DNA from: Strongyloides papillosus
Taxonomy: Eukaryota; Nematoda; Chromadorea; Rhabditida; Strongyloididae
Direction of reading: 5' to 3'
Length of the DNA: 64,000 nucleotides
Assembly (NCBI GenBank): GCA_005656395.1
Contig: SRSI01000046.1
Coordinates: 1,302,001-1,366,000 of the forward strand
The position numbers were made by a program, and so were the translations under genes. Of this stretch, positions 1 to 64,000 are shown piece by piece (within the stretch, counting starts at the first letter, position 1; each line of letters starts with the position of its first letter). The notes beneath the pieces are model-generated. The model saw only the letters and a program-made list of their open reading frames with translations. It did no database searches and had not been told where the DNA came from.

Positions 1-60
1 ATATATAAAAATAATATGTTTATTATATAACTATAGTGAAGTTTTTATTATTTTATTAAT

Positions 61-1479
61 ATGTTTGTAAAAAGTAGTTTTATATTTATTTTTTGTACAT
101 TTTTTTATTGTTGTAAACTTCAATCAACATACTTAGAGTACTCTAACATTTGTATATTACTATTGACCATAATTCATTTGAAAATCAGGAAATACAATGG
201 AAGATTTGATAGTATTTTCGGTATTCTTTTATTAATAATGATTCCTGAGGAGTTACCTCAAATATTTTGTAACAAAGTAGCACCAACTGTTGAGACAATT
301 AATCAATGTATGGATATTAGTTGTTTATGTTATTTTTTTGGTACTAATGATACCTATACACAAATTACAGATCATTGTTTATTATCTAATGGAAAAAATC
401 TAACAAAATCCATTAGAAAAGAATTAAGAATGTTAACGACAGAGGAGAGGGAACGTTATCATAAAGCTATAAAACAGCTAAAAGATAATGGTGATTATAC
501 AAATTTTGCTATCATTCATTCAAAAATCGCTGATAACGGTTCTGCACATGGAGGACCTGCTTTTTTACCATGGCACAGAGAATTTCTTAAAAGATACGAG
601 ATTGCATTGAAACAAATTGATCCCTACATCACCGTCCCATATTGGGATTCAACATTAGAATGTGAACTCCCATCACCCTCTGATTCAATAATATTCACTG
701 ATTTATTTTTTGGTACAACAGACGATGATGGTAATGTTGTAACGGGACCATTTAAAAATTTTACTACAATTAATGGTGATCCATATATTGTAAGGGAAAT
801 AGGAAAAATTGGATATGTTTTCAAGGACTCGGAAATTGATTTTATTTTAAATCAAACATCAATTGATGAAGCTTTAATATTTCTAGATCGTACTGGAGAA
901 TGTCCTGTTAAAACTGATAATAGAAGCCTTGAATTCGTCCATGCCAATATACATAATTTTATAGGCGGAGACATGTTTCTAACGGCAACGGCTTCAAATG
1001 ATCCGATCTTCTATCTTCACCACGCTTTCGTGGATTTCATATGGCAGATGTCTCGGGAAAAAAATCAAAACAGGGTTGAGAGAGAAAAAATATATCCCAA
1101 AGATATGGAAGCGTGTTTTCCATCTTCTCATTTTGGGACAAGTTTAATGCGACCTTTTGAAGAAATGAGAAATATTGATGGTTTTAGTAATAAATACACT
1201 GATAATATGTATGAATATGCTCCAAGACCTACATGTTCACCTGAAAATACATCTTGTGGAAGTGAATTTTTATTTTGTAAAATTTCAAATGGAGTCGGGA
1301 AATGTACAGCTAAGGTAAAATCTTCAGGAAATTGTACAGGTTTAGAAGATATTCCAGAAGTCTGTTATATGGGTAAATGTGTCAATGGAACATGTTTATC
1401 TGATTTCCCTAGTACAATCAAAAAACAGGAACTAAATGCTACATTAAATTCAGTTACATCTAGTAGTGTGATAAAATAA
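61..1479 (+). CDS. tyrosinase-family copper oxidase, secreted
   Basis: Tyrosinases oxidise phenols at a paired copper centre; nematode members are usually linked to cuticle or eggshell tanning. The predicted 472-residue protein has a hydrophobic N-terminus, then a nematode-type block with CMDISCLC. The CuA region has the expected histidines (IIH, AHGGPAFLPWHREF, about residues 158-182). The CuB region has VHANIHNF and FYLHHAFVDFIW (about 298-330). The C-terminus is Cys-rich (about 393-450) with several N-glycosylation sequons, then Ser/Thr-rich. The open frame is unbroken, but residues 20-75 hold two extra hydrophobic stretches unusual before a tyrosinase domain. A short in-frame intron there (for example GTACTC at 138 to TCAG at about 189) or a later start is possible. 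Family call is firm; physiological substrate unknown. Confidence 0.88.
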   Translation: MFVKSSFIFIFCTFFYCCKLQSTYLEYSNICILLLTIIHLKIRKYNGRFDSIFGILLLIMIPEELPQIFCNKVAPTVETINQCMDISCLCYFFGTNDTYTQITDHCLLSNGKNLTKSIRKELRMLTTEERERYHKAIKQLKDNGDYTNFAIIHSKIADNGSAHGGPAFLPWHREFLKRYEIALKQIDPYITVPYWDSTLECELPSPSDSIIFTDLFFGTTDDDGNVVTGPFKNFTTINGDPYIVREIGKIGYVFKDSEIDFILNQTSIDEALIFLDRTGECPVKTDNRSLEFVHANIHNFIGGDMFLTATASNDPIFYLHHAFVDFIWQMSREKNQNRVEREKIYPKDMEACFPSSHFGTSLMRPFEEMRNIDGFSNKYTDNMYEYAPRPTCSPENTSCGSEFLFCKISNGVGKCTAKVKSSGNCTGLEDIPEVCYMGKCVNGTCLSDFPSTIKKQELNATLNSVTSSSVIK

Positions 1480-1561
1480 GAAATATATTTTGCAGAATGT
1501 ATATTTAATTGTTATCCTTAAAATGGTAAAAAAGTTTTAAATAAACTAAAAAAATGCATTA

Positions 1562-3184
1562 TTATGATAAATGCCAATTATAATTTTGAATTATACATTT
1601 ATAATGATCCCAATGCATAATATTATTAAAGAAAACATATTCTTCATTCTTTGCTTTAAGTGATTTTGAAAATTTCTTGAAATAAGCTTTTAAATTTCTT
1701 TCATTTTCATGCTTACTATTTTTGTTCCATCTACATTCATATTGTTTTATTGAAAAAAGTTTTACTGTCTCTGGAACTTTGATGAAATCTTTGCTAATAC
1801 ATTTTAAATATTGCAAATTCTTGAATACATCAAAAGAATCGGAATCTTGGTAGGAAACATATAACGATTCTAGTAATTTTATATTTGGCATGAAATTATT
1901 TACCATTTCAAGAAGATCCTTTGTTAAATTAGTGAAATTTTCTATTTTTAATATTTCAACAGTACTTGGCATCAATGAAACCAAGTACCTTAGATTATTA
2001 TTGATAATTTCTTCCTTTTTTGAACTATCAATTTGTGACAATTTATAATAATCAACTGTAATGAAGATATTCTTCAATTTTTTACAGTGCTTTAAAGATA
2101 AATCTTTAAAATTGCTGTTGTATATATTTTCGAGATCCTTTCTAATATCAAAAAAATGAAATTCAATTTGAAACTTTTCTAGATTCACAAAGTGCTGTAA
2201 ATTTCTCAATATACCATAGAATTCAATTGAATTATTTAAGGAACAGTAAAGGGATGTTATAGTCTTTCCCAACGAAAAATAATTACACTTCTTAAGAATT
2301 GGAATTAATTTACCACTTGTCTCTAGAACACATTCTATTTTATATCTGACTGTAATCTTATATTTTCTAGCAATTTTGTATACCATTTTAACGTATTCTA
2401 TTAGCAAACAATCTCCAATAGATGTTTGGAGCAATACCAATGAGGAACCTTTTATCTTTGATAGATCATTCAAAACATATTCTATTGTATTTCTGCTTTT
2501 AACAATTTCTTCATAATCCATGAAGGGCCCTGAAACATTAACTATAAGTTTAGACAACTTTGGTAGGCCTTCAAAAATATTATGATTAATTTTTTTTAAT
2601 TTATTGATATCAGTAGTCAAATATGCAAATGGTATCTCAATACACCTTACATTATTATGTTTCAGATAACCTATAATACATATGCTTATATCTCTATCAA
2701 ACAAATCACTCCAAAGAGAAAGATATTGCATATCTTTAAGTGAAACACAATTTAAATCCATAGTTTCTGTAAGTTTTTCAGCAAAAATGTTATGTTCGTT
2801 ATCATTTAACCTTCTTATTGCATTGATGAAACGAAAATTTACTCGATTATTAATATTGATGACATCTCCTGGAAATTGATCACCTTCACATGGTTCACTA
2901 TTAAATCTTTTGCTTTTTTCAAATTCAATTTCTTCTAATGATAATAAATTTACATCTGAATCAATATTACTTTTTTCTTTAAGTTTAATAAATATGCCTT
3001 TAGAATTCCTCAACCACATCATTCTCCTTCTTATTGATTCTTCATCGATATAAAAATTTATCCTCTTACATGTTTTGGAGAGATTATATATATCATTAAA
3101 TGACACAATATTTTGAAGAATCTTCTTTCTAATCAATCCTATTCTCATAACATCATAGATTGATGCACTTCTTTCAATTCCCAT
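1562..3184 (-). CDS. F-box-like protein with degenerate leucine-rich tail
   Basis: Single-exon gene for about 540 residues. Near the N-terminus (roughly 12-55) is an F-box-like segment: hydrophobic positions spaced as in F-boxes, with LSKTCKRINFYI resembling the conserved end. The rest is Leu/Ile/Asn/Lys-rich with irregular leucine repeats (such as NLEKFQIEF and LKNIFITVDY), typical of the substrate-binding half of F-box proteins. F-box proteins link substrates to SCF ubiquitin ligases through Skp1. A second gene of the same layout lies at 9492-11165, so these are likely members of a local expanded family. The start ATG is preceded by AT-rich sequence without an obvious intron. Substrate unknown; the F-box is divergent and the call rests on layout rather than strong identity. 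Confidence 0.68.
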   Translation of the reverse strand: MGIERSASIYDVMRIGLIRKKILQNIVSFNDIYNLSKTCKRINFYIDEESIRRRMMWLRNSKGIFIKLKEKSNIDSDVNLLSLEEIEFEKSKRFNSEPCEGDQFPGDVININNRVNFRFINAIRRLNDNEHNIFAEKLTETMDLNCVSLKDMQYLSLWSDLFDRDISICIIGYLKHNNVRCIEIPFAYLTTDINKLKKINHNIFEGLPKLSKLIVNVSGPFMDYEEIVKSRNTIEYVLNDLSKIKGSSLVLLQTSIGDCLLIEYVKMVYKIARKYKITVRYKIECVLETSGKLIPILKKCNYFSLGKTITSLYCSLNNSIEFYGILRNLQHFVNLEKFQIEFHFFDIRKDLENIYNSNFKDLSLKHCKKLKNIFITVDYYKLSQIDSSKKEEIINNNLRYLVSLMPSTVEILKIENFTNLTKDLLEMVNNFMPNIKLLESLYVSYQDSDSFDVFKNLQYLKCISKDFIKVPETVKLFSIKQYECRWNKNSKHENERNLKAYFKKFSKSLKAKNEEYVFFNNIMHWDHYKCIIQNYNWHLS

Positions 3185-3631
3185 AATCGTAGAAAAATAG
3201 ATATAGTTAGAAGAAGAATATGTTAGTAAATGTGAAAAAAGTATTTCGTAAATGTATTTATAGTATAATAAATGTTTGCTTTATTAAATGCAAACTTTAT
3301 ATTTGTAATCAAATTATTGAGCTATAAGGCAATAAATATTTGTTACTATAATTAAATTCTTCTTTTTATCTACAAACAAGAATATCTAATCTACAGATGT
3401 TTTTAAATAACCTGATGGAAGTTCGAAATTGAACATTGCTGAATTCTATCTTTTTATTAGATAATTTATATCAAATGTAGTATCATTTCTTGATGTTATT
3501 TATAAGATTCAAATTATTGTACCTGAAAGGGGGAATAATATTATTTTAATATTACATTCTTGAGGAGACTTATTATATTTATTAATTAATTAAAATATAT
3601 ACATAGTTTATTAAACAAAATTATAAAAAAT
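3185..3631. other. intergenic region
   Basis: About 450 bp of AT-rich sequence between the 5' end of the F-box-like gene and the 3' end of the CYFIP gene, both on the minus strand. It should hold the F-box gene's promoter and the CYFIP polyadenylation region. I see no further gene or structured element. Confidence 0.5.
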
Positions 3632-6600
3632 TTAATAACTTTCTTGAGATAAAGAATATTTTTCATGTTGTGGTGGATTATATTCTCTGACATATTTATA
3701 TCCATTATTATCAGAATCCATAAACTTTCCTAAGAGTGTAAAAATTTGATTATTCAATAATTCTATGCCATGTATGCGAGAAATCATTTTTGACAGATCT
3801 ATCCCACTGGAAGAGGGGTTTTTAGAATCAGTTCTATGGATTTTCTTTAAATGATAAGAGAAATCTAAAACGTTAAATCTATTAACTTGTTCAAGAATTG
3901 CAATAAGAACACATGCTCCATAATGTGGACCATCTCCCATGATTTTTTCAAAATACTGGGATCTTAACCTTTCATCACTCTTACTATCCTTCTCATTAAT
4001 ATTATTGTCATACTCAGAGGATGGTAAACAAATAATAAACTGGACAGCACTCCAGATTCTATGAAATTCTGAACATTCATCAATAGACATCACACTATTT
4101 AATGGAAAGTTTCCGGTAAATAACGTATCATTAATTATAATATCTCTTGTATACTGTAAAAAGTATTCCAAAATACCGAAACCTAGTGAAAGTTTCTCTT
4201 TTGTATATAATTCTGCATCATTAGCTGCTTCTATCTGTTCTTTGGTTCCATAAAGATTAACTATCTTGGAAAAATGCAATGATTCATATTCTATCTCTAA
4301 TTGTCGATATCTCTTTTCACGTTCATTTTTATCAATACATCCAGTAGTTGGGACATTAAATAGAAAGGTGCTTCCATGGTCCAAATCAAAAACCTCTTCC
4401 TGTTGTAAGGCATTTTCTAATAATTGGATAAATATTATAACATTACCAAATATACGAAGTTGTTGTCCAAATCCTGTATAAAGATCTTTATAATTACGAA
4501 CATCTTTTAAATGATGAAGATAATACTCCATAACAGCTGATGATCCATACGTACTTAAAGGTAATTTGATAACCTTTGGCATAAGATGCATAATATGTTC
4601 AATATTTTTTCTTAATTTTTCACTTAATAGTGAATGGATTAATGCTGTAAATTCTTTTAAGATAACAGCAATGCCTTGATATCCTAGGAGGCGGACGATA
4701 GCTCTTAGGTGTGGATAACCAATGTAACCAGAATGCATTTTTGCAATATTCTCAGCAGCAGCACCTAATGATCTACTACCAAATTCATATTGAAAATTAC
4801 ATGGTATTGCTTTGATGCGCTCTGGGACCCTTTTAAAAAGAATGCTCCCTCTAACAAACCTACACGTTGATGAATTGTAGCAATAATTTGGAAATATATT
4901 ATTGTTAAGTTCAAAAAAGATATGAAGTCCGATTCTACCAATGTTACTTGAAACACTACTGTTAGCTTCTATGAACAAATCTTCATAATCACCTAGAGAA
5001 AAAAAAAGGTGTTTTTTTAATAAATCATAACAAAGTCTATTGACATCAAGTAAATATTCTAATTTTACTATTCCTACAAGAGATTCCGATTCAAATTTTG
5101 AAATTGCCACATCCAATGAATTTAATATTGCAATATTTATTCTTTGTGAAATAAGTTTATTAAGATCGATACTTCTTCCCAATAATTGAACATGCCTTTG
5201 TTTTAATAACAATTCAAATCTTAATGCTTCTGGTGATCTCAAGAATATCCCAAGACTTTCACATTTGCTTTTAAATTGTTTATCTAAAAGGTAAGATGAA
5301 GCAAGTTGTTTATAGTGAGTAAAAACACCTTCTGACAATTTGAAAATAAATTGATCAAAACACAAATTGAACTCAGCTTCCACCTCATCATACAAAAATT
5401 GTGTTTTGAATTTTGTGAGTGCAAAATGTGCAGCATCGTTATAAAGATCCAATTGATATAAAATATATTGCATTAGATGAGATTGATCAAAATTTGATAA
5501 GATGTGATTCGTCAAAATCCATGGAAAACTCATCTCTATTGGAAATTGAATTCTCCTACCCATTGTCATTTCTAAGTAGAATTCTCTAAACCATAATTGA
5601 CTTAAATCACAAGATTCAAATAAATATCTATCAATATTTATAAGGTAAGACCAGTAAAAAGATTTCTCCAGAAATGTATTTATTTTTTCAATATATTTAT
5701 TATCTATATCCTTTTTCAATCCTCTTTTTCCATAACCACAACGTTCAGAAGTTAAATTTTCTAACATTCCTCTTACCATGTAAAGTTGTGTCAAACTTGG
5801 AGGAACACTTTTTCTAATAGAAGGTAAATTTTCATTACAATCTACGCCATCAGAAGAGGTTGATTTCTTTTTACTTTTAGTTTTAGATACCACTGATGAT
5901 TGATCATTAACTTGATCATATTGTCTAAGTGAATTATCAATACAACTTTCAACTATTCCCATTAATATTCCTTTAACCATGTCTTTTTTCCCTTTCATAG
6001 ACTTCATAAGAAGATCTTTTACCGTTATTTGAACAAAATCTTGCAATTCTCCATATAAATTACGATTAATTAATGATGTAAAATGTCTGATTTCATCAAC
6101 TAATAATCTTTGTAACCCTTTTATCATTCCAATAATTGCTACAAGTGCACTTTTTTCATCATAATTATAATTATATCTTGTTGCTCTTTCATATTCCTCG
6201 GCATCGCCGGGGCATTCTTTATTTTTTTCTTCATTTGTTGGATTCAATAATTTCCACGAGACTGTCTCCAGAACATCGCATGTCCATGAACAAAGCAGTT
6301 GTAAACCGGATATTACTAAATTTGTAATTTCTTTACTCTTCTCGTCTTCATTAACAATATTTTCACTACCCAAATTTATGTCAATTTTTATTTTCATTAT
6401 ATTTGCAATATACTCATCATGTCGTTGGCGGATAACTTTTGCCTTATCAACTATGTCAACCTGACATTTGGAATTTTCCTTATTTGAGAGTGACCATTTA
6501 GATGAATCATAGTTATGACATTTCTTAACAAATGAAAAAGGTTCCATCTGCATATCACCGAAAAGTGGTACGACAGTTAATGTTTTAAAGATTTTATCAA

Positions 6601-7525
6601 TTGACGTTATAGATATTCGTTTTTTGGAATCTAACTTGTATATAATCACATCTTGAGAGTCAATCAAAAATAGTGAAAATGCTATAACTTTCACAAGCAT
6701 ATACTTTTCATCAGGTGTAACATACATTTGATTTTCAAAATGATGAACACAAACATTTATTATATCACACAACAATTCTTCATAACCGTTAATTCCCTGT
6801 AACTCGAGCTTTAAATCTTCTTTTATTTTATTTTGCATAGCTAGAAACATCGAAAGTTCCTGCATCTGTTGAAGACTATCTGAAGTTGACATCAATTGTA
6901 AAAATTGTATTGACCTTTTAAAGGTTGAGAAATCATTTTTTATGCTTGCTTTCATATTTTTTAACTCATCTAGAACAACAAACATGTCTAATAATCGTCC
7001 CAATAGAATAAGATAGTCTTCAGAGATGAAATCTTTTATATGACCGTTAATACATAATCTTTTAACTTCTTCCGAAAAGTGTGATATTGATTTTTTGGTA
7101 AAATTTAAAAAATTATATAGCTTCTCAACTTCTGGTCCCAGAACATCTATGATCTTTTTATTAATATCGTTCCTATTTTCTTGATCATTTGACTTTGGCA
7201 TCGGTATTGATCTGGTCATACAACGCCATGTATAAAGAACCCCAGCATACTTGAAACCATCACTTAATAGCTTCTTTAATTCACTGTGTCTAGTAGCTTC
7301 TTCAATAAATTTTGAATATCCCGTTATATAAGCATTTTTATCCTCAAAATTGGTATCAAAATTTGTAAAACAATGCATTGGCAGAGATGCTCCCTCAATT
7401 AAAGGGGCGTCTGATTTAATTATTAAATCATTTAATATCTAAAAATATAGTACAAAATAGAAAATTTATAAACTTACATCAACATTAGATATTGCTTCTT
7501 CTAATGTAATATTCTCTTGCTCCAT
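3632..7525 (-). CDS. gex-2: CYFIP/Sra-1, WAVE regulatory complex subunit
   Basis: Two exons: 7478-7525 and 3632-7438, split by a 39-bp intron (GTAAGT...TTTTTAG). Joined they encode about 1284 residues, close to the usual 1250 of CYFIP proteins. The N-terminus MEQENITLEEAISNVD followed by NFDTNFEDKNAYITG and YTWRCMTRSIP is diagnostic for CYFIP/Sra-1/PIR121. The rest covers the long FragX_IP-type helical region. CYFIP pairs with NAP1 in the WAVE complex, binds Rac-GTP and controls Arp2/3-driven actin assembly; in C. elegans the gene (gex-2) is needed for ventral enclosure. The first exon encodes only 16 residues, but its sequence and phase fit the family start, so I extend the gene to 7525. It is intact and is the best conserved gene in the first 10 kb. 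Confidence 0.96.
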
Positions 7526-8872
7526 CTTAAAACTATAACAATTTTTAATCTTCAAATTATATATATAATATTATCGAAATCATAAATTGTATAATAACAA
7601 AATTTAAAATATATTATCTGATAATATTTAAAAAACAATTTAATACTATTACACTAATGACTATTAATATTTAATACAATATGCATACAATAATCATGGG
7701 AGAATAAAATCATTTACACACTTATAGTTAAATAAACTCATTAAATATAACAATTTATTTCGAAAATTGGTTCTAATTTCTCATACATGCCTCTAAGAAG
7801 TTAGGTTTTAAGAAATATTTGTCTATTAAAAATTTCAAAGCATCATGTAACTTAATACTAAAGTAAAAATACTCTCCATCCATTAAATAATACAAAAAGT
7901 CAAGTTAAGAGTCAATTAAATATACTATAAAAAATGTAGATGTTTAAATTTTGTTGGAAGTTGGTGTTAAAAAAATTAAACTAAATTGTTTATATAAAGT
8001 TCGCATATATTTTAATAGAAATATGAGAAAATTCTATTAAACAGTCAACGATTTTTACATTCACTATTATAACAATAAAATAACAATGAAAAAAAAAGAA
8101 AATTAGTTTTAATGTTAGCTAATATTCTTTGGTTTGATGACATTTATCAATGATTATATTTTCAATTTTTTTTCATTATAACAATCTTTTTAAGGGATTG
8201 TTAATTTGGGAAATAAAAATAGATGTTTCACCAAAGATGTGCTGAAATTATATAACTTTTTTTTAACTTTTTTTGACGGTACTTTGAAGGATGATTATGA
8301 TAATTGGATTAGAAAAACATGTACTTTCAGAAAGTTATTTCGTAATGTTAAGAAAAATACTCTGTTGCCTATTTTTCTTAGCATATGCATAGACTAAAAA
8401 GCATTTTATAAAGTTTATCAAACTAACTCACTATCATCAAATTTCAGAAATAAAAAGTTATTTTAAATTTGTAACTATATTTATTTATCAATTATAAGTT
8501 TAAATATAAGTAATTTTTGTTGATAAGCATTTATGTAACATATAATCTTCACTTTTACATAATTTAAAATGAGTTACTAGCCAAATTTTTTAGTATGAGA
8601 AACGCAATAAAATTTTCATTAGTATTATTCTTATCACCTTTCAAGTTTCTCTCCTACGGTATTCTTACATAAGATGGAGACAATGAAAAAAACTTCATAG
8701 CTTATATAATAATATTTTGAGAAACCATAATAAGATCTAATGAAATATCTACTAAACAAAAGTATGACAAAGAAGATGATAAACAATGTTTATTCTTTAA
8801 AAATAAAACAATTTTAAATTACCTGGTAATAATATACATCTTTAAATACACATAAGAATAAAAAATATTTTT
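7526..8872. other. intergenic region upstream of CYFIP
   Basis: About 1.35 kb of AT-rich DNA. It contains the CYFIP promoter side and the 3' flank of the next minus-strand gene. A 63-codon frame at 8206-8397 starts at TTG and has no family resemblance; I do not count it as a gene. No RNA gene or repeat recognised. Confidence 0.5.
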
Positions 8873-9280
8873 TTACAATGATATTCCAGTAACGTTACTA
8901 TGAGTCCACGAGTTATCTCTCTTATCAACAATTGGTGAAATACCATTTCCAATAAAGTTACGTCTAAGTGTCTTACTTGCAGGATTTATCGGAGTAGAGA
9001 AAAACACAACACCAGAATGTTGGCAATCCATTTCAGATGCTTCCTTTCGGAGAAGAGAATCAAGTTTGTAAAAAATTCTAAATAGAAACTGTACACCAGG
9101 TCTACAGATGCCTTTTTGGTAAAGGAAGACGATGATATTTCCTGCGATAACAAGGAACATCAAACATATTTGAAGTACCAAATCTTTCTAAAAAAATTTA
9201 CATTCTTGAGAATAAATCATGAAATTTACCAGTCTTATTTGAGATTTTTTTCCAACCAAAATATTGTTATTTAACTTCAT
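8873..9280 (-). CDS. small single-pass membrane protein, unknown
   Basis: Two exons: 9230-9280 (17 codons) and 8873-9187, separated by a 42-bp intron with GTAAAT...TTTTTTTAG borders. The joined protein is about 121 residues. A basic N-terminus is followed by one hydrophobic span (QICLMFLVIAGNIIVFLY, about residues 24-41), then a soluble tail of about 80 residues with three cysteines in the whole protein. The layout suggests a signal-anchor protein, or a leader with a small secreted product. I do not recognise the family. The gene starts 211 bp beyond the stop codon of the F-box-like gene on the same strand, so shared transcription is conceivable but not shown. The intron is inferred from splice signals and from gaining a proper ATG; the second exon alone has no ATG start. 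Confidence 0.6.
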
Positions 9281-9491
9281 GAATATGGCGTGTTGTATAA
9301 AGAAAAATGGATGAAAGAATTGTAAGAAAAATTAAACAAAATACATATCACCAATGATGACTTCTGTAAACGACATTTCAAACTTTTTTGATTACTTTTT
9401 ATCGATAATTAATGGGTTTTATCGTATATTGTTTTAACATTAATATGATGACATACAATTTTGATGAACAATTTCAGTAAAACGACAACAA

Positions 9492-11165
9492 TCATGTCTC
9501 CTCATACATGAAGATACGATAACGGTAAGGAAAGTATCTAACTTTGAAAACTTTGAAATAGTCAGAACATCCAGAACACCTTTGGAAAGTCATTCTTATA
9601 AGCCTTAACAATGAAGTTCCAGAAAATTTACGATAACTTTGTATTGCTAAATTTGCTTGGCCACTTTTAAGTGGTGTGTTACTTACAATTTTTCTTAATT
9701 TATTCAGTTCGTTATCTTCACAATAAAGTGTAAAAATATTCAAGATTGTCGTTTTTGGCCATTTTAATTTATCATCCTCCTTATTAGTCATAACTTCAAT
9801 GAGCTTACAGGAGTTAAATGATTTTGAGAAGAAAACTTCTAAACACTTAATTGCTGGGAAAAGTTCAAATATTTCAACCAATGTTATTTCATCTGACTCA
9901 ACTTCATGTAACGATAGAATCTCAAGGTTCCTTAAATTACTGGATATATGTCTCAAGTCTATTAATTTCAATTGCTGGCAATTTATTACTTGAAGATTCT
10001 TTAAATTCTTGTTTATTGACAAAATAAACTTCTCAAATGATATTCCTGAATTAATAATCCAGAAATCAATTATCAAAGTTTCTAAATTTCTCATCATAAA
10101 TAGATTATAGTATATTTTGTTAACTTCATCTTCCACCAATATTCTTTTACTAGAAGGAATATATACCGCAGATTCTACTATCAAATATTTTAAACATTTT
10201 CCAACATATGACATATCATGAAACGATAAATCTGTGTATACTGAAAATTTTAGAAACATTGAATATTTTGAGCTAAAATCGTTATTAATGATTGATTTTG
10301 AAAATTCTATAAAGTCACTATTCTCATGTTTTCCTGAATATACAATATTAACCTTCTTAAAATATTTGATTACATTGTAAAAACTATCAATTGATGTTAA
10401 GTTAGATGGAAATAGAAATGATATAACAATATCTAATGTATCGATTTCATTCCAAGAAAAATATTTCAATCCTTCTTCTAATACATGTAAACAATTTTGA
10501 TTATCACATTTAAATGATAAATATTTCATACTTTTGGGAAATGACCATTCTTTATCAAAGGTAGTATCATTGATACTTAAGAAGTTAACGAAGTTACTGA
10601 ATATTATCGTATGTGGTTGTAGTGATATTGAATAGTTGAAAAGAAGTAGATGATGCGATTGGATATCTCCACCAAATTCTAGGATTTTGATACTTTTGAA
10701 ACAATTAAATTGGCTAAAGATTTCTACTTTAATAAAAGAGTCAAATTCAATGAAAAGTTTTTTAACATTCCCCAGATTATTTTGAATCTTCTGACTTATA
10801 ATGTTGAAATTTATTTCATCCCAATTAGGAGGTCGTATTAGGTACATTTTTAATGAGCCTCTTAGAAATTTAAAAGCTATACCTTTGATAAGCATTGTAA
10901 ATGAAGTGTGAAATTTATCTGTTAATATTGATTCCTCCTCATAATGAACTTTGTTTTTAATAGATTCATAAAATTTTCTGCACGTTAACCTAAAATTTAG
11001 TTTATCTACAGGCATTATTAAATGTTCAAATAGTATTCTTATTAATTCTGGACAATTTAGTACCACATCTTGACAACTTTCCTTTTTCTCAATATCATCC
11101 TCAAAGATTACCTTCAAATTTTCTTTAACTTTTTCAATAACCATAATATTACTTGAATTAACCAT
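9492..11165 (-). CDS. F-box-like protein with degenerate leucine-rich tail
   Basis: Single-exon gene of about 557 residues with the same plan as the gene at 1562-3184. An F-box-like stretch (about residues 35-80: CPELIRILFEHLIMPVDK then FRLTCRKFYESIKN) is followed by a long Leu/Ile/Phe/Asn-rich region with irregular leucine repeats (for example LRNLEILSLHEVES, NLKNLQVINCQQL). It probably acts as a substrate adaptor of an SCF ubiquitin ligase. Similarity to the other copy is in architecture more than residues, so the duplication would be old or the genes fast-evolving. The C-terminus has a small CSGCSDYFKVF motif and ends in a Tyr/Arg-rich stretch. No intron is needed. Substrate unknown. Confidence 0.66.
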   Translation of the reverse strand: MVNSSNIMVIEKVKENLKVIFEDDIEKKESCQDVVLNCPELIRILFEHLIMPVDKLNFRLTCRKFYESIKNKVHYEEESILTDKFHTSFTMLIKGIAFKFLRGSLKMYLIRPPNWDEINFNIISQKIQNNLGNVKKLFIEFDSFIKVEIFSQFNCFKSIKILEFGGDIQSHHLLLFNYSISLQPHTIIFSNFVNFLSINDTTFDKEWSFPKSMKYLSFKCDNQNCLHVLEEGLKYFSWNEIDTLDIVISFLFPSNLTSIDSFYNVIKYFKKVNIVYSGKHENSDFIEFSKSIINNDFSSKYSMFLKFSVYTDLSFHDMSYVGKCLKYLIVESAVYIPSSKRILVEDEVNKIYYNLFMMRNLETLIIDFWIINSGISFEKFILSINKNLKNLQVINCQQLKLIDLRHISSNLRNLEILSLHEVESDEITLVEIFELFPAIKCLEVFFSKSFNSCKLIEVMTNKEDDKLKWPKTTILNIFTLYCEDNELNKLRKIVSNTPLKSGQANLAIQSYRKFSGTSLLRLIRMTFQRCSGCSDYFKVFKVRYFPYRYRIFMYEET

Positions 11166-11662
11166 TATTAGTATAATAGAATAATGATAAAATATTATAA
11201 ACTTAAAATAAAACGATATTTACATAACAAAAGTAATAGAATGCAATGTTAGATTGTTCTTGAAACGATGTATCTTATAAAACTATCTTTTTCAATAGAT
11301 TGTAGTTTGATATTTGTTTTGATTGTCGAGATTCTTTTAACTTTATGTGTTCTGTGCCGCAATCTTGTTACTAATAAAAAAGTTTGCATTAGTATAATAT
11401 GCCTTTAAATCAATTAACCTTCTTAGCTTTATAGTGAATTAAAATGATTTAGAACTTTTTAACCATTATAATTCATTATTACTATCGTCTATTTTATTAC
11501 TCAAAATATTTCAACAATAACTTTTAAGTAATGATCAAGAAAATGGTGGAAATTTGCGAAATAGTTATAATCAAAATTTGTTTAAGTAAAATTTGGATAT
11601 TTAAAAAATTATTAGTATAAATATCCTTGAGCTATAAACGGTCATTATTTTTTACATCAACT
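11166..11662. other. divergent promoter region
   Basis: About 500 bp between two divergently transcribed genes (F-box-like on minus, membrane protein on plus). AT-rich; should carry both promoters. No distinct motif beyond A/T runs could be assigned. Confidence 0.45.
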
Positions 11663-12532
11663 ATGTCCTTAAGAATTAAGTTTCTAATCCAATTAAAATT
11701 TTCAATATTTGTAAACATTCTTATCATTATTTTAAGTACCTCAATTTTTTTCCATATGTGTAAGTTATTATATTGCTATTTTAAATACGATTCTTTTACA
11801 GTTCAAATACATGAAGTGACGGTTAGCTATTATAAATTTGTCGAACTTGAAGAAATAGATATTTATAAATTGATTCATGAGAATTATGTTATAACAGGAA
11901 GCATTTTCATGTTTTTATATATAACGGGCATGATTCTTCAATTGGTAATAATTGTACATTTAATATATTTTTACTTTACAAACAGTCCTGAAACTGTAAT
12001 GAAAAATATGGTGTTTCATACATTTATGTCAACTGTTGTAGTATTCATCTTTACTGTTTGGTCATTCTTTGCTTATTTTATGGCTAGATTGGATAAGCAA
12101 AATGGTTACGATTTAGAAGAAAATATATGGAGTAGTGAAGAATCAAGGCTAATGTTAAATACATTTTATATACCTGGTGTCATGTTATTTGTTCAAATGG
12201 TCATTAGAGAAACAGCTTATTCTCCTCTTTTCAAAGAATACTCTAAGTTAATTAGCTTACAAAATGAGGAGAGGAAATTGAAAAACATTGACTTCATAAA
12301 GGTAACACAAATGAAAAATGAATTATTCAATGACATATTCAGAGAGAAGATACAGAAAAATGAAGATGTAGAGGAAGATAAGATAGATGATTCAGTTTTG
12401 GAAGGCGTAAAAGACTTGATAGGAGATTACAAAATACTTACCAACATAAAGAAAGAACTTCAATCTGCGAAAACTATTGAAAACAGTAGTAAGCAAGAAT
12501 CAATGTCTGAAAGTAGTGATCAAATAAATTAA
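11663..12532 (+). CDS. four-pass membrane protein, unknown
   Basis: About 289 residues from the ATG at 11663; the frame is open 12 codons further upstream but without an ATG. Four hydrophobic spans are visible: roughly residues 10-40 (FVNILIIILSTSIFFHM), 78-108 (FLYITGMILQLVIIVHLIY), 118-145 (FMSTVVVFIFTVWSFFAYF) and 170-190 (YIPGVMLFVQMVI). A charged cytoplasmic-looking tail of about 90 residues follows, rich in Lys/Glu with heptad-like spacing, ending in a Ser-rich run. No Cys pattern or PDZ-type end identifies it as a tetraspanin or channel. Nematode genomes hold many such lineage-limited membrane proteins. Single exon, intact, function not recognised. Confidence 0.7.
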   Translation: MSLRIKFLIQLKFSIFVNILIIILSTSIFFHMCKLLYCYFKYDSFTVQIHEVTVSYYKFVELEEIDIYKLIHENYVITGSIFMFLYITGMILQLVIIVHLIYFYFTNSPETVMKNMVFHTFMSTVVVFIFTVWSFFAYFMARLDKQNGYDLEENIWSSEESRLMLNTFYIPGVMLFVQMVIRETAYSPLFKEYSKLISLQNEERKLKNIDFIKVTQMKNELFNDIFREKIQKNEDVEEDKIDDSVLEGVKDLIGDYKILTNIKKELQSAKTIENSSKQESMSESSDQIN

Positions 12533-13300
12533 AAACTACTAAATACAATATTAATAATAAGTATGAATAAACCTACTTTAAAACATTCATAATCTTACAA
12601 ATACCTACATGAAATATTAAAATAAATTCTTTAAAATTCTTGTATTCTTATTTAGCATATAAAGTTTTAACATTTTCTATGGAAATTTATAATTCACAAA
12701 ATAACAGTTATGATGTAATGATTGAAATCTACTTAACATGAAAAAAGATATATTTAACAACTTCTATCATACGCAGATTGGTAAACGACATAACATTACT
12801 CTGAATTCGTCAATAGCCAATTGAATCGCAAAAAATCATTTGTAGATATGTAATCTACATACGACAATGAAATTCAAGAGCCTTCTACTCTTTGATTCAA
12901 CTTCCATACTTTCAATTACCAATGTAATTGAAAACAAATTAAGTATATTTGGCTATACTTACGAACTATGATACATATAATAACAAGTCATCAAAATGAT
13001 AAAACACTTTGATGATTATTTTCTTTAATAAAAAAGACATTCAAACTTTTCATCACAAAATGACTCTTTTAATCTTTCTAGAATAACTTTTCAAAGTAAT
13101 ATTATGATTGTAACGATGATAGTGTAAATGAGAAACTTCTAGACATTTCTAAAGTACCCAATACTTTTCCCTTAAGGCAAGAAATGATATAATCATCACT
13201 ACTGAAAAAGTGTATATAAGGGTTAAAAAATTGCAAAAAAAGCTGACGTTCATTTTTTGTTCGTTATTCTGCTGATTTCTTTTTCTACTGTTTTACTAAC
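12533..13300. promoter_or_regulatory. upstream region of the repeat-rich secreted protein gene
   Basis: About 770 bp. A good TATA box (TATATAAG, 13213-13220) lies 81 bp before the ATG at 13301, unusual among the genes here. Several GATA-type sites are present, for example TGATAA at about 12998 and ATGATAATAACCGATAAG around the start codon; such sites often mark intestinal expression in nematodes (inference). An 8-bp inverted repeat TCATCAAA/TTTGATGA at 12988-12995 and 13008-13015 encloses one of them. No coding region seen. Confidence 0.45.
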
Positions 13301-16235
13301 ATGATAATAACCGATAAGGCTGGTCCCGTTGCTGCTGCGCTTTTACTTCTACTTGCACGTGGTGCTACACGTAAGTTTTAGCTTTCGTTTTATCTTATTA
13401 AGTGATAATTTTTTAGCATTGCCATATAATGCAAGAGGAGTTGCTGGCGCTGGTGCTCTTGTTGGAGGAAACTTCAATCATGATGGAAATTCATTCCACG
13501 GCTCATTTGGAGGTATTGCTGGTGCAGCTGGTGGTGTTCATTTCCAAGGAGGACAACCAAATGAACGCCCAGTTCCTTCACACGTTATGCCACCAATGAA
13601 TGGTGACCCAGTTGAGATGGAAGGATTCTACCATGTCCCTGCATCTAATGAACTTCCAAAAGCAAATGATGTCGAAGAACAAAAGGCACAATCACCAGAG
13701 CTTTACCCAGTTCCTGCACACGATATGCCTCGTGTCGCTGAAGAAACCAAAGTTCCATCCAATGAAATGTACTATGGTTACTCTACTGAAGCTCCAACAA
13801 CTGAGATGTACTACACTTCTACTGAGGCTCCTTCAACTGAGGTACACTACGATTCTACCACTGAAGCTCCAACAACAAGAGTATACTATGCCTCAAGTGA
13901 ATCTCCATCAACTGAGGGATATTTCGCACCTAGTGAATCTGTAATGGGATACAGTACTGAAGAAGCCAAGGCTCCAGCAACTGAAGTTAACTTTGCTGCC
14001 CCTGAGATGTCATACGTTCCTCAAGACTCTGTTACTGCTGATATGTATGCCACTGGACCAATGGAGAACTATCGTCGTCGTGGTGAGGCTCAAAAGGTTC
14101 AAAGACCACAACCATCCGGAATGGATTTCACCTCTGAGGCAAGAGAAGCCCCATTAGATGGAATGTACTACACCTCTTCTGAAGCTCCTTCAACTGAAAT
14201 GTACTACACTTCTACTGAAGCTCCATCAACCGAAATGGATGTTACTTCTACCTGGGCTCCAACAACAACTAAAGCTTACTATGCTCCATACGAAGCTCCA
14301 TCAAGCAAAGTTTACTTCGCTCCATCTGAGACTCCATCAACCGAAATGTACTACACTTCTACTGAAGCTCCATCAACCGAAATAGATGTTGCTTCTACCG
14401 AGGCTCCAACAACCAAAGCTTACTATGCTCCATACGAAGAACCATCAAGCAAGGTATACTTCGCTCCATCAGAAGTCCCATCAACTGAGGCTCCAACGAC
14501 CAAAGTTTACTATGTTCCATCTGAGGCTCCATCAACTGAAATGTACTACACTTCTACTGAAGCTCCATCAACTGAGGCTTCAACCACTAAAGTTTACTTT
14601 GTTCCATCTGAAGCTCCATCAACCGAAGTCCCATCAACTGAGGCTCCAACAACCAAAGCATATTATGCTCCATACGAAGCTCCATCAAGCAAGGTATACT
14701 TTGCTCCATCTGAGGCTCCATCAACTGAAATGTACTACACTTCTACTGAAGCTCAAACAACCGAGATGGACGTTACTTCTACTGAGGCTACAACTACTAA
14801 TGCTTACTATGCTCCATACGAAGCCCCATCAAGCAAGGTTTACTTTGTTCCATCAGAAGCTCCATCAACCGAAGTCCCATCAACTGAAGCTCCAACAACC
14901 GAAGCATACTATGCTCCATCTGAGACCCCATCAACTGAAATGTACTACACTTCAACTGAAGTTCCATCAACTGAGGCTCCAACAACCAAGGTATACTATG
15001 CTCCATCTGAGACCCCATCAAGTGAGATGTACTACACTTCTACCGAAGCTCCATCAACTGAAATGTACCACACCTCTGTTGCAGCTGATGAACCAACTAC
15101 CTTACCACCTGTTGATGAAACTACTACTTTTACTACCGAAGCTCCAGTTGTTCCTGAATGTGTTGTTTTTGGAACTTGTGGACAAAGAAGAGGCAGCAAT
15201 GGTGGAAGAAGACAACCAATGAAGGGTGGACGCAAACCAATGGGTCGCGGAATGAACAAAAATTCAGGTAGATTGGATAACTCAGACAGACAAGGACGTC
15301 GTTTCGGACAAGATGTTGTTTCAAATGACATGGAGATGGTTATAATTAAATGCAGAGATGTTAATGGAAACGCCGTTGATTGTGGAAATGTCAAAGTCCG
15401 TTATGATGTTGAAGGTCGCGACTCAGAAAACTGGGGAAGAAGAAGAGTTAGTCAATCTGGTGGATACCGCTTCAAAAGAGACGATGCTCAAGCAGCAGAT
15501 GCCGCCAACACCTCATCAACTGCTAGTGGATCCCTCGTTGATGAAACAACTACCGAAGCTCCAGTTACAACAACCACAACCACCGAAGCTCCAGCTACAA
15601 CAACAACCACCGCAGCAGAAGTAAATGAGACCAGTTCTGAAGAACCAAAGGCTACTGAAGGATCTGAAATGACTAGTGAAGGTGCCGTTGAAGATGCTAC
15701 TAACACCACTACAACTACCACAACAACTACTGTTTCACCAAGCGAAAGGGAAAGTGGAAACACAACTGAAACTACTACTGAAACTATGGAAAACACAGAA
15801 TTAGAAAACGGAGAAACAGCCGCCAACGCTACTGAATCTATGCCAACTGAAACCAAAGAATGCTTGAACGCTACAGCTGCAGCTGCTTTATGCGAACAAA
15901 AGGAAACCTCCTCTAACTCTACATGCCAAGTCCAATCACACTGCTACTCTGACTCCGACTGTAATGGCGGAAAATGTATTGGAATGTTTACTGGAACATG
16001 CAACTGCAATGCCTGTCACGACTTCAAACCATGTCTTAGTGATGAACAATGTGGTGGATTAAGAGGAGCTTGTGATATGAGAGTCAAACGCTGCAACTGC
16101 CAATCAGCCTTCAGTGCCTTAGGTTATAAAACTTATGCCAGTGTCTTAACAAAATTCTGCTTCAGTGAATTTTGTAATGCTACATCCGACACTTGCCACG
16201 GATTACCATGTGTATTTGGAAGATGTTTCTGCTAG
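13301..16235 (+). CDS. secreted mucin-like repeat protein with Cys-rich C-terminus
   Basis: Two exons, 13301-13370 and 13417-16235, joined across a 46-bp intron (GTAAGT...TTTTTAG), giving about 962 residues. The first exon encodes a hydrophobic leader (VAAALLLLLARGAT), so the product is probably secreted. Order: Gly/Ala-rich N-terminus; a long tandem-repeat zone (about residues 145-580) built on the units STEAPTTKVYYAPSEAP and STEMYYTSTEAP; an Arg/Gly-rich basic patch with a CVVFGTCGQRRG motif; Thr-rich runs (TTTTTTT); and a Cys-rich domain of about 110 residues with roughly 20 cysteines (for example DSDCNGGKCIGMFTGTC, DEQCGGLRGACDM). Ser/Thr density suggests O-glycosylation. Codon use is higher in GC than neighbours, fitting strong expression, as does the TATA box. 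Family not recognised; cuticle, gut-lining or gland secretion are possible roles. Confidence 0.85.
13786..15080 (+). repeat. coding tandem repeats (Ser-Thr-Glu-Ala-Pro-Thr units)
   Basis: About 1.3 kb of degenerate in-frame repeats inside the secreted protein. Units of roughly 24-75 bp alternate between a MYYTSTEAPSTE type and a KAYYAPYEAPSSKVYFAPSE type, combined into longer higher-order blocks. Because unit lengths are multiples of three, long open frames also appear in other frames (such as 14386-15222); these are by-products. The array is likely to vary in length between strains. Confidence 0.85.
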
Positions 16236-16305
16236 GGATACTGGCCTATATAATTTTATTTAAATATGATTATATATTCTATTATTATCTTATCTATCAA
16301 TTTTA

Positions 16306-16311
16306 AATAAA
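16306..16311 (+). terminator. polyadenylation signal AATAAA
   Basis: AATAAA about 70 bp after the stop codon of the repeat-rich secreted protein gene; the expected position for 3' end formation. Confidence 0.5.
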
Positions 16312-16332
16312 AACCTTTATTTATTCTTTTTT

Positions 16333-16584
16333 CTATTGATGTTTTATTAAAGTTGTTTGATTGGCTCTATCGTGGGGGATTTCAATTTCCCAAGGAATGT
16401 TGTAACTTTTGTCGTTCTTTTCCAATGTTTGACTTTGTAAAAGAGTCAAGAGAGAATCAGTTTTAAAATAACTATCACATGGTAACTTAACACGCCATGT
16501 TATAATACATGATACACGTTCATTTTGGAAGATTGAATGTTCAGGTATCTTAGTTTCCCATGAAAGTACTGATAGTAAAAACAA
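16333..16584 (-). CDS. possible small secreted protein, start missing
   Basis: An open frame of about 84 codons that reads like protein rather than chance A/T sequence, with Cys, Trp and charged residues in patterns such as VSCIITWRVKLPCDSYF and YNIPWEIEIPHDR. Upstream codons read IQALFLLSVLSW, which looks like a signal peptide, but no ATG precedes it in frame. A TTTTACAG acceptor about 65 bp further upstream may start the exon, with the first exon unseen. It could be the last exon of a small secreted-protein gene, or a remnant that has lost its start. Two half-similar pieces, SWETKIPEHS and PWEIEIPHDR, suggest an internal repeat. Family not recognised. Confidence 0.35.
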   Translation of the reverse strand: MFLLSVLSWETKIPEHSIFQNERVSCIITWRVKLPCDSYFKTDSLLTLLQSQTLEKNDKSYNIPWEIEIPHDRANQTTLIKHQ

Positions 16585-17061
16585 AGCTTGTATAAATTTT
16601 CCAATTTTATAATAAGAAAATTGCGTCTTTACTGTAAAATTTACAAAATCTATTGTCTTAAATTATAAGTGATAAGGCAGATTCTTTTTTATAATTGAGA
16701 CGTCCATGAGATACTTAATATATCAAAGTATTTCAATAGTAATTGATTAAAGACTTCTTTTACTCTAAGATATCAATAATACGATTATCGATAGTTTTTT
16801 ATTATAAATATAGCCTAATTAATATAACTTAATATATTAATAGTTTTTCTAAGTATGATACTCGTTTTCTCGTCATGACATCATTGCGATAAAAGGTCTT
16901 ATAATGATAGCTTTTAACCCTTCTTTATCGTGTATACTATTTTCGACATCATCAAATAACATCTTATTTTTAATACCAATTCTTTCCTTACTTTTATATT
17001 TATCTTTCATTATTTTCAGTTAATCAGTAACTCTCAAGCTTCATTAAGTCCTAATATAATT
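16585..17061. other. intergenic region with candidate trans-splice acceptor
   Basis: AT-rich sequence upstream of the STAR-protein gene. TTATTTTCAG ending at 17019 lies 43 bp before the ATG at 17062 and is a good candidate for a spliced-leader acceptor. No other element seen. Confidence 0.4.
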
Positions 17062-18284
17062 ATGCAAGCCACTCTAAAACCTAATATGGTAGGTAAAAAA
17101 TTTGAAAACTACCCTGTGGATTACGTAAGTTTTTTTTTTAAATTTATCATTAATTTTATAACGACATTTTATAGCCTAACATCTTAACACCAAAAAGTGA
17201 ATCTACCTCAGCTACAGTCAGTGATATAGAGATAATAAATAAAAATATAAGACCACCAAATGTCACAATAGAATATCTTATATCTCTTCTTGTAGAAAAA
17301 AAGAAACTTATGCTATTTCCACAATTATTTTCTAATGTTGATCGTCTCCTGGACGAGGAGATATCCCGTGTACGTATGGCTTTATTTCAATGTGATTTTT
17401 CTAGTATTGAATCAGAGTTACCAAAACCTGAAGGTGATGTAACATTGCTTTTTGAAAAAGTTTATGTACCAGTTAAAGAGTTCCCTGGTTGTAATTTTGT
17501 TGGTCGGATTCTTGGTCCCCGTGGGATGACAACCAAACAATTGGAACAAGAAACTGGATGTAAAATTATGGTTAGAGGAAAAGGTTCTGTTAGAGATAAG
17601 AAAAAAGAAGAGGCCCATTATGGTAAACCAAATTGGGAACATTTAGATGAAGATTTACATGTATTAATTCAATGTGAGGATACCCCAAACCGGGCAAAAA
17701 TTAAAATTAAGCATGCCATTAAACAGGTGGAGAAACTTATTTTACCATTACCTGAAGGATCTGATGAATTGAAGAGGAAACAATTAGTGGAACTTTCTAT
17801 TATCAATGGAACATACCGTCCACCACCTAGACGTAAAAATTTGATATCACCAACTAATATTCTTCCATCATTTAATCCTTTACCTTCAATGGTTAAAAAT
17901 GATTATAGGGGAATGTCTTTACCTTTGTATACTAGCTCTCCAATTCCTGTATTTCCACCAATTGTAGTACCACCACAGACTCCTAGTTTAAAAGAAGAAC
18001 AAAGAAGTCCCTCACCTCCAAGTCTTAATACACAATTTGATTATAGCTTATCACAATTAGATAATCTTTTATTACAAACAGGACTATCAGGCTTCAGTAA
18101 TTCTTATTTGAATGGTACTTTCTTACCAAGTCCTAGTGTTCTCAGTACCCCTACATTCAAGGAATCCTTTCCCTATTTTTACGATAATCTAAAAAAGCCA
18201 CAAATTTTTAGAAAAAGTACTACAAAGTTGTCAGACAACGCATCTGAATCTAGTGGTACTACTAGTATTAGAAGTTTTTCTTAA
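17062..18284 (+). CDS. STAR-family KH RNA-binding protein, GLD-1/ASD-2/Quaking type
   Basis: Two exons, 17062-17124 and 17175-18284, split by a 50-bp intron; about 390 residues. The order is that of STAR proteins. First comes a QUA1 dimerisation helix pair (about residues 53-95, with [17 protein letters not shown]). Next is the maxi-KH domain (about 115-195) carrying [18 protein letters not shown] and [10 protein letters not shown]. Then the QUA2 segment ends in [18 protein letters not shown] Pro/Ser-rich tail follows. These proteins bind UACUAAY-like sites in mRNAs; GLD-1 represses translation in the C. elegans germline and ASD-2 controls muscle splicing. The QUA1 wording ([14 protein letters not shown]) looks closer to GLD-1 as I recall it, but paralogue assignment needs a tree. 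The first exon supplies the ATG and the second runs straight into QUA1. Confidence 0.93.
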
Positions 18285-18802
18285 TAATTATCTTTTTTTT
18301 CACCTTTATCATTCACTAGCCATACTATAGTAGAAATTAAATTTATTTTTTAAAGAATATTTCATATCATATTTTTGTATGTATACATTATTTGTTTTTG
18401 TATAATAAATATTTAATAAGTCTTTTGTCTATTTATAATTGAGAATTATGAAATATCTTATTTGGGAGAAATTTCAAATTAATGTTTTTTTAATTATTTC
18501 ATCATTTTTCACTTTTTAATAACAAAACACATAAATTATTAAACATATTGTTATGCTTTTGAAGAAAAAAAAATATAAAAAATAAAGGATAAATGTTGTA
18601 ATAATATAGAAAGAAGAAATGTAATTTATCATAGTAATGTTGTCATAAAAAACTTTATACTTTATTTATCTATGTAATACAAATGATATAATACTTTTCT
18701 ATTTACTTTACCATTGCTAATATGAATTTTTTAAAAATATATTTAAAAAAGTATTATTAGTGGATCATGGATAATAATTTATCTAATTTGATAAATTTCC
18801 AT
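18285..18802. other. convergent 3' flanks
   Basis: AT-rich region between two genes pointing toward each other. AATAAA at 18404-18409 is the likely polyadenylation signal of the STAR-protein gene. No further gene seen. Confidence 0.45.
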
Positions 18803-19447
18803 TTAATAAAGTGAGGATTTTCCATTCTCAAACAGTTCTCCATATTGAGGTGGTGCTTGGTAATTTTTTTCATTACAAAAAGTACAAACCTTTGATTTTC
18901 CACAACTTTTACATATAACCTGATCCTCATCATCAATACATCTATCATTATCAGGATTTTCTTTATCACCACAACTACAGAAGCATTTGATCATCAAAAT
19001 TACAATAACACACAGGCAAATAAAAACAATAATATTCGAAATGTAATAATATATCTCTTTATACTGTTCAATTCTTATAATATCATCAAATTCATTGACA
19101 TCAACATACATACATAAACTGTTTTTCCCTTGATATATATCTTCACTACATTTTTTAATATTACACCTATTTCCATACCATCCAGGATTACAAATACAAA
19201 TACCTTCAACATCCATCTGTCCATGAAAACAATATTTACTACCATTATCATAATTATCATTATTTGTCTTCTTCAAAACAATATTAACCATATCACCATA
19301 GATAACTTCATCTTTTTTATTAACTTTAGGAGTAGGTATTAAAGTCTCAAAATCACGAGAATCACGGTAAATAAATAATCCACCTATAGATGGTAAAAAG
19401 ACAATCCCAATAAATAAACAAAAAATCATTAAATATTTTTTAGACAT
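18803..19447 (-). CDS. single-pass membrane protein with one EGF-like domain
   Basis: About 214 residues from the ATG at 19447. N-terminal hydrophobic leader (IFCLFIGIVFLPSIGGLF); one EGF-like unit (about residues 70-100: YCFHGQMDVEGICICNPGWYGNRC) with the normal CxCxxGWxGxxC ending; a transmembrane span (YYISNIIVFICLCVIVILMI, about 130-155); and a Cys-rich cytoplasmic part with CKSC and CTFC pairs that could bind zinc. Near the end is a PPQY motif, a potential WW-domain (for example Nedd4-type ligase) binding site. The neighbour at 20495-21274 has the same plan with more EGF units, so the two are probably tandem paralogues. Ligand and role unknown. Confidence 0.75.
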   Translation of the reverse strand: MSKKYLMIFCLFIGIVFLPSIGGLFIYRDSRDFETLIPTPKVNKKDEVIYGDMVNIVLKKTNNDNYDNGSKYCFHGQMDVEGICICNPGWYGNRCNIKKCSEDIYQGKNSLCMYVDVNEFDDIIRIEQYKEIYYYISNIIVFICLCVIVILMIKCFCSCGDKENPDNDRCIDDEDQVICKSCGKSKVCTFCNEKNYQAPPQYGELFENGKSSLY

Positions 19448-20494
19448 TTTCAATATGAAAGTATATATCTTTTAAACAAATATCAATGAATAATTTATAT
19501 TTATATATTTCTATAAAATATAATTTTCTCTAGTCTTTTATAAAAAAAAAGAATTATCATAATTGAATGTTTCTTTTTTTATATCATAACCAATAAATTT
19601 TATACATTACTTCTCTTTTATTGTTATATTATTTTTTTTGTACACGGAAACATTTATGTGCTGTGTTATTGAATTGTTAAAAAATTTAATTTTATTTTTG
19701 TGAAAAAAACTAAATTACACTATGTATTATTATTAATATTCGTTGATACTTTAAGTTTATCATTCATATTAATTTTTTTTTTGTGTTAATAATATGATAA
19801 GAACACTTTCCCTTTCTTTTTTTGAAAAAAACAAGTGTTGACATTTGATAAATAAAAATATTAAAATGTATGATTCATAATCATAACAAAATATCTGTTA
19901 GAAAAAAATTAATTTATTATTATAAACATTTTAAGTGATCATCAAAGATTATATTTCGAAAACAGAACAAAGAGTGGAAAAAATAATAAAAATTTTGAAA
20001 TATATGGTAAAAAAGGACCCGTTGTACACTTATCAAAATATACAGGGTTATTTAGAAATATGTCGTGATTATTTAAAAATATGTCCCTATTATTTAAAAA
20101 TATATACTTTATATTCCTTAATATATATCCAACAGTTGGTGAAGACATTAATTTCTTACCGTTTAATATCGGAATTTGAGATGTGATATTTCCATGCACT
20201 TTGTAAATGTTAGCCAATGTAAATTATTGCAATTTAGAAGATCCAAAATATGATTGTAGTTTGGTTTTTTGTAATTTCTTATTTTTTTCTTCCAATAAAT
20301 ATATTTTAAAAAATTGTAGATATATTAAAAAATAGTACAAAATATATATTTTTAAATAATAACGACAAATTACTGAATAACCCTGTAAACAGTTCATTAT
20401 ATTTCATACACCTTAAACCATATGGAAAATGATAAGACATAATTTTAAAATATTGAAACCTTTGATCAAACTCAGATGGTACAAGCAATTATTA
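19448..20494. other. intergenic region between the EGF-like genes
   Basis: About 1.05 kb, AT-rich. It holds a short tandem repeat at 20041-20103 (listed separately). Frames open on both strands across the repeat start at GTG and lack ATG; I do not count them as genes. Confidence 0.45.
20041..20103. repeat. three imperfect 21-bp tandem repeats
   Basis: Three consecutive 21-bp units ending in TTATTTAGAAATAT or TTATTTAAAAATAT (20041-20061, 20062-20082, 20083-20103). Being a multiple of three they create pseudo-repetitive reading frames on both strands. Likely a simple local duplication. Confidence 0.6.
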
Positions 20495-21274
20495 TTATAT
20501 ATACATACTTTCATCATATGATGGGGGTCCAACACCATCAGGAATTTTGTAAATATTTTTTTCACCATCAATCAAATTATTTTTTTCTGATTCCTCATAT
20601 GTTGGAGGAAATTTAACACCATCAACCTCTTCAGCTTTCCTCTTAAGTATTGCTCTTTCACTTATCACACTTATATTATCCAAATGATCATCAGTCCTCC
20701 TTTCAGTGTACCTCTGCTTTAGGAGGATAATTGTCTGTTTCAGGATGACAAAACACATAAAAACTCCAAAACATACAAGAAAACGTAGGAGGAATAAATA
20801 AAAATATGTCATTCTAAATTTACTTTCATCAATGTCATCATAATCATCGTTGTCAAATGAATTCGTTATACAGTCTGGTGGACCATTAGTATTCCTGTCT
20901 TTACAACTATCACAATACATTCCTCCAAAATTGTTATCACAAATACATCGATTTGATGTTACTGCTTTACCATGGAAACATTTTATTCTATTACAAAGAT
21001 CACCTTCCCATCCATATGCACAGTCACATACTCCATTCATTAATTGACCATGAAGACACTTCGATACATATTCACATCTTGATCCACTATAATGTCCATA
21101 ACACAAGCATAAATTTAATGTAACATTCCATTTTCCTCCCAATGGATTACAATATGGTATTAGCGTATCCAGTTCTTTATCATAAAACATTCCATCTTCA
21201 CTTATCCAAAGTGTACTTACATTAATAATAAGTAGAACAACAATAAATAGTATAAATATCACTATATTTTTCAT
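20495..21274 (-). CDS. single-pass membrane protein with EGF-like repeats and two PPxY motifs
   Basis: 259 residues, single exon, good ATG. N-terminal signal-like hydrophobic stretch (IVIFILFIVVLLIINVSTLW). Three EGF-like modules follow (about residues 42-125), each ending in the CxC...G..C form: CLCYGHYSGSRC, CDCAYGWEGDLC and CICDNNFGGMYC. A transmembrane span (YLFLLRFLVCFGVFMCFVIL) sits at about 157-180. The cytoplasmic tail carries PPTYEES and PPSYDES, two PPxY sites able to recruit WW-domain proteins such as Nedd4-like ligases (established motif knowledge). The neighbouring gene at 18803-19447 is a shorter relative. This looks like a type I surface receptor or adhesion protein with ubiquitin-linked trafficking; orthologue not recognised. 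Confidence 0.8.
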   Translation of the reverse strand: MKNIVIFILFIVVLLIINVSTLWISEDGMFYDKELDTLIPYCNPLGGKWNVTLNLCLCYGHYSGSRCEYVSKCLHGQLMNGVCDCAYGWEGDLCNRIKCFHGKAVTSNRCICDNNFGGMYCDSCKDRNTNGPPDCITNSFDNDDYDDIDESKFRMTYFYLFLLRFLVCFGVFMCFVILKQTIILLKQRYTERRTDDHLDNISVISERAILKRKAEEVDGVKFPPTYEESEKNNLIDGEKNIYKIPDGVGPPSYDESMYI

Positions 21275-21907
21275 TTTTTGTTATATTAGAATCTCACTAT
21301 AATATAATGTATTATATAACCTATAAAATATCTAATATCAATTATATTTTACATAGAACATATAAATGATTATATATTATTACGGTATCATTATATTTTT
21401 ATCATTTATATAGAGAGAAATAAAAATTAGTCGTATCTTAGATTGTCCAAAATTTGATAACGTTCAAACCAAAGATATAAAATTTTATATTATTTATATA
21501 TTTAATAGCTTTTGAAGTAAAGATTCTATGCAAATACGATGATAAAAATGATTCATTTATTGATGTGTTTATATACAATGTCGTTGTTATAGTGCAGCTC
21601 TATGTCTAGTTTTTTTATATTAAATTTAAAATATATTAGTAAGATTTAAAAATATTTTTATAATACTACGTGTTGAGTTTACCCATTAAAAAAATAAATA
21701 AAAATCATAATGTTTAAATAAAATTTTTTTATAAGATACCAAAAAATATTGAATATCTACCTCTTTTCTAAGTGTAAAAGTTTTTTTATCATATTTACAA
21801 ATCATTGAAAAGAAATAATATAGTTATTTTGCACGTCTCCAAACAACCAAAAAAATAATACCTATATCTCTTGAGATTCTGCTTTTCTAAAGTTCCTATC
21901 GTTATTC
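21275..21907. other. intergenic region
   Basis: About 630 bp upstream of the three-EGF gene, highly AT-rich. It includes the 3' flank of the next minus-strand gene. Nothing further recognised. Confidence 0.45.
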
Positions 21908-23159
21908 TTACAGTATTATACTATGCTCATTTGTGTATTGTCCAAATGGATTCTGATAATATTCGTTCTCAGCCGATAACTGCTCATTACTAAGTAACAT
22001 ATCATTATCCATATCGTAATTTGGAAATACGTCATTCGATTCATCCCCATGGTTTTCATATTGTCTACCATCCATATCAGAGGTATTGTGATCTTCAGGA
22101 TTTGTAATATTCATCGCCTCCATATCAGAAATCTCCTCATTATCATTATTACTCTTATCTAACGTCTTATTATCGTAATAAACATCAATCTCATGACTAG
22201 GTATTATTTTATCACTATCATTTCTTTCTTTACAATCCATTAATGCCTCCCTTTTTAATAATTGCTGATATCGTCTTAATTTATTCCTTTCTAAATGTTG
22301 AACTTTCTTAGCTAACATTTGTACCTCTTCAGTTATTGTTTGGATAACAAAATTAACTCTTGAGATCTCATCAACCATTGCTGCATTCATCTAAAGACGA
22401 AATTATATTAAAAAAATGCAAAATAAATAAAATAAAAAACAGATACTTAACAATTTTCCATAATAAAAAACTTACAAATATCATATTTCTACAATTTTTT
22501 TTAATTAACTTTAATTTATTTACATAATCATCATCTCTTGAATTCCGCGGTTTCACAACTGTCTGTTGGAGATTTAAGTTACCTCCACCATATGTTATGT
22601 TAGGGCCCCTCATAATAATTGTATTTGGGTGACGATCAACGTACCTTTGAATAACTTTATGAGGTGGATATTGGGGCTTATTGACACGTGTTATGGGCCT
22701 TAGGACAACTGGTGGTTTTGTGTTTTGATTTACAGAAGTTGTTGGGGGATTTACTCTAGGATCGAAACAGGGCCTTTTGATTTGGTAATTTCTTTGAATT
22801 TGTGGTATTGGCTGTTGTTGTTGTTGGCTTTCATTACCTCTATAATAATACTCCATTCTTGGGCGCTTTCTATCACCAATTTCAGTAAAAGTTTGTTGTT
22901 GATTATTAGAAGGTACCACAATTCGACGGAACTGTTGAGGGTAGGGAGAACGAATCTGTGATCGATGGTATTCTTCATTAACATAAGAATCATTACAAGA
23001 TGAAGGCTTACTATAGTACCTTCTATCATTCTCACTACCACTTATCACATATTGTTCAGGATAATTATTATACCGGTTACTATCAACAAATTTAGGTCTC
23101 TGAGGTACATATCTACTGGGTACATTTTTGAAGGCATCTTCAAATTGTCGTGATGCCAT
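21908..23159 (-). CDS. Gln/Asn/Pro-rich protein with coiled coil and acidic tail
   Basis: Two exons, 22476-23159 and 21908-22390, across an 85-bp intron (GTAAGT...TCTTTAG); about 388 residues. The first half is Arg/Gln/Pro/Tyr-rich and low in predicted structure, with a run of glutamines (QQQQQPIPQIQRNYQ) and basic proline patches. At the junction comes a helical stretch (about 229-275; EISRVNFVIQTITEEVQ followed by MLAKKVQHLERNKLRRYQQ) with heptad spacing, likely a coiled coil. The tail is acidic and Asn/Asp/Met-rich. The composition suggests a nuclear or RNA-granule scaffold (inference only). The splice is inferred; without it the first exon reads into a hydrophobic, T-rich intron and the second half would be an isolated ORF. 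Confidence 0.7.
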
Positions 23160-24438
23160 TGAATTGTATATATATATGAATTATATATTTATGTCTATAT
23201 GTGTTAAGACAAAAAAAAGTGATAAAAAAAATTTAGTCTATATCAAGATAATAATTTATTAATTTAATATTGTTAGTGTAAAGGGTAATTAAATAAATGA
23301 ATTCTAATGTATCAAAAAACATAAACGAAACTCCAAGATAAAAACAAAGTTTACTGTTTGAGGATCATCAATCACCTTCTACAAATAAAATATGTATTGT
23401 GAGATGCTAAGTAATAGCTAGTTATAATTAGAAATGATATATGACCAAGCCTACAATATTATTATTCTCACCTTACGTATCTATGGAGGGAAATCATAAT
23501 AATAATTAGTGAGAGAGAAACATAGATGTATATACCTTCAAAAGAAGTCTCTGGCAATGTAGATATATCTAATAAATCTTAAGAATGTTATTTCAAATAT
23601 CTTTAGGGACCACAACATGAATATCTAATATACCCCTCCAGGTGTTCGTAAAAAATCTGTTCTTATAATTTATTAATTAGATTTATTGTCAATACAAAAC
23701 TTGTTTATATCTTTAAAAATAACAAAACTTATTTTTATGGTTAATGATTTTTAAAGATATTTCTAGAGCGTTATTTATATATAAAAATTATATAGAAATT
23801 AATGGAAGTATTTTTAAACTTGTTTACAAAAAAATAATTTGAATGAATTATAATTTATCATAAGCTCCTTTAGATTTATTCTGACTTTAAATACTTTTAG
23901 AACTGATAACATTATATGAAAGGATATCTTTTTCAAGAAAATTGAACTACATATATTAAAAGGATGATTCCTTCAATAAATTACCAAGAAATATGAATCT
24001 GCATTTAAATTTAACATCCAACACTAATCCTATTTTTGATAATATAAAAAAAACAAAATCTTAAGAATTATGTATAACATCAATAACCATTTTCCATATA
24101 TCACTGTCTTATTGTAGTAACAAAAAATGTTTTAATTTTTTTATTTTATATTATAGTGCATTTCACATATTTACATAGTCCATTACTTTTATCTATTTAT
24201 AGATAATCAAGATAAGAAAAAGATCTTAAGATTTATGAAGATGATTTAATTTTTAAAATTAAAATTGTTGTGCCATTACTCTCTAATGAAGTTGTTGGCA
24301 CTTGACGCATGATATCAACCACCTATAAAAGTTAACATAACAAGCAAATTTAAATATAAATAAATATTATATATATCTTTTAAATTTTTAAATAAATATT
24401 TTATGAGTTTATAATAAACAATTATTCTATATTTCAAT
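23160..24438. other. divergent intergenic region
   Basis: About 1.28 kb between the Gln-rich gene (minus) and the gag-like gene (plus). AT-rich with no open frame of note, no RNA gene and no terminal repeat flanking the gag-like gene that I could see. Confidence 0.45.
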
Positions 24439-25440
24439 ATGACCACTAGCGAGAAGCTGATGGAGCTAATGGCTGAAATGGAGGTTCCACCGATTGTAAG
24501 TTCTCTAAAAAGAGATGCAAAAGGATACTTGGATCTTAACAATCTCCTAGAAACTATCAAAACAATACTACCTGAAAATGATGCCACTACATTCAAAGCA
24601 ATTACTATGATGTTGGCAAAAGAGTATGCTGATCTTAAAACTTCTTCTATGGACTCAGATAAAATAGCAAATGAGGAAAATGAAAACATCTTCACTTCAG
24701 AAAAGTTATCTCAACTGCTCATAGAAACTATAAAAACAGTGTCTGAGAATTCAGTTCAGGCTACGTCATCTATAGGAAATTTGAATATTTCCAAATCAAG
24801 ATTACCACCTTTACCGATATTACAACAAAACGAGAATCCCATCACCTTTATAGAAAAATTTAAAAATAGATTCGCAGGGCTCACAGAACAAGAATGCATT
24901 GCACTATTTCCTGAATTCTTGGAAGGACATGCATTGATCGCTTATAAAGCCATTGAAACAGAAAAGATGGTTACATTTGAAGAGATTCTTAAAGAATGGG
25001 TTTCACGTTATGATCCAAATATGACCCCTCAAAGACGTTTAATCAAACTTGAACAGATACTTGTAACTGCAGCCCCATTTACTAAAGATACTCCAAACAT
25101 TTACATCAATAAAATTGCTGCTTGGATCAGAGAACTTGAAAAATTAAAAGAAAAACCACTCTCTTATAAATCAAAAATGAAATATATTTTACTAGCTGTA
25201 CGTCATCTCGAACGTTATCAAGAGTTAACAGAAAAGTATATCGAAGCCGAGGATACGTACGAAGCATATTTAAAGTTTCAAAAAATGGTGTTATCTGCAT
25301 TAACCAAAGAGATGGAGGCACAATTACGTACTCAAACCAAAACAGAAGCTCAAAAACAAAGAGAAAAATTAAAAAATAGTGATAAGTTTAATAGTAGAAA
25401 TTCAGTTTTTATAAACGAGTCAAATAGTGAAATAAATTAA
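24439..25440 (+). CDS. gag-like protein without pol (retroelement-derived)
   Basis: 333 residues, intact, single exon. After an N-terminal helical region, residues about 118-260 resemble the helical core of retrotransposon gag (capsid) proteins: NPITFIEKFKNRF, LFPEFLEGHALIAYKAI, FEEILKEWVSRYDP, LIKLEQI and YINKIAAWIRELEKL match the usual spacing of Ty3-type gag. A Lys/Gln/Glu-rich tail follows. There is no CCHC zinc knuckle, and no protease, reverse transcriptase or integrase frame lies downstream. Either this is a host gene built from gag, or the lone remnant of an element. The intact frame of 1 kb argues for function or recent insertion. A truncated copy of its 5' end lies at 25690-25815. 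Confidence 0.62.
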   Translation: MTTSEKLMELMAEMEVPPIVSSLKRDAKGYLDLNNLLETIKTILPENDATTFKAITMMLAKEYADLKTSSMDSDKIANEENENIFTSEKLSQLLIETIKTVSENSVQATSSIGNLNISKSRLPPLPILQQNENPITFIEKFKNRFAGLTEQECIALFPEFLEGHALIAYKAIETEKMVTFEEILKEWVSRYDPNMTPQRRLIKLEQILVTAAPFTKDTPNIYINKIAAWIRELEKLKEKPLSYKSKMKYILLAVRHLERYQELTEKYIEAEDTYEAYLKFQKMVLSALTKEMEAQLRTQTKTEAQKQREKLKNSDKFNSRNSVFINESNSEIN

Positions 25441-25689
25441 ATTAAAGATTGGTTCAGATAAATCATGAATTGAAATTACCTAAAATTTTAAAGATCATTA
25501 ATATTTTATATAAACTAAAAATCTAATACTAACAATATCTTAATTAAACAAATTTATAAATAAAATAAATTTTATTGTTTTTTAATTCTTTAATATTTTG
25601 ATTGCTTAATTTGTTAATTCATAAATATATTGTACTGTTAATGTGCCATTTTTTTTTATTATTTTACAAATATTAAACCAGGGTAAGTA

Positions 25690-25902
25690 GATTGTGTGTA
25701 TATATCTTTTAAATTGTTAAATAAATGTCCTATGAGTTTGTAATAAATAATTACTTTACATTTCAATATGACCATTAGGAAGAAGCTAATGGAACTAATC
25801 ACTGACAAAAGTAAAATGAGGTATTCAAGAATATTATTGATACAGATATTATTTTATGCTTCATATTTTGATCATTTGTACAAACAATTTATTAAGGAAT
25901 GA
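25690..25902 (+). pseudogene. truncated copy of the 5' end of the gag-like gene
   Basis: Sequence from about 25697 to 25815 repeats the leader and first codons of the gag-like gene (24370-24477). Shared landmarks in order are TATATATCTTTTAAAT, TATGAGTTT, AATAAA and TTTCAATATGACCA, then KKLMEL-type codons against EKLMEL. Similarity stops about 45 bp into the coding part. The frame from the ATG at 25768 runs 44 codons to a TGA at 25900-25902 with unrelated sequence after the break. It is a partial tandem duplicate, not a long terminal repeat, because it includes coding sequence. Confidence 0.75.
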
Positions 25903-26521
25903 AATATTATGTCTAATATTAACTTCAATAAGCATATACTTGAAAAAATCCTTTAAAGAATAATCGATTTCAAAAACACTCTTGAATGTGCGAAGAAATA
26001 AGGCATTTTTTTACATTTCTTCGGTAAAACAAAACGATTTGATATGAACGTCATTTAAAAGTTTGTAATATCTACAACAGAAGTCTATATGCCACGTAAT
26101 CTTAATTCAATTAATTGATGTAAGAAAAATTTTTTACAAGGATGAGATGATTCAAAAATTTATTTTTACCATTATTAAAAACAAATGATGATATGACAAA
26201 ATATTTTACTTAAATTTCCAATTATTTTAATTTTTGAATTGAAATTTCAAAGAATACTGTTGTTCCATCAATCAAAGACCATGCCTTCACTCTGTCTTAT
26301 ACACTCTCTATGAATTGACACTATAATTTTTTTGCATAAAAAATTCTTAAAATAATTATTAAATCATAAATATGTTAATGGTTATTTGTTTTTCAAAGAG
26401 AAACCTTAAAAATTAACTAAAAATTTTCCATATTTTATAGTACAATCCAATATGCTATTTAAATTTCCAATGATTTAAAAATAATAAATTGAGATGTACT
26501 TAATATGGTAGTCAAATAAAA
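25903..26521. other. intergenic region
   Basis: About 620 bp of AT-rich sequence between the broken gag-like copy and the next gene. No coding signal or structured repeat seen. It should contain the promoter of the gene starting at 26522. Confidence 0.4.
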
Positions 26522-29500
26522 ATGTTTTTTAAAATATTAAATATTCTTTCTACAATATTTTTATTGTCAAATTGTGTGGTAGAAAATTTCACAGACTATA
26601 CATCGAATGCAATTCTCCAAAGATCATTTAAATATAAATTAGATATAAAATTTGAAATTCCAAAAACTTCTTTTATAACAGTGGAACCAGATGCAAAATT
26701 GTTTTTTTATCCGGCATATGAAGTAAATCACGGTGTTAACAAATCCTCCATTAGATGGATTGGATTACCATGTACTTATGAATCAACTTCAATTTTCAAA
26801 GATATAACAGGGACTGAAAATGTGAAAGGTTCTTTTTCTGTAAGTTTATAAATTTATTGATATTAAAAATAGTTTTAAGTGTAATGTAAATGATGATGAA
26901 AAATATTTTAATGGAATATTCTATAGTAAACAATGTTTAGAATCACTTCATCCAGATTGTTATCCTAAACCAAATGTTTTTTTGTTAAATATTAATGATC
27001 ATAAATACAATACTATTAAGTTCAACAGAATAAAATGTAGAATACAATATATTAATCATTACAAAGGGACTGGTGAAGTAAATACTTTTATAGCACATGG
27101 AAATTCATTAGAAACAAAATTTACTAAAACAGAAGGCCAAGAAAACAGAAAACCTACGATATTGAGACTTATAACAACTAGTTCTATTATTGAAACATAC
27201 AACAAGCATAGTCCAGCTGGTATTTCATGTAATTATGATGAAACAAACAAGAAAGTAAATTGTAATAATTCTAATATAACAGATCCAAATGAGTCAGACA
27301 AATTTTTGAAATTTCATCAATATAATCAAACTTATGAGAACAATATTGATGTTAAATATGGATTAGAAATTCCTAAAAATGATGAAGAGGAAATCGAATA
27401 TGAACTTACACTTGACTTTCAAAAAAATCCCTCAGACAACTCATCTTTATTAGGTGAAGTATTTTTTGTTACTGTAGATAAAGAAGGAAAACATTCTATT
27501 AAAATGTTTGGTGGAATTATAGAGTTTAAAAAATCTGGAGAAAAAATTCTATTAAAAACAAAAAAGTTGCATTATATTTCCAATGAATGTTTAAGATTAA
27601 GAATTGAAGAAGAAAAAAATAATGATCAGCATTTTACTAAATCATGTATCCCATTTCCTAATTTAGTCAAGATAACCTTCTTACAACATAATTCTGACAT
27701 TTCAAAAAAAATTTCATTAAATGTATTTTCCTTAACTGTTCTATCAAATGTTACAAATCCTTCAACAGGTAAAAAAGAAACTTATACTTGGAAGGGAACG
27801 TATGCAGATAATAAAGTTAATTATTATAAATCATATACTTTTAACAAAAATGTATTCACAATATCAATGAGAGAAGATATATTGGATTCAGAGGAAATTG
27901 GCGACGGAGCCACTGAAAAACACGTCGACTATACACTCAATTCATACATCCAAAAAGGAGTTGGATATAATGTTGACGTTGATATTAAGTTAACTTTAAG
28001 TAGTATAACTTCAGCAATAAATTTTTTCCCTGCATTTTCAAGGAAAATTTTAAAAGGAGATAAAGTCAATAATTTCTTAACATGGATAGGAAAGCCATGT
28101 ACTATGACTAATACAGATAAGACGTCTATTCCTAAAAATAGAAATCCTAATGATATTGTTTCCAAACAAGTCAAGGTAAATCTTGCTTTTTTAGTAAAAA
28201 TGATAAAAATTAAATTTTTTAGTGTACAGTAGAAGATGCATTTGAGATATCTAAAGATGAGGATAAATTTAATGGAATGTTTTATGAACCAGTTTGTCTG
28301 AAGAAACTTCACAAAGATTGTTGGATGAATACCCTTCATCTTTTAATCAATTTTGGAAATAACAATAGTATAAATGACTATATTTATATAACAAGTTTAA
28401 ATTACAGTTTCACCGCATTTGAGTAAGTTTATAAAATGCAATTTTTTAATGATTTTTTTAGTTTGCTAAATGGTAAAGTAATAACTACTTATATTGGACA
28501 TAAAAATTGGGAATTAAACGCAAAGCATGGTATAAAAAAACATAGTAAAATTGGTATTTTGAGATTATATACAGGAAAAAATTTTATTAGTGATCCAAGT
28601 AAGGAAGAATTAAATTGTGTATACTCAAGGGGTGATCAACGTTCTTCATGTAATAATGGAGAAGTTATTGAGAAGGAAAGTATTATGGAAAAAGTAGGAT
28701 TTCAAAATTTGCTTGTCTCAAATAATGATATTCAAATCTATGGTTATAATAAGAAACATAAAACAATAAATTACAAGTACAATAATTACTATGAAGTTAC
28801 TTTTGAGTTTTCAAAAATCACACAATCAACATGTAAAGTTTTTATGGAAATTTTTATTGTAAACTTTAATGAAAGTGGAAAGATAATGTTGGAATTGTAT
28901 GGTGGAATAATAGAATTAGATCAAGAAAAGTATTTTAATAAAAAAGGAATAATTTATTTAAAAACAAATCAACTAAATTTTGTTGACAAAAATTGTACCA
29001 ATAATAATGATTGCCCACCAATTGGTAATGCAATTAAAGTTACTTTTATGATTGGAAATAACGAAAAATGTGATAATCTTAGCTTAAAATACGTCAAAAT
29101 TTTAACATTGCTGAAAGGTAACTTAAAAAATTTGAATAATGCCAAAACAGAACATGAAATTGCTTTTCAAGATTCTCAAAGTATCGAGTTTGCCAAAACT
29201 TATGCCATATACACTTCAAATAGAAATACATCAGTAATTTTAAATGTCAATAGAACTTGGAATTTTAATAGTCAAAATGAGGAATTAATACTGGTAGATC
29301 CAGTTGATTTAAAAAAAATTGACAAATTAGAAACTTGTCCGAAATCACATATTTATTCCATAATATTTTATATTTGCCTCTCTATTGGTTTAATTGAAAC
29401 AGTTGTTCTTATAGTTGTTATACTCTTGATTATTAGAGGATGTAAAAAATCTGAAAATGGTGATGATGACGACTTCGATATTCAGGAGAAAAGAAGTGCA

Positions 29501-29974
29501 AAAGCTAAAAATGAAGTAGCGGATATAAATATTGTTGATGAAGAAAACCCATCTGATGGAGAGGAACAAAAAGATGTTAATAAAGAAGAAGGTAAACAAC
29601 ATGGAAATTATAATAAAAGTAACTATAAAGAACTTCAGGGTGGTGAAAAAGCTGCTTACAACGAGGGAGGAAATTACAATAATGAGGAGCGTGATGGTGA
29701 ATGTGAAGATGATAATAATGATGGAGTTGATGATAATGAAGGAGGAAAAGATAAAAAACAAACAAAAGGCAAGAAACAAGCACCAACAAAAGGTGTAAAA
29801 AAAGCTGGAAATAAAAAGACTTCTCAACAAAAGAAGACTACCCCTGGAGGAAAGAAAGCTGCATCAAAAATAAAAGGCAAAAAAGCAGCAGGTGGTAAAA
29901 AGGGCACTCCAAGAAAAGTTCCACCAAAAGGAAAAGTAAAACCAAGACCTGCACCGAGAGGTCGTCGTAAGTAA
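26522..29974 (+). CDS. receptor-like membrane protein with duplicated ectodomain and Lys-rich tail
   Basis: Four exons by splice signals and phase: 26522-26839, 26880-28175, 28223-28422 and 28462-29974; introns are about 40-47 bp. The product is about 1108 residues. Signal peptide (ILNILSTIFLLSNCVV). The ectodomain holds two copies of a roughly 400-residue module; each has a WIGLPC/WIGKPC motif, a CNVNDDEKYFNGIFY/CTVEDAFEISKDEDKFNGMFY block and a MFGGIIEF/LYGGIIELD strand. A transmembrane span (about residues 900-930, with IETVVLIVVILLIIRGC) leads to an acidic stretch and a final Lys/Gly/Ala-rich basic tail of about 75 residues (such as KKAGNKKTSQQKK), resembling linker-histone tails in composition. 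The exon 1-2 junction uses the AG at 26878-26879; the AG at 26871-26872 would bring an immediate stop. No known family recognised. Confidence 0.75.
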
Positions 29975-31318
29975 ACTTTATAGAAAGTAAGAATAATTAC
30001 ATAATTGATTCATTAATTCATTTTCCAATATCAGTTAGCTTTTATATACAATATATATTATACAAATAATAAATAAATATAGTAAAAATTAATTTCCAAT
30101 CGTACACAAAATATATTTTAGGATATAATTCCCAAGTGGTGCAAAATAGACATTTACAAGTCTAATCTGAAGTGAATAATTATAACAAATTGCTAAGAGA
30201 AGAGAAATGTATGTTCAATCTAAATAAATATCTACTACTAGTCCTTGTTATCCGCATAGCATGTGTATTAATGGAATCCTTATTGTTTTTATTATGAATA
30301 AAATTTCTTTGAACAAGAAAAGCTTCAACAAATAAACTAGACGAACATAACCAACAAAATTTCATAACTTAAAATAACCACGGAATTGTTAACACCACTT
30401 TTTCACTCTTCTTTGAATCACTATTGTCATCACTGTTGGAGATAACAAACTTAAAGTCCAATGTATTTATAACTAAACAACATTTAAACATTAAAATTTA
30501 ACCTTGACAAAGTGCAACTACATAAAAACTAAAAATTTGCCCTTAAACGTTTGCAAGGGGGTAATCGATGTAAGACAGAGATAACAATACTCTTAAAAAC
30601 ACAAATGAGTCATATAACCTGAAATCATGATAAAAAAATATTGAAAACAAAATGATATTTCCTTTGCAAAGGAAAACAAGTACATTTTGCATGTGTTTAC
30701 TATTACCACCATTAAGTGTGTGTAATTTCAAATTTGGAAAACAAATTTTACCAAGAAAACTTATCATTATTCAATGTAAACTAAAATAAGAAACAAAGTG
30801 AGTTACACTTTTACTTTATTTTTATTATTTATTTTCTACTGCATTAACATGTTTTCAATTGTGAGGCTTTATTCCAATAAAACAACATGTTTTGCAACAA
30901 CATTCCTATGTTTCTTTTGAATATTCTGAAATACCCTAAAAAGTCCCAATTAAAAATAACTCCCTTTAAATGTCCTTTTTTCTAACATTTTCCCCTAAAA
31001 ATTATGAAAAGGGATGAAAAAAAAGTTTCATAACAATATAAATTTTATTTCTATACTTATCAGCAGTAGGATACCATTCATATCATGTTTACATGATCAT
31101 TTATTTTCAGAAATCACCCTTATTGACGGTATTTTTCGTGTAAAGATATATTAGCATGTACACATCGTGTTTTAAGTTACGCTTCTTTAATTTTCCAATA
31201 TTTCTAATCATTAATTGTGACAGGAGGAAAGAGTAAGAATTTTATAGAAATCCAGAATATTTCCTAGTTACACTTTTGTATCGAAATATACTAATTTTTA
31301 TGAAGGTAGTTTAAGAAA
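29975..31318. other. intergenic region
   Basis: About 1.34 kb between two plus-strand genes. Minus-strand frames at 30180-30365 and 30543-30767 are short, show no family likeness and are not counted. No RNA gene recognised. Confidence 0.45.
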
Positions 31319-34300
31319 ATGTCTTATAGAAGGAAAAGTTTATATGCTTTTGGTAATGGTGATAATGGACAATTTGGTGTTAAGATACGTGATGATACTG
31401 AATGTTTTATTGAACCTAATCGTGTTATAGGTGTCCCTGTTGATGAACACGGTGTTAAGGTTATCTCTATTGCTTGTGGTATAGATCATACACTTTTTTT
31501 ATGTCATGATGGTACTGTCTGGAGTGTTGGTGCTAATCATTATGCTCAATTAGGAAGGGAATGTGGTGAAGAAGGTTAGAGAGTTTTTTTAAGTACCATA
31601 AACAACTTTTTTTAGGTTCATTTACAATATATCCGGTTAATTTAGGAGTTGGTGCTAAGATAATTTCAATATCAGTGGGGTTTTACCATAATTTGGCTGT
31701 CGTAGAGGATGGTAGACTTCTTGGATGGGGCGATAATTCAAGAGGACAGATTTTATCCAATTTTCCCAATGAAAAAATAGTTTTACCAAGAAAATTATGT
31801 AGTTTTACGGAGGTTGTTCAATCTTCCTGTGGAAAGTCTTCCTCTATGGCTTTATCTGAAGCTGGAACTGTGTGGATATGGGGAGAGTATATGTCTAAAG
31901 TGTTAACAGAACCCATAATAGTTGATTTAATTGGATTTTTACCTATCGTACAAATTGCTGCCGGTGATACATATTACATTGCTCTAACTGCTAGTGGTGG
32001 TGTTTATTCATGGGGTAGTAATGAATTTGGACAATTAGGACATAAAGATTACAGAAGTAGAACCTTACCAGAAAGAATTAAACACTTAGATTCAATGAAT
32101 ATTGTCTATGTTGCTTGTGGTTCCAGCCATACATTGGCTTTATCAAAAGATGGTAAGGTTTTTGCATTTGGTAATGATGCCTCAGGACAATGTGGATTAG
32201 GAAGGAAAAAGGAACGTGAGGATGTACCAGTTTCAATACCTGAATTTTTGGGATCACATGTTTCAGCTATCGCCTGTGGAAGGCGACATTCTCTTGCTTT
32301 AGTCAATGGACAGGTATGGTCATTTGGAACCAATAACAATGGTCAATTAGGTTTAAATAGTTTCAATACACAAATAACACCAAGAAGATTAAAAAATTAC
32401 AATAATATTGCATCAATATTTGCTGGAGTTGATCAAAGTTTTATGATTGAAGATCCACTGTGTCAAAGTACCCTCGTTGATACAGCGACGAATTGTCTAA
32501 AAGTCCCTAGATTTTTAAATATTGTTACTGTTAGGGAGTTGATTAGAAAAAACGATAATATTGAATTGATTGGTGTCCTTGAAAATATTTTTACATCCAT
32601 ATCAGCAATGAATGGTAGTTTTCTTTTTAGTGATGATAGAAAATTTAATTGTTCTGCTAAGAACCATGGGATTAATTTAGATGAGGCTATGGAAAGCTTT
32701 GATTTAATAACAAAACTTCGAGATGCTAATCATAGTGTTGTTGATGCCATTGTCAGTAGTTTATGTCAAATAGAATTTTGGGAGTCTGAGAGGATTTATA
32801 GTTTTGATGGTCATATACCAGCTGAAAGTTTAAGGTTATTTTTATATCTTCCATGGTTTCATGTTATGGTCGATAAAGATCATGAACTTTTTGCTACAGT
32901 TACATTACCATTTTTGAGGGCTCTTTTTCAATATACAGAGGAACATGAATCAAAAGAGATTTTAATGTCATGGTGGTCCCAAGTTCAGGCACGACACTTT
33001 AGGAGAATTATCCATGTTATTCTTAGTGCAATAGGATTTTGTTTAGTTTGCAAAGATGATAAAAAATATGTCCACAGAATCCCACAAATGTTGGGTGTTT
33101 TAGATATTCTAAGACAAGTTAATGAAAAAACCTCGAAAGTTCCGATAGAAAAGTTTTACATTGATAATTTAGCTGATTATGTTGATATAAAAAGAGATTA
33201 TTTTAATTTCTTAACTGGTTCCGGTCAACCAGTCAATGGACATTTCTTCTGGACGCAATTTCCCTTCGTTATGAATGCCCTTGCTAAATCTGAGTTACTT
33301 CAGTTGGAGTCCGAGTTTTCAAGGATTCAAGCAGCAAATGATGCAGGACCCACAATACATTATATTTTTAATCCACTTGTCGGAACATTGCCTGTTTTCA
33401 TAGAAGATGATAGATTTTTGGAGATGAAAATTCGAAGAACACATATATTAGAAGATGCTCTTAATTTTATTGCCTCAAAAACTAGAGAACAATTAGTTAA
33501 AGGACTTCGTGTTACATTTGAGGGTGAGCCAGGAGAAGATGCGGGTGGTCTTAAGAAGGAATTTTTCATCTTAGTATTTAAAGAACTTTTCCAACCATAT
33601 TTTGGAATGTTCAAAGAGGATAGTGAAAGTCACTTAGTATGGTTTTCAGGGTACCCAACTGACTTAGGTAATTTTAAACTTTGTGGAATTCTTTGTGCAT
33701 TATCAATATACAATCAAGTTTTGGTTGATTTTCCTTTTCCATTAGCATTATACAAATTAATTCTTGGTAAAGAAGTTAACTTAGATGATCTTTTACAATT
33801 ACATCCCTCAGAGGGAAGAGCAATGCAATCAATGTTGGAGTATGAAGGAGATGATTTTGAAGAAGTATTTAATGTATTTTTTTTAATTAATTTTGAAGTA
33901 TTCGATGAGGTAATTGAAGTTGAATTAAAACCCGATGGAGCCAGGACACCAGTGACACAATTAAATAAAAACGAATTTGTTAATTTGTATGTTAAAAGAA
34001 AATTAACTATTGGTGGACATGATGAAATGATAAGGAAACAATTTGAGAAATTTTTAGAGGGTTTTAAAACAGTAATGTCATTAAATTTATTACCCTTTTT
34101 CCAACCAAAAGAATTACAAGAATTAGTTGTTGGTAATGAATGTTATGATTGGCAGGTCTTCAAAGATACAACAGTTTATAAAGATGTTTTTCATCCCAAT
34201 CACCCAACAATTAAAGCGTTTTGGGAGGCATTTTTTGAATTTAATTTGGAACAAAGAAAGAAATTCCTCCAATTTCTTATGGGATCAACAAGGATACCAA

Positions 34301-34476
34301 TCCAGGGTATAGGATCAATTAAAATGACCATCCAACCAATTCCTGAAAATTTACTACCTGTAGCTCATACGTGTTTTAACATTTTAGATTTACCGAAAAT
34401 TGAGGATACTCAAGAGATGTACAAAAGATTATTAATAAGTATGGAACATGGACAAGAAGGTTTTAATTTAGTTTAA
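31319..34476 (+). CDS. HERC-type E3 ubiquitin ligase (RCC1 repeats plus HECT), HERC3/4-like
   Basis: Two exons, 31319-31574 and 31616-34476, with a 41-bp intron; about 1038 residues, the size of the small HERC3/4/6 proteins. The N-terminal third is an RCC1 beta-propeller with repeated GNGDNGQFG, VGANHYAQLG, WGDNSRGQI, WGSNEFGQLG, FGNDASGQCG and FGTNNNGQLG blades. A helical middle region follows. The C-terminal HECT domain (about residues 700-1038) begins near LRVTFEGEPGEDAGGLKKEF and ends with LLPVAHTCFNILDLP, containing the cysteine that carries ubiquitin as a thioester. The final FNLV end is usual for HECT proteins. It is intact. Substrates unknown; exact HERC3 versus HERC4 orthology not resolved. 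Confidence 0.93.
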
Positions 34477-34808
34477 AAAAAATGTCTTTATTTTTTTTCT
34501 TTATTATTTATAATAATATACAAGATTTATCTTTATATTTATAAATAAAATATGATAAACATTCTACCAATTGATATATCGTTTTTTTACTATCCCAAAT
34601 AATTAATATTTCTTATCAATTATATGTTAAATATTAAAATTATTTAAAAAGAAAAAGTCCCTCTAATTTGTGCATTGAATAATACTATAAAATTTCTTAC
34701 ATAAGAAGTTTGTCTATATAATTTTGTATTATAAAGTATTTTTCGAATTATCTCCTTTTCATTTTATTTTTCTTCAATAGAGAGATATAAAGACAACACC
34801 AACAAATA
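34477..34808. other. short intergenic region
   Basis: About 330 bp. AATAAA at 34544-34549 is the likely HERC polyadenylation signal. TTTTTCTTCAATAG ending at 34780 lies 28 bp before the NME6 ATG and could be a trans-splice acceptor; the short spacing would allow, but does not prove, co-transcription. Confidence 0.45.
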
Positions 34809-37366
34809 ATGCATCTTGGAGTTAAATTATTAATGGTGTCTCGACAACTGCCCAGTCGTGGTCACACGTTTGCACTTTTAAAACCCGACATCACATCAAA
34901 TCCTATTATTTTAAAGGTAAGTATTATTACTTTTTAAAATTTTATAAATATTAGTAGTTAGTAAATGGTATTATATTATTCATATGAATGGCCATATAAT
35001 GGTATTTTCTTTTCTTTAGTTATATAAAAAGTTTTAAATTGAAAAGAGATGATAATATATTATAATTGAGTGTATAATTCATTGTATAGGGGGATAGAGA
35101 AAGGTTAAAAAGTTAAGAATACGAGTAAGAGATATAAAAGTATTATTTAATGGACAAAAGAAGAAGAATGAGTTTGTGTATATTATATAAAAGATCAAAG
35201 AGGTAAAAATTTTTAAGATTTCTAAAGTAGTTAACTTTTGTTCATTAAAAAGAAGATATCTTTTTGACTTTTTTTGTTGATCACTTAAATAAAAGATTTC
35301 TTTTTTTTGCATTTAAAAAATAATTTTGATTTTTTTTTGTTAGAAGGTAATAGAAAGAATTGAGAGAGAAGGACTTTCAATTGTTGAAGGAAAAAGACTA
35401 AGATTAACGAGAGATGAAGCTGGAAAATTATATGAAGAACATAAAGGTAAGAATCGAAAAGTAGATGAAAATTGTTTTATCTCTTATTAAGAAGACAAAA
35501 AAGTAGTAATTATATTTTTGTTTGTGTATAGGTAAATTTTTTTACAACAGATTAATTGCTCATGTATGCAGGTAAGAGTATATAAATATAAAAAATTTCT
35601 ATTATTGATGATCCCTACATTTATCAAAAATGGAGAAAAGATAGAGAGAGTAAAGAAAAGGAGATGAAGAAGAAAATATTTATTTCTTTTTTACAAAAAT
35701 AAATATATATGCATAATATTTTCTTTTAACTACAAGTAAAACATTAAAAATCCTTTGATTGTTATCAAAGTGACATCAAGGAAAATATGTACATATATGG
35801 TGAATAGATAGTATAACATTTATGAAAGAATAATTAAACATATATAATTTTCTTTAATTTTTTACTCTTTCTCTCTCTTTTCCTTTCTTCTTTTACAAAA
35901 AATTTTTATTTTTAAAAATTAATTGTGATAGGTTAGTTATTTTTATACTTTTATACATAAAAAAAAGTATATATGTAAATGAAAGTAATTCATTTTATAA
36001 TTGTAAATATCTTTTTTAAATAATTATATTACTTCCTGAATGAAAAGAGATGATAAACAAAATAACTTTCTTTTTATTAAAACTTTATTTGTCATTCAAA
36101 ATACACATAATATACCTTTTAAGGAATCTACAATTCATTTTAAAATTCCTTCCTTCTCAATTATAATTACTTTCTTTTGACATCATAAAAAATAATGTAA
36201 CTAATAAATTAAACAATTACAAAAAGAAATATTAATTATTTTATATGTACTTCAATACATTTAATTCTTTTATTATAATTTACCAAATTAAAGTAAAAAA
36301 AATTCTATGGAATGTGGAACAATTGATATAATCCATTTGATGAGTCATTAATTTTTATTTTAAAATAAGTAAAATGATTAGTCATATGAAATAATTTGAC
36401 TAATATTTTTTATTCATATTTAAGTAATTTTAATATAGCAAAGAGTTTTAGATAAAAGTTTTTAATTGTTAACAACATCCTTTAGGATATGCCTCAATAG
36501 GTATATTAGGATGATGATTATGTATGTATAGAAATGAAAGTAATGTAAAAAGTTTCATCATTGTAATCCTCTTTACCTTTTATCGTATATTTATAAAATT
36601 AAAATAGTTCAGGAGAGAAGGAAAATTGTTATCTGAGATTAAATATCTATAAATAATAATAATAATTATGTATGATTTGATAAATCTTTTAATTCTAAAA
36701 ATTAATTTTATTTGTTTAAAGTATGAAATGGTATTTAAATATATGTTATATATGAATATAAATATATTTATCCATCAAAAATCATCCTAATCTCTTGGAT
36801 AGAGAGGAATAATTTAGGACGTTACAGTATCTTAACAAAGATAACATAAATTTCTGTGGAAATTTTATACTAATAAGGAATAAAAAAATTCCCGATATAA
36901 TAAAATTTTTCATTAATGTTATAATAGTTGAATTATCTTTTTTCCCAGTAAAAACGTTATCATAAATTAATAATAATAAAATATATTTCATAATAATATT
37001 TTATATTATTTTTATAGTGGACCTGTGATTGCATTAAAATTAACAACAGCAAATGAATCATTGGATGATCCCGTTATATTATGGAGAAAAATATTAGGTC
37101 CCTCAAAATTATTTAAAAATTGGATAGAAAGTGGTAATAGTGAAAGTTTACGAAATTCCTTTTCATTATCGGATACAAGAAATGTAGGTCATGGTAGTGA
37201 TAGTATTCATTCCACTGAAAGGGAGCTCAAAATATTTGAGCCATTTGATTTGGTAAATGATGAGTTGGGTGAAAAAGAAAGCATCATAAATAGGTTAATT
37301 CCTGATTTAAAAGAGATGGAAAGTGATATAATGGAAGGAGATAATAACAATAAAGTAATGGATTGA
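34809..37366 (+). CDS. nucleoside diphosphate kinase, NME6 type
   Basis: Four exons: 34809-34916, 35344-35446, 35532-35571 and 37018-37366; about 199 residues. The third exon has only 40 nt and the third intron about 1.45 kb. All phases join cleanly. Joined protein: HTFALLKPDITSNPIIL, then KVIERIEREGLSIV, then EEHKGKFFYNRL, then SGPVIALKLTTANE, DPVILWRKILGPSK, SLSDTRNVGHGSDSIHS. The last contains the phosphohistidine of the NDK active site (GHGSDS). The wording and the acidic C-terminal extension fit the NME6/NDK-H6 subgroup rather than cytosolic NM23. NDKs move phosphate between nucleoside tri- and diphosphates; NME6 proteins are reported as mitochondrial with weak kinase activity. The first ATG is followed 8 codons later by another; either could be used. 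Confidence 0.92.
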
Positions 37367-38518
37367 ATTTTAGTAGAGGATAAAAAAACTTATTGTGTGT
37401 TTACTTATGGATATTGAAAATCTTTTTTTATAATAATAAATAGAAATATTATTTTTGACAATCCCTTGTTATTTACATTATGTTACGTAAAAGTATTTGT
37501 ATATTTTTGTTTTGAAATGACCATTATAAGAATGATGGTGTGTTGTTATTTAGAAATTTTTTTTTTCCAGAAACCTGTTTAATGAAGCTTAAACATCAAT
37601 ATGATCAACTAAATCCTGTTTATGAGAAATATCAGAAAATAAAAATATTTGTATAATAATAAAGAAAAATCTATTTTTATATCTCAAAAATATTACATCT
37701 TCAATAGTAGTTCGTCAAAAATAAAAAATAAATCCTTTTAAAGATCATATGATTTGACTTTTAATGATATATGTTATATACAACAAAAAAAGATACAAAT
37801 ATAGAAATTTACTTTTTAAATAAATCTAGTTAAAACATATTAAATGATAATATAAAAAAAATATATTAATAAAAAAGAGACTATAATTTACAATTAATTG
37901 ATTTTTTTTTCCTCCAAAACACAATTATTTACAACAATGATAAAAAAACTTTTGATCCAAAGACAAATACACACAATAAAACTATATATGTTTCACTTTA
38001 ATTATTTTTTATCAGTTAATAATTAAAAAAATAAATAAATGATAATTTCTTTATAATGTAGAGTTAAATTTTGTTATTATTCACAGGGTGGCGATTTTTC
38101 ACCAAATTTTTGTATTTATATATATATAAATTGTTCTTCAAATATGTATAATTAAAAATTAGTTTTGTTATGATTAGAGAGACTGGTAACATAAATGTAT
38201 ATATAAGGAAAATTGTAAATCACGAGTAAAAAAGAATACAAAACATCTTTGATTCCTTTAAAAAAAACACATACATTTTTTTCTACAAATCCTGAAGGGC
38301 CATTTTGCGACCCGTCTTCTAACAAGGATAATGAAGTACTTTCTTTCACATCTTTACTTTCGATAATAGTATTTTGATAAAACACTTCTTTTACAATTAA
38401 TAAACATTTTTCTGAAGCCAGGAGAAAGACACTGAGAGATTATTTTTTCCACAAAAAAGATTGATAACACATAAAATTATTAAAATTAATAAAAATATTA
38501 ACATATACATATATACTT
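37367..38518. other. convergent 3' flanks with a coding-like segment
   Basis: About 1.15 kb between the ends of the NME6 and grainyhead genes. Mostly AT-rich. On the minus strand a segment at about 38274-38418 looks coding and has a CTGGCTTCAG acceptor and a GTATGT donor; it may be an alternative 3' exon of grainyhead or another gene's exon (see findings). Confidence 0.4.
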
Positions 38519-41500
38519 CTACGATTGATTGACAAACTGATTATTTGTTTGAACTTCAGTTAACGTTACAGCATAATAATTATGATCTTCTTGAGTATTT
38601 TCTATATCAATAACAAAGGTATCCTCATTACAATAATGTTTTAACATATCATCATCCATTTTAACGGTAACACCTTTGAGGCATTGTTTATAGAGTGCTG
38701 TCACTTTATCACTATCAATACCAAATTTCTCACCTATTGCTCTTACCAAACCAACTAATGATGGTGGAACAATATGTAATGGTGTATATATTGCTTCATC
38801 ACGTTTCCGAACATATATCATAACTGAAAAAAATTTTATTGTTAATAATAACAAAAAAAATATAATTTGATAATGATATATAAATTGTTATTATTTTATC
38901 AATAGAATACATTCTTTGTATTGTATAAAATTGAAATTAAAATAACTGTTTTATTTTTCCAACACAAATATGAAATATTATACTATTATGTTTGACGAAG
39001 AGGAGACAAACATATAGATAATAATGTGTATATTTGTCAAAGGAAAGTATTTATCAAAAAAAAATTGTAATAAAATTAAAAGATGTAGGTATACGGTAGG
39101 TATGTGATAGAGAAAAGAAAGAAAAATAAAATAAAAATATTATATAGATAAAGATGTAAACATACCTCTTTCAGCTGTTCGCGGCCTTTTTGCCATTGGT
39201 TCCATATCTGAGAGACCATCATAGTTAAGAGAGCTACTATCCAGATATGAGGCATCAAAGTCATCTGACGCCACAAAGAGTGCTGCGGGTTTTTCTAAAT
39301 CACTCATATGATAGAATTCACTCCGATCACATGGTTCATGATATTCACCGTCAGATTTTTTTCTTCCTAGAAAACCAGCAAAAAAAATGGTAAGATTTTG
39401 TTTAAGAAAAATTTTTTTAAAGATTTTTTTTATAAATATAATAGTTTTAACGGTTTTTTTTTAAATAACGATATAACATAAATGTTAATTGATAGTGTAA
39501 ATATACATAAAATATTAGTAAGTAGTATAAGAAGACGTTTAATAAACAAACCTTGCATTCTCCGTTTTTCATCTCTTCTAGTTTCATGTAACATTTTTCT
39601 ATTAGCTCCCTAAATAAAACATATAATGTTAGTAATAATTATTATTAATAATAATAAATAAAAAATAAAGTGAAATGGAAGGGGTATGAATAAAAAGTGA
39701 AAATGATAAGACAAGACAAGGTTTTTTTCTATATTTAACCTTTAAAATTTGATTTGGACAGGATATAGTAATTTTTGAAGAGGTCAAACAAGCATTATTC
39801 TTCTCCGTTACGTAATATAACATAATATTACAGATACAGGTTGCAAAAAAGATAGGTTATATGTTGTTTTACTTAAACATGTTCAAATGCTATTGATGGG
39901 GAATCTAGTTACATAATTGAAAACTTGATAAAAGCAAATATTAGACTAGTTTAGTTGACATGAAGGTGTAAAAAGGGACAGGAAATGGAAAAAATTAACC
40001 AGTTCAAAGGTTGGATTGTACAAAAAAGCTGGGTTAATTGAATTAATATACTCTCTATATTTTATTTCTTTATCATATTTTATTATTAAATTATATTTTA
40101 TTGATGTTACTTTTATTTCTCATTTATTGATTCAATTTTTCACTTCATTTTATAATTATAATGAATAAAACTTTATAATATATGAATTACATTATTATTT
40201 ATAATAATTTTTGGACATAAGTTAGTATGTAGTGATAAAGACAAGACATTTTCTAAACCGTTTATATTTTGAAAGTATTTAATAAAAATTTTAAACTCTT
40301 AACTACCTGTAATTTTGCGCTTTTGCGCTCTTTTATCTTCATCACGAAGTTTTCTTTCAGCTCCCTAAATACATATATTTATATAATACTTATATAAATT
40401 TAAATAGTATATAAAGATTGTCAAAATACATTATATATATTTACTCCTTTTTGAAATAGATGGAAAAATATGATATTATAATTGTCTCTTTTTAAATATG
40501 ACAAACCAAAATAAGAAAAATTGGTGTGCAAAAAGGCAAGGGAAAAAAAGAAAAAAAAACTAAGGATATTAATTTAAAACTTACCTTATCACAAAAAACT
40601 TTTATCTGACAAAAACCTCTATGAAAAGGTATTTTACCGTCATCACCCTCATCATATGTATCAATTTGTATATGAAGTGGTAGACCTTTGACACCTTTTT
40701 GATTTGAAAAATCCGTTGAAAGGCATTGTACAGCAATACTAATCTTAAATAATAACATTTTAATAAGTTTAAATTTTTATATTATAATTTTAAATCATAC
40801 TTTAACAGAAGTCTCTGATGGATTCCAATAAAATTGAACAGCATTATGGGCAACCTCCTCTATTTGTCCAATGATGCCAGATGAATTTTTTGAATCAACT
40901 TCCATTATTCTTTGTTTAGAAGAATGTTGACGTCCATGCCAAAATTGCCATGTTTTAATTTCTTCATCATATGTTTTATCTTCTCTAAAGACAACCATCA
41001 ATATACTCTATAAAAGATTAGAAGTTTATATTATATACGTAATTTATAATAAAATTAGAACAACATGAAAAAAAAAGTTTTTTGACAAAGAAATATATAG
41101 GATAATAGATATGTAATAAATAAAAAAAAGATAAATTGACTTACTTTGACTGTTGAACTTTTTAATGGTTTAGATGGATCATGGAGATAGTCTAAAGAGA
41201 TAGTATAAAATTGTCCCTTATTAACATAAGTCATTCTATCGTCCTCTTTTCTAATTGATGTACTAATAGGTGCCTCTAAAACATATTGAAAACCTAAGGT
41301 ATTATGTAATTTAGGAATATTAACAGGACTTTCACGATGTGACATCAATCGATCTGAAGTTCTATCAATTCCATTTTGTTGATGGCAATCTGATGTTTGT
41401 ACATTATTTTGGATGACATGTTGTATCTGTGGTTGTGATGTTATATAAAAATCATCCTTTGGACATAATAATGATAAATCTGTACCAATACCAGAATCAA

Positions 41501-42059
41501 CAGGTGATGGTAATTCTTGTTTAAATAAACGATCTTGTTGATTGAGATCCTGAGTCTGATGATGATATTGTATTGTTGATGTTCTTGGATAGACGACATT
41601 TGTTGTGTATTGATCAACCATTGTTGGTGCTGTAACTCTTTGCCAGTCCTGTTGTCCACCACCACCAAGACCACCACCAACAACTGCTGCAGCATTAGAT
41701 GGAAATACGGCTGCTGGATAATAAATAGTATTATGACCTTGATTTGGATTACCACCCTGAAGGACTGTATTTTGTTGTTGTCCAGTGGCAAGACCAGCTA
41801 TAGCATAATCAGTATATACACGAGAATAATTTGGCATTTGATAATAATGTTCAATTGGTTGCATTTTTGATAGATCAGAAAGATTTTGATTAGATAGTTG
41901 TGTTAACTCAAATCCATCACCCTTACCAGACATCAGATCAAGATGCCTGGAACCTGGTGGTGCTGTTTTGATAACAGATGATGGTTCTAGTTGAAATTGT
42001 GAAGACATTGTTGATGTTGGTGCAAGTACCGTAGATGATTCGTAAGCACCAAACTTCAT
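38519..42059 (-). CDS. grh-1: Grainyhead/CP2 transcription factor
   Basis: Exons in transcription order: 41145-42059, 40801-41007, 40585-40743, then either 40307-40364 or 39552-39609, then 39166-39366 and 38519-38823. About 614 residues with either 58-nt exon. The N-terminal 220 residues are Gln/Pro/Gly-rich (activation-type). The CP2 DNA-binding domain includes [39 protein letters not shown] and [14 protein letters not shown]. The C-terminal dimerisation domain includes [20 protein letters not shown] and [12 protein letters not shown]. Grainyhead factors control epidermal and cuticle gene expression and bind AACCGGTT-like sites. The start is set at the first in-frame ATG (42059); the frame is open 10 codons further to a TTG, so an upstream exon is possible. 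Two mutually incompatible copies of one exon are present. Confidence 0.94.
39552..39609 (-). other. alternative exon 4b of grainyhead
   Basis: 58 nt flanked by TTTTATTTAG and GTTTGT. It encodes [19 protein letters not shown] plus one base, the same length and phase as exon 4a at 40307-40364. It shares the GAxRK start and overall charge. Splicing 4a directly to 4b would give an in-frame TAA within three codons, so only one can be used per message. Confidence 0.78.
40307..40364 (-). other. canonical exon 4a of grainyhead
   Basis: 58 nt flanked by a TATTTAG acceptor and a GTAGTT donor. It encodes [19 protein letters not shown] plus one base, the form that matches Grainyhead proteins of other animals (FCDKGAERK-x-RDE). 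It is the first of the pair in transcription order. Confidence 0.85.
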
Positions 42060-45000
42060 TATCCTTATTGTTGGCCTAATGATTGCCAAGTAGATTTCTT
42101 CTTTTTTTAAAAAAAAAAGAGAATCAGCAGACAGTCAAGAGAATATAATAGATAAATAAATATATAAATATAATAGTATTTCGTAGAAGTCAAGAAAAAA
42201 TTGATATTAAATTATGTATATAGATTTATAATATGAATTTTTTATTGAATGCTGCAATTAATAGAATAATAATGATATTATATAAAAGATAATTATACTT
42301 GATAAAAATAACTTTTTCATTAAACATTTTTTAATTTTGTTTTAACATCGATTTTGTATTGTATATGGTGATTGGCATATAATATTGTTAATATATTTGT
42401 AGGACCATGATATATTAATTGATTATAGAAAGAATTTTAATTAAAAAACGATGAAATAATAATATGGATAGATGATGAAATATTTATATTGATGAAGCAT
42501 GATAGAAGAATAATTATAGATAGTGATAAGGCATTATTAGAATTTTAGAAAAAATATATATATAATAATAAATATGTATAATAATAGTAGTAAAAATAGA
42601 AAGATAGATCAATCTAAGTATGGCAAGGACAGGTAATGATAATAACAATAATAAAAAATATAAAGAAAAGGATAGTTAAAGGTCAAATGGAGAAGGTTCA
42701 TGTATCATGAAGAGTGGGGAGGCAAAACAGGCTTATAGAAACTACTACAATTACTAGATGATCCGGTCCTTTTGGTGCCGAAGGAGAGAACCCTGTAGAC
42801 GGTTGGTGGTAGTAGAAAAGAGACTAAACTCGAAAAACCAGTAGAGTAAGTGTATGTTCTTCTTCTCCTTCAGTTGTCATACTATATTATTTGTGCGAAA
42901 TTTTATATATATTAGAAGAGAGAGCGGTTTTGATCATTCCTCTAGTTTTATATTTTATATTTAAAGGTGTGTATTTTGTGCGCAAAGATATATTATATAT
43001 AATATATATATAATAATATTTAGATGTGGTATGTATAGATATGTATTTATTTCTGCGCACACATACACACAAATATATTGGGATGTTTGAAGAAAGAAGA
43101 AAAAGAGGAGAGTAAATTTTCTTCAAAAATCCTTCATAACACTCTGTATATGAAAAATTTATTTGTATGTACGTGTATATGTGTATGTATGTATGATATG
43201 TAGTATTATTGTAAAAATTTGTAGATAGAAAATGCTTATATAAAAGTTTTGCGAAAATATATTATATAATTTTATTATATTTTTATTATCAAGGAGCGAT
43301 GGTTTGGCAGCTGGACACAATATATAGAAGAAAGGTGAAGAATTAAAAACTACGACGCAGGAGCAAATCAACGCATCAGAAGACCGGTTTTCATTGGGCA
43401 GAACACAGATGAAGGGTGGGCACACACGAAGGAGCGATAAAAAGGTGGTCACGATTTTGAGAGAAGACAATCAGACAAACGTGTCTATAAGTAAAAGGGC
43501 TTCCATTAAATAAAAATTTTTATTTTATTATTACTTATGGTCTTTGGGAGATCGGGGGAGATGGATGAGTGGGAGGAGTTAATGATTGTATAAAAAAACA
43601 CTCTTACTATTTTCAGGAGGACAAATTACATACTGATGACAGTTCATATCTAACTTCTTTTATAACAATATGTGATATATAATAACTAAATACTATTATA
43701 TAATATAAATTGTTTTTATATCAATGGAATAGTGAAAAAAGAATTTATTTTTTTTAAATTTATAAAATATAGATATGGTACTTTTCTTAATAGTCCATAA
43801 ATACCATATTATATTTTGAGGAAAGAATAAAAAAAATAAAAATTATTTAAGATGATGATGTATTATATATTTTTTTAATATTGTTGTAGAATATTTTAAT
43901 ATATAAGAAGATTAAGATGATAAAAATTATGAAAATAAGTATCTTAGAAACAGGTGATTTTAAAATTCGGTCGGTGAATGTGATTTATGATGAGAAGAGG
44001 AGATAGATAGAGTATAATTTGTAGTATCTTTGATGATCATTGATAAAATTTAAAAGTTGCAATTAATTTCGCTTTATGTTTTTATTTTTCATGATAATTG
44101 AAGTGTTTGATAATAAAGTTTATAAAAGGAGGTGGGGGAAATAAAATAATTGTTATTAGAAGGGCCTAAGGGTATAATTTGTATATAAAAGAAAATATCT
44201 TAAAATCAAAGATATTTAAGATTATTTTAATAGAAAATTTTATAACAAAATAAAGGTATGTGTATGATAGAGAATTTACCATCACAAATAAATAAGATGT
44301 TTTTGATGTTATGAAAAATTTACATCTGATTATACATAGAAAAATTTGAAGTCACATGTAGGAAAAATTATATATTTTAAGTTATCTATAATATTGTTAC
44401 TATTTAATATAAAATAAACTTTGTTATTTTGATATAATTATCATTTATTGTAATTCTTTTTATAAAAATAAATTTGAAATGACGACATAAATTATGTATA
44501 TTATATATAATACAATATAATAAAAAGAATTATCTATTTTCAAAAAGGTTAATTAAAATACTTTTAGATAATTAATATTAAACAACTATCTTAACATGAA
44601 ATATGCCCCTTTTTCAATATTATTATCATTATTTAACTCAATTAAATATCATGTCATAATAAAAGATTTTAATACATATTTGTTGTAATAAAAGAATTTA
44701 TATTTTAAAATTGATAATAAAGTTAATAAAATGATCAATTAAAAGAAAGTATAAATTTTGTTTTAACAATTAAAATCATGGTAAAGAATCAATGAAGAGA
44801 TAGTTATCATTAAAAATAATGTATAATATGATGTAAATTATACAATACAATTTTTTGAAGATATATAATAAAATATATATATAATATTTTCCAATAAACA
44901 AAATTGAATTGGTATCTTTTAAAAAAAAGACATTTATTGGAATTATAATAAATAATTTGATGAAAAATAAAAACAACCAGAAGTGATAGGTTATGAATGA

Positions 45001-48000
45001 GACAGAAATATGAAAAAAAATTGTGATTGTAATATTGTATTTTTTTTGTAGATATATAAATAAAGATTTAAGAGTAATATGTTTCATTGTAAAAATAAAA
45101 AAAAATAGATTAAAATAGAATATTGAAACAAAAGATTTATAAATGATAAATGTATCGAAACAGAAATTTGATATATTTAAGATATAAGAATGACCATTAG
45201 ACAATATAAATAAATAAAAAAAAAGAAAAAGTTAAAGAAAAGAAAAAGAGGTAGATTACTTAATTTAAGGTATATATAATTATAGAAAGTGTAAATAATT
45301 ATTATCCATGTTTATGGAAAAGAGGAGTAATATAATGTAAATGAATAATATAAAAGTATTAATATATATAGATCAATTGAAAAATATAGGTAAGAATATG
45401 TAATTTTGAAAGAAACACTTTAAAAATAGTTAATAAGAGTATTATAATTGTGGGATTGGATATAAGAATGGTAAAAAGAAAGAAAAAGAAGATAGTAATA
45501 TTTGTATATATATATTTATATGGATGAATATATGTAGCCAGAATACCATGAAAATATAGTTATAGTAAAGATTGCTCCACTTCCTATTTGATGAAGAGGA
45601 TATCATCAATGTATAGTGATTGAAAAGTTATTATCAAAAAGGTAAAAAGTTAGTTGTGAGGATGACCAAAATTTTGTAGAATACAATGAACTTTAAAATA
45701 TATAGTTGTGTACGATTATAATTACTTTCAATTTCAATCAAAAAGTTACATTCAAATATAAATAAAAATATGGAGAAATATGAGAAGAATTTAATTTAAA
45801 ATATCTTTACAAACATTTTTCCTATCATTTATTCAAACATTTTTTTATTCCCTTTTTTGATCGTAATATTTTTTTGTTAGCTTATTACGGTAAAGAGAGG
45901 AAAAGTTATTAGTTTGTGATTGCCGAATATAATTAAATATTAATAATAAAAAAAATTGTATAATAAAAAAAGATATATATAAGAAATTAATATTGATATA
46001 AATTGTAATTGTTCTTCTATTTTTGTAAAAATAGAATAATTATTTTCATAAAAAAAATCAATTACTTTTGTAAATAAAAGTAATAAAATAATAGGATCAT
46101 GCTGGTAAGAAATCGTGCATAACGAGTCACTTGACCAAAAGAATTTGATATAAATAGAACTTAAAATGTATGTACAAAAGTTTAAAAATAATAATAAAGA
46201 AAGAGAACGACATAAATATTTGAAGATAAAAATACTTTAAAATAAAATACAGTTGAGGACAAAAATTTTGATTATAATAAGTCAAAGAGAGAGAGATCCG
46301 ATTAACACAAGACACAGAACCATATAATTGATTTTGAAGGAGATTTATTATATAAAAATTTTGAAGAAAAGGTATTTACTTAAAATATGTTTAATATACA
46401 TATAAATATAATTATATGAATAAAAGATTACGCAACAATCAACTTTAATCAGTTATCTTTAGAAAAAGATTTTGAAGTATGTTACATATACATATATATA
46501 ATACAATATATATTATTGAAAGATATATACCCACACTTATCATATATATTTTTCATTTACCATCATCATCTTTCTTCTCTCTCCATCTTCATACTTATTA
46601 TATTCTTCTTTTCTCCAATGGTCAGAAAATGTAATATTATTATTGTATTGACATTTAAGAAAATGGTGAATAAAAAAGAATATTGTGTATTATTGTGATT
46701 CCTCAAACTAGTTTATCATTTTTTTACCTACTCGTCATCTTTTCTTCTTCTACCTTCTTATTTTTCTTGTACAAAGGTGAATTGAAAATATAGAGAAAGT
46801 TCAGACACTTCTATGAAAATTTACAGTTTATGTCATAACATTTTGAATAAGTATTTTATTTAAAAGTTATTGTAAATTTATATTTTTGATGTCTGATGGG
46901 GGATTTTAAATGAATTGTATATAATTTGTGAACACATAAATTTTTAGTTTAAAAAGGGGGGATAATTAATGTTTATTGGAGAAAATAGAGGATAAATGTA
47001 AGTTTTGATTGAAACGGTATATATTTTTATTTTAGAGGGGTTTTCTTTTTCCGAAAAATTATAGATTACAAAATAAATAATTATTATAAAATTTATGTAA
47101 TAATATTTTTCGTTATATATATATTTAATATCTTTTTTCCTGAACTTAAAGGTATTGTTTTTGATTTTTCACATAAAAATGGAGAATTTGAATGTGTCGT
47201 GAATGCCTTATTAAACGTTTAATTATGACAACAATAAAAATTTCCCATTCAAAATGATTATAGTAATAGTAGTTATGTTGTGTCTTTTGGGTTGTCCTAT
47301 ATATTTAAAAATATATTATCAAATTTTGTAATAATCATGTCAATAAAAAGTTTTGTGGAAAATACATAAAACCAAAATATTCATTCATCTTTGACAAATT
47401 ATTTGATATATCATATCACCTTTTGATGTAAAATTTTGTTTATTCCCATATATAAAAATTCACAGTGATATGGAAAGTCTTTTTGATGATAGGGGAGATA
47501 TATTTTTATTAATATATATGATATCTAGGATTTCTCCAGGTCAAATTATTTATATTTATTAGATTTTGACGAGGAATTGTTTAAAGAAAATTAATATATG
47601 TTATATCATCAATAATAAAAGAATATCTTTAATCACAAAATTGTAAGGATATATAAAAATGTAAAATTAAATAAATAATAATATAATATTCATTTGAAGA
47701 TATATATAATTTGAACGTATATATATTTATAAGGAAAACTAGTTCATATGCGATATTAGATGAATCAAGAGAAAATTAAATGGAATTTGAAGAAGTTTTT
47801 GATGGATAATTTGGCCAGGGAGTTATTCTAAGAGGTATATACAATAAGGTAAAGGGAGACATCAATATGATAGATATATAATTATTATTTTTTGTATAAA
47901 CCTTTATCTAATCACACAAAAATTAACATTAAAAGCAAAACTAGTATTTGAGGAATAAAAAAATTAGTATAAATATAAAAAAGTTTAATATAATGAGTAT

Positions 48001-48456
48001 AATACTTTAAATTTAATTGAGAAATAATTCTTGAATATTAATATTATTAATTATTTATAATAAATTGATATAGATAATCATTTTCTAGTCATCCAACAAC
48101 GATTTCATTTGATAAAAGTAAAAAAACAAGAGATCCATTTAATATAATATTTTTTTTCTACAATAAATCTTGATAATTTTAACAATTTACATATTATATT
48201 TAAATGATTAAAATTGATGAGGGAATTAAAATATCTTTAAGATATTTTGTTTCATTACAATTAACAACAAAAAAAATTATTTAAATATTTGATTAATATA
48301 TGATAACATATCAAATATAATAATTCAGTTAATAATAAAAGTTTTCTTACAATTATTATAAATTTAGGAATGCCAATATAATTATCAAAGATTGACTTCT
48401 TGTGTTTTTTTATACAAATTTAGTAGTCATGTTTGGTTTTGTTGATGTTTATTTAT
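42060..48456. promoter_or_regulatory. 6.4-kb region upstream of grainyhead
   Basis: A long non-coding stretch upstream of grainyhead, extending to the 3' end of the RGS gene. Most is extremely AT-rich with only chance frames. Two islands of higher complexity (about 42700-42880 and 43290-43560) may be promoter or 5' non-coding exon sequence. The second contains GACCGGTTTT (43382-43391), close to the Grainyhead consensus AACCGGTT, and two copies of AAGGAGCGAT (43291-43300, 43429-43438). No protein-coding exon could be supported here. Confidence 0.4.
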
Positions 48457-49633
48457 TTAAAGCTCTTCCATATGTCCGTAACTACTAATTAGACTTTTGT
48501 AAACAGGTCCAGCAATAAACCTTGGGTATGAATCTCTTTGCATTAACGTAAAAATCTGTGCTTGTGCCTCATCAAAAGTATGTGCTGTAGGGTGGACCAT
48601 ATTATTATTGATAATTTCTCTAACCCGTGAATCTAAAGAAACCTCTTTTGGTGATAAAATTGAAATAAAATCTTCATAAATAATACGAGCCTTTTCCTCA
48701 ATTTTTTCAATGTTTTTTTCACGTTTTAGTTCCTCGCATGCCTGATAAAAAAGAATATTTTCATCAGAGAATTCAGATTTTAAAAATTCAGCAAAATATT
48801 TCTGTCCAACTGAAAGTAAAAAAAGATTAAAGTTAAGGAAGAGTTTTTTTGTTATTATACTTAAAGGAAAGGAAAAGATAAATTAAATATCAAAGCTTAC
48901 TTTTATTGTTCATTAATCTTTCAAAAGATTGTCCCCAAGCCTGTACTTCATCATAAGACATTCTAAAATATGATATTAGTGTATGCTTGCCATGCTGTTT
49001 TTTGGTAGTTTTAATTAAACAACCTGGATATCTTGCAATAATTTTTTTAGTTAACTTCATTATTATACTTAAAAATAGAAATATTGTATATAGTATAATT
49101 TTTCTAAGTGTAGTTAATCTTTACAAAAACGTATTTTTAATACAACGAAGTTTTACCAATTCTATAAAAATCTTTTTTCCACCTCTATATAGCAGTGTAT
49201 AAAGTGTAATATTTAAAATTTATTATAAGTAATAAAATATTTTATACTATTTGTTTGACGTAACCGATAAAAATATTATTTTATTTCAGGTGTTCATATA
49301 CCTTTATACTGTAAATGCAATATTTAGCATGCTATTTTTATAAATTATTAATTAATAATTTCTTTTTAACAAGGGAAAAAAGTGTTTTATGATAATAGGT
49401 TTAGATATAATAAAGAAAATTGGATTGAAAACTTTTATATTTTACAACAAGAAAAGTATGTAAACTAAAAGTTAAAAGATTATTATTAAAAGATTTCTTT
49501 TAACAATTATTTCATAAAAATTTTAAAAAAATAAAATGAAAACCTACCTGTCGGTAACTTTATCAATACCTGTGGAGCCTTGATTCATACCTTCATTTTT
49601 ATGAGAAGCCAATCTAAAACGAGCGAGACACAT
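48457..49633 (-). CDS. regulator of G-protein signalling (small RGS protein)
   Basis: Three exons: 49548-49633, 48901-48962 and 48457-48809, giving about 166 residues. Introns are 585 and 91 bp and all phases agree. The N-terminus MCLARFRLASHKNEG has an early cysteine that could be lipid-modified. The RGS domain fills the rest: YDEVQAWGQSFERLMNNK, IGQKYFAEFLKSEFSDENI, FYQACEELKREKN, KARIIYEDFISILSPKEVSL, TFDEAQAQIFTLMQRDSYPR. This nine-helix domain speeds GTP hydrolysis on G-alpha subunits of the Go/Gi/Gq type; the Asn of SDEN is at a known G-alpha contact. Size and simple layout match C. elegans RGS-1/RGS-2-type proteins. The short exons make it easy to miss. Orthology within the family not resolved. 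Confidence 0.92.
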
Positions 49634-49781
49634 TATGTAAAAAAATATATAATATAAATGATAAAATTTTTGTTTTTAAAATTTTAGTATATAAGTTGGT
49701 GAAATATTTTTAATCTTATAAAGTACATTCATTAACTAAAAAAAATAAGCCAAAGAAGCATATTTTTTTATAACGATGATA

Positions 49782-49878
49782 GAGAGAAACTAATGAATTC
49801 CAATGCTCTAATTATGAAAGGTTTATGCCATTAGTATTGGCTTAAGAAGCATCATTAGAGAGGAATACATTGTCTCTC
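49782..49878. ncRNA. candidate hairpin RNA, about 97 nt
   Basis: Imperfect inverted repeat: GAGAGA/TCTCTC at the base, then AATG/CATT, ATTCC/GGAAT, CTCTAAT/ATTAGAG and GCCA/TGGC toward the loop, separated by small bulges and one larger internal loop. Sequence complexity is higher than the surrounding AT-rich DNA. It could be a microRNA precursor or other structured RNA about 150 bp upstream of the RGS start codon. Strand not determined; no match to a known microRNA recognised. Confidence 0.3.
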
Positions 49879-50160
49879 CAATCCTTTTTGATTTTATCAT
49901 ATAGTGTAAGTATGTTTTTTTTTCTTCCTATTTTTTATCACATCATCGTTAATTGTTTGTAGATTTATTAAAAGGCTAATGTACTAATCTTATCTATATA
50001 TATTATCTTAAATGCCTTTTATTTGCCTTCTTTTTTTATCAAAGATTTTATATATATATTTTTAAAACTTATCAATAACATACGTTTGGCTTTCACTAAT
50101 TGAGGAACAGTTACATGGAAGAAGCTTTAATAACATTTGGATAAATTTAGATTTGGTCAG

Positions 50161-50218
50161 TTTGAATAATCTGATTTAGCTCCTTTCTAAAAAAGGAGCA
50201 GGCACATTGGCTTTCAAA
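50161..50218. ncRNA. candidate hairpin RNA, about 58 nt
   Basis: Perfect 8-bp inner stem GCTCCTTT/AAAGGAGC with a 5-nt loop, and a 6-bp outer stem TTTGAA/TTCAAA, with partial pairing between. It stands out as GC-richer in an AT desert. Function unknown; a chance palindrome is possible. Confidence 0.25.
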
Positions 50219-53200
50219 TTTTAATAGTTAATATAAAATATATTTTTATGTATGTAGAAAATATGAAATCTAAAAAAAATATGATAGAATTTTTAGATGA
50301 TGAAAAAAGTTTTTAATATCAGCCGGATGATTATATAAAGTGGGAAACCTTTATATTTAAAGTATATCATAATATAAATAGAAGAATTTCGAAAGTTAAA
50401 GATAAGATGAATAAAAATAAAAAACATATAAAAGTTAATCTTTAAAATTTATAAGGTTTTAAATATATGTATTAGTATCACCTGTAATCTCTTCTTGAAA
50501 ATATGTATTATATATATTATATATTATAAAAAATTGGAAAATTAAAGAAATTTGAATGAAGTTATATTAACAAAATTAAAGACAAATATACAAGGGAAAG
50601 TATTAGTCATATGGAGTATGGAATTATTATTAAGAAAATTGGAAAGAAAAATATTTGAAAAAAGATTAATGATAAAACAAAAATTTTTAATTATAAATAT
50701 GAAAGCATTTTGATATCACAGAATATAGTTTGTAAAAATATAATAGAGTTGTTGAATAATTTGTACTAAACTGAAAATATCGAAATAATATTAATGTTTT
50801 TTTTTCATCATGTAAAAAATAAAACAAAAAGGAAAACAGTCTACTTCCGTAAGGTAAAAGAAGAAAAAAAGTTATTTTTAATAATAAATTAATTTAAAAG
50901 AAAACAAAACTATAACTTTCTAGTGAAATAGAAGTATATTTTGAATGTTAAAAGACAAATTAAAAAAAAATATTATATTTAAAAAAAACGAAGCTTTATT
51001 TCATGAAAAAAAAATAATAAAGGAAACAAGGACTTGAATATTTATTTTCTTTTTCTATTGTTAAATATATATATTATATTCAATGAATGATAATGTTAAC
51101 ATTAAAAAGCTTGTTGATTTTTGGATACAGAAAAATATGTATATATATAAATATTAATAGAGTGTTCTTGTCGAAAGGTTTTTATTTATATAAAAAAAAT
51201 GTCATTACAATAATATATTTTTAATAGTTAAAAAGTAGAAGACAAAATGTCGTTTTTTTGTGAACTTGAAATAAATTTTTGTCTTTCCTATTATTATTAA
51301 AAAAAGTACATAAATGAGTGTTTATAGAAATAAAAGTTAGTTGAGGATAATGAGTAATCATTAAAATAAAAGTCATTATTTAATTCTACAACTATAAAAA
51401 ATAGATAAGGAGATTGGAACTAGGAGGAAAAAATTTTACAGAAGGTCTGGAAAAAAATATATAAATTAAGGAATTCAATAAAAAAGGATATAATTAAATT
51501 TAAACTCTTATCACATGATAAAGGTTTTCCTACATAAATTTTTCTTCACAACAATAAAAAAAGGGGAGTCGTAGGAGTGGAGAGCGAAGGATATAAGCTA
51601 ATATAAAGAGAAGAAAAAAATTTTTTTAACTGTTACATAAGACTATATATATATGTATATAAAATATATTTAACGTATTAAATAGATATATTGTGGACTG
51701 TTGTTACTCTCTAATAATTTACTTATATAAAAATAAGTTTAAGCATAAAAAAATGATAATCATACGAATTGTGAAACAAAATTGGTAAATGAGGTAAAAA
51801 GACTATATGAAGGAAATGGTTAATAATTATAATAGTCGAATGTTCTTTGATATTTGATAAAAAGTAATACTTAGAAATAGGTTTGAATTGTCAATGAGAG
51901 AAGTATTATAAGCTAATTATTACAATATTTAAATGAAGAAAGATTTAAAGTATGATAATTACTAAAATATTAATTATTAAAAAGGACATATATTTGTTAT
52001 GGAATATTAAATTTTAATTAAAGTTATTATGTCAAATTTTAACGATGTTAAAGATATATGGAGAAATTTTTAACTTAGTGGTGTTTAAAATTTTTAATAA
52101 AGTTTTGTGACGTTAATAAATATAAATAAATAAATTAATATAATTTTCCTTTTTTTTTGTTTAATATTTAAAATAATTTATGACATATTATATTATTCTT
52201 GAGAATCAATTATGTCAAATTTTATGTGTGTATTTATTATGTATAAGAAAGTTAAAATTTTCATGGAGATATAATAGTTTCTATGATACCAATGAGACAT
52301 ACTTCCAGACAAATGACATTTTTACTCCATGAGATAGATAATTTTTTCTAAAGATACTTTTTTTATTATTTCTAAAAAAATACATAAGACAAAGTACGTA
52401 AACTTACTTTACATCAAAAATTTATATATTAATTTTATTTATTACAGTATCGCATTGTTTTTACTGCACAATTTTTTTACTATATTAATAATTAATGTTA
52501 TTTGCGATATTTTAGGTATAGTTTAGAGTTTAATTATGGAAAATTAGAAATAAATAATGGAAAAATATTAAAGAAAATAAGGATATTTAGTAAATGAAAA
52601 TAATTTTATTTTATAAATTATAATAGAATAAATGTTTTAAAAAAATGATAAAGTTTTCAACTTTATTATTAAAAGTTAATGTTATACTTGTTAGTAACTA
52701 ATACATTTGGGAATACCTTTTTTTTAATTATTTTTTTCATTTTGAAATATCATTTACATATGAATAGAAAGTTTTTTATTAAAAATAAATAGTTGAATAA
52801 ATATCTCATAATTGTGGAAAATTAACTTCTTGTTTTATAGAAAAACATATGGTTTTAAAAAATAAATTTCATTTTATTAGGACTTAATAAGGAAACGGAA
52901 AGTTTTAGCATAGCTTATCGTTTATTATTAATAAAATTATACTTTTTTTTCGTGGATAGAATGATCTATTTAATGGAATTATTAATATCGAATAACGGGA
53001 AAATAGAAAACAGTTTTTAAAGTACTTAATGTAATGTTTTAGAAAAGATAAAAATGAGTAATATGTACAATTATGATGATAAAGTATCAGAACATTTTCA
53101 TAATTAAAAAATATTGCTTAATGATATAATACTTATCAAAAACAATAGCACTTAATATATAACATTTATAATTACTTTTATTTAAAATTTATACATATCT

Positions 53201-56194
53201 TGTATAGGAATTAATTAACGCTTTGAATTTGAAGATGTGTGTTAAAAAAGATATGTTTTTTAAATGATTGTTTTAAATCTCCTAATTATTACTAATATAC
53301 TATATAAATTTTATAATTGTTTTAATTACAAAATTATAATTTCTGCAATAATGTTTGTATATTTAATCTTTGATATTCTTCATTTAAAAATTAATACCTT
53401 TCGAAATGTTTATTAGAAAGGAAATAATGGTAAAACAACCTTTTAGGATTAATGAGTGATTAAAAATGCCATTTGTGGGAGTTTGTTTTTTTTAATAAAA
53501 AATAAAGATTTTTTTCTTCTTCAAAATAAAAATATTGGTATGTTAGAAAAAAATGTAATAAAAAGAAATAATATTATTTGGCATAAAATTAAGAGTATCT
53601 ATATGGAAAAGAGTATGTAGAAAATGTAAGTGAATATTTAAAGAAGTGTCAAGAAGAATTTTGATGAAAATATTGTAAAGATATAGTTATAAAATTAAAT
53701 TTAATCAATGAAGTATAATAAAAAAGAGAGATAAATATTTTGTTATTAATATTTGTAAGATAAAATTAAAAGAAAGTATATGAAAATTATTTTAATGTAT
53801 GTTATATTTCCTGAAAATATTTAATAAGATACATTTAATATGAAGGGGTATGCTTTTAATAAAAATTTAAATAAAAGAATAAAAATGGTAATTATATATA
53901 TAATAAATTTTAACTGAATCTCCAAATAAGAGATTATTTGTTTAATGGTATCTTAAGAAAAAATTTATATAAAGATGTAGTTAATACTGTTAAGCTTCTG
54001 TGAAATGAATTTGAGTAAATTAAAATTGATCATCTCATGCACACTTTGTTTTAATTTTATCAAAAAATTAATCTAAATTGATATATTTTTTTAAAGATGG
54101 AGAAAATGTATAAATATTGGTATGTTTATGTTCTCGGCGAAAAAAAAAGAATTTTTAAGTCAAAATTATAATATTTAATAAAATTTAATTACTTTTATTG
54201 TACAATAAAAAGTTTAAAAAAAGGAAATTAATAATTATTCTATATTCTAAAAACAACATTTATCTATAACGTTAAAATAAATATATATATTTTAATCTTT
54301 TTTAATATAAAAAAATTATAATATGTGGAAAAGAAATCAAGTTTAAAAGTAAGTAGAAAATTGTGTTAATACAATTTATAGGAAGCTTTTAACTCAACAG
54401 TAATATAAATTACCAATCCTTAACTTTATTAGGAATGTTTTGACGTAATGAAAGTCTATTAAGAATAAATAATGAAAAAATAAAAATAATAAGTAAATGG
54501 AATATTAAAAAGTTAATGAAAGTAACAAAAACTTTTTAAAATATATTTCTCGAAATTGCAACTTTTTAAATGAGAATCTTATGTTTAGATAAAATAAAAA
54601 TAATATAAAATATAAGGATGGGTATCATAAGAAGGAGTTAAAAAAGAAAAATGTACAGGCTACTGATGCTTACTAATATTTAATTATTATTTTTTTTATT
54701 AGATGTAAACATGTTATTAAATATAGTAGATTAATAAAGACAGTATAGATACTATGTTTTAATAATTTCCCAATTTATGAAAAATTCGTATTAATTAACT
54801 GAAGTAACTTTTTACTTTAAGTCCTTCTTAGATATTCACGTATATACATTGCCAATTAAAGAAATAAATGTAAATTATTACAAGCAATATAACATTAGAA
54901 GCAAGTGTAGAAGATTATGTATTTTTCCCCAAATAATAATCTACAAAACTTTTTATAATATATTTTTCAATTATAAATTTATACACTAAAATTGTACTTT
55001 GTAAAATTGTAAAAAAAATTAATTAATTATCTAGTAGGATATTTTATAATTTATATTATTAACATATTTTATAAGATAACTTATTTATTATTCTTAAGTA
55101 TAAGTTAGAAATAAATAATTCAACCAATATATGAGTTATTAAAAACATTAAAGAGAAAAATGTGTAAATTTTCAATAAATAGGTATTAATTTTTAAAAAT
55201 TTTTTATAACTATTTTTGACTTGATGTAAATATACATAGAAATATATAATTTTATATATATTTATCAATTGAAATCAAATATTATATATTATGTGAATAA
55301 TTAATTAAAATGTAAGATAATATTTTATTTAAACATATATATAAGAAAAATATTTATCAAAAATTTATGATTATATAAGATGAAATTTAAGAATTTTGTT
55401 AAAAAAATCGTTAAATGAAATGGTTGAATAAAAAATAGTCCAATTAATAAAAAAGTAGTTCTTGAAAAAAGTTTATTACCAATTCAGCACCTTTTTGTTG
55501 TCAACAATTTTAAGTGCATAAAAATATCAAATATTTGATGGCTAGTTTTTTTTATGATTGAGAAAATAATATTTATGGAAAATATATTTAACTTGTTAGA
55601 ATCTTTATTTTCATAGCACTATTGTTTATGAATTAGAATTAATCCTCGTACCAGAAATTGATAAAAAAAGAAATCCTGTTAAAATGAATATGAATGATTG
55701 TTTAATACAAATGAAATTGAATTCTAAGAAATTGCTTATCTATTATCATTTATTGAAGTTAAATAAGAAAACATTAAATAAAATTTTATGAAGCTACTAA
55801 AATTTTAAACGATATACATTGGAAAATAGGGTAACTTTTGTTGATTCCTTCTATATTTACTATACTTCATTTTAAATTAAATCTTTCTTGACATGAGAAT
55901 TCTTGTTATAAATTGAAACCTCAATGTTTACTTTCTTTATATAATTTCTTTATTAATTTCAATTACTAGATTTCAATAGATTCTAAAAATAGCTATAATT
56001 ACATAGATATAATATATTTCTCCCCATAAATACAAATATTTTCCTCTTTAAAACAATTCATCTCGATCATTTAGATAACTTTTAATGTTTTGTTTTGATA
56101 AAATTAAGTAAATTTACTTATTAAATTTTAAGAAAAATAAAAATATTTATTTCACACAATAGTCATAATACAGCTACAAATAAAATAAACAACC

Positions 56195-56993
56195 TCAGAG
56201 TAAAGTCTTCTTAATAAAGTTCTGAACATCCACCATTTCCTGTTGACATGAAGAGTGTTGCATTCCTTCATATGCCTTAAACTCAACATTTGGATCGAAA
56301 CTTTTTAACTTTTCATATGTCATCCTACCAATAGGAAGAGGTAACAAAAAATCATCAGTTCCATGACCAAGGAACATTGGAACGTTATTGTTAACTGTCA
56401 TCTTACTTTGAATTTTATCTCTTTGGCAAAGGAATGTTGATAAACCAATAATACCACCAAGAGGTTTGTCGTACGTTAATCCAGCATAAATAGCTAGAGC
56501 GCCACCCATAGAGAATCCTCCTACAATAATCTTCTTTGATGGAATTCCATTCTTTATTTCCTCATCTATAAGACTATGAACATATTTTGTTGCACTATTA
56601 ATCCCAGCTTCATCTTCTGGATCTGTTGGAGAGAGGCCTTTTAGGTCAAACCAGGCCGGCATTACCATTCCCATATTTAATGTTACTGGTCTTTCAGCAG
56701 CATGAGGACATATTACTTTAGTCCCTTTAGGTTTCATTGGAGGTTGAAAAGCATCTGCCCATCCATAACCTTGATCTCCAAGTCCATGGAAAAATATTAC
56801 CTAAAAAGGAAGGTAAATTTTGATATATTTAGAAGAAACATACAGTAGAGGAATGTTCACCTTCTGGAGGAATGATAACAGGATTTGGCTTAGCAGTCAT
56901 ACTGTGACTTTTATCTGATAAAGAACGACAATTATTACTTAATTGTGTAGCATTTTGGCGTCGAAAAACTTTTGATATCACACTAAAGCACAT
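56195..56993 (-). CDS. acyl-protein thioesterase / lysophospholipase (LYPLA family)
   Basis: Two exons, 56844-56993 and 56195-56800, with a 43-bp intron; about 251 residues. The alpha/beta-hydrolase core starts STVIFFHGLGDQGYGWADAF and has the nucleophile motif GGFSMGGALA (Ser), the acid in LGHGTDDFLLPL (Asp), and the base in YEGMQHSSCQQE (His), a complete catalytic triad as in APT1/APT2. These enzymes remove palmitate from cysteines of signalling proteins. The usual family start lies near MTAKPNPVIIPP (residue 32); here the frame runs 31 residues further up to MCFSVISKVFRRQN, which is basic and begins with Met-Cys, possibly a membrane-attachment or mitochondrial signal. Either ATG could be used. 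Gene intact. Confidence 0.93.
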
Positions 56994-58033
56994 GAAAAAT
57001 ATTCACAAGTTTGGTACTAAACTAAAATATGGGCAAAAATATATCTTTATCTTTTTTCTCAATCTATTTTATGGGAAAATTTTCTTCCGTGACATAAGGT
57101 TAGATAAAAAAGACACTTTTAAATGTGAATAATTTTATAAAAAAAAAAACAATATATGGAGTGATGAAAAAGAAACTTTTTCTAAAAAAATACGTGTGTA
57201 AAAATAGGAAAAGTTATAACATGTGCATATGATAAACAAATAATCTGATAATCTATTCTCGTGACGAAGGGAAGTAGCAATAAAATTTTTAAATCCTTAT
57301 GTTAAAAGAGACGTGTCCATATTTTGTATGTATAAATGCTTGTTGTGATAAAAATATGAATAAATATTTTATGATAAATAAAAAAAATTTAAAAAAAAGA
57401 GATTTATATATATTTTTAATACAAAGAGAGGTCTTACCATAAATAAATTTCCCAAAAACTGAAAGAAAGTATGTAAATAAAATTATTTTTATTATATCAA
57501 TATACTGTCTTATAATATTTTTTAGAAACATGAACATTAACTTAGCCTTACGTATTTTTCAGACTATAAAAAATAACGTAATACCTGTAAAAATACTTTT
57601 TGAAAATAATAAATATGTAAAGTAAAAAACAAATTCATTATGTCTTGCCTTATAATACAATGTGAAAAGAGTGTGTAGACAAAAATATTCTAAAATTTAA
57701 ATGATAACATCTTTTTAAAAAGTAAAAGGATCAAGAAGAAAATTACAGAAATTGTAAGAAACTCATTGTTTAAAGAATATCAAATACAACTTATCAGTTG
57801 TCATAACAAAGCATATTAGAGATAAAAAGATATATAAAAAGTAGGTTGATATTATTAGAACACAGTAAACGTCAGTGTTTAAGTTAAACTCCGAGATACG
57901 ACATACAAAACCGTTACCAGTACACCAATAGTTTGAGTAAACAAAAGTTGGAGTTGTGTACACTTACGCGGCATTGCATTATTGTCATCTTAATTACATT
58001 CATCGTTCGCCTTGACTATTTGGAGATTTTTCA
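56994..58033. other. divergent promoter region
   Basis: About 1 kb between the thioesterase gene (minus) and the histone-like gene (plus). AT-rich; minus-strand frames here start at non-ATG codons and show no family likeness. It should carry both promoters. Confidence 0.4.
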
Positions 58034-59252
58034 ATGGGAAAATTCAAATTTACAGCTCGTCCAAAAGGAGAGTATAAACTATACGGGGAGACGTATGCTT
58101 CTGCCACTACAATAAGAACTTGGTATAGTCTTGGTATGTTATTTTAATCACTCGTCTTATATGCCTTTTTTTTTGATTCTAGGTGGGAATCAAGAGAATA
58201 ATCAAAATGTTGCTAATGGATTTGTCGCTCCAAGACAACCTGCAATTCAGGCTCCACAGGATTCAGGACCAATCATTGAAGAAGTAAATAGTGATGAAGA
58301 GATGAGTATGGTTGAAAAATTGTCTACAACCATGAATAATACAACTATTACTGATGATTTTAATATTGAACCAACAGAAGAGGAACCATATACCATATTG
58401 GATTTGGATGACAACCCTCGATGTTCAACTGCTAAAAGAGATAGAGGTCTCCGAAACTTTGACCGTGATTTCTTTTATGGTGGTCCTGATGTTTCCGCGA
58501 TTTGTGGAGAAGGCTCAGTTTCTTCGCAACTGTGGACAAGTGGGAACAAAGGAGTAGTTCATTTCGAAGACGTACCTTCCTCAGGAAATGGACGTGGGTC
58601 GAAAAGAAATTGTCCAACCTCCAGAGAAGTAACATTTATTACACCAATTAGACCCTCAGACCGAAGATACACGCCGCCACTTGAAAATAAGCATCAAGGA
58701 AGCAATAATCTGCGAAGAAATAAAAGTAGAAGCGCTGGAAATATTAATGATCCTGACTTAATGGAGTCTCCAGAATCTGAAGATCTAGACTATTCTGATG
58801 AGGAGGATGACGACTTTTCGGAAGCAGATGACGTGGAAGTTGCTTATAGTGAAGATGATTCATCAGATTTGGATGATAATGAGTTGGAAAGTGTTCGTGA
58901 AGGTGTTAGGAAATTCCATAAGAATGCTATCGCAAAGAATGTAAAATTTATTGATAAACTGCGTAAGGAAGGAAAGAATGCTCAAGGTATAAATAGGTTC
59001 TCGTCAAGCTCAGCATTGCAAATACCACGGGCACCATTTCATCGGTTGGTAAAAGAAATTTACCAAGACATTACTAAACAACACTGTAGACTTGGAAAAG
59101 ATGTTATTGATATTTTGCAGTGTGTGTCAGAGGAATACATGATTGATTGCTTCAAGATGGCTAATGTTGTGACTGCGGCTAGGCAGAAGGTAACGCTATA
59201 TCCTAGAGACTTGAGAGCCGCAAGAAAAATAACATCAATGGCAGGACCGTAA
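58034..59252 (+). CDS. divergent histone H3, probable centromeric variant (CENP-A/HCP-3 type)
   Basis: Two exons, 58034-58133 and 58183-59252, across a 49-bp intron; about 389 residues. The last 79 residues form a histone fold of the H3 class: LQIPRAPFHRLVKEIYQDI aligns with H3 LIRKLPFQRLVREIAQDF, and RQKVTLYPRDLRAARKI with H3 AKRVTIMPKDIQLARRI. Identity is far below that of any canonical H3, and loop 1 (TKQHCRLGKDV) is one residue longer than in H3, a CENP-A trait. The 310-residue N-terminus is unlike an H3 tail: a short basic start (GKFKFTARPKGE), Asn/Gln-rich segments, and a strongly acidic stretch (about 225-270). C. elegans HCP-3 also has a long tail. The role inferred is marking centromeric chromatin for kinetochore assembly. 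Confidence 0.82.
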
Positions 59253-60063
59253 CCAAAATTATATTGAGTTCTTGATATCCCTACTCACATTATCTTCTTA
59301 ATTATTTTTTTTAATGCTTGTATAGTAATTGTATATAATCTGTAAAGGATAGTATTGTATATCTCTTTATATCTATTAAATATTTTAACTTTCTTTATTT
59401 AATCTAACTTTCAACTTTCTGTAACACTAGAAAACAAATAATTGTGAGCAATGTTTAATGAATATCATGGAGGTTATTTGTAAAGTTGTTTATTATTCTT
59501 GATGTAAAGCGGCTTTGAGGAATTGTAAAATAAAATAAGCTGTTGATGCTTTTGACTCTATATTCATTAGTTACATACGTAATCATGCTTTAAAAATTTT
59601 AAATTAAAAAAGCATTCTTAGAAGCTGTAATGAAGCCATAACTGAGGGATGTATTTTTTTTCTACTGAAAAAATACTTTGTTGTAGTGGGGGAGAATATT
59701 TGTAGAATACCTTAACTAGTATTTTCAAACAACTTCTCTAAACACTATTCAAAACTTGTTAACAATCGTATAAAAACACACTTTTTACATTGATTAATGA
59801 TAAACTTTTATCTTTAGAAAATGTAAATATACTACCTACATTCCTAAGACGAAAAACCCACGATGAGTTGCATTTTTCCAATTTGACAATATTTAACATG
59901 AGTTTCAGATGCGTGTTTATCATTTACATCATTAAAGCCATATGACGCACTGTAAAAATAGATATTTTTGATAAATTTATTAAGTTTTTATATATATTTA
60001 TATTATTATTGTTGTAGTTTTTTCATTTAGAAATTTTGTTGCTTTATATTTTTTTTAATAGGA
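59253..60063. other. intergenic region
   Basis: About 810 bp between two plus-strand genes. A TTTTTTTTAATAG acceptor ends at 60061, only 2 nt before the AUP1 ATG, the usual position of a spliced-leader site in nematodes. Nothing else recognised. Confidence 0.5.
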
Positions 60064-61338
60064 ATGAGTCTTCGGATAAGTGATTTATTTGATAAGGAAC
60101 GTATACCATCAGCACATTATCAGAAATGGTTATTTTATATTTATTTACCTGTTGGTTTTGTAATATTTTTTGTAAGACTTTGCCTTGGAGTGCAAATGTT
60201 TCTAATTGCTTGCATATTGAGAAAAAGTTATGTTATTCGTTCAGCAATTCTTAGAGTATATGCTACGTTAATGGGTGTCGTAAGTTATTTAGTAATTATA
60301 CTATTTATCGTAAACTTCTGTTTTCCTCAGGTTATTGTAAATAAAGGACCAGTAGAACATTGGGACAGTAAGACAAGATTGATGGTTGCTAATCACATAA
60401 GCGCAATAGATCATTTTGCAATCGAATTATCTCAACCATGTACTCTTCCTTCAATATGGGACATACCGAATTTCTTGAGGTGGACATTGGGTTATGTTGA
60501 TCTTGGAGCTAAAAAAGGAAGAGAAGAATTTGTTAAACAGGTTAAAGCATATTTAGCTAATAAACCTGAAGAGTGTAATGCTTCAGATACCTCGTTACCG
60601 TTATTATCATTTCCCGAGGGATGTATTACAAATGGAAATAAGGGATTACTCAAATTTAGCTCTTGGCCATTCGAAGTATCAGAAACTGTTCAACCCATCG
60701 CTTTAACTTTACATCGTCCAATCTTTACAGAATTAAAATCAACAGTTATTGGTTCCCCATGGTGGGAAGATGTATTTTACTTCATGTTATTACCAGTTTC
60801 CATTATCCATATAAACTGGCTATCTCCCATGCATAAAAAACCAGATGAGAGTAGTGAAGAATTTGCAGATAGATGTTCTTCTGTCCTATCAGCTTATCTT
60901 GAAATAGAAAAAACATCATTTACATCATCAGATGTTAATGAAGCATTACGTAGAATATTCAGAGAATCAAGGAATGCCAAAGCATCTGGAGCTGGGAAGA
61001 TTGCAAAGAATAATGTCACGGAAGCTAACTTAAATAGTTGGGCATTAAAAATTAAACAAGCCCATCCTAAAATTCATTTATCAGCTTTGAAGGATAACTT
61101 ACGATTGACAAAAGATCCTGGTGAGACAATAAATATCATTATGAAAGGTGGTTTAATTGCTGAATCTCAGGAAGCATATGCTAGAAGTAAAACATTATCA
61201 GAAAAACTATTAAAAATGCCAAAAGATGTTAGAAGGTTATTGGAAGATCGTAAATGGGATCTAATTGAAAGAAATAGAAAGGGTTATTTAGAAAAATCAA
61301 GGAAACTGATTAACGATCTTAAACAACAACTTGAATAA
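60064..61338 (+). CDS. aup-1: AUP1, lipid-droplet/ER acyltransferase-CUE protein
   Basis: 424 residues, single exon. Order as in ancient ubiquitous protein 1. A hydrophobic hairpin (about residues 25-100, with YIYLPVGFVIFFVRLCLG and GVVSYLVIILFIVNFCF) embeds in the ER or droplet surface. An acyltransferase-like domain has NHISAID (the HxxxxD motif) and LSFPEGCIT. A CUE ubiquitin-binding domain follows (about 320-362, LNSWALKIKQAHPKI). The C-terminus is a basic helical segment (RRLLEDRKWDLIERNRK) matching the E2-binding G2BR region. AUP1 links lipid droplets to ER-associated degradation by recruiting UBE2G2. All parts are present and the length matches human AUP1. The ATG follows directly on a likely trans-splice acceptor. 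Confidence 0.92.
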   Translation: MSLRISDLFDKERIPSAHYQKWLFYIYLPVGFVIFFVRLCLGVQMFLIACILRKSYVIRSAILRVYATLMGVVSYLVIILFIVNFCFPQVIVNKGPVEHWDSKTRLMVANHISAIDHFAIELSQPCTLPSIWDIPNFLRWTLGYVDLGAKKGREEFVKQVKAYLANKPEECNASDTSLPLLSFPEGCITNGNKGLLKFSSWPFEVSETVQPIALTLHRPIFTELKSTVIGSPWWEDVFYFMLLPVSIIHINWLSPMHKKPDESSEEFADRCSSVLSAYLEIEKTSFTSSDVNEALRRIFRESRNAKASGAGKIAKNNVTEANLNSWALKIKQAHPKIHLSALKDNLRLTKDPGETINIIMKGGLIAESQEAYARSKTLSEKLLKMPKDVRRLLEDRKWDLIERNRKGYLEKSRKLINDLKQQLE

Positions 61339-61523
61339 TATTTTTTTATATTCCAAATAGAAGGAAAGAGAGTATTAATAATGTAAAGTTAATCAATTTT
61401 ATTTAAAATTATTGTATAGATAAATATATGTACTAATTTATTAAAAACTTTTTTGGGTTTTATCCTATATAATTACTCGGAAATAGTTAAGGAATTACCT
61501 ATGTCACATAAATTTAGATCTAC

Positions 61524-62184
61524 ATGTTAGGAGTTAAAGGATTTTACCAAAGTATACGGGAATTTTCAAAAAAAGGATGGGTACGATTTCCAAAAACAGG
61601 ACGAGGGTCAGCTTCTGCTGTTACATGTAAAGATTCTGTTAGATTAAATGTAACCATGCAACGTGTATATACAAGAGAACATGCATTAAAGTTTGGTGCA
61701 GAAACTGCACTAAAGAATACGGTAAAAATAAGTTGTATTTTATCATAATTATAAGTTTTAGATGTTGATGTTAGAGAATATAAAAAATTACAAGGTTAGG
61801 AAGTTGGATTCAAAGAAAAAAAGACAATTTGAAGCATTGATAGAGGAACATTTGTACACAATATCAAATGGAGAACCCGCAATTACCGACCATAAAGTAG
61901 CCTTTTCGAAAGTTGAAGTTCCAGTTAACTTTGATAAGATCAAAGTCCATTGGTTGTGTAAGGGAGATGAAACAGATGAAGTAACACAAGAGGCACTAGA
62001 TTCATGTGCTTATAGTGTGTGGGTAAAATTATGCGAATCGTTTCATAATTCAACACTACCAAAGATAATTTTCGTTCAAGATAGAAAACATTTATGGGAG
62101 AGGGAATTTGAGGAGATTCTTAAAAAAGCAGATTATGGTCTTAATTATGTTGATAAAGACAAACTAAGTACAAACAAAACTTAA
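61524..62184 (+). CDS. mitochondrial ribosome-binding factor A (RBFA)-like
   Basis: Two exons, 61524-61721 and 61762-62184, with a 40-bp intron; about 206 residues. The C-terminal two thirds fit the RbfA KH-like fold: a helix RQFEALIEEHLYTIS, a strand ITDHKVAFSKVEVPVNFDK, KVHWLCKGDETDEVTQEAL, and the closing LPKIIFVQDRKHLWEREFEE, which corresponds to the LHFVYDDS...R..EL end of RbfA. The N-terminus is basic and lacks acidic residues at first, as in mitochondrial targeting. RBFA helps mature the small mitochondrial ribosomal subunit. Exon 1 starts 185 bp after the AUP1 stop, with a TTTAG acceptor 6 nt before the ATG; a two-gene operon is possible. Family call is based on fold-level pattern, so moderate confidence. 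Confidence 0.75.
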
Positions 62185-63185
62185 TGACGGAATCTATTTT
62201 ATAATATGGCCTAGAAAAACCAACTCTAAATTATCGGTTAATTAGTTCAGAAAATTGTTAAAAATAGTAATTTTTAGTACATTCAGAGGAATAGTTTCAC
62301 ATCAAGTAAAATTATCCTGAGAAATGAGTTATTCTTGACACGAAATTATTTCGCGCTTGTTTAAGTACACTCTTCTGTCTAAATTTTGGTGATTTCCCAT
62401 TTGTAAAAAATTTATTTGTATTGTTAATTTAGTTGTTATCATGTAGGATTTCAGAATTTAGTCTTTTGTTTGTTTGCTTAGACTTATTTTTTTTTGTTTC
62501 CCGATCAGTTATTCTTTTTAGGTTTTGTTTAACATGTTAATTTGCATATATTGTTTATATTTTAATAGTAAAAGCAAATTTTTGTGGTTAATTTAACTTT
62601 TTTTTATCTCTTGGATTTATTTATCTTTGATACTCTATTTTGTGATTGGGATTTTAAAGCGATTTCATTAGAAAGACTGAAGTTGTATATGCGCTTCTCA
62701 CAAGTTTGGAGGTGAAATCGTTTACATGCACTTTTTGCTATTTTATCTTTTTTCTACATTTTAATTAAGTGGTAATTTAATTACTGTGTATACCACTTTT
62801 CCATTTGTTATGTTAGGATACTTGTTTCAACGATTATAAAATTATTATCCTAAGGACTTTCCTCGTATTTTTAATTTTATCTACAACATTTATTAGCTTA
62901 TTTCTACAAAAAGTACATTTGCACGAAGTCGTCAATATTTGAATTCATAATTTTGATAAAATTTAAAGCTATTATATAATAAAAGAATAATATGAAGTAA
63001 AACAATTTATTCGTCATCATTTTACAATAAAAATAATATAATAATTTATAAAGGCATTTGTCCTTTGATTTAAATAATAGAAATATTCTTCAAGAACAAT
63101 AATTTGATACGCAAAATTCAGGAATGGAAAGGAAAAAAACCACATGTATGTAATTCGAGTTAATAATAATTATTATTGAATTTTT
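62185..63185. other. convergent intergenic region, T-rich
   Basis: About 1 kb between RBFA (plus) and the 63-residue protein (minus). The plus strand is markedly T-rich with less A than the other intergenic regions. It contains a strong hairpin at 62658-62722 (listed). No coding frame seen. Confidence 0.45.
62658..62722. ncRNA. candidate microRNA-like hairpin, about 65 nt
   Basis: Ten-pair basal stem AGCGATTTCA/TGAAATCGTT (one G-T pair), two further G-T pairs, small mismatches, AAA/TTT, then GAAG/CTTC closing an 11-nt loop. Size, arm length and asymmetry are those of a pre-microRNA. No known microRNA seed recognised by eye; strand unknown. Confidence 0.35.
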
Positions 63186-63377
63186 TTAACTCCCATTGTA
63201 GGAAAAGATTCCTTTCTTAGTCCAAAATATTAGAGCATAGAAATAGACAGAGTAAATACCAATAACAAATATAGCTAAAGCAATACCAAATTTTTGTCTA
63301 AGAGTTAATTTAAAATGGCATCTAAGGCAACTTCTTAGGATATTTTTTGTGATAGCAGCAGTTGGTGATGAATCCAT
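63186..63377 (-). CDS. small single-pass membrane protein, unknown
   Basis: 63 residues with a good ATG and stop. N-terminal part has four cysteine/basic residues in RSCLRCHFKLTLRQK, followed by one transmembrane span (FGIALAIFVIGIYSVYFYAL, about residues 30-49) and a short polar tail FWTKKGIFSYNGS. The composition is that of a real tail- or signal-anchored micro-protein, as seen among small mitochondrial or ER assembly factors, rather than chance A/T codons. I do not recognise the family. A TTTATATAT sequence about 40 bp upstream could be a TATA-like element. It has no intron. Confidence 0.6.
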   Translation of the reverse strand: MDSSPTAAITKNILRSCLRCHFKLTLRQKFGIALAIFVIGIYSVYFYALIFWTKKGIFSYNGS

Positions 63378-63771
63378 TGTTAAAATAACAGAAATTTGCC
63401 GTTCTTAGAGATATATAAAGAAAGATATATTATTTATTGTATTGAGTTTAAGGGAGGATAAGAGACATTAATGCTTATGTTGATATTTCTCGGCACTGGT
63501 GAAGAAGGGTAGGCATATACGTTAGTGTGTTTTGGTTGGTCATCGATTTTCTCCAGGACAGATATATGTTCTCTAGCTATAGTATGACATTTTTTTTATC
63601 CTGTGATATGGTTTTTATAAATTATATATATATTGATAGATAATAACAAAAATGAATGTAATCCCTATATAATAGATTATAAAAAGAAAATGCTTTTATT
63701 TAAAATCTTAATTACATGAATATATGTTAGAAGAAATGAAGAAATATTTTTAGTATAAATAAGAAAGAAGA
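63378..63771. other. intergenic region
   Basis: About 390 bp between two minus-strand genes. A stretch at 63440-63610 is richer in G/C than its surroundings and partly open on the minus strand, but has no ATG or clear splice context. Confidence 0.4.
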
Positions 63772-64000
63772 TTAATGTTCATAGTCTTCATTATCTAAGA
63801 TAATTTTCCCGATATTTTGTTTTCTTGGCTTAAATATCGGTAATAGGCCAATATAAGTTTTTCCAATTTTCCCATTATCTGTGCATGAATGTTTAATATA
63901 TAAATATGGGTCAGGATCATTATTTTCACCAGAATCTTCTCCACATCCAAGTATTTTAAAGTGACCGGTTGTATTTGTGAATGCCTTTCCCATTTTATCA
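63772..64000 (-). CDS. transthyretin-like protein, C-terminal part (cut by window edge)
   Basis: The last 76 or so codons of a nematode transthyretin-like (TTL/ttr) gene; the frame is open to the window edge, so the 5' part with the signal peptide lies outside. The visible part matches the second half of the TTL domain: DKMGKAFTNTTGHFKILGC, a short loop, then DPYLYIKHSC and GKTYIGLLPIF, with the paired cysteines of the family (GCG and HSC). TTL proteins are small secreted proteins found in large numbers in nematodes; some act in clearance of apoptotic cells and many are secreted by parasites. End at TAA 63772-63774. Confidence 0.88.
   Translation of the reverse strand, partial: DKMGKAFTNTTGHFKILGCGEDSGENNDPDPYLYIKHSCTDNGKIGKTYIGLLPIFKPRKQNIGKIILDNEDYEH

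Follow-up and report, generated by a model that had tools for sequence, protein, structure and literature searches.

The grainyhead locus and its two versions of exon 4

We identified a single grainyhead (grh) gene in the 58.2-Mb genome of Strongyloides papillosus by a profile search in which the best candidates were scored. It occupies 42059-38519 on the minus strand of the window (the whole 64,000-nucleotide stretch of DNA that was analysed). Exon 1 (41145-42059) was assigned from an open reading frame, with a start codon assumed at 42059. Exon 2 (40801-41007), in which the CP2 DNA-binding domain begins, and exon 3 (40585-40743), which ends in phase 0 with the residues FCDK, were placed using PF04516 matches and splice sites. 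These are followed by two versions of exon 4 (4a and 4b), by exon 5 (39166-39366, GRKKSDGEYHE...) and by exon 6 (38519-38823), which encodes the C-terminal dimerisation domain (GRHL1_C, PF25416; E 1.3e-30) and the stop codon. Three grh exons match CP2 (PF04516) above the cut-off (best E 1.3e-18), and PF04516 and PF25416 were found only in this gene of the genome (profile search; best candidates scored). With CP2 and a GRH-type C-terminal domain, and not the SAM domain of LSF, the gene is a Grainyhead (GRH) transcription factor.

The protein P0001, from a near-identical worm, is 97.9% identical to the 4a product across all 614 residues, and its listed domains are PF25416 and PF04516 only. It derives from a 2397-nt contig with an ORF of 636 codons; a frame of this length on so short a contig appears cDNA-like, and thus supports the grh exon joins. 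The true start of grh may sit 5' of 42059. Upstream of the assumed start, the minus-strand frame is open at 42060-42134 without an ATG, and P0001 has 21 additional N-terminal residues that match this open frame in part.

Other reading frames in the window include a tyrosinase-domain ORF (61-1479, plus strand), a CYFIP-like (FragX_IP) ORF of 1248 amino acids (3632-7378, minus strand) and an RCC1-HECT ubiquitin-ligase ORF (31675-34476, plus strand). An ORF of 968 codons (13329-16235, plus strand), for which no Pfam match was found at E 0.001, falls where GC content peaks (0.445 at 14001-16000). The ORF at 17310-18284 (plus strand) has KH and STAR_dimer domains (Pfam). The STAR family includes GLD-1, ASD-2 and Quaking, and some members regulate splicing.

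Exon 4a (40307-40364, minus strand; GAERKLRDEDKRAQKRKIT), predicted to encode the canonical recognition helix, is the version used in P0001. Exon 4b (39552-39609, minus strand; GANRKMLHETRRDEKRRMQ) is predicted to encode an alternative recognition helix. The initial annotation had described two segments of the same length and phase, with splice sites, that both follow FCDK, and we confirmed their coordinates and sites. Each is 58 nt long, with ATTTAG directly before it and a GT donor directly after (GTAGTT for 4a, GTTTGT for 4b); each begins in phase 0 after the FCDK of exon 3 (40585) and leaves a single base to complete the Gly codon of GRKK. Both 3-4a-5-6 and 3-4b-5-6 stay open through 614 codons up to the stop, with exon 5 read in the same frame. 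Joint inclusion (3-4a-4b-5) reads G-S and then stops at a TAA, the third codon from the 4a/4b join, and skipping of both (3-5) shifts the frame into a premature TGA (39306-39304), 61-63 nt into exon 5 and 138 nt before its end; both outcomes are as had been proposed. The locus thus shows several features of mutually exclusive exons: adjacent homologous exons, splice sites for each, and a frame that is broken by joint inclusion or skipping. The suggestion that the gene is built to choose one exon fits this logic, and draws strong support from the retention of the second peptide across many nematode lineages.

The likeness of 4b to 4a is far beyond chance. The exons have 38 of 58 bases in common, and the 4b peptide scores 42 against the 4a peptide (BLOSUM62; 4a itself scores 94). 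The window contains 243 AG-58-GT intervals (135 on the plus strand and 108 on the minus strand), 72 of them open, and besides 4a only 4b scores above 8. In 3000 first-order Markov sequences modelled on the stretch from 4a to exon 5, the best score was 8. An 86-base query including 4b has one matching place in the 58.2-Mb genome (best candidates scored). Two paralogous loci, one for each helix, are not supported, as a single locus was found in this genome (best candidates scored).

A clear regulatory motif was not found in the 697-nt intron between 4a and 4b (39610-40306, minus strand). Three introns were searched for splicing regulators, and TGCATG, GCATG, GTGTG and TGTTGTG occur in none of them; exact complementary 10-mers with at least three G/C, which could serve as docking/selector pairs, were also absent among these introns. 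Rfam returned nothing at gathering scores for the window. Two copies of the word ACTAAC, which is STAR-protein and branch-point-like, lie in the intron between 4a and 4b (40226-40221 and 39633-39628). We draw nothing from it, because the motif was chosen post hoc and the whole window contains 15 copies versus 28 expected. Weak donors were rejected as a sign of regulation, as 4a and 4b (7 and 6 of 9 positions agreeing with CAGGTAAGT) are not clearly different from the other four grh donors (5 to 8 positions; one has 5 and the rest 7 or 8).

Position and chemistry of the exon 4 helix

In structural models, whose confidence at the helix is moderate (pLDDT 61-74 per block), exon 4 forms the helix that comes after the final strand of the DNA-binding domain; sequence alignment to 5MPF/5MR7 also gives this position. 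The helix at this position is described as the base-reading part of GRHL proteins in the available text of PMC13105062, where the domain is termed winged-helix; it is termed p53-like in that of PMC7471608. Fold matches for the DNA-binding domain are p53-like. From the models and the alignment, exon 4 is predicted to encode the base-reading helix itself. The initial annotation had placed the segment at the edge of CP2, near arginines that touch DNA in human GRHL proteins. The exon is not just close to these arginines; it encodes the helix on which they sit.

We take R427 and R430 of GRHL1 to be the two arginines that set its specificity; this numbering fits a construct that would begin at residue 248. 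In 4b the first arginine (R427) is kept, Leu is present where 4a has the second (R430), and His replaces the adjacent Asp of 4a. Hereafter, A and B denote the helix types of 4a and 4b. Leu is found at the second arginine in 30 of 30 B proteins read without a motif. The A pattern (GAERK-x-R-DE) is common to nematodes, arthropods and vertebrates; that of B is GANRK-M-L-HE, and its charged positions are kept more strictly than those of A.

The vertebrate GRHL1/GRHL2 structures (PDB 5MPF, 5MPH, 5MPI, 5MR7) contain the same domain and the same helix as grh exon 4 (GAERKLRDEDKR in 4a, GAERKIRDEERK in vertebrate GRHL1/GRHL2). A human GRHL2 variant, c.1258-1G>A, p.Gly420, is described in the available text of PMC7471608. 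Codon 420 starts at c.1258, so human GRHL2 probably has an intron at the matching position, and Gly420 would be the Gly of GAERK. For 4b, no counterpart was identified in the four PDB sequences matched, nor among the listed proteins that are non-nematode or unassigned (109). Unlike TFCP2/LSF (PDB 8Y7V), of the sister family, grh carries PF25416, the C-terminal domain of GRH proteins. The LSF helix (GADRKQKIDREKMEKR) likewise differs from 4a at the second arginine, and EKR is common to it and 4b, but the resemblance of 4b to LSF is slight (80.6 bits for 8Y7V with 4a and 80.9 with 4b).

Distribution of the two helices across nematodes

Three protein searches, which required shared 5-residue words, were length-limited and used one representative per 90% cluster, gave 177 different proteins (the best 120 of 1356, 6 of 6 and 120 of 128 listed). 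By motif, 133 of these have A only, 34 B only, nine both and one neither, counts to be read with the fact that representatives of 90%-identity clusters can conceal isoforms. Nematodes, assigned by name or, for unnamed proteins, by rank and likeness, account for 68 of the proteins listed (24 with A, 34 with B, nine with both and one with neither). The remaining 109 all have A, and are arthropods wherever the organism is named. The 4b peptide, GANRKMLHE(N/T/Q)RRDEKRR, is present in nematode grainyhead proteins ranging from those of Trichinella to those of Caenorhabditis, and is absent from all of these 109. No record named as a tardigrade, nematomorph or enoplian nematode is among the matches listed, and nematode-only is meant here for the listed proteins.

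A first count of helix positions used motifs that preset about positions 2, 3, 5 and 7-9, and our claim rests on a motif-free recount. Of 175 proteins, 142 have E, R and D at positions 3, 7 and 8 after FCDK and 30 have N, L and H there, with no intermediates; the other three are gene models that are intron-like at the helix, and two further proteins have no FCDK. B-bearing records, most B records being gene predictions, include those from Trichinella, Trichuris and Romanomermis; from Syphacia and Enterobius; from Rhabditophanes, Panagrolaimus, Acrobeloides, Steinernema and Meloidogyne; and from Haemonchus, Ancylostoma, Trichostrongylus, Nippostrongylus, Diploscapter, Mesorhabditis, Pristionchus and several Caenorhabditis. 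Contigs that resemble transcripts, and are presumably of RNA origin, carry A in P0001 and B in P0049 and P0123 (other nematodes). Decay of the second copy in relatives, named in the initial annotation as what would count against it, was not seen. Because the 4b peptide is found in Trichinella through Caenorhabditis, the simplest reading would be that the second exon is older than the split of Dorylaimia from the other sampled nematodes.

A tree built without exon 4 from 46 of the 177 proteins broadly follows the species, with A and B rows mixed. A constraint that separates the B rows (17) from the A rows (23), with the six rows that have both left free, costs 739 log-likelihood units (p-AU 1.4e-49), which rules out B as a gene lineage of its own. 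Acrobeloides nanus has one A model and one B model that are 95.4% identical and differ within and just after exon 4, plus a short later insert. These look like the same gene.

Three species of Steinernema (S. carpocapsae, S. glaseri and S. hermaphroditum) each have one A-only and one B-only model, and the two types are only 40-44% identical. Within each type, the S. hermaphroditum copy shares 79-86% identity with its counterparts in the other two species, and the six Steinernema rows group together, weakly, in the best tree (65/93). Dorylaimia or Dorylaimia-like records (Trichinella, Trichuris, Romanomermis and P0123) have B only in 19 of 19 cases (P0011-P0022, P0027, P0028, P0033, P0051, P0053, P0054 and P0123). 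Judging from these proteins, Dorylaimia may have lost A, the ancestral helix.

Nine of the 177 models join A and B, through linkers of 1 to 40 amino acids. Several of these look like the work of a gene finder bridging two frame-incompatible exons. The C. brenneri and C. briggsae models are the exception, with near-identical 4-aa linkers (LQGT and VQGT), and a joined form may exist in the Elegans group of Caenorhabditis.

A proposed choice between two recognition helices

We consider it likely that the pair is an ancient, mutually exclusive swap of the recognition helix in the p53-like Grainyhead domain, held by selection, that alters DNA binding. Splicing would choose one helix, 4a (ancestral) or 4b (nematode), and splicing errors would be removed or truncated by the frame trap. 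The pair would have been born by exon duplication before Dorylaimia split from other nematodes, with selection since. A and B would share activation and dimerisation parts, making A/A, A/B and B/B dimers possible, and in B the half-site would probably be read with one arginine less and with different neighbouring residues, so that specificity is altered or relaxed. Exclusivity in this species, the change in DNA binding and the mixed dimers are deduced from sequence and models. We hold more tentatively, at somewhat under an even chance, a fuller version with two DNA codes, in which a splice switch as old as the phylum lets a single regulator of moulting and epidermis read two classes of sites, Dorylaimia kept only the new helix and Steinernema split the helices between genes.

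Isoform B could instead be a dominant negative that has no useful DNA binding, dimerises with A through the C-terminal domain and poisons it. We regard this as unlikely. The invariant Leu at the second arginine is what such a protein might show, as is the position of GRHL1_C within exon 6, common to both isoforms; the GRHL1 variant structure 5MPI has Gln at the first arginine, presumably a cancer mutation that abolishes binding. B, however, keeps that first arginine, its charged positions vary less than those of A, and LSF is also without the second arginine (GADRKQK). Further, a DNA-dead protein is improbable as the sole Grainyhead of the 19 B-only Dorylaimia or Dorylaimia-like records, given an essential gene, and a B-only model is kept in three Steinernema species. 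The apparent dependence of some lineages on B alone, together with the strictly kept charged positions, makes a DNA-dead B less likely.

A little less probable again is a swap that alters a protein contact (a cofactor, a nucleosome or a dimer partner) and not the choice of site. B positions 8, 13 and 14 are fixed as H, D and E, and we know of no base contact at these positions. Grainyhead proteins are also said to shape the chromatin landscape in the available text of a review (PMC7471608). Against this, the segment is the predicted base-reading helix, and its clearest fixed change is at a putative base-contact arginine.

It is improbable that the exons are not exclusive and that alternative donors or acceptors let some transcripts carry both, giving a longer helix. 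The nine joined models, and the near-identical linker in two Caenorhabditis, are what would be expected, but linker length varies from 1 to 40 aa across the nine, several linkers resemble translated intron, and in this gene a direct 4a-4b join stops at once. That 4b is a decaying, unused copy can be dismissed almost entirely: its donor fits CAGGTAAGT at only 6 of 9 positions, but its peptide is conserved from Trichinella to Caenorhabditis, B is the sole helix in several gene models, and it is also present in transcript-like contigs.

The proposed swap of recognition helix differs from known isoform systems of this family. Grainyhead isoforms in Drosophila and vertebrates have changed N-terminal or inserted parts, or a truncated protein, and we know of none with an exchanged recognition helix. 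FOXP1 (exons 18/18b) and E12/E47 have mutually exclusive exons within the DNA-binding domain, where, as proposed for nematode grh, the exon swap alters the element that reads DNA. The nematode case is in another fold and family, is kept across distant nematodes and is apparently split in Steinernema. Isoform switching within the family is documented in the available text of PMC7471608 (tissue-specific grainyhead forms in Drosophila; start and splice variants in vertebrates), which also gives three splice variants for C. elegans grh-1; a clone named grh-1b appears in PMC8748497. These grh-1 variants may include the 4a/4b pair, annotated yet unremarked. Among openly available papers, in the text accessible, we found none about a mutually exclusive exon pair in grainyhead. 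What seem to be new are how deeply the pair is conserved, its place at the recognition helix and its apparent separation into two genes in Steinernema.

In C. elegans, according to the available text of the papers concerned, GRH-1 is a moulting regulator (PMC13195034), is required for cuticle formation (PMC2873413) and promotes lifespan (PMC8748497), and helix forms of this kind are not separated in that text. If the proposed swap is true, results from GRH-1 motifs, ChIP and depletion may mix two factors. The Steinernema case, if confirmed as splice forms divided between duplicates, would mean that the two forms do different jobs. The 4a/4b pair also offers a natural experiment, conserved over great evolutionary depth, on how specificity is set by a p53-like helix.
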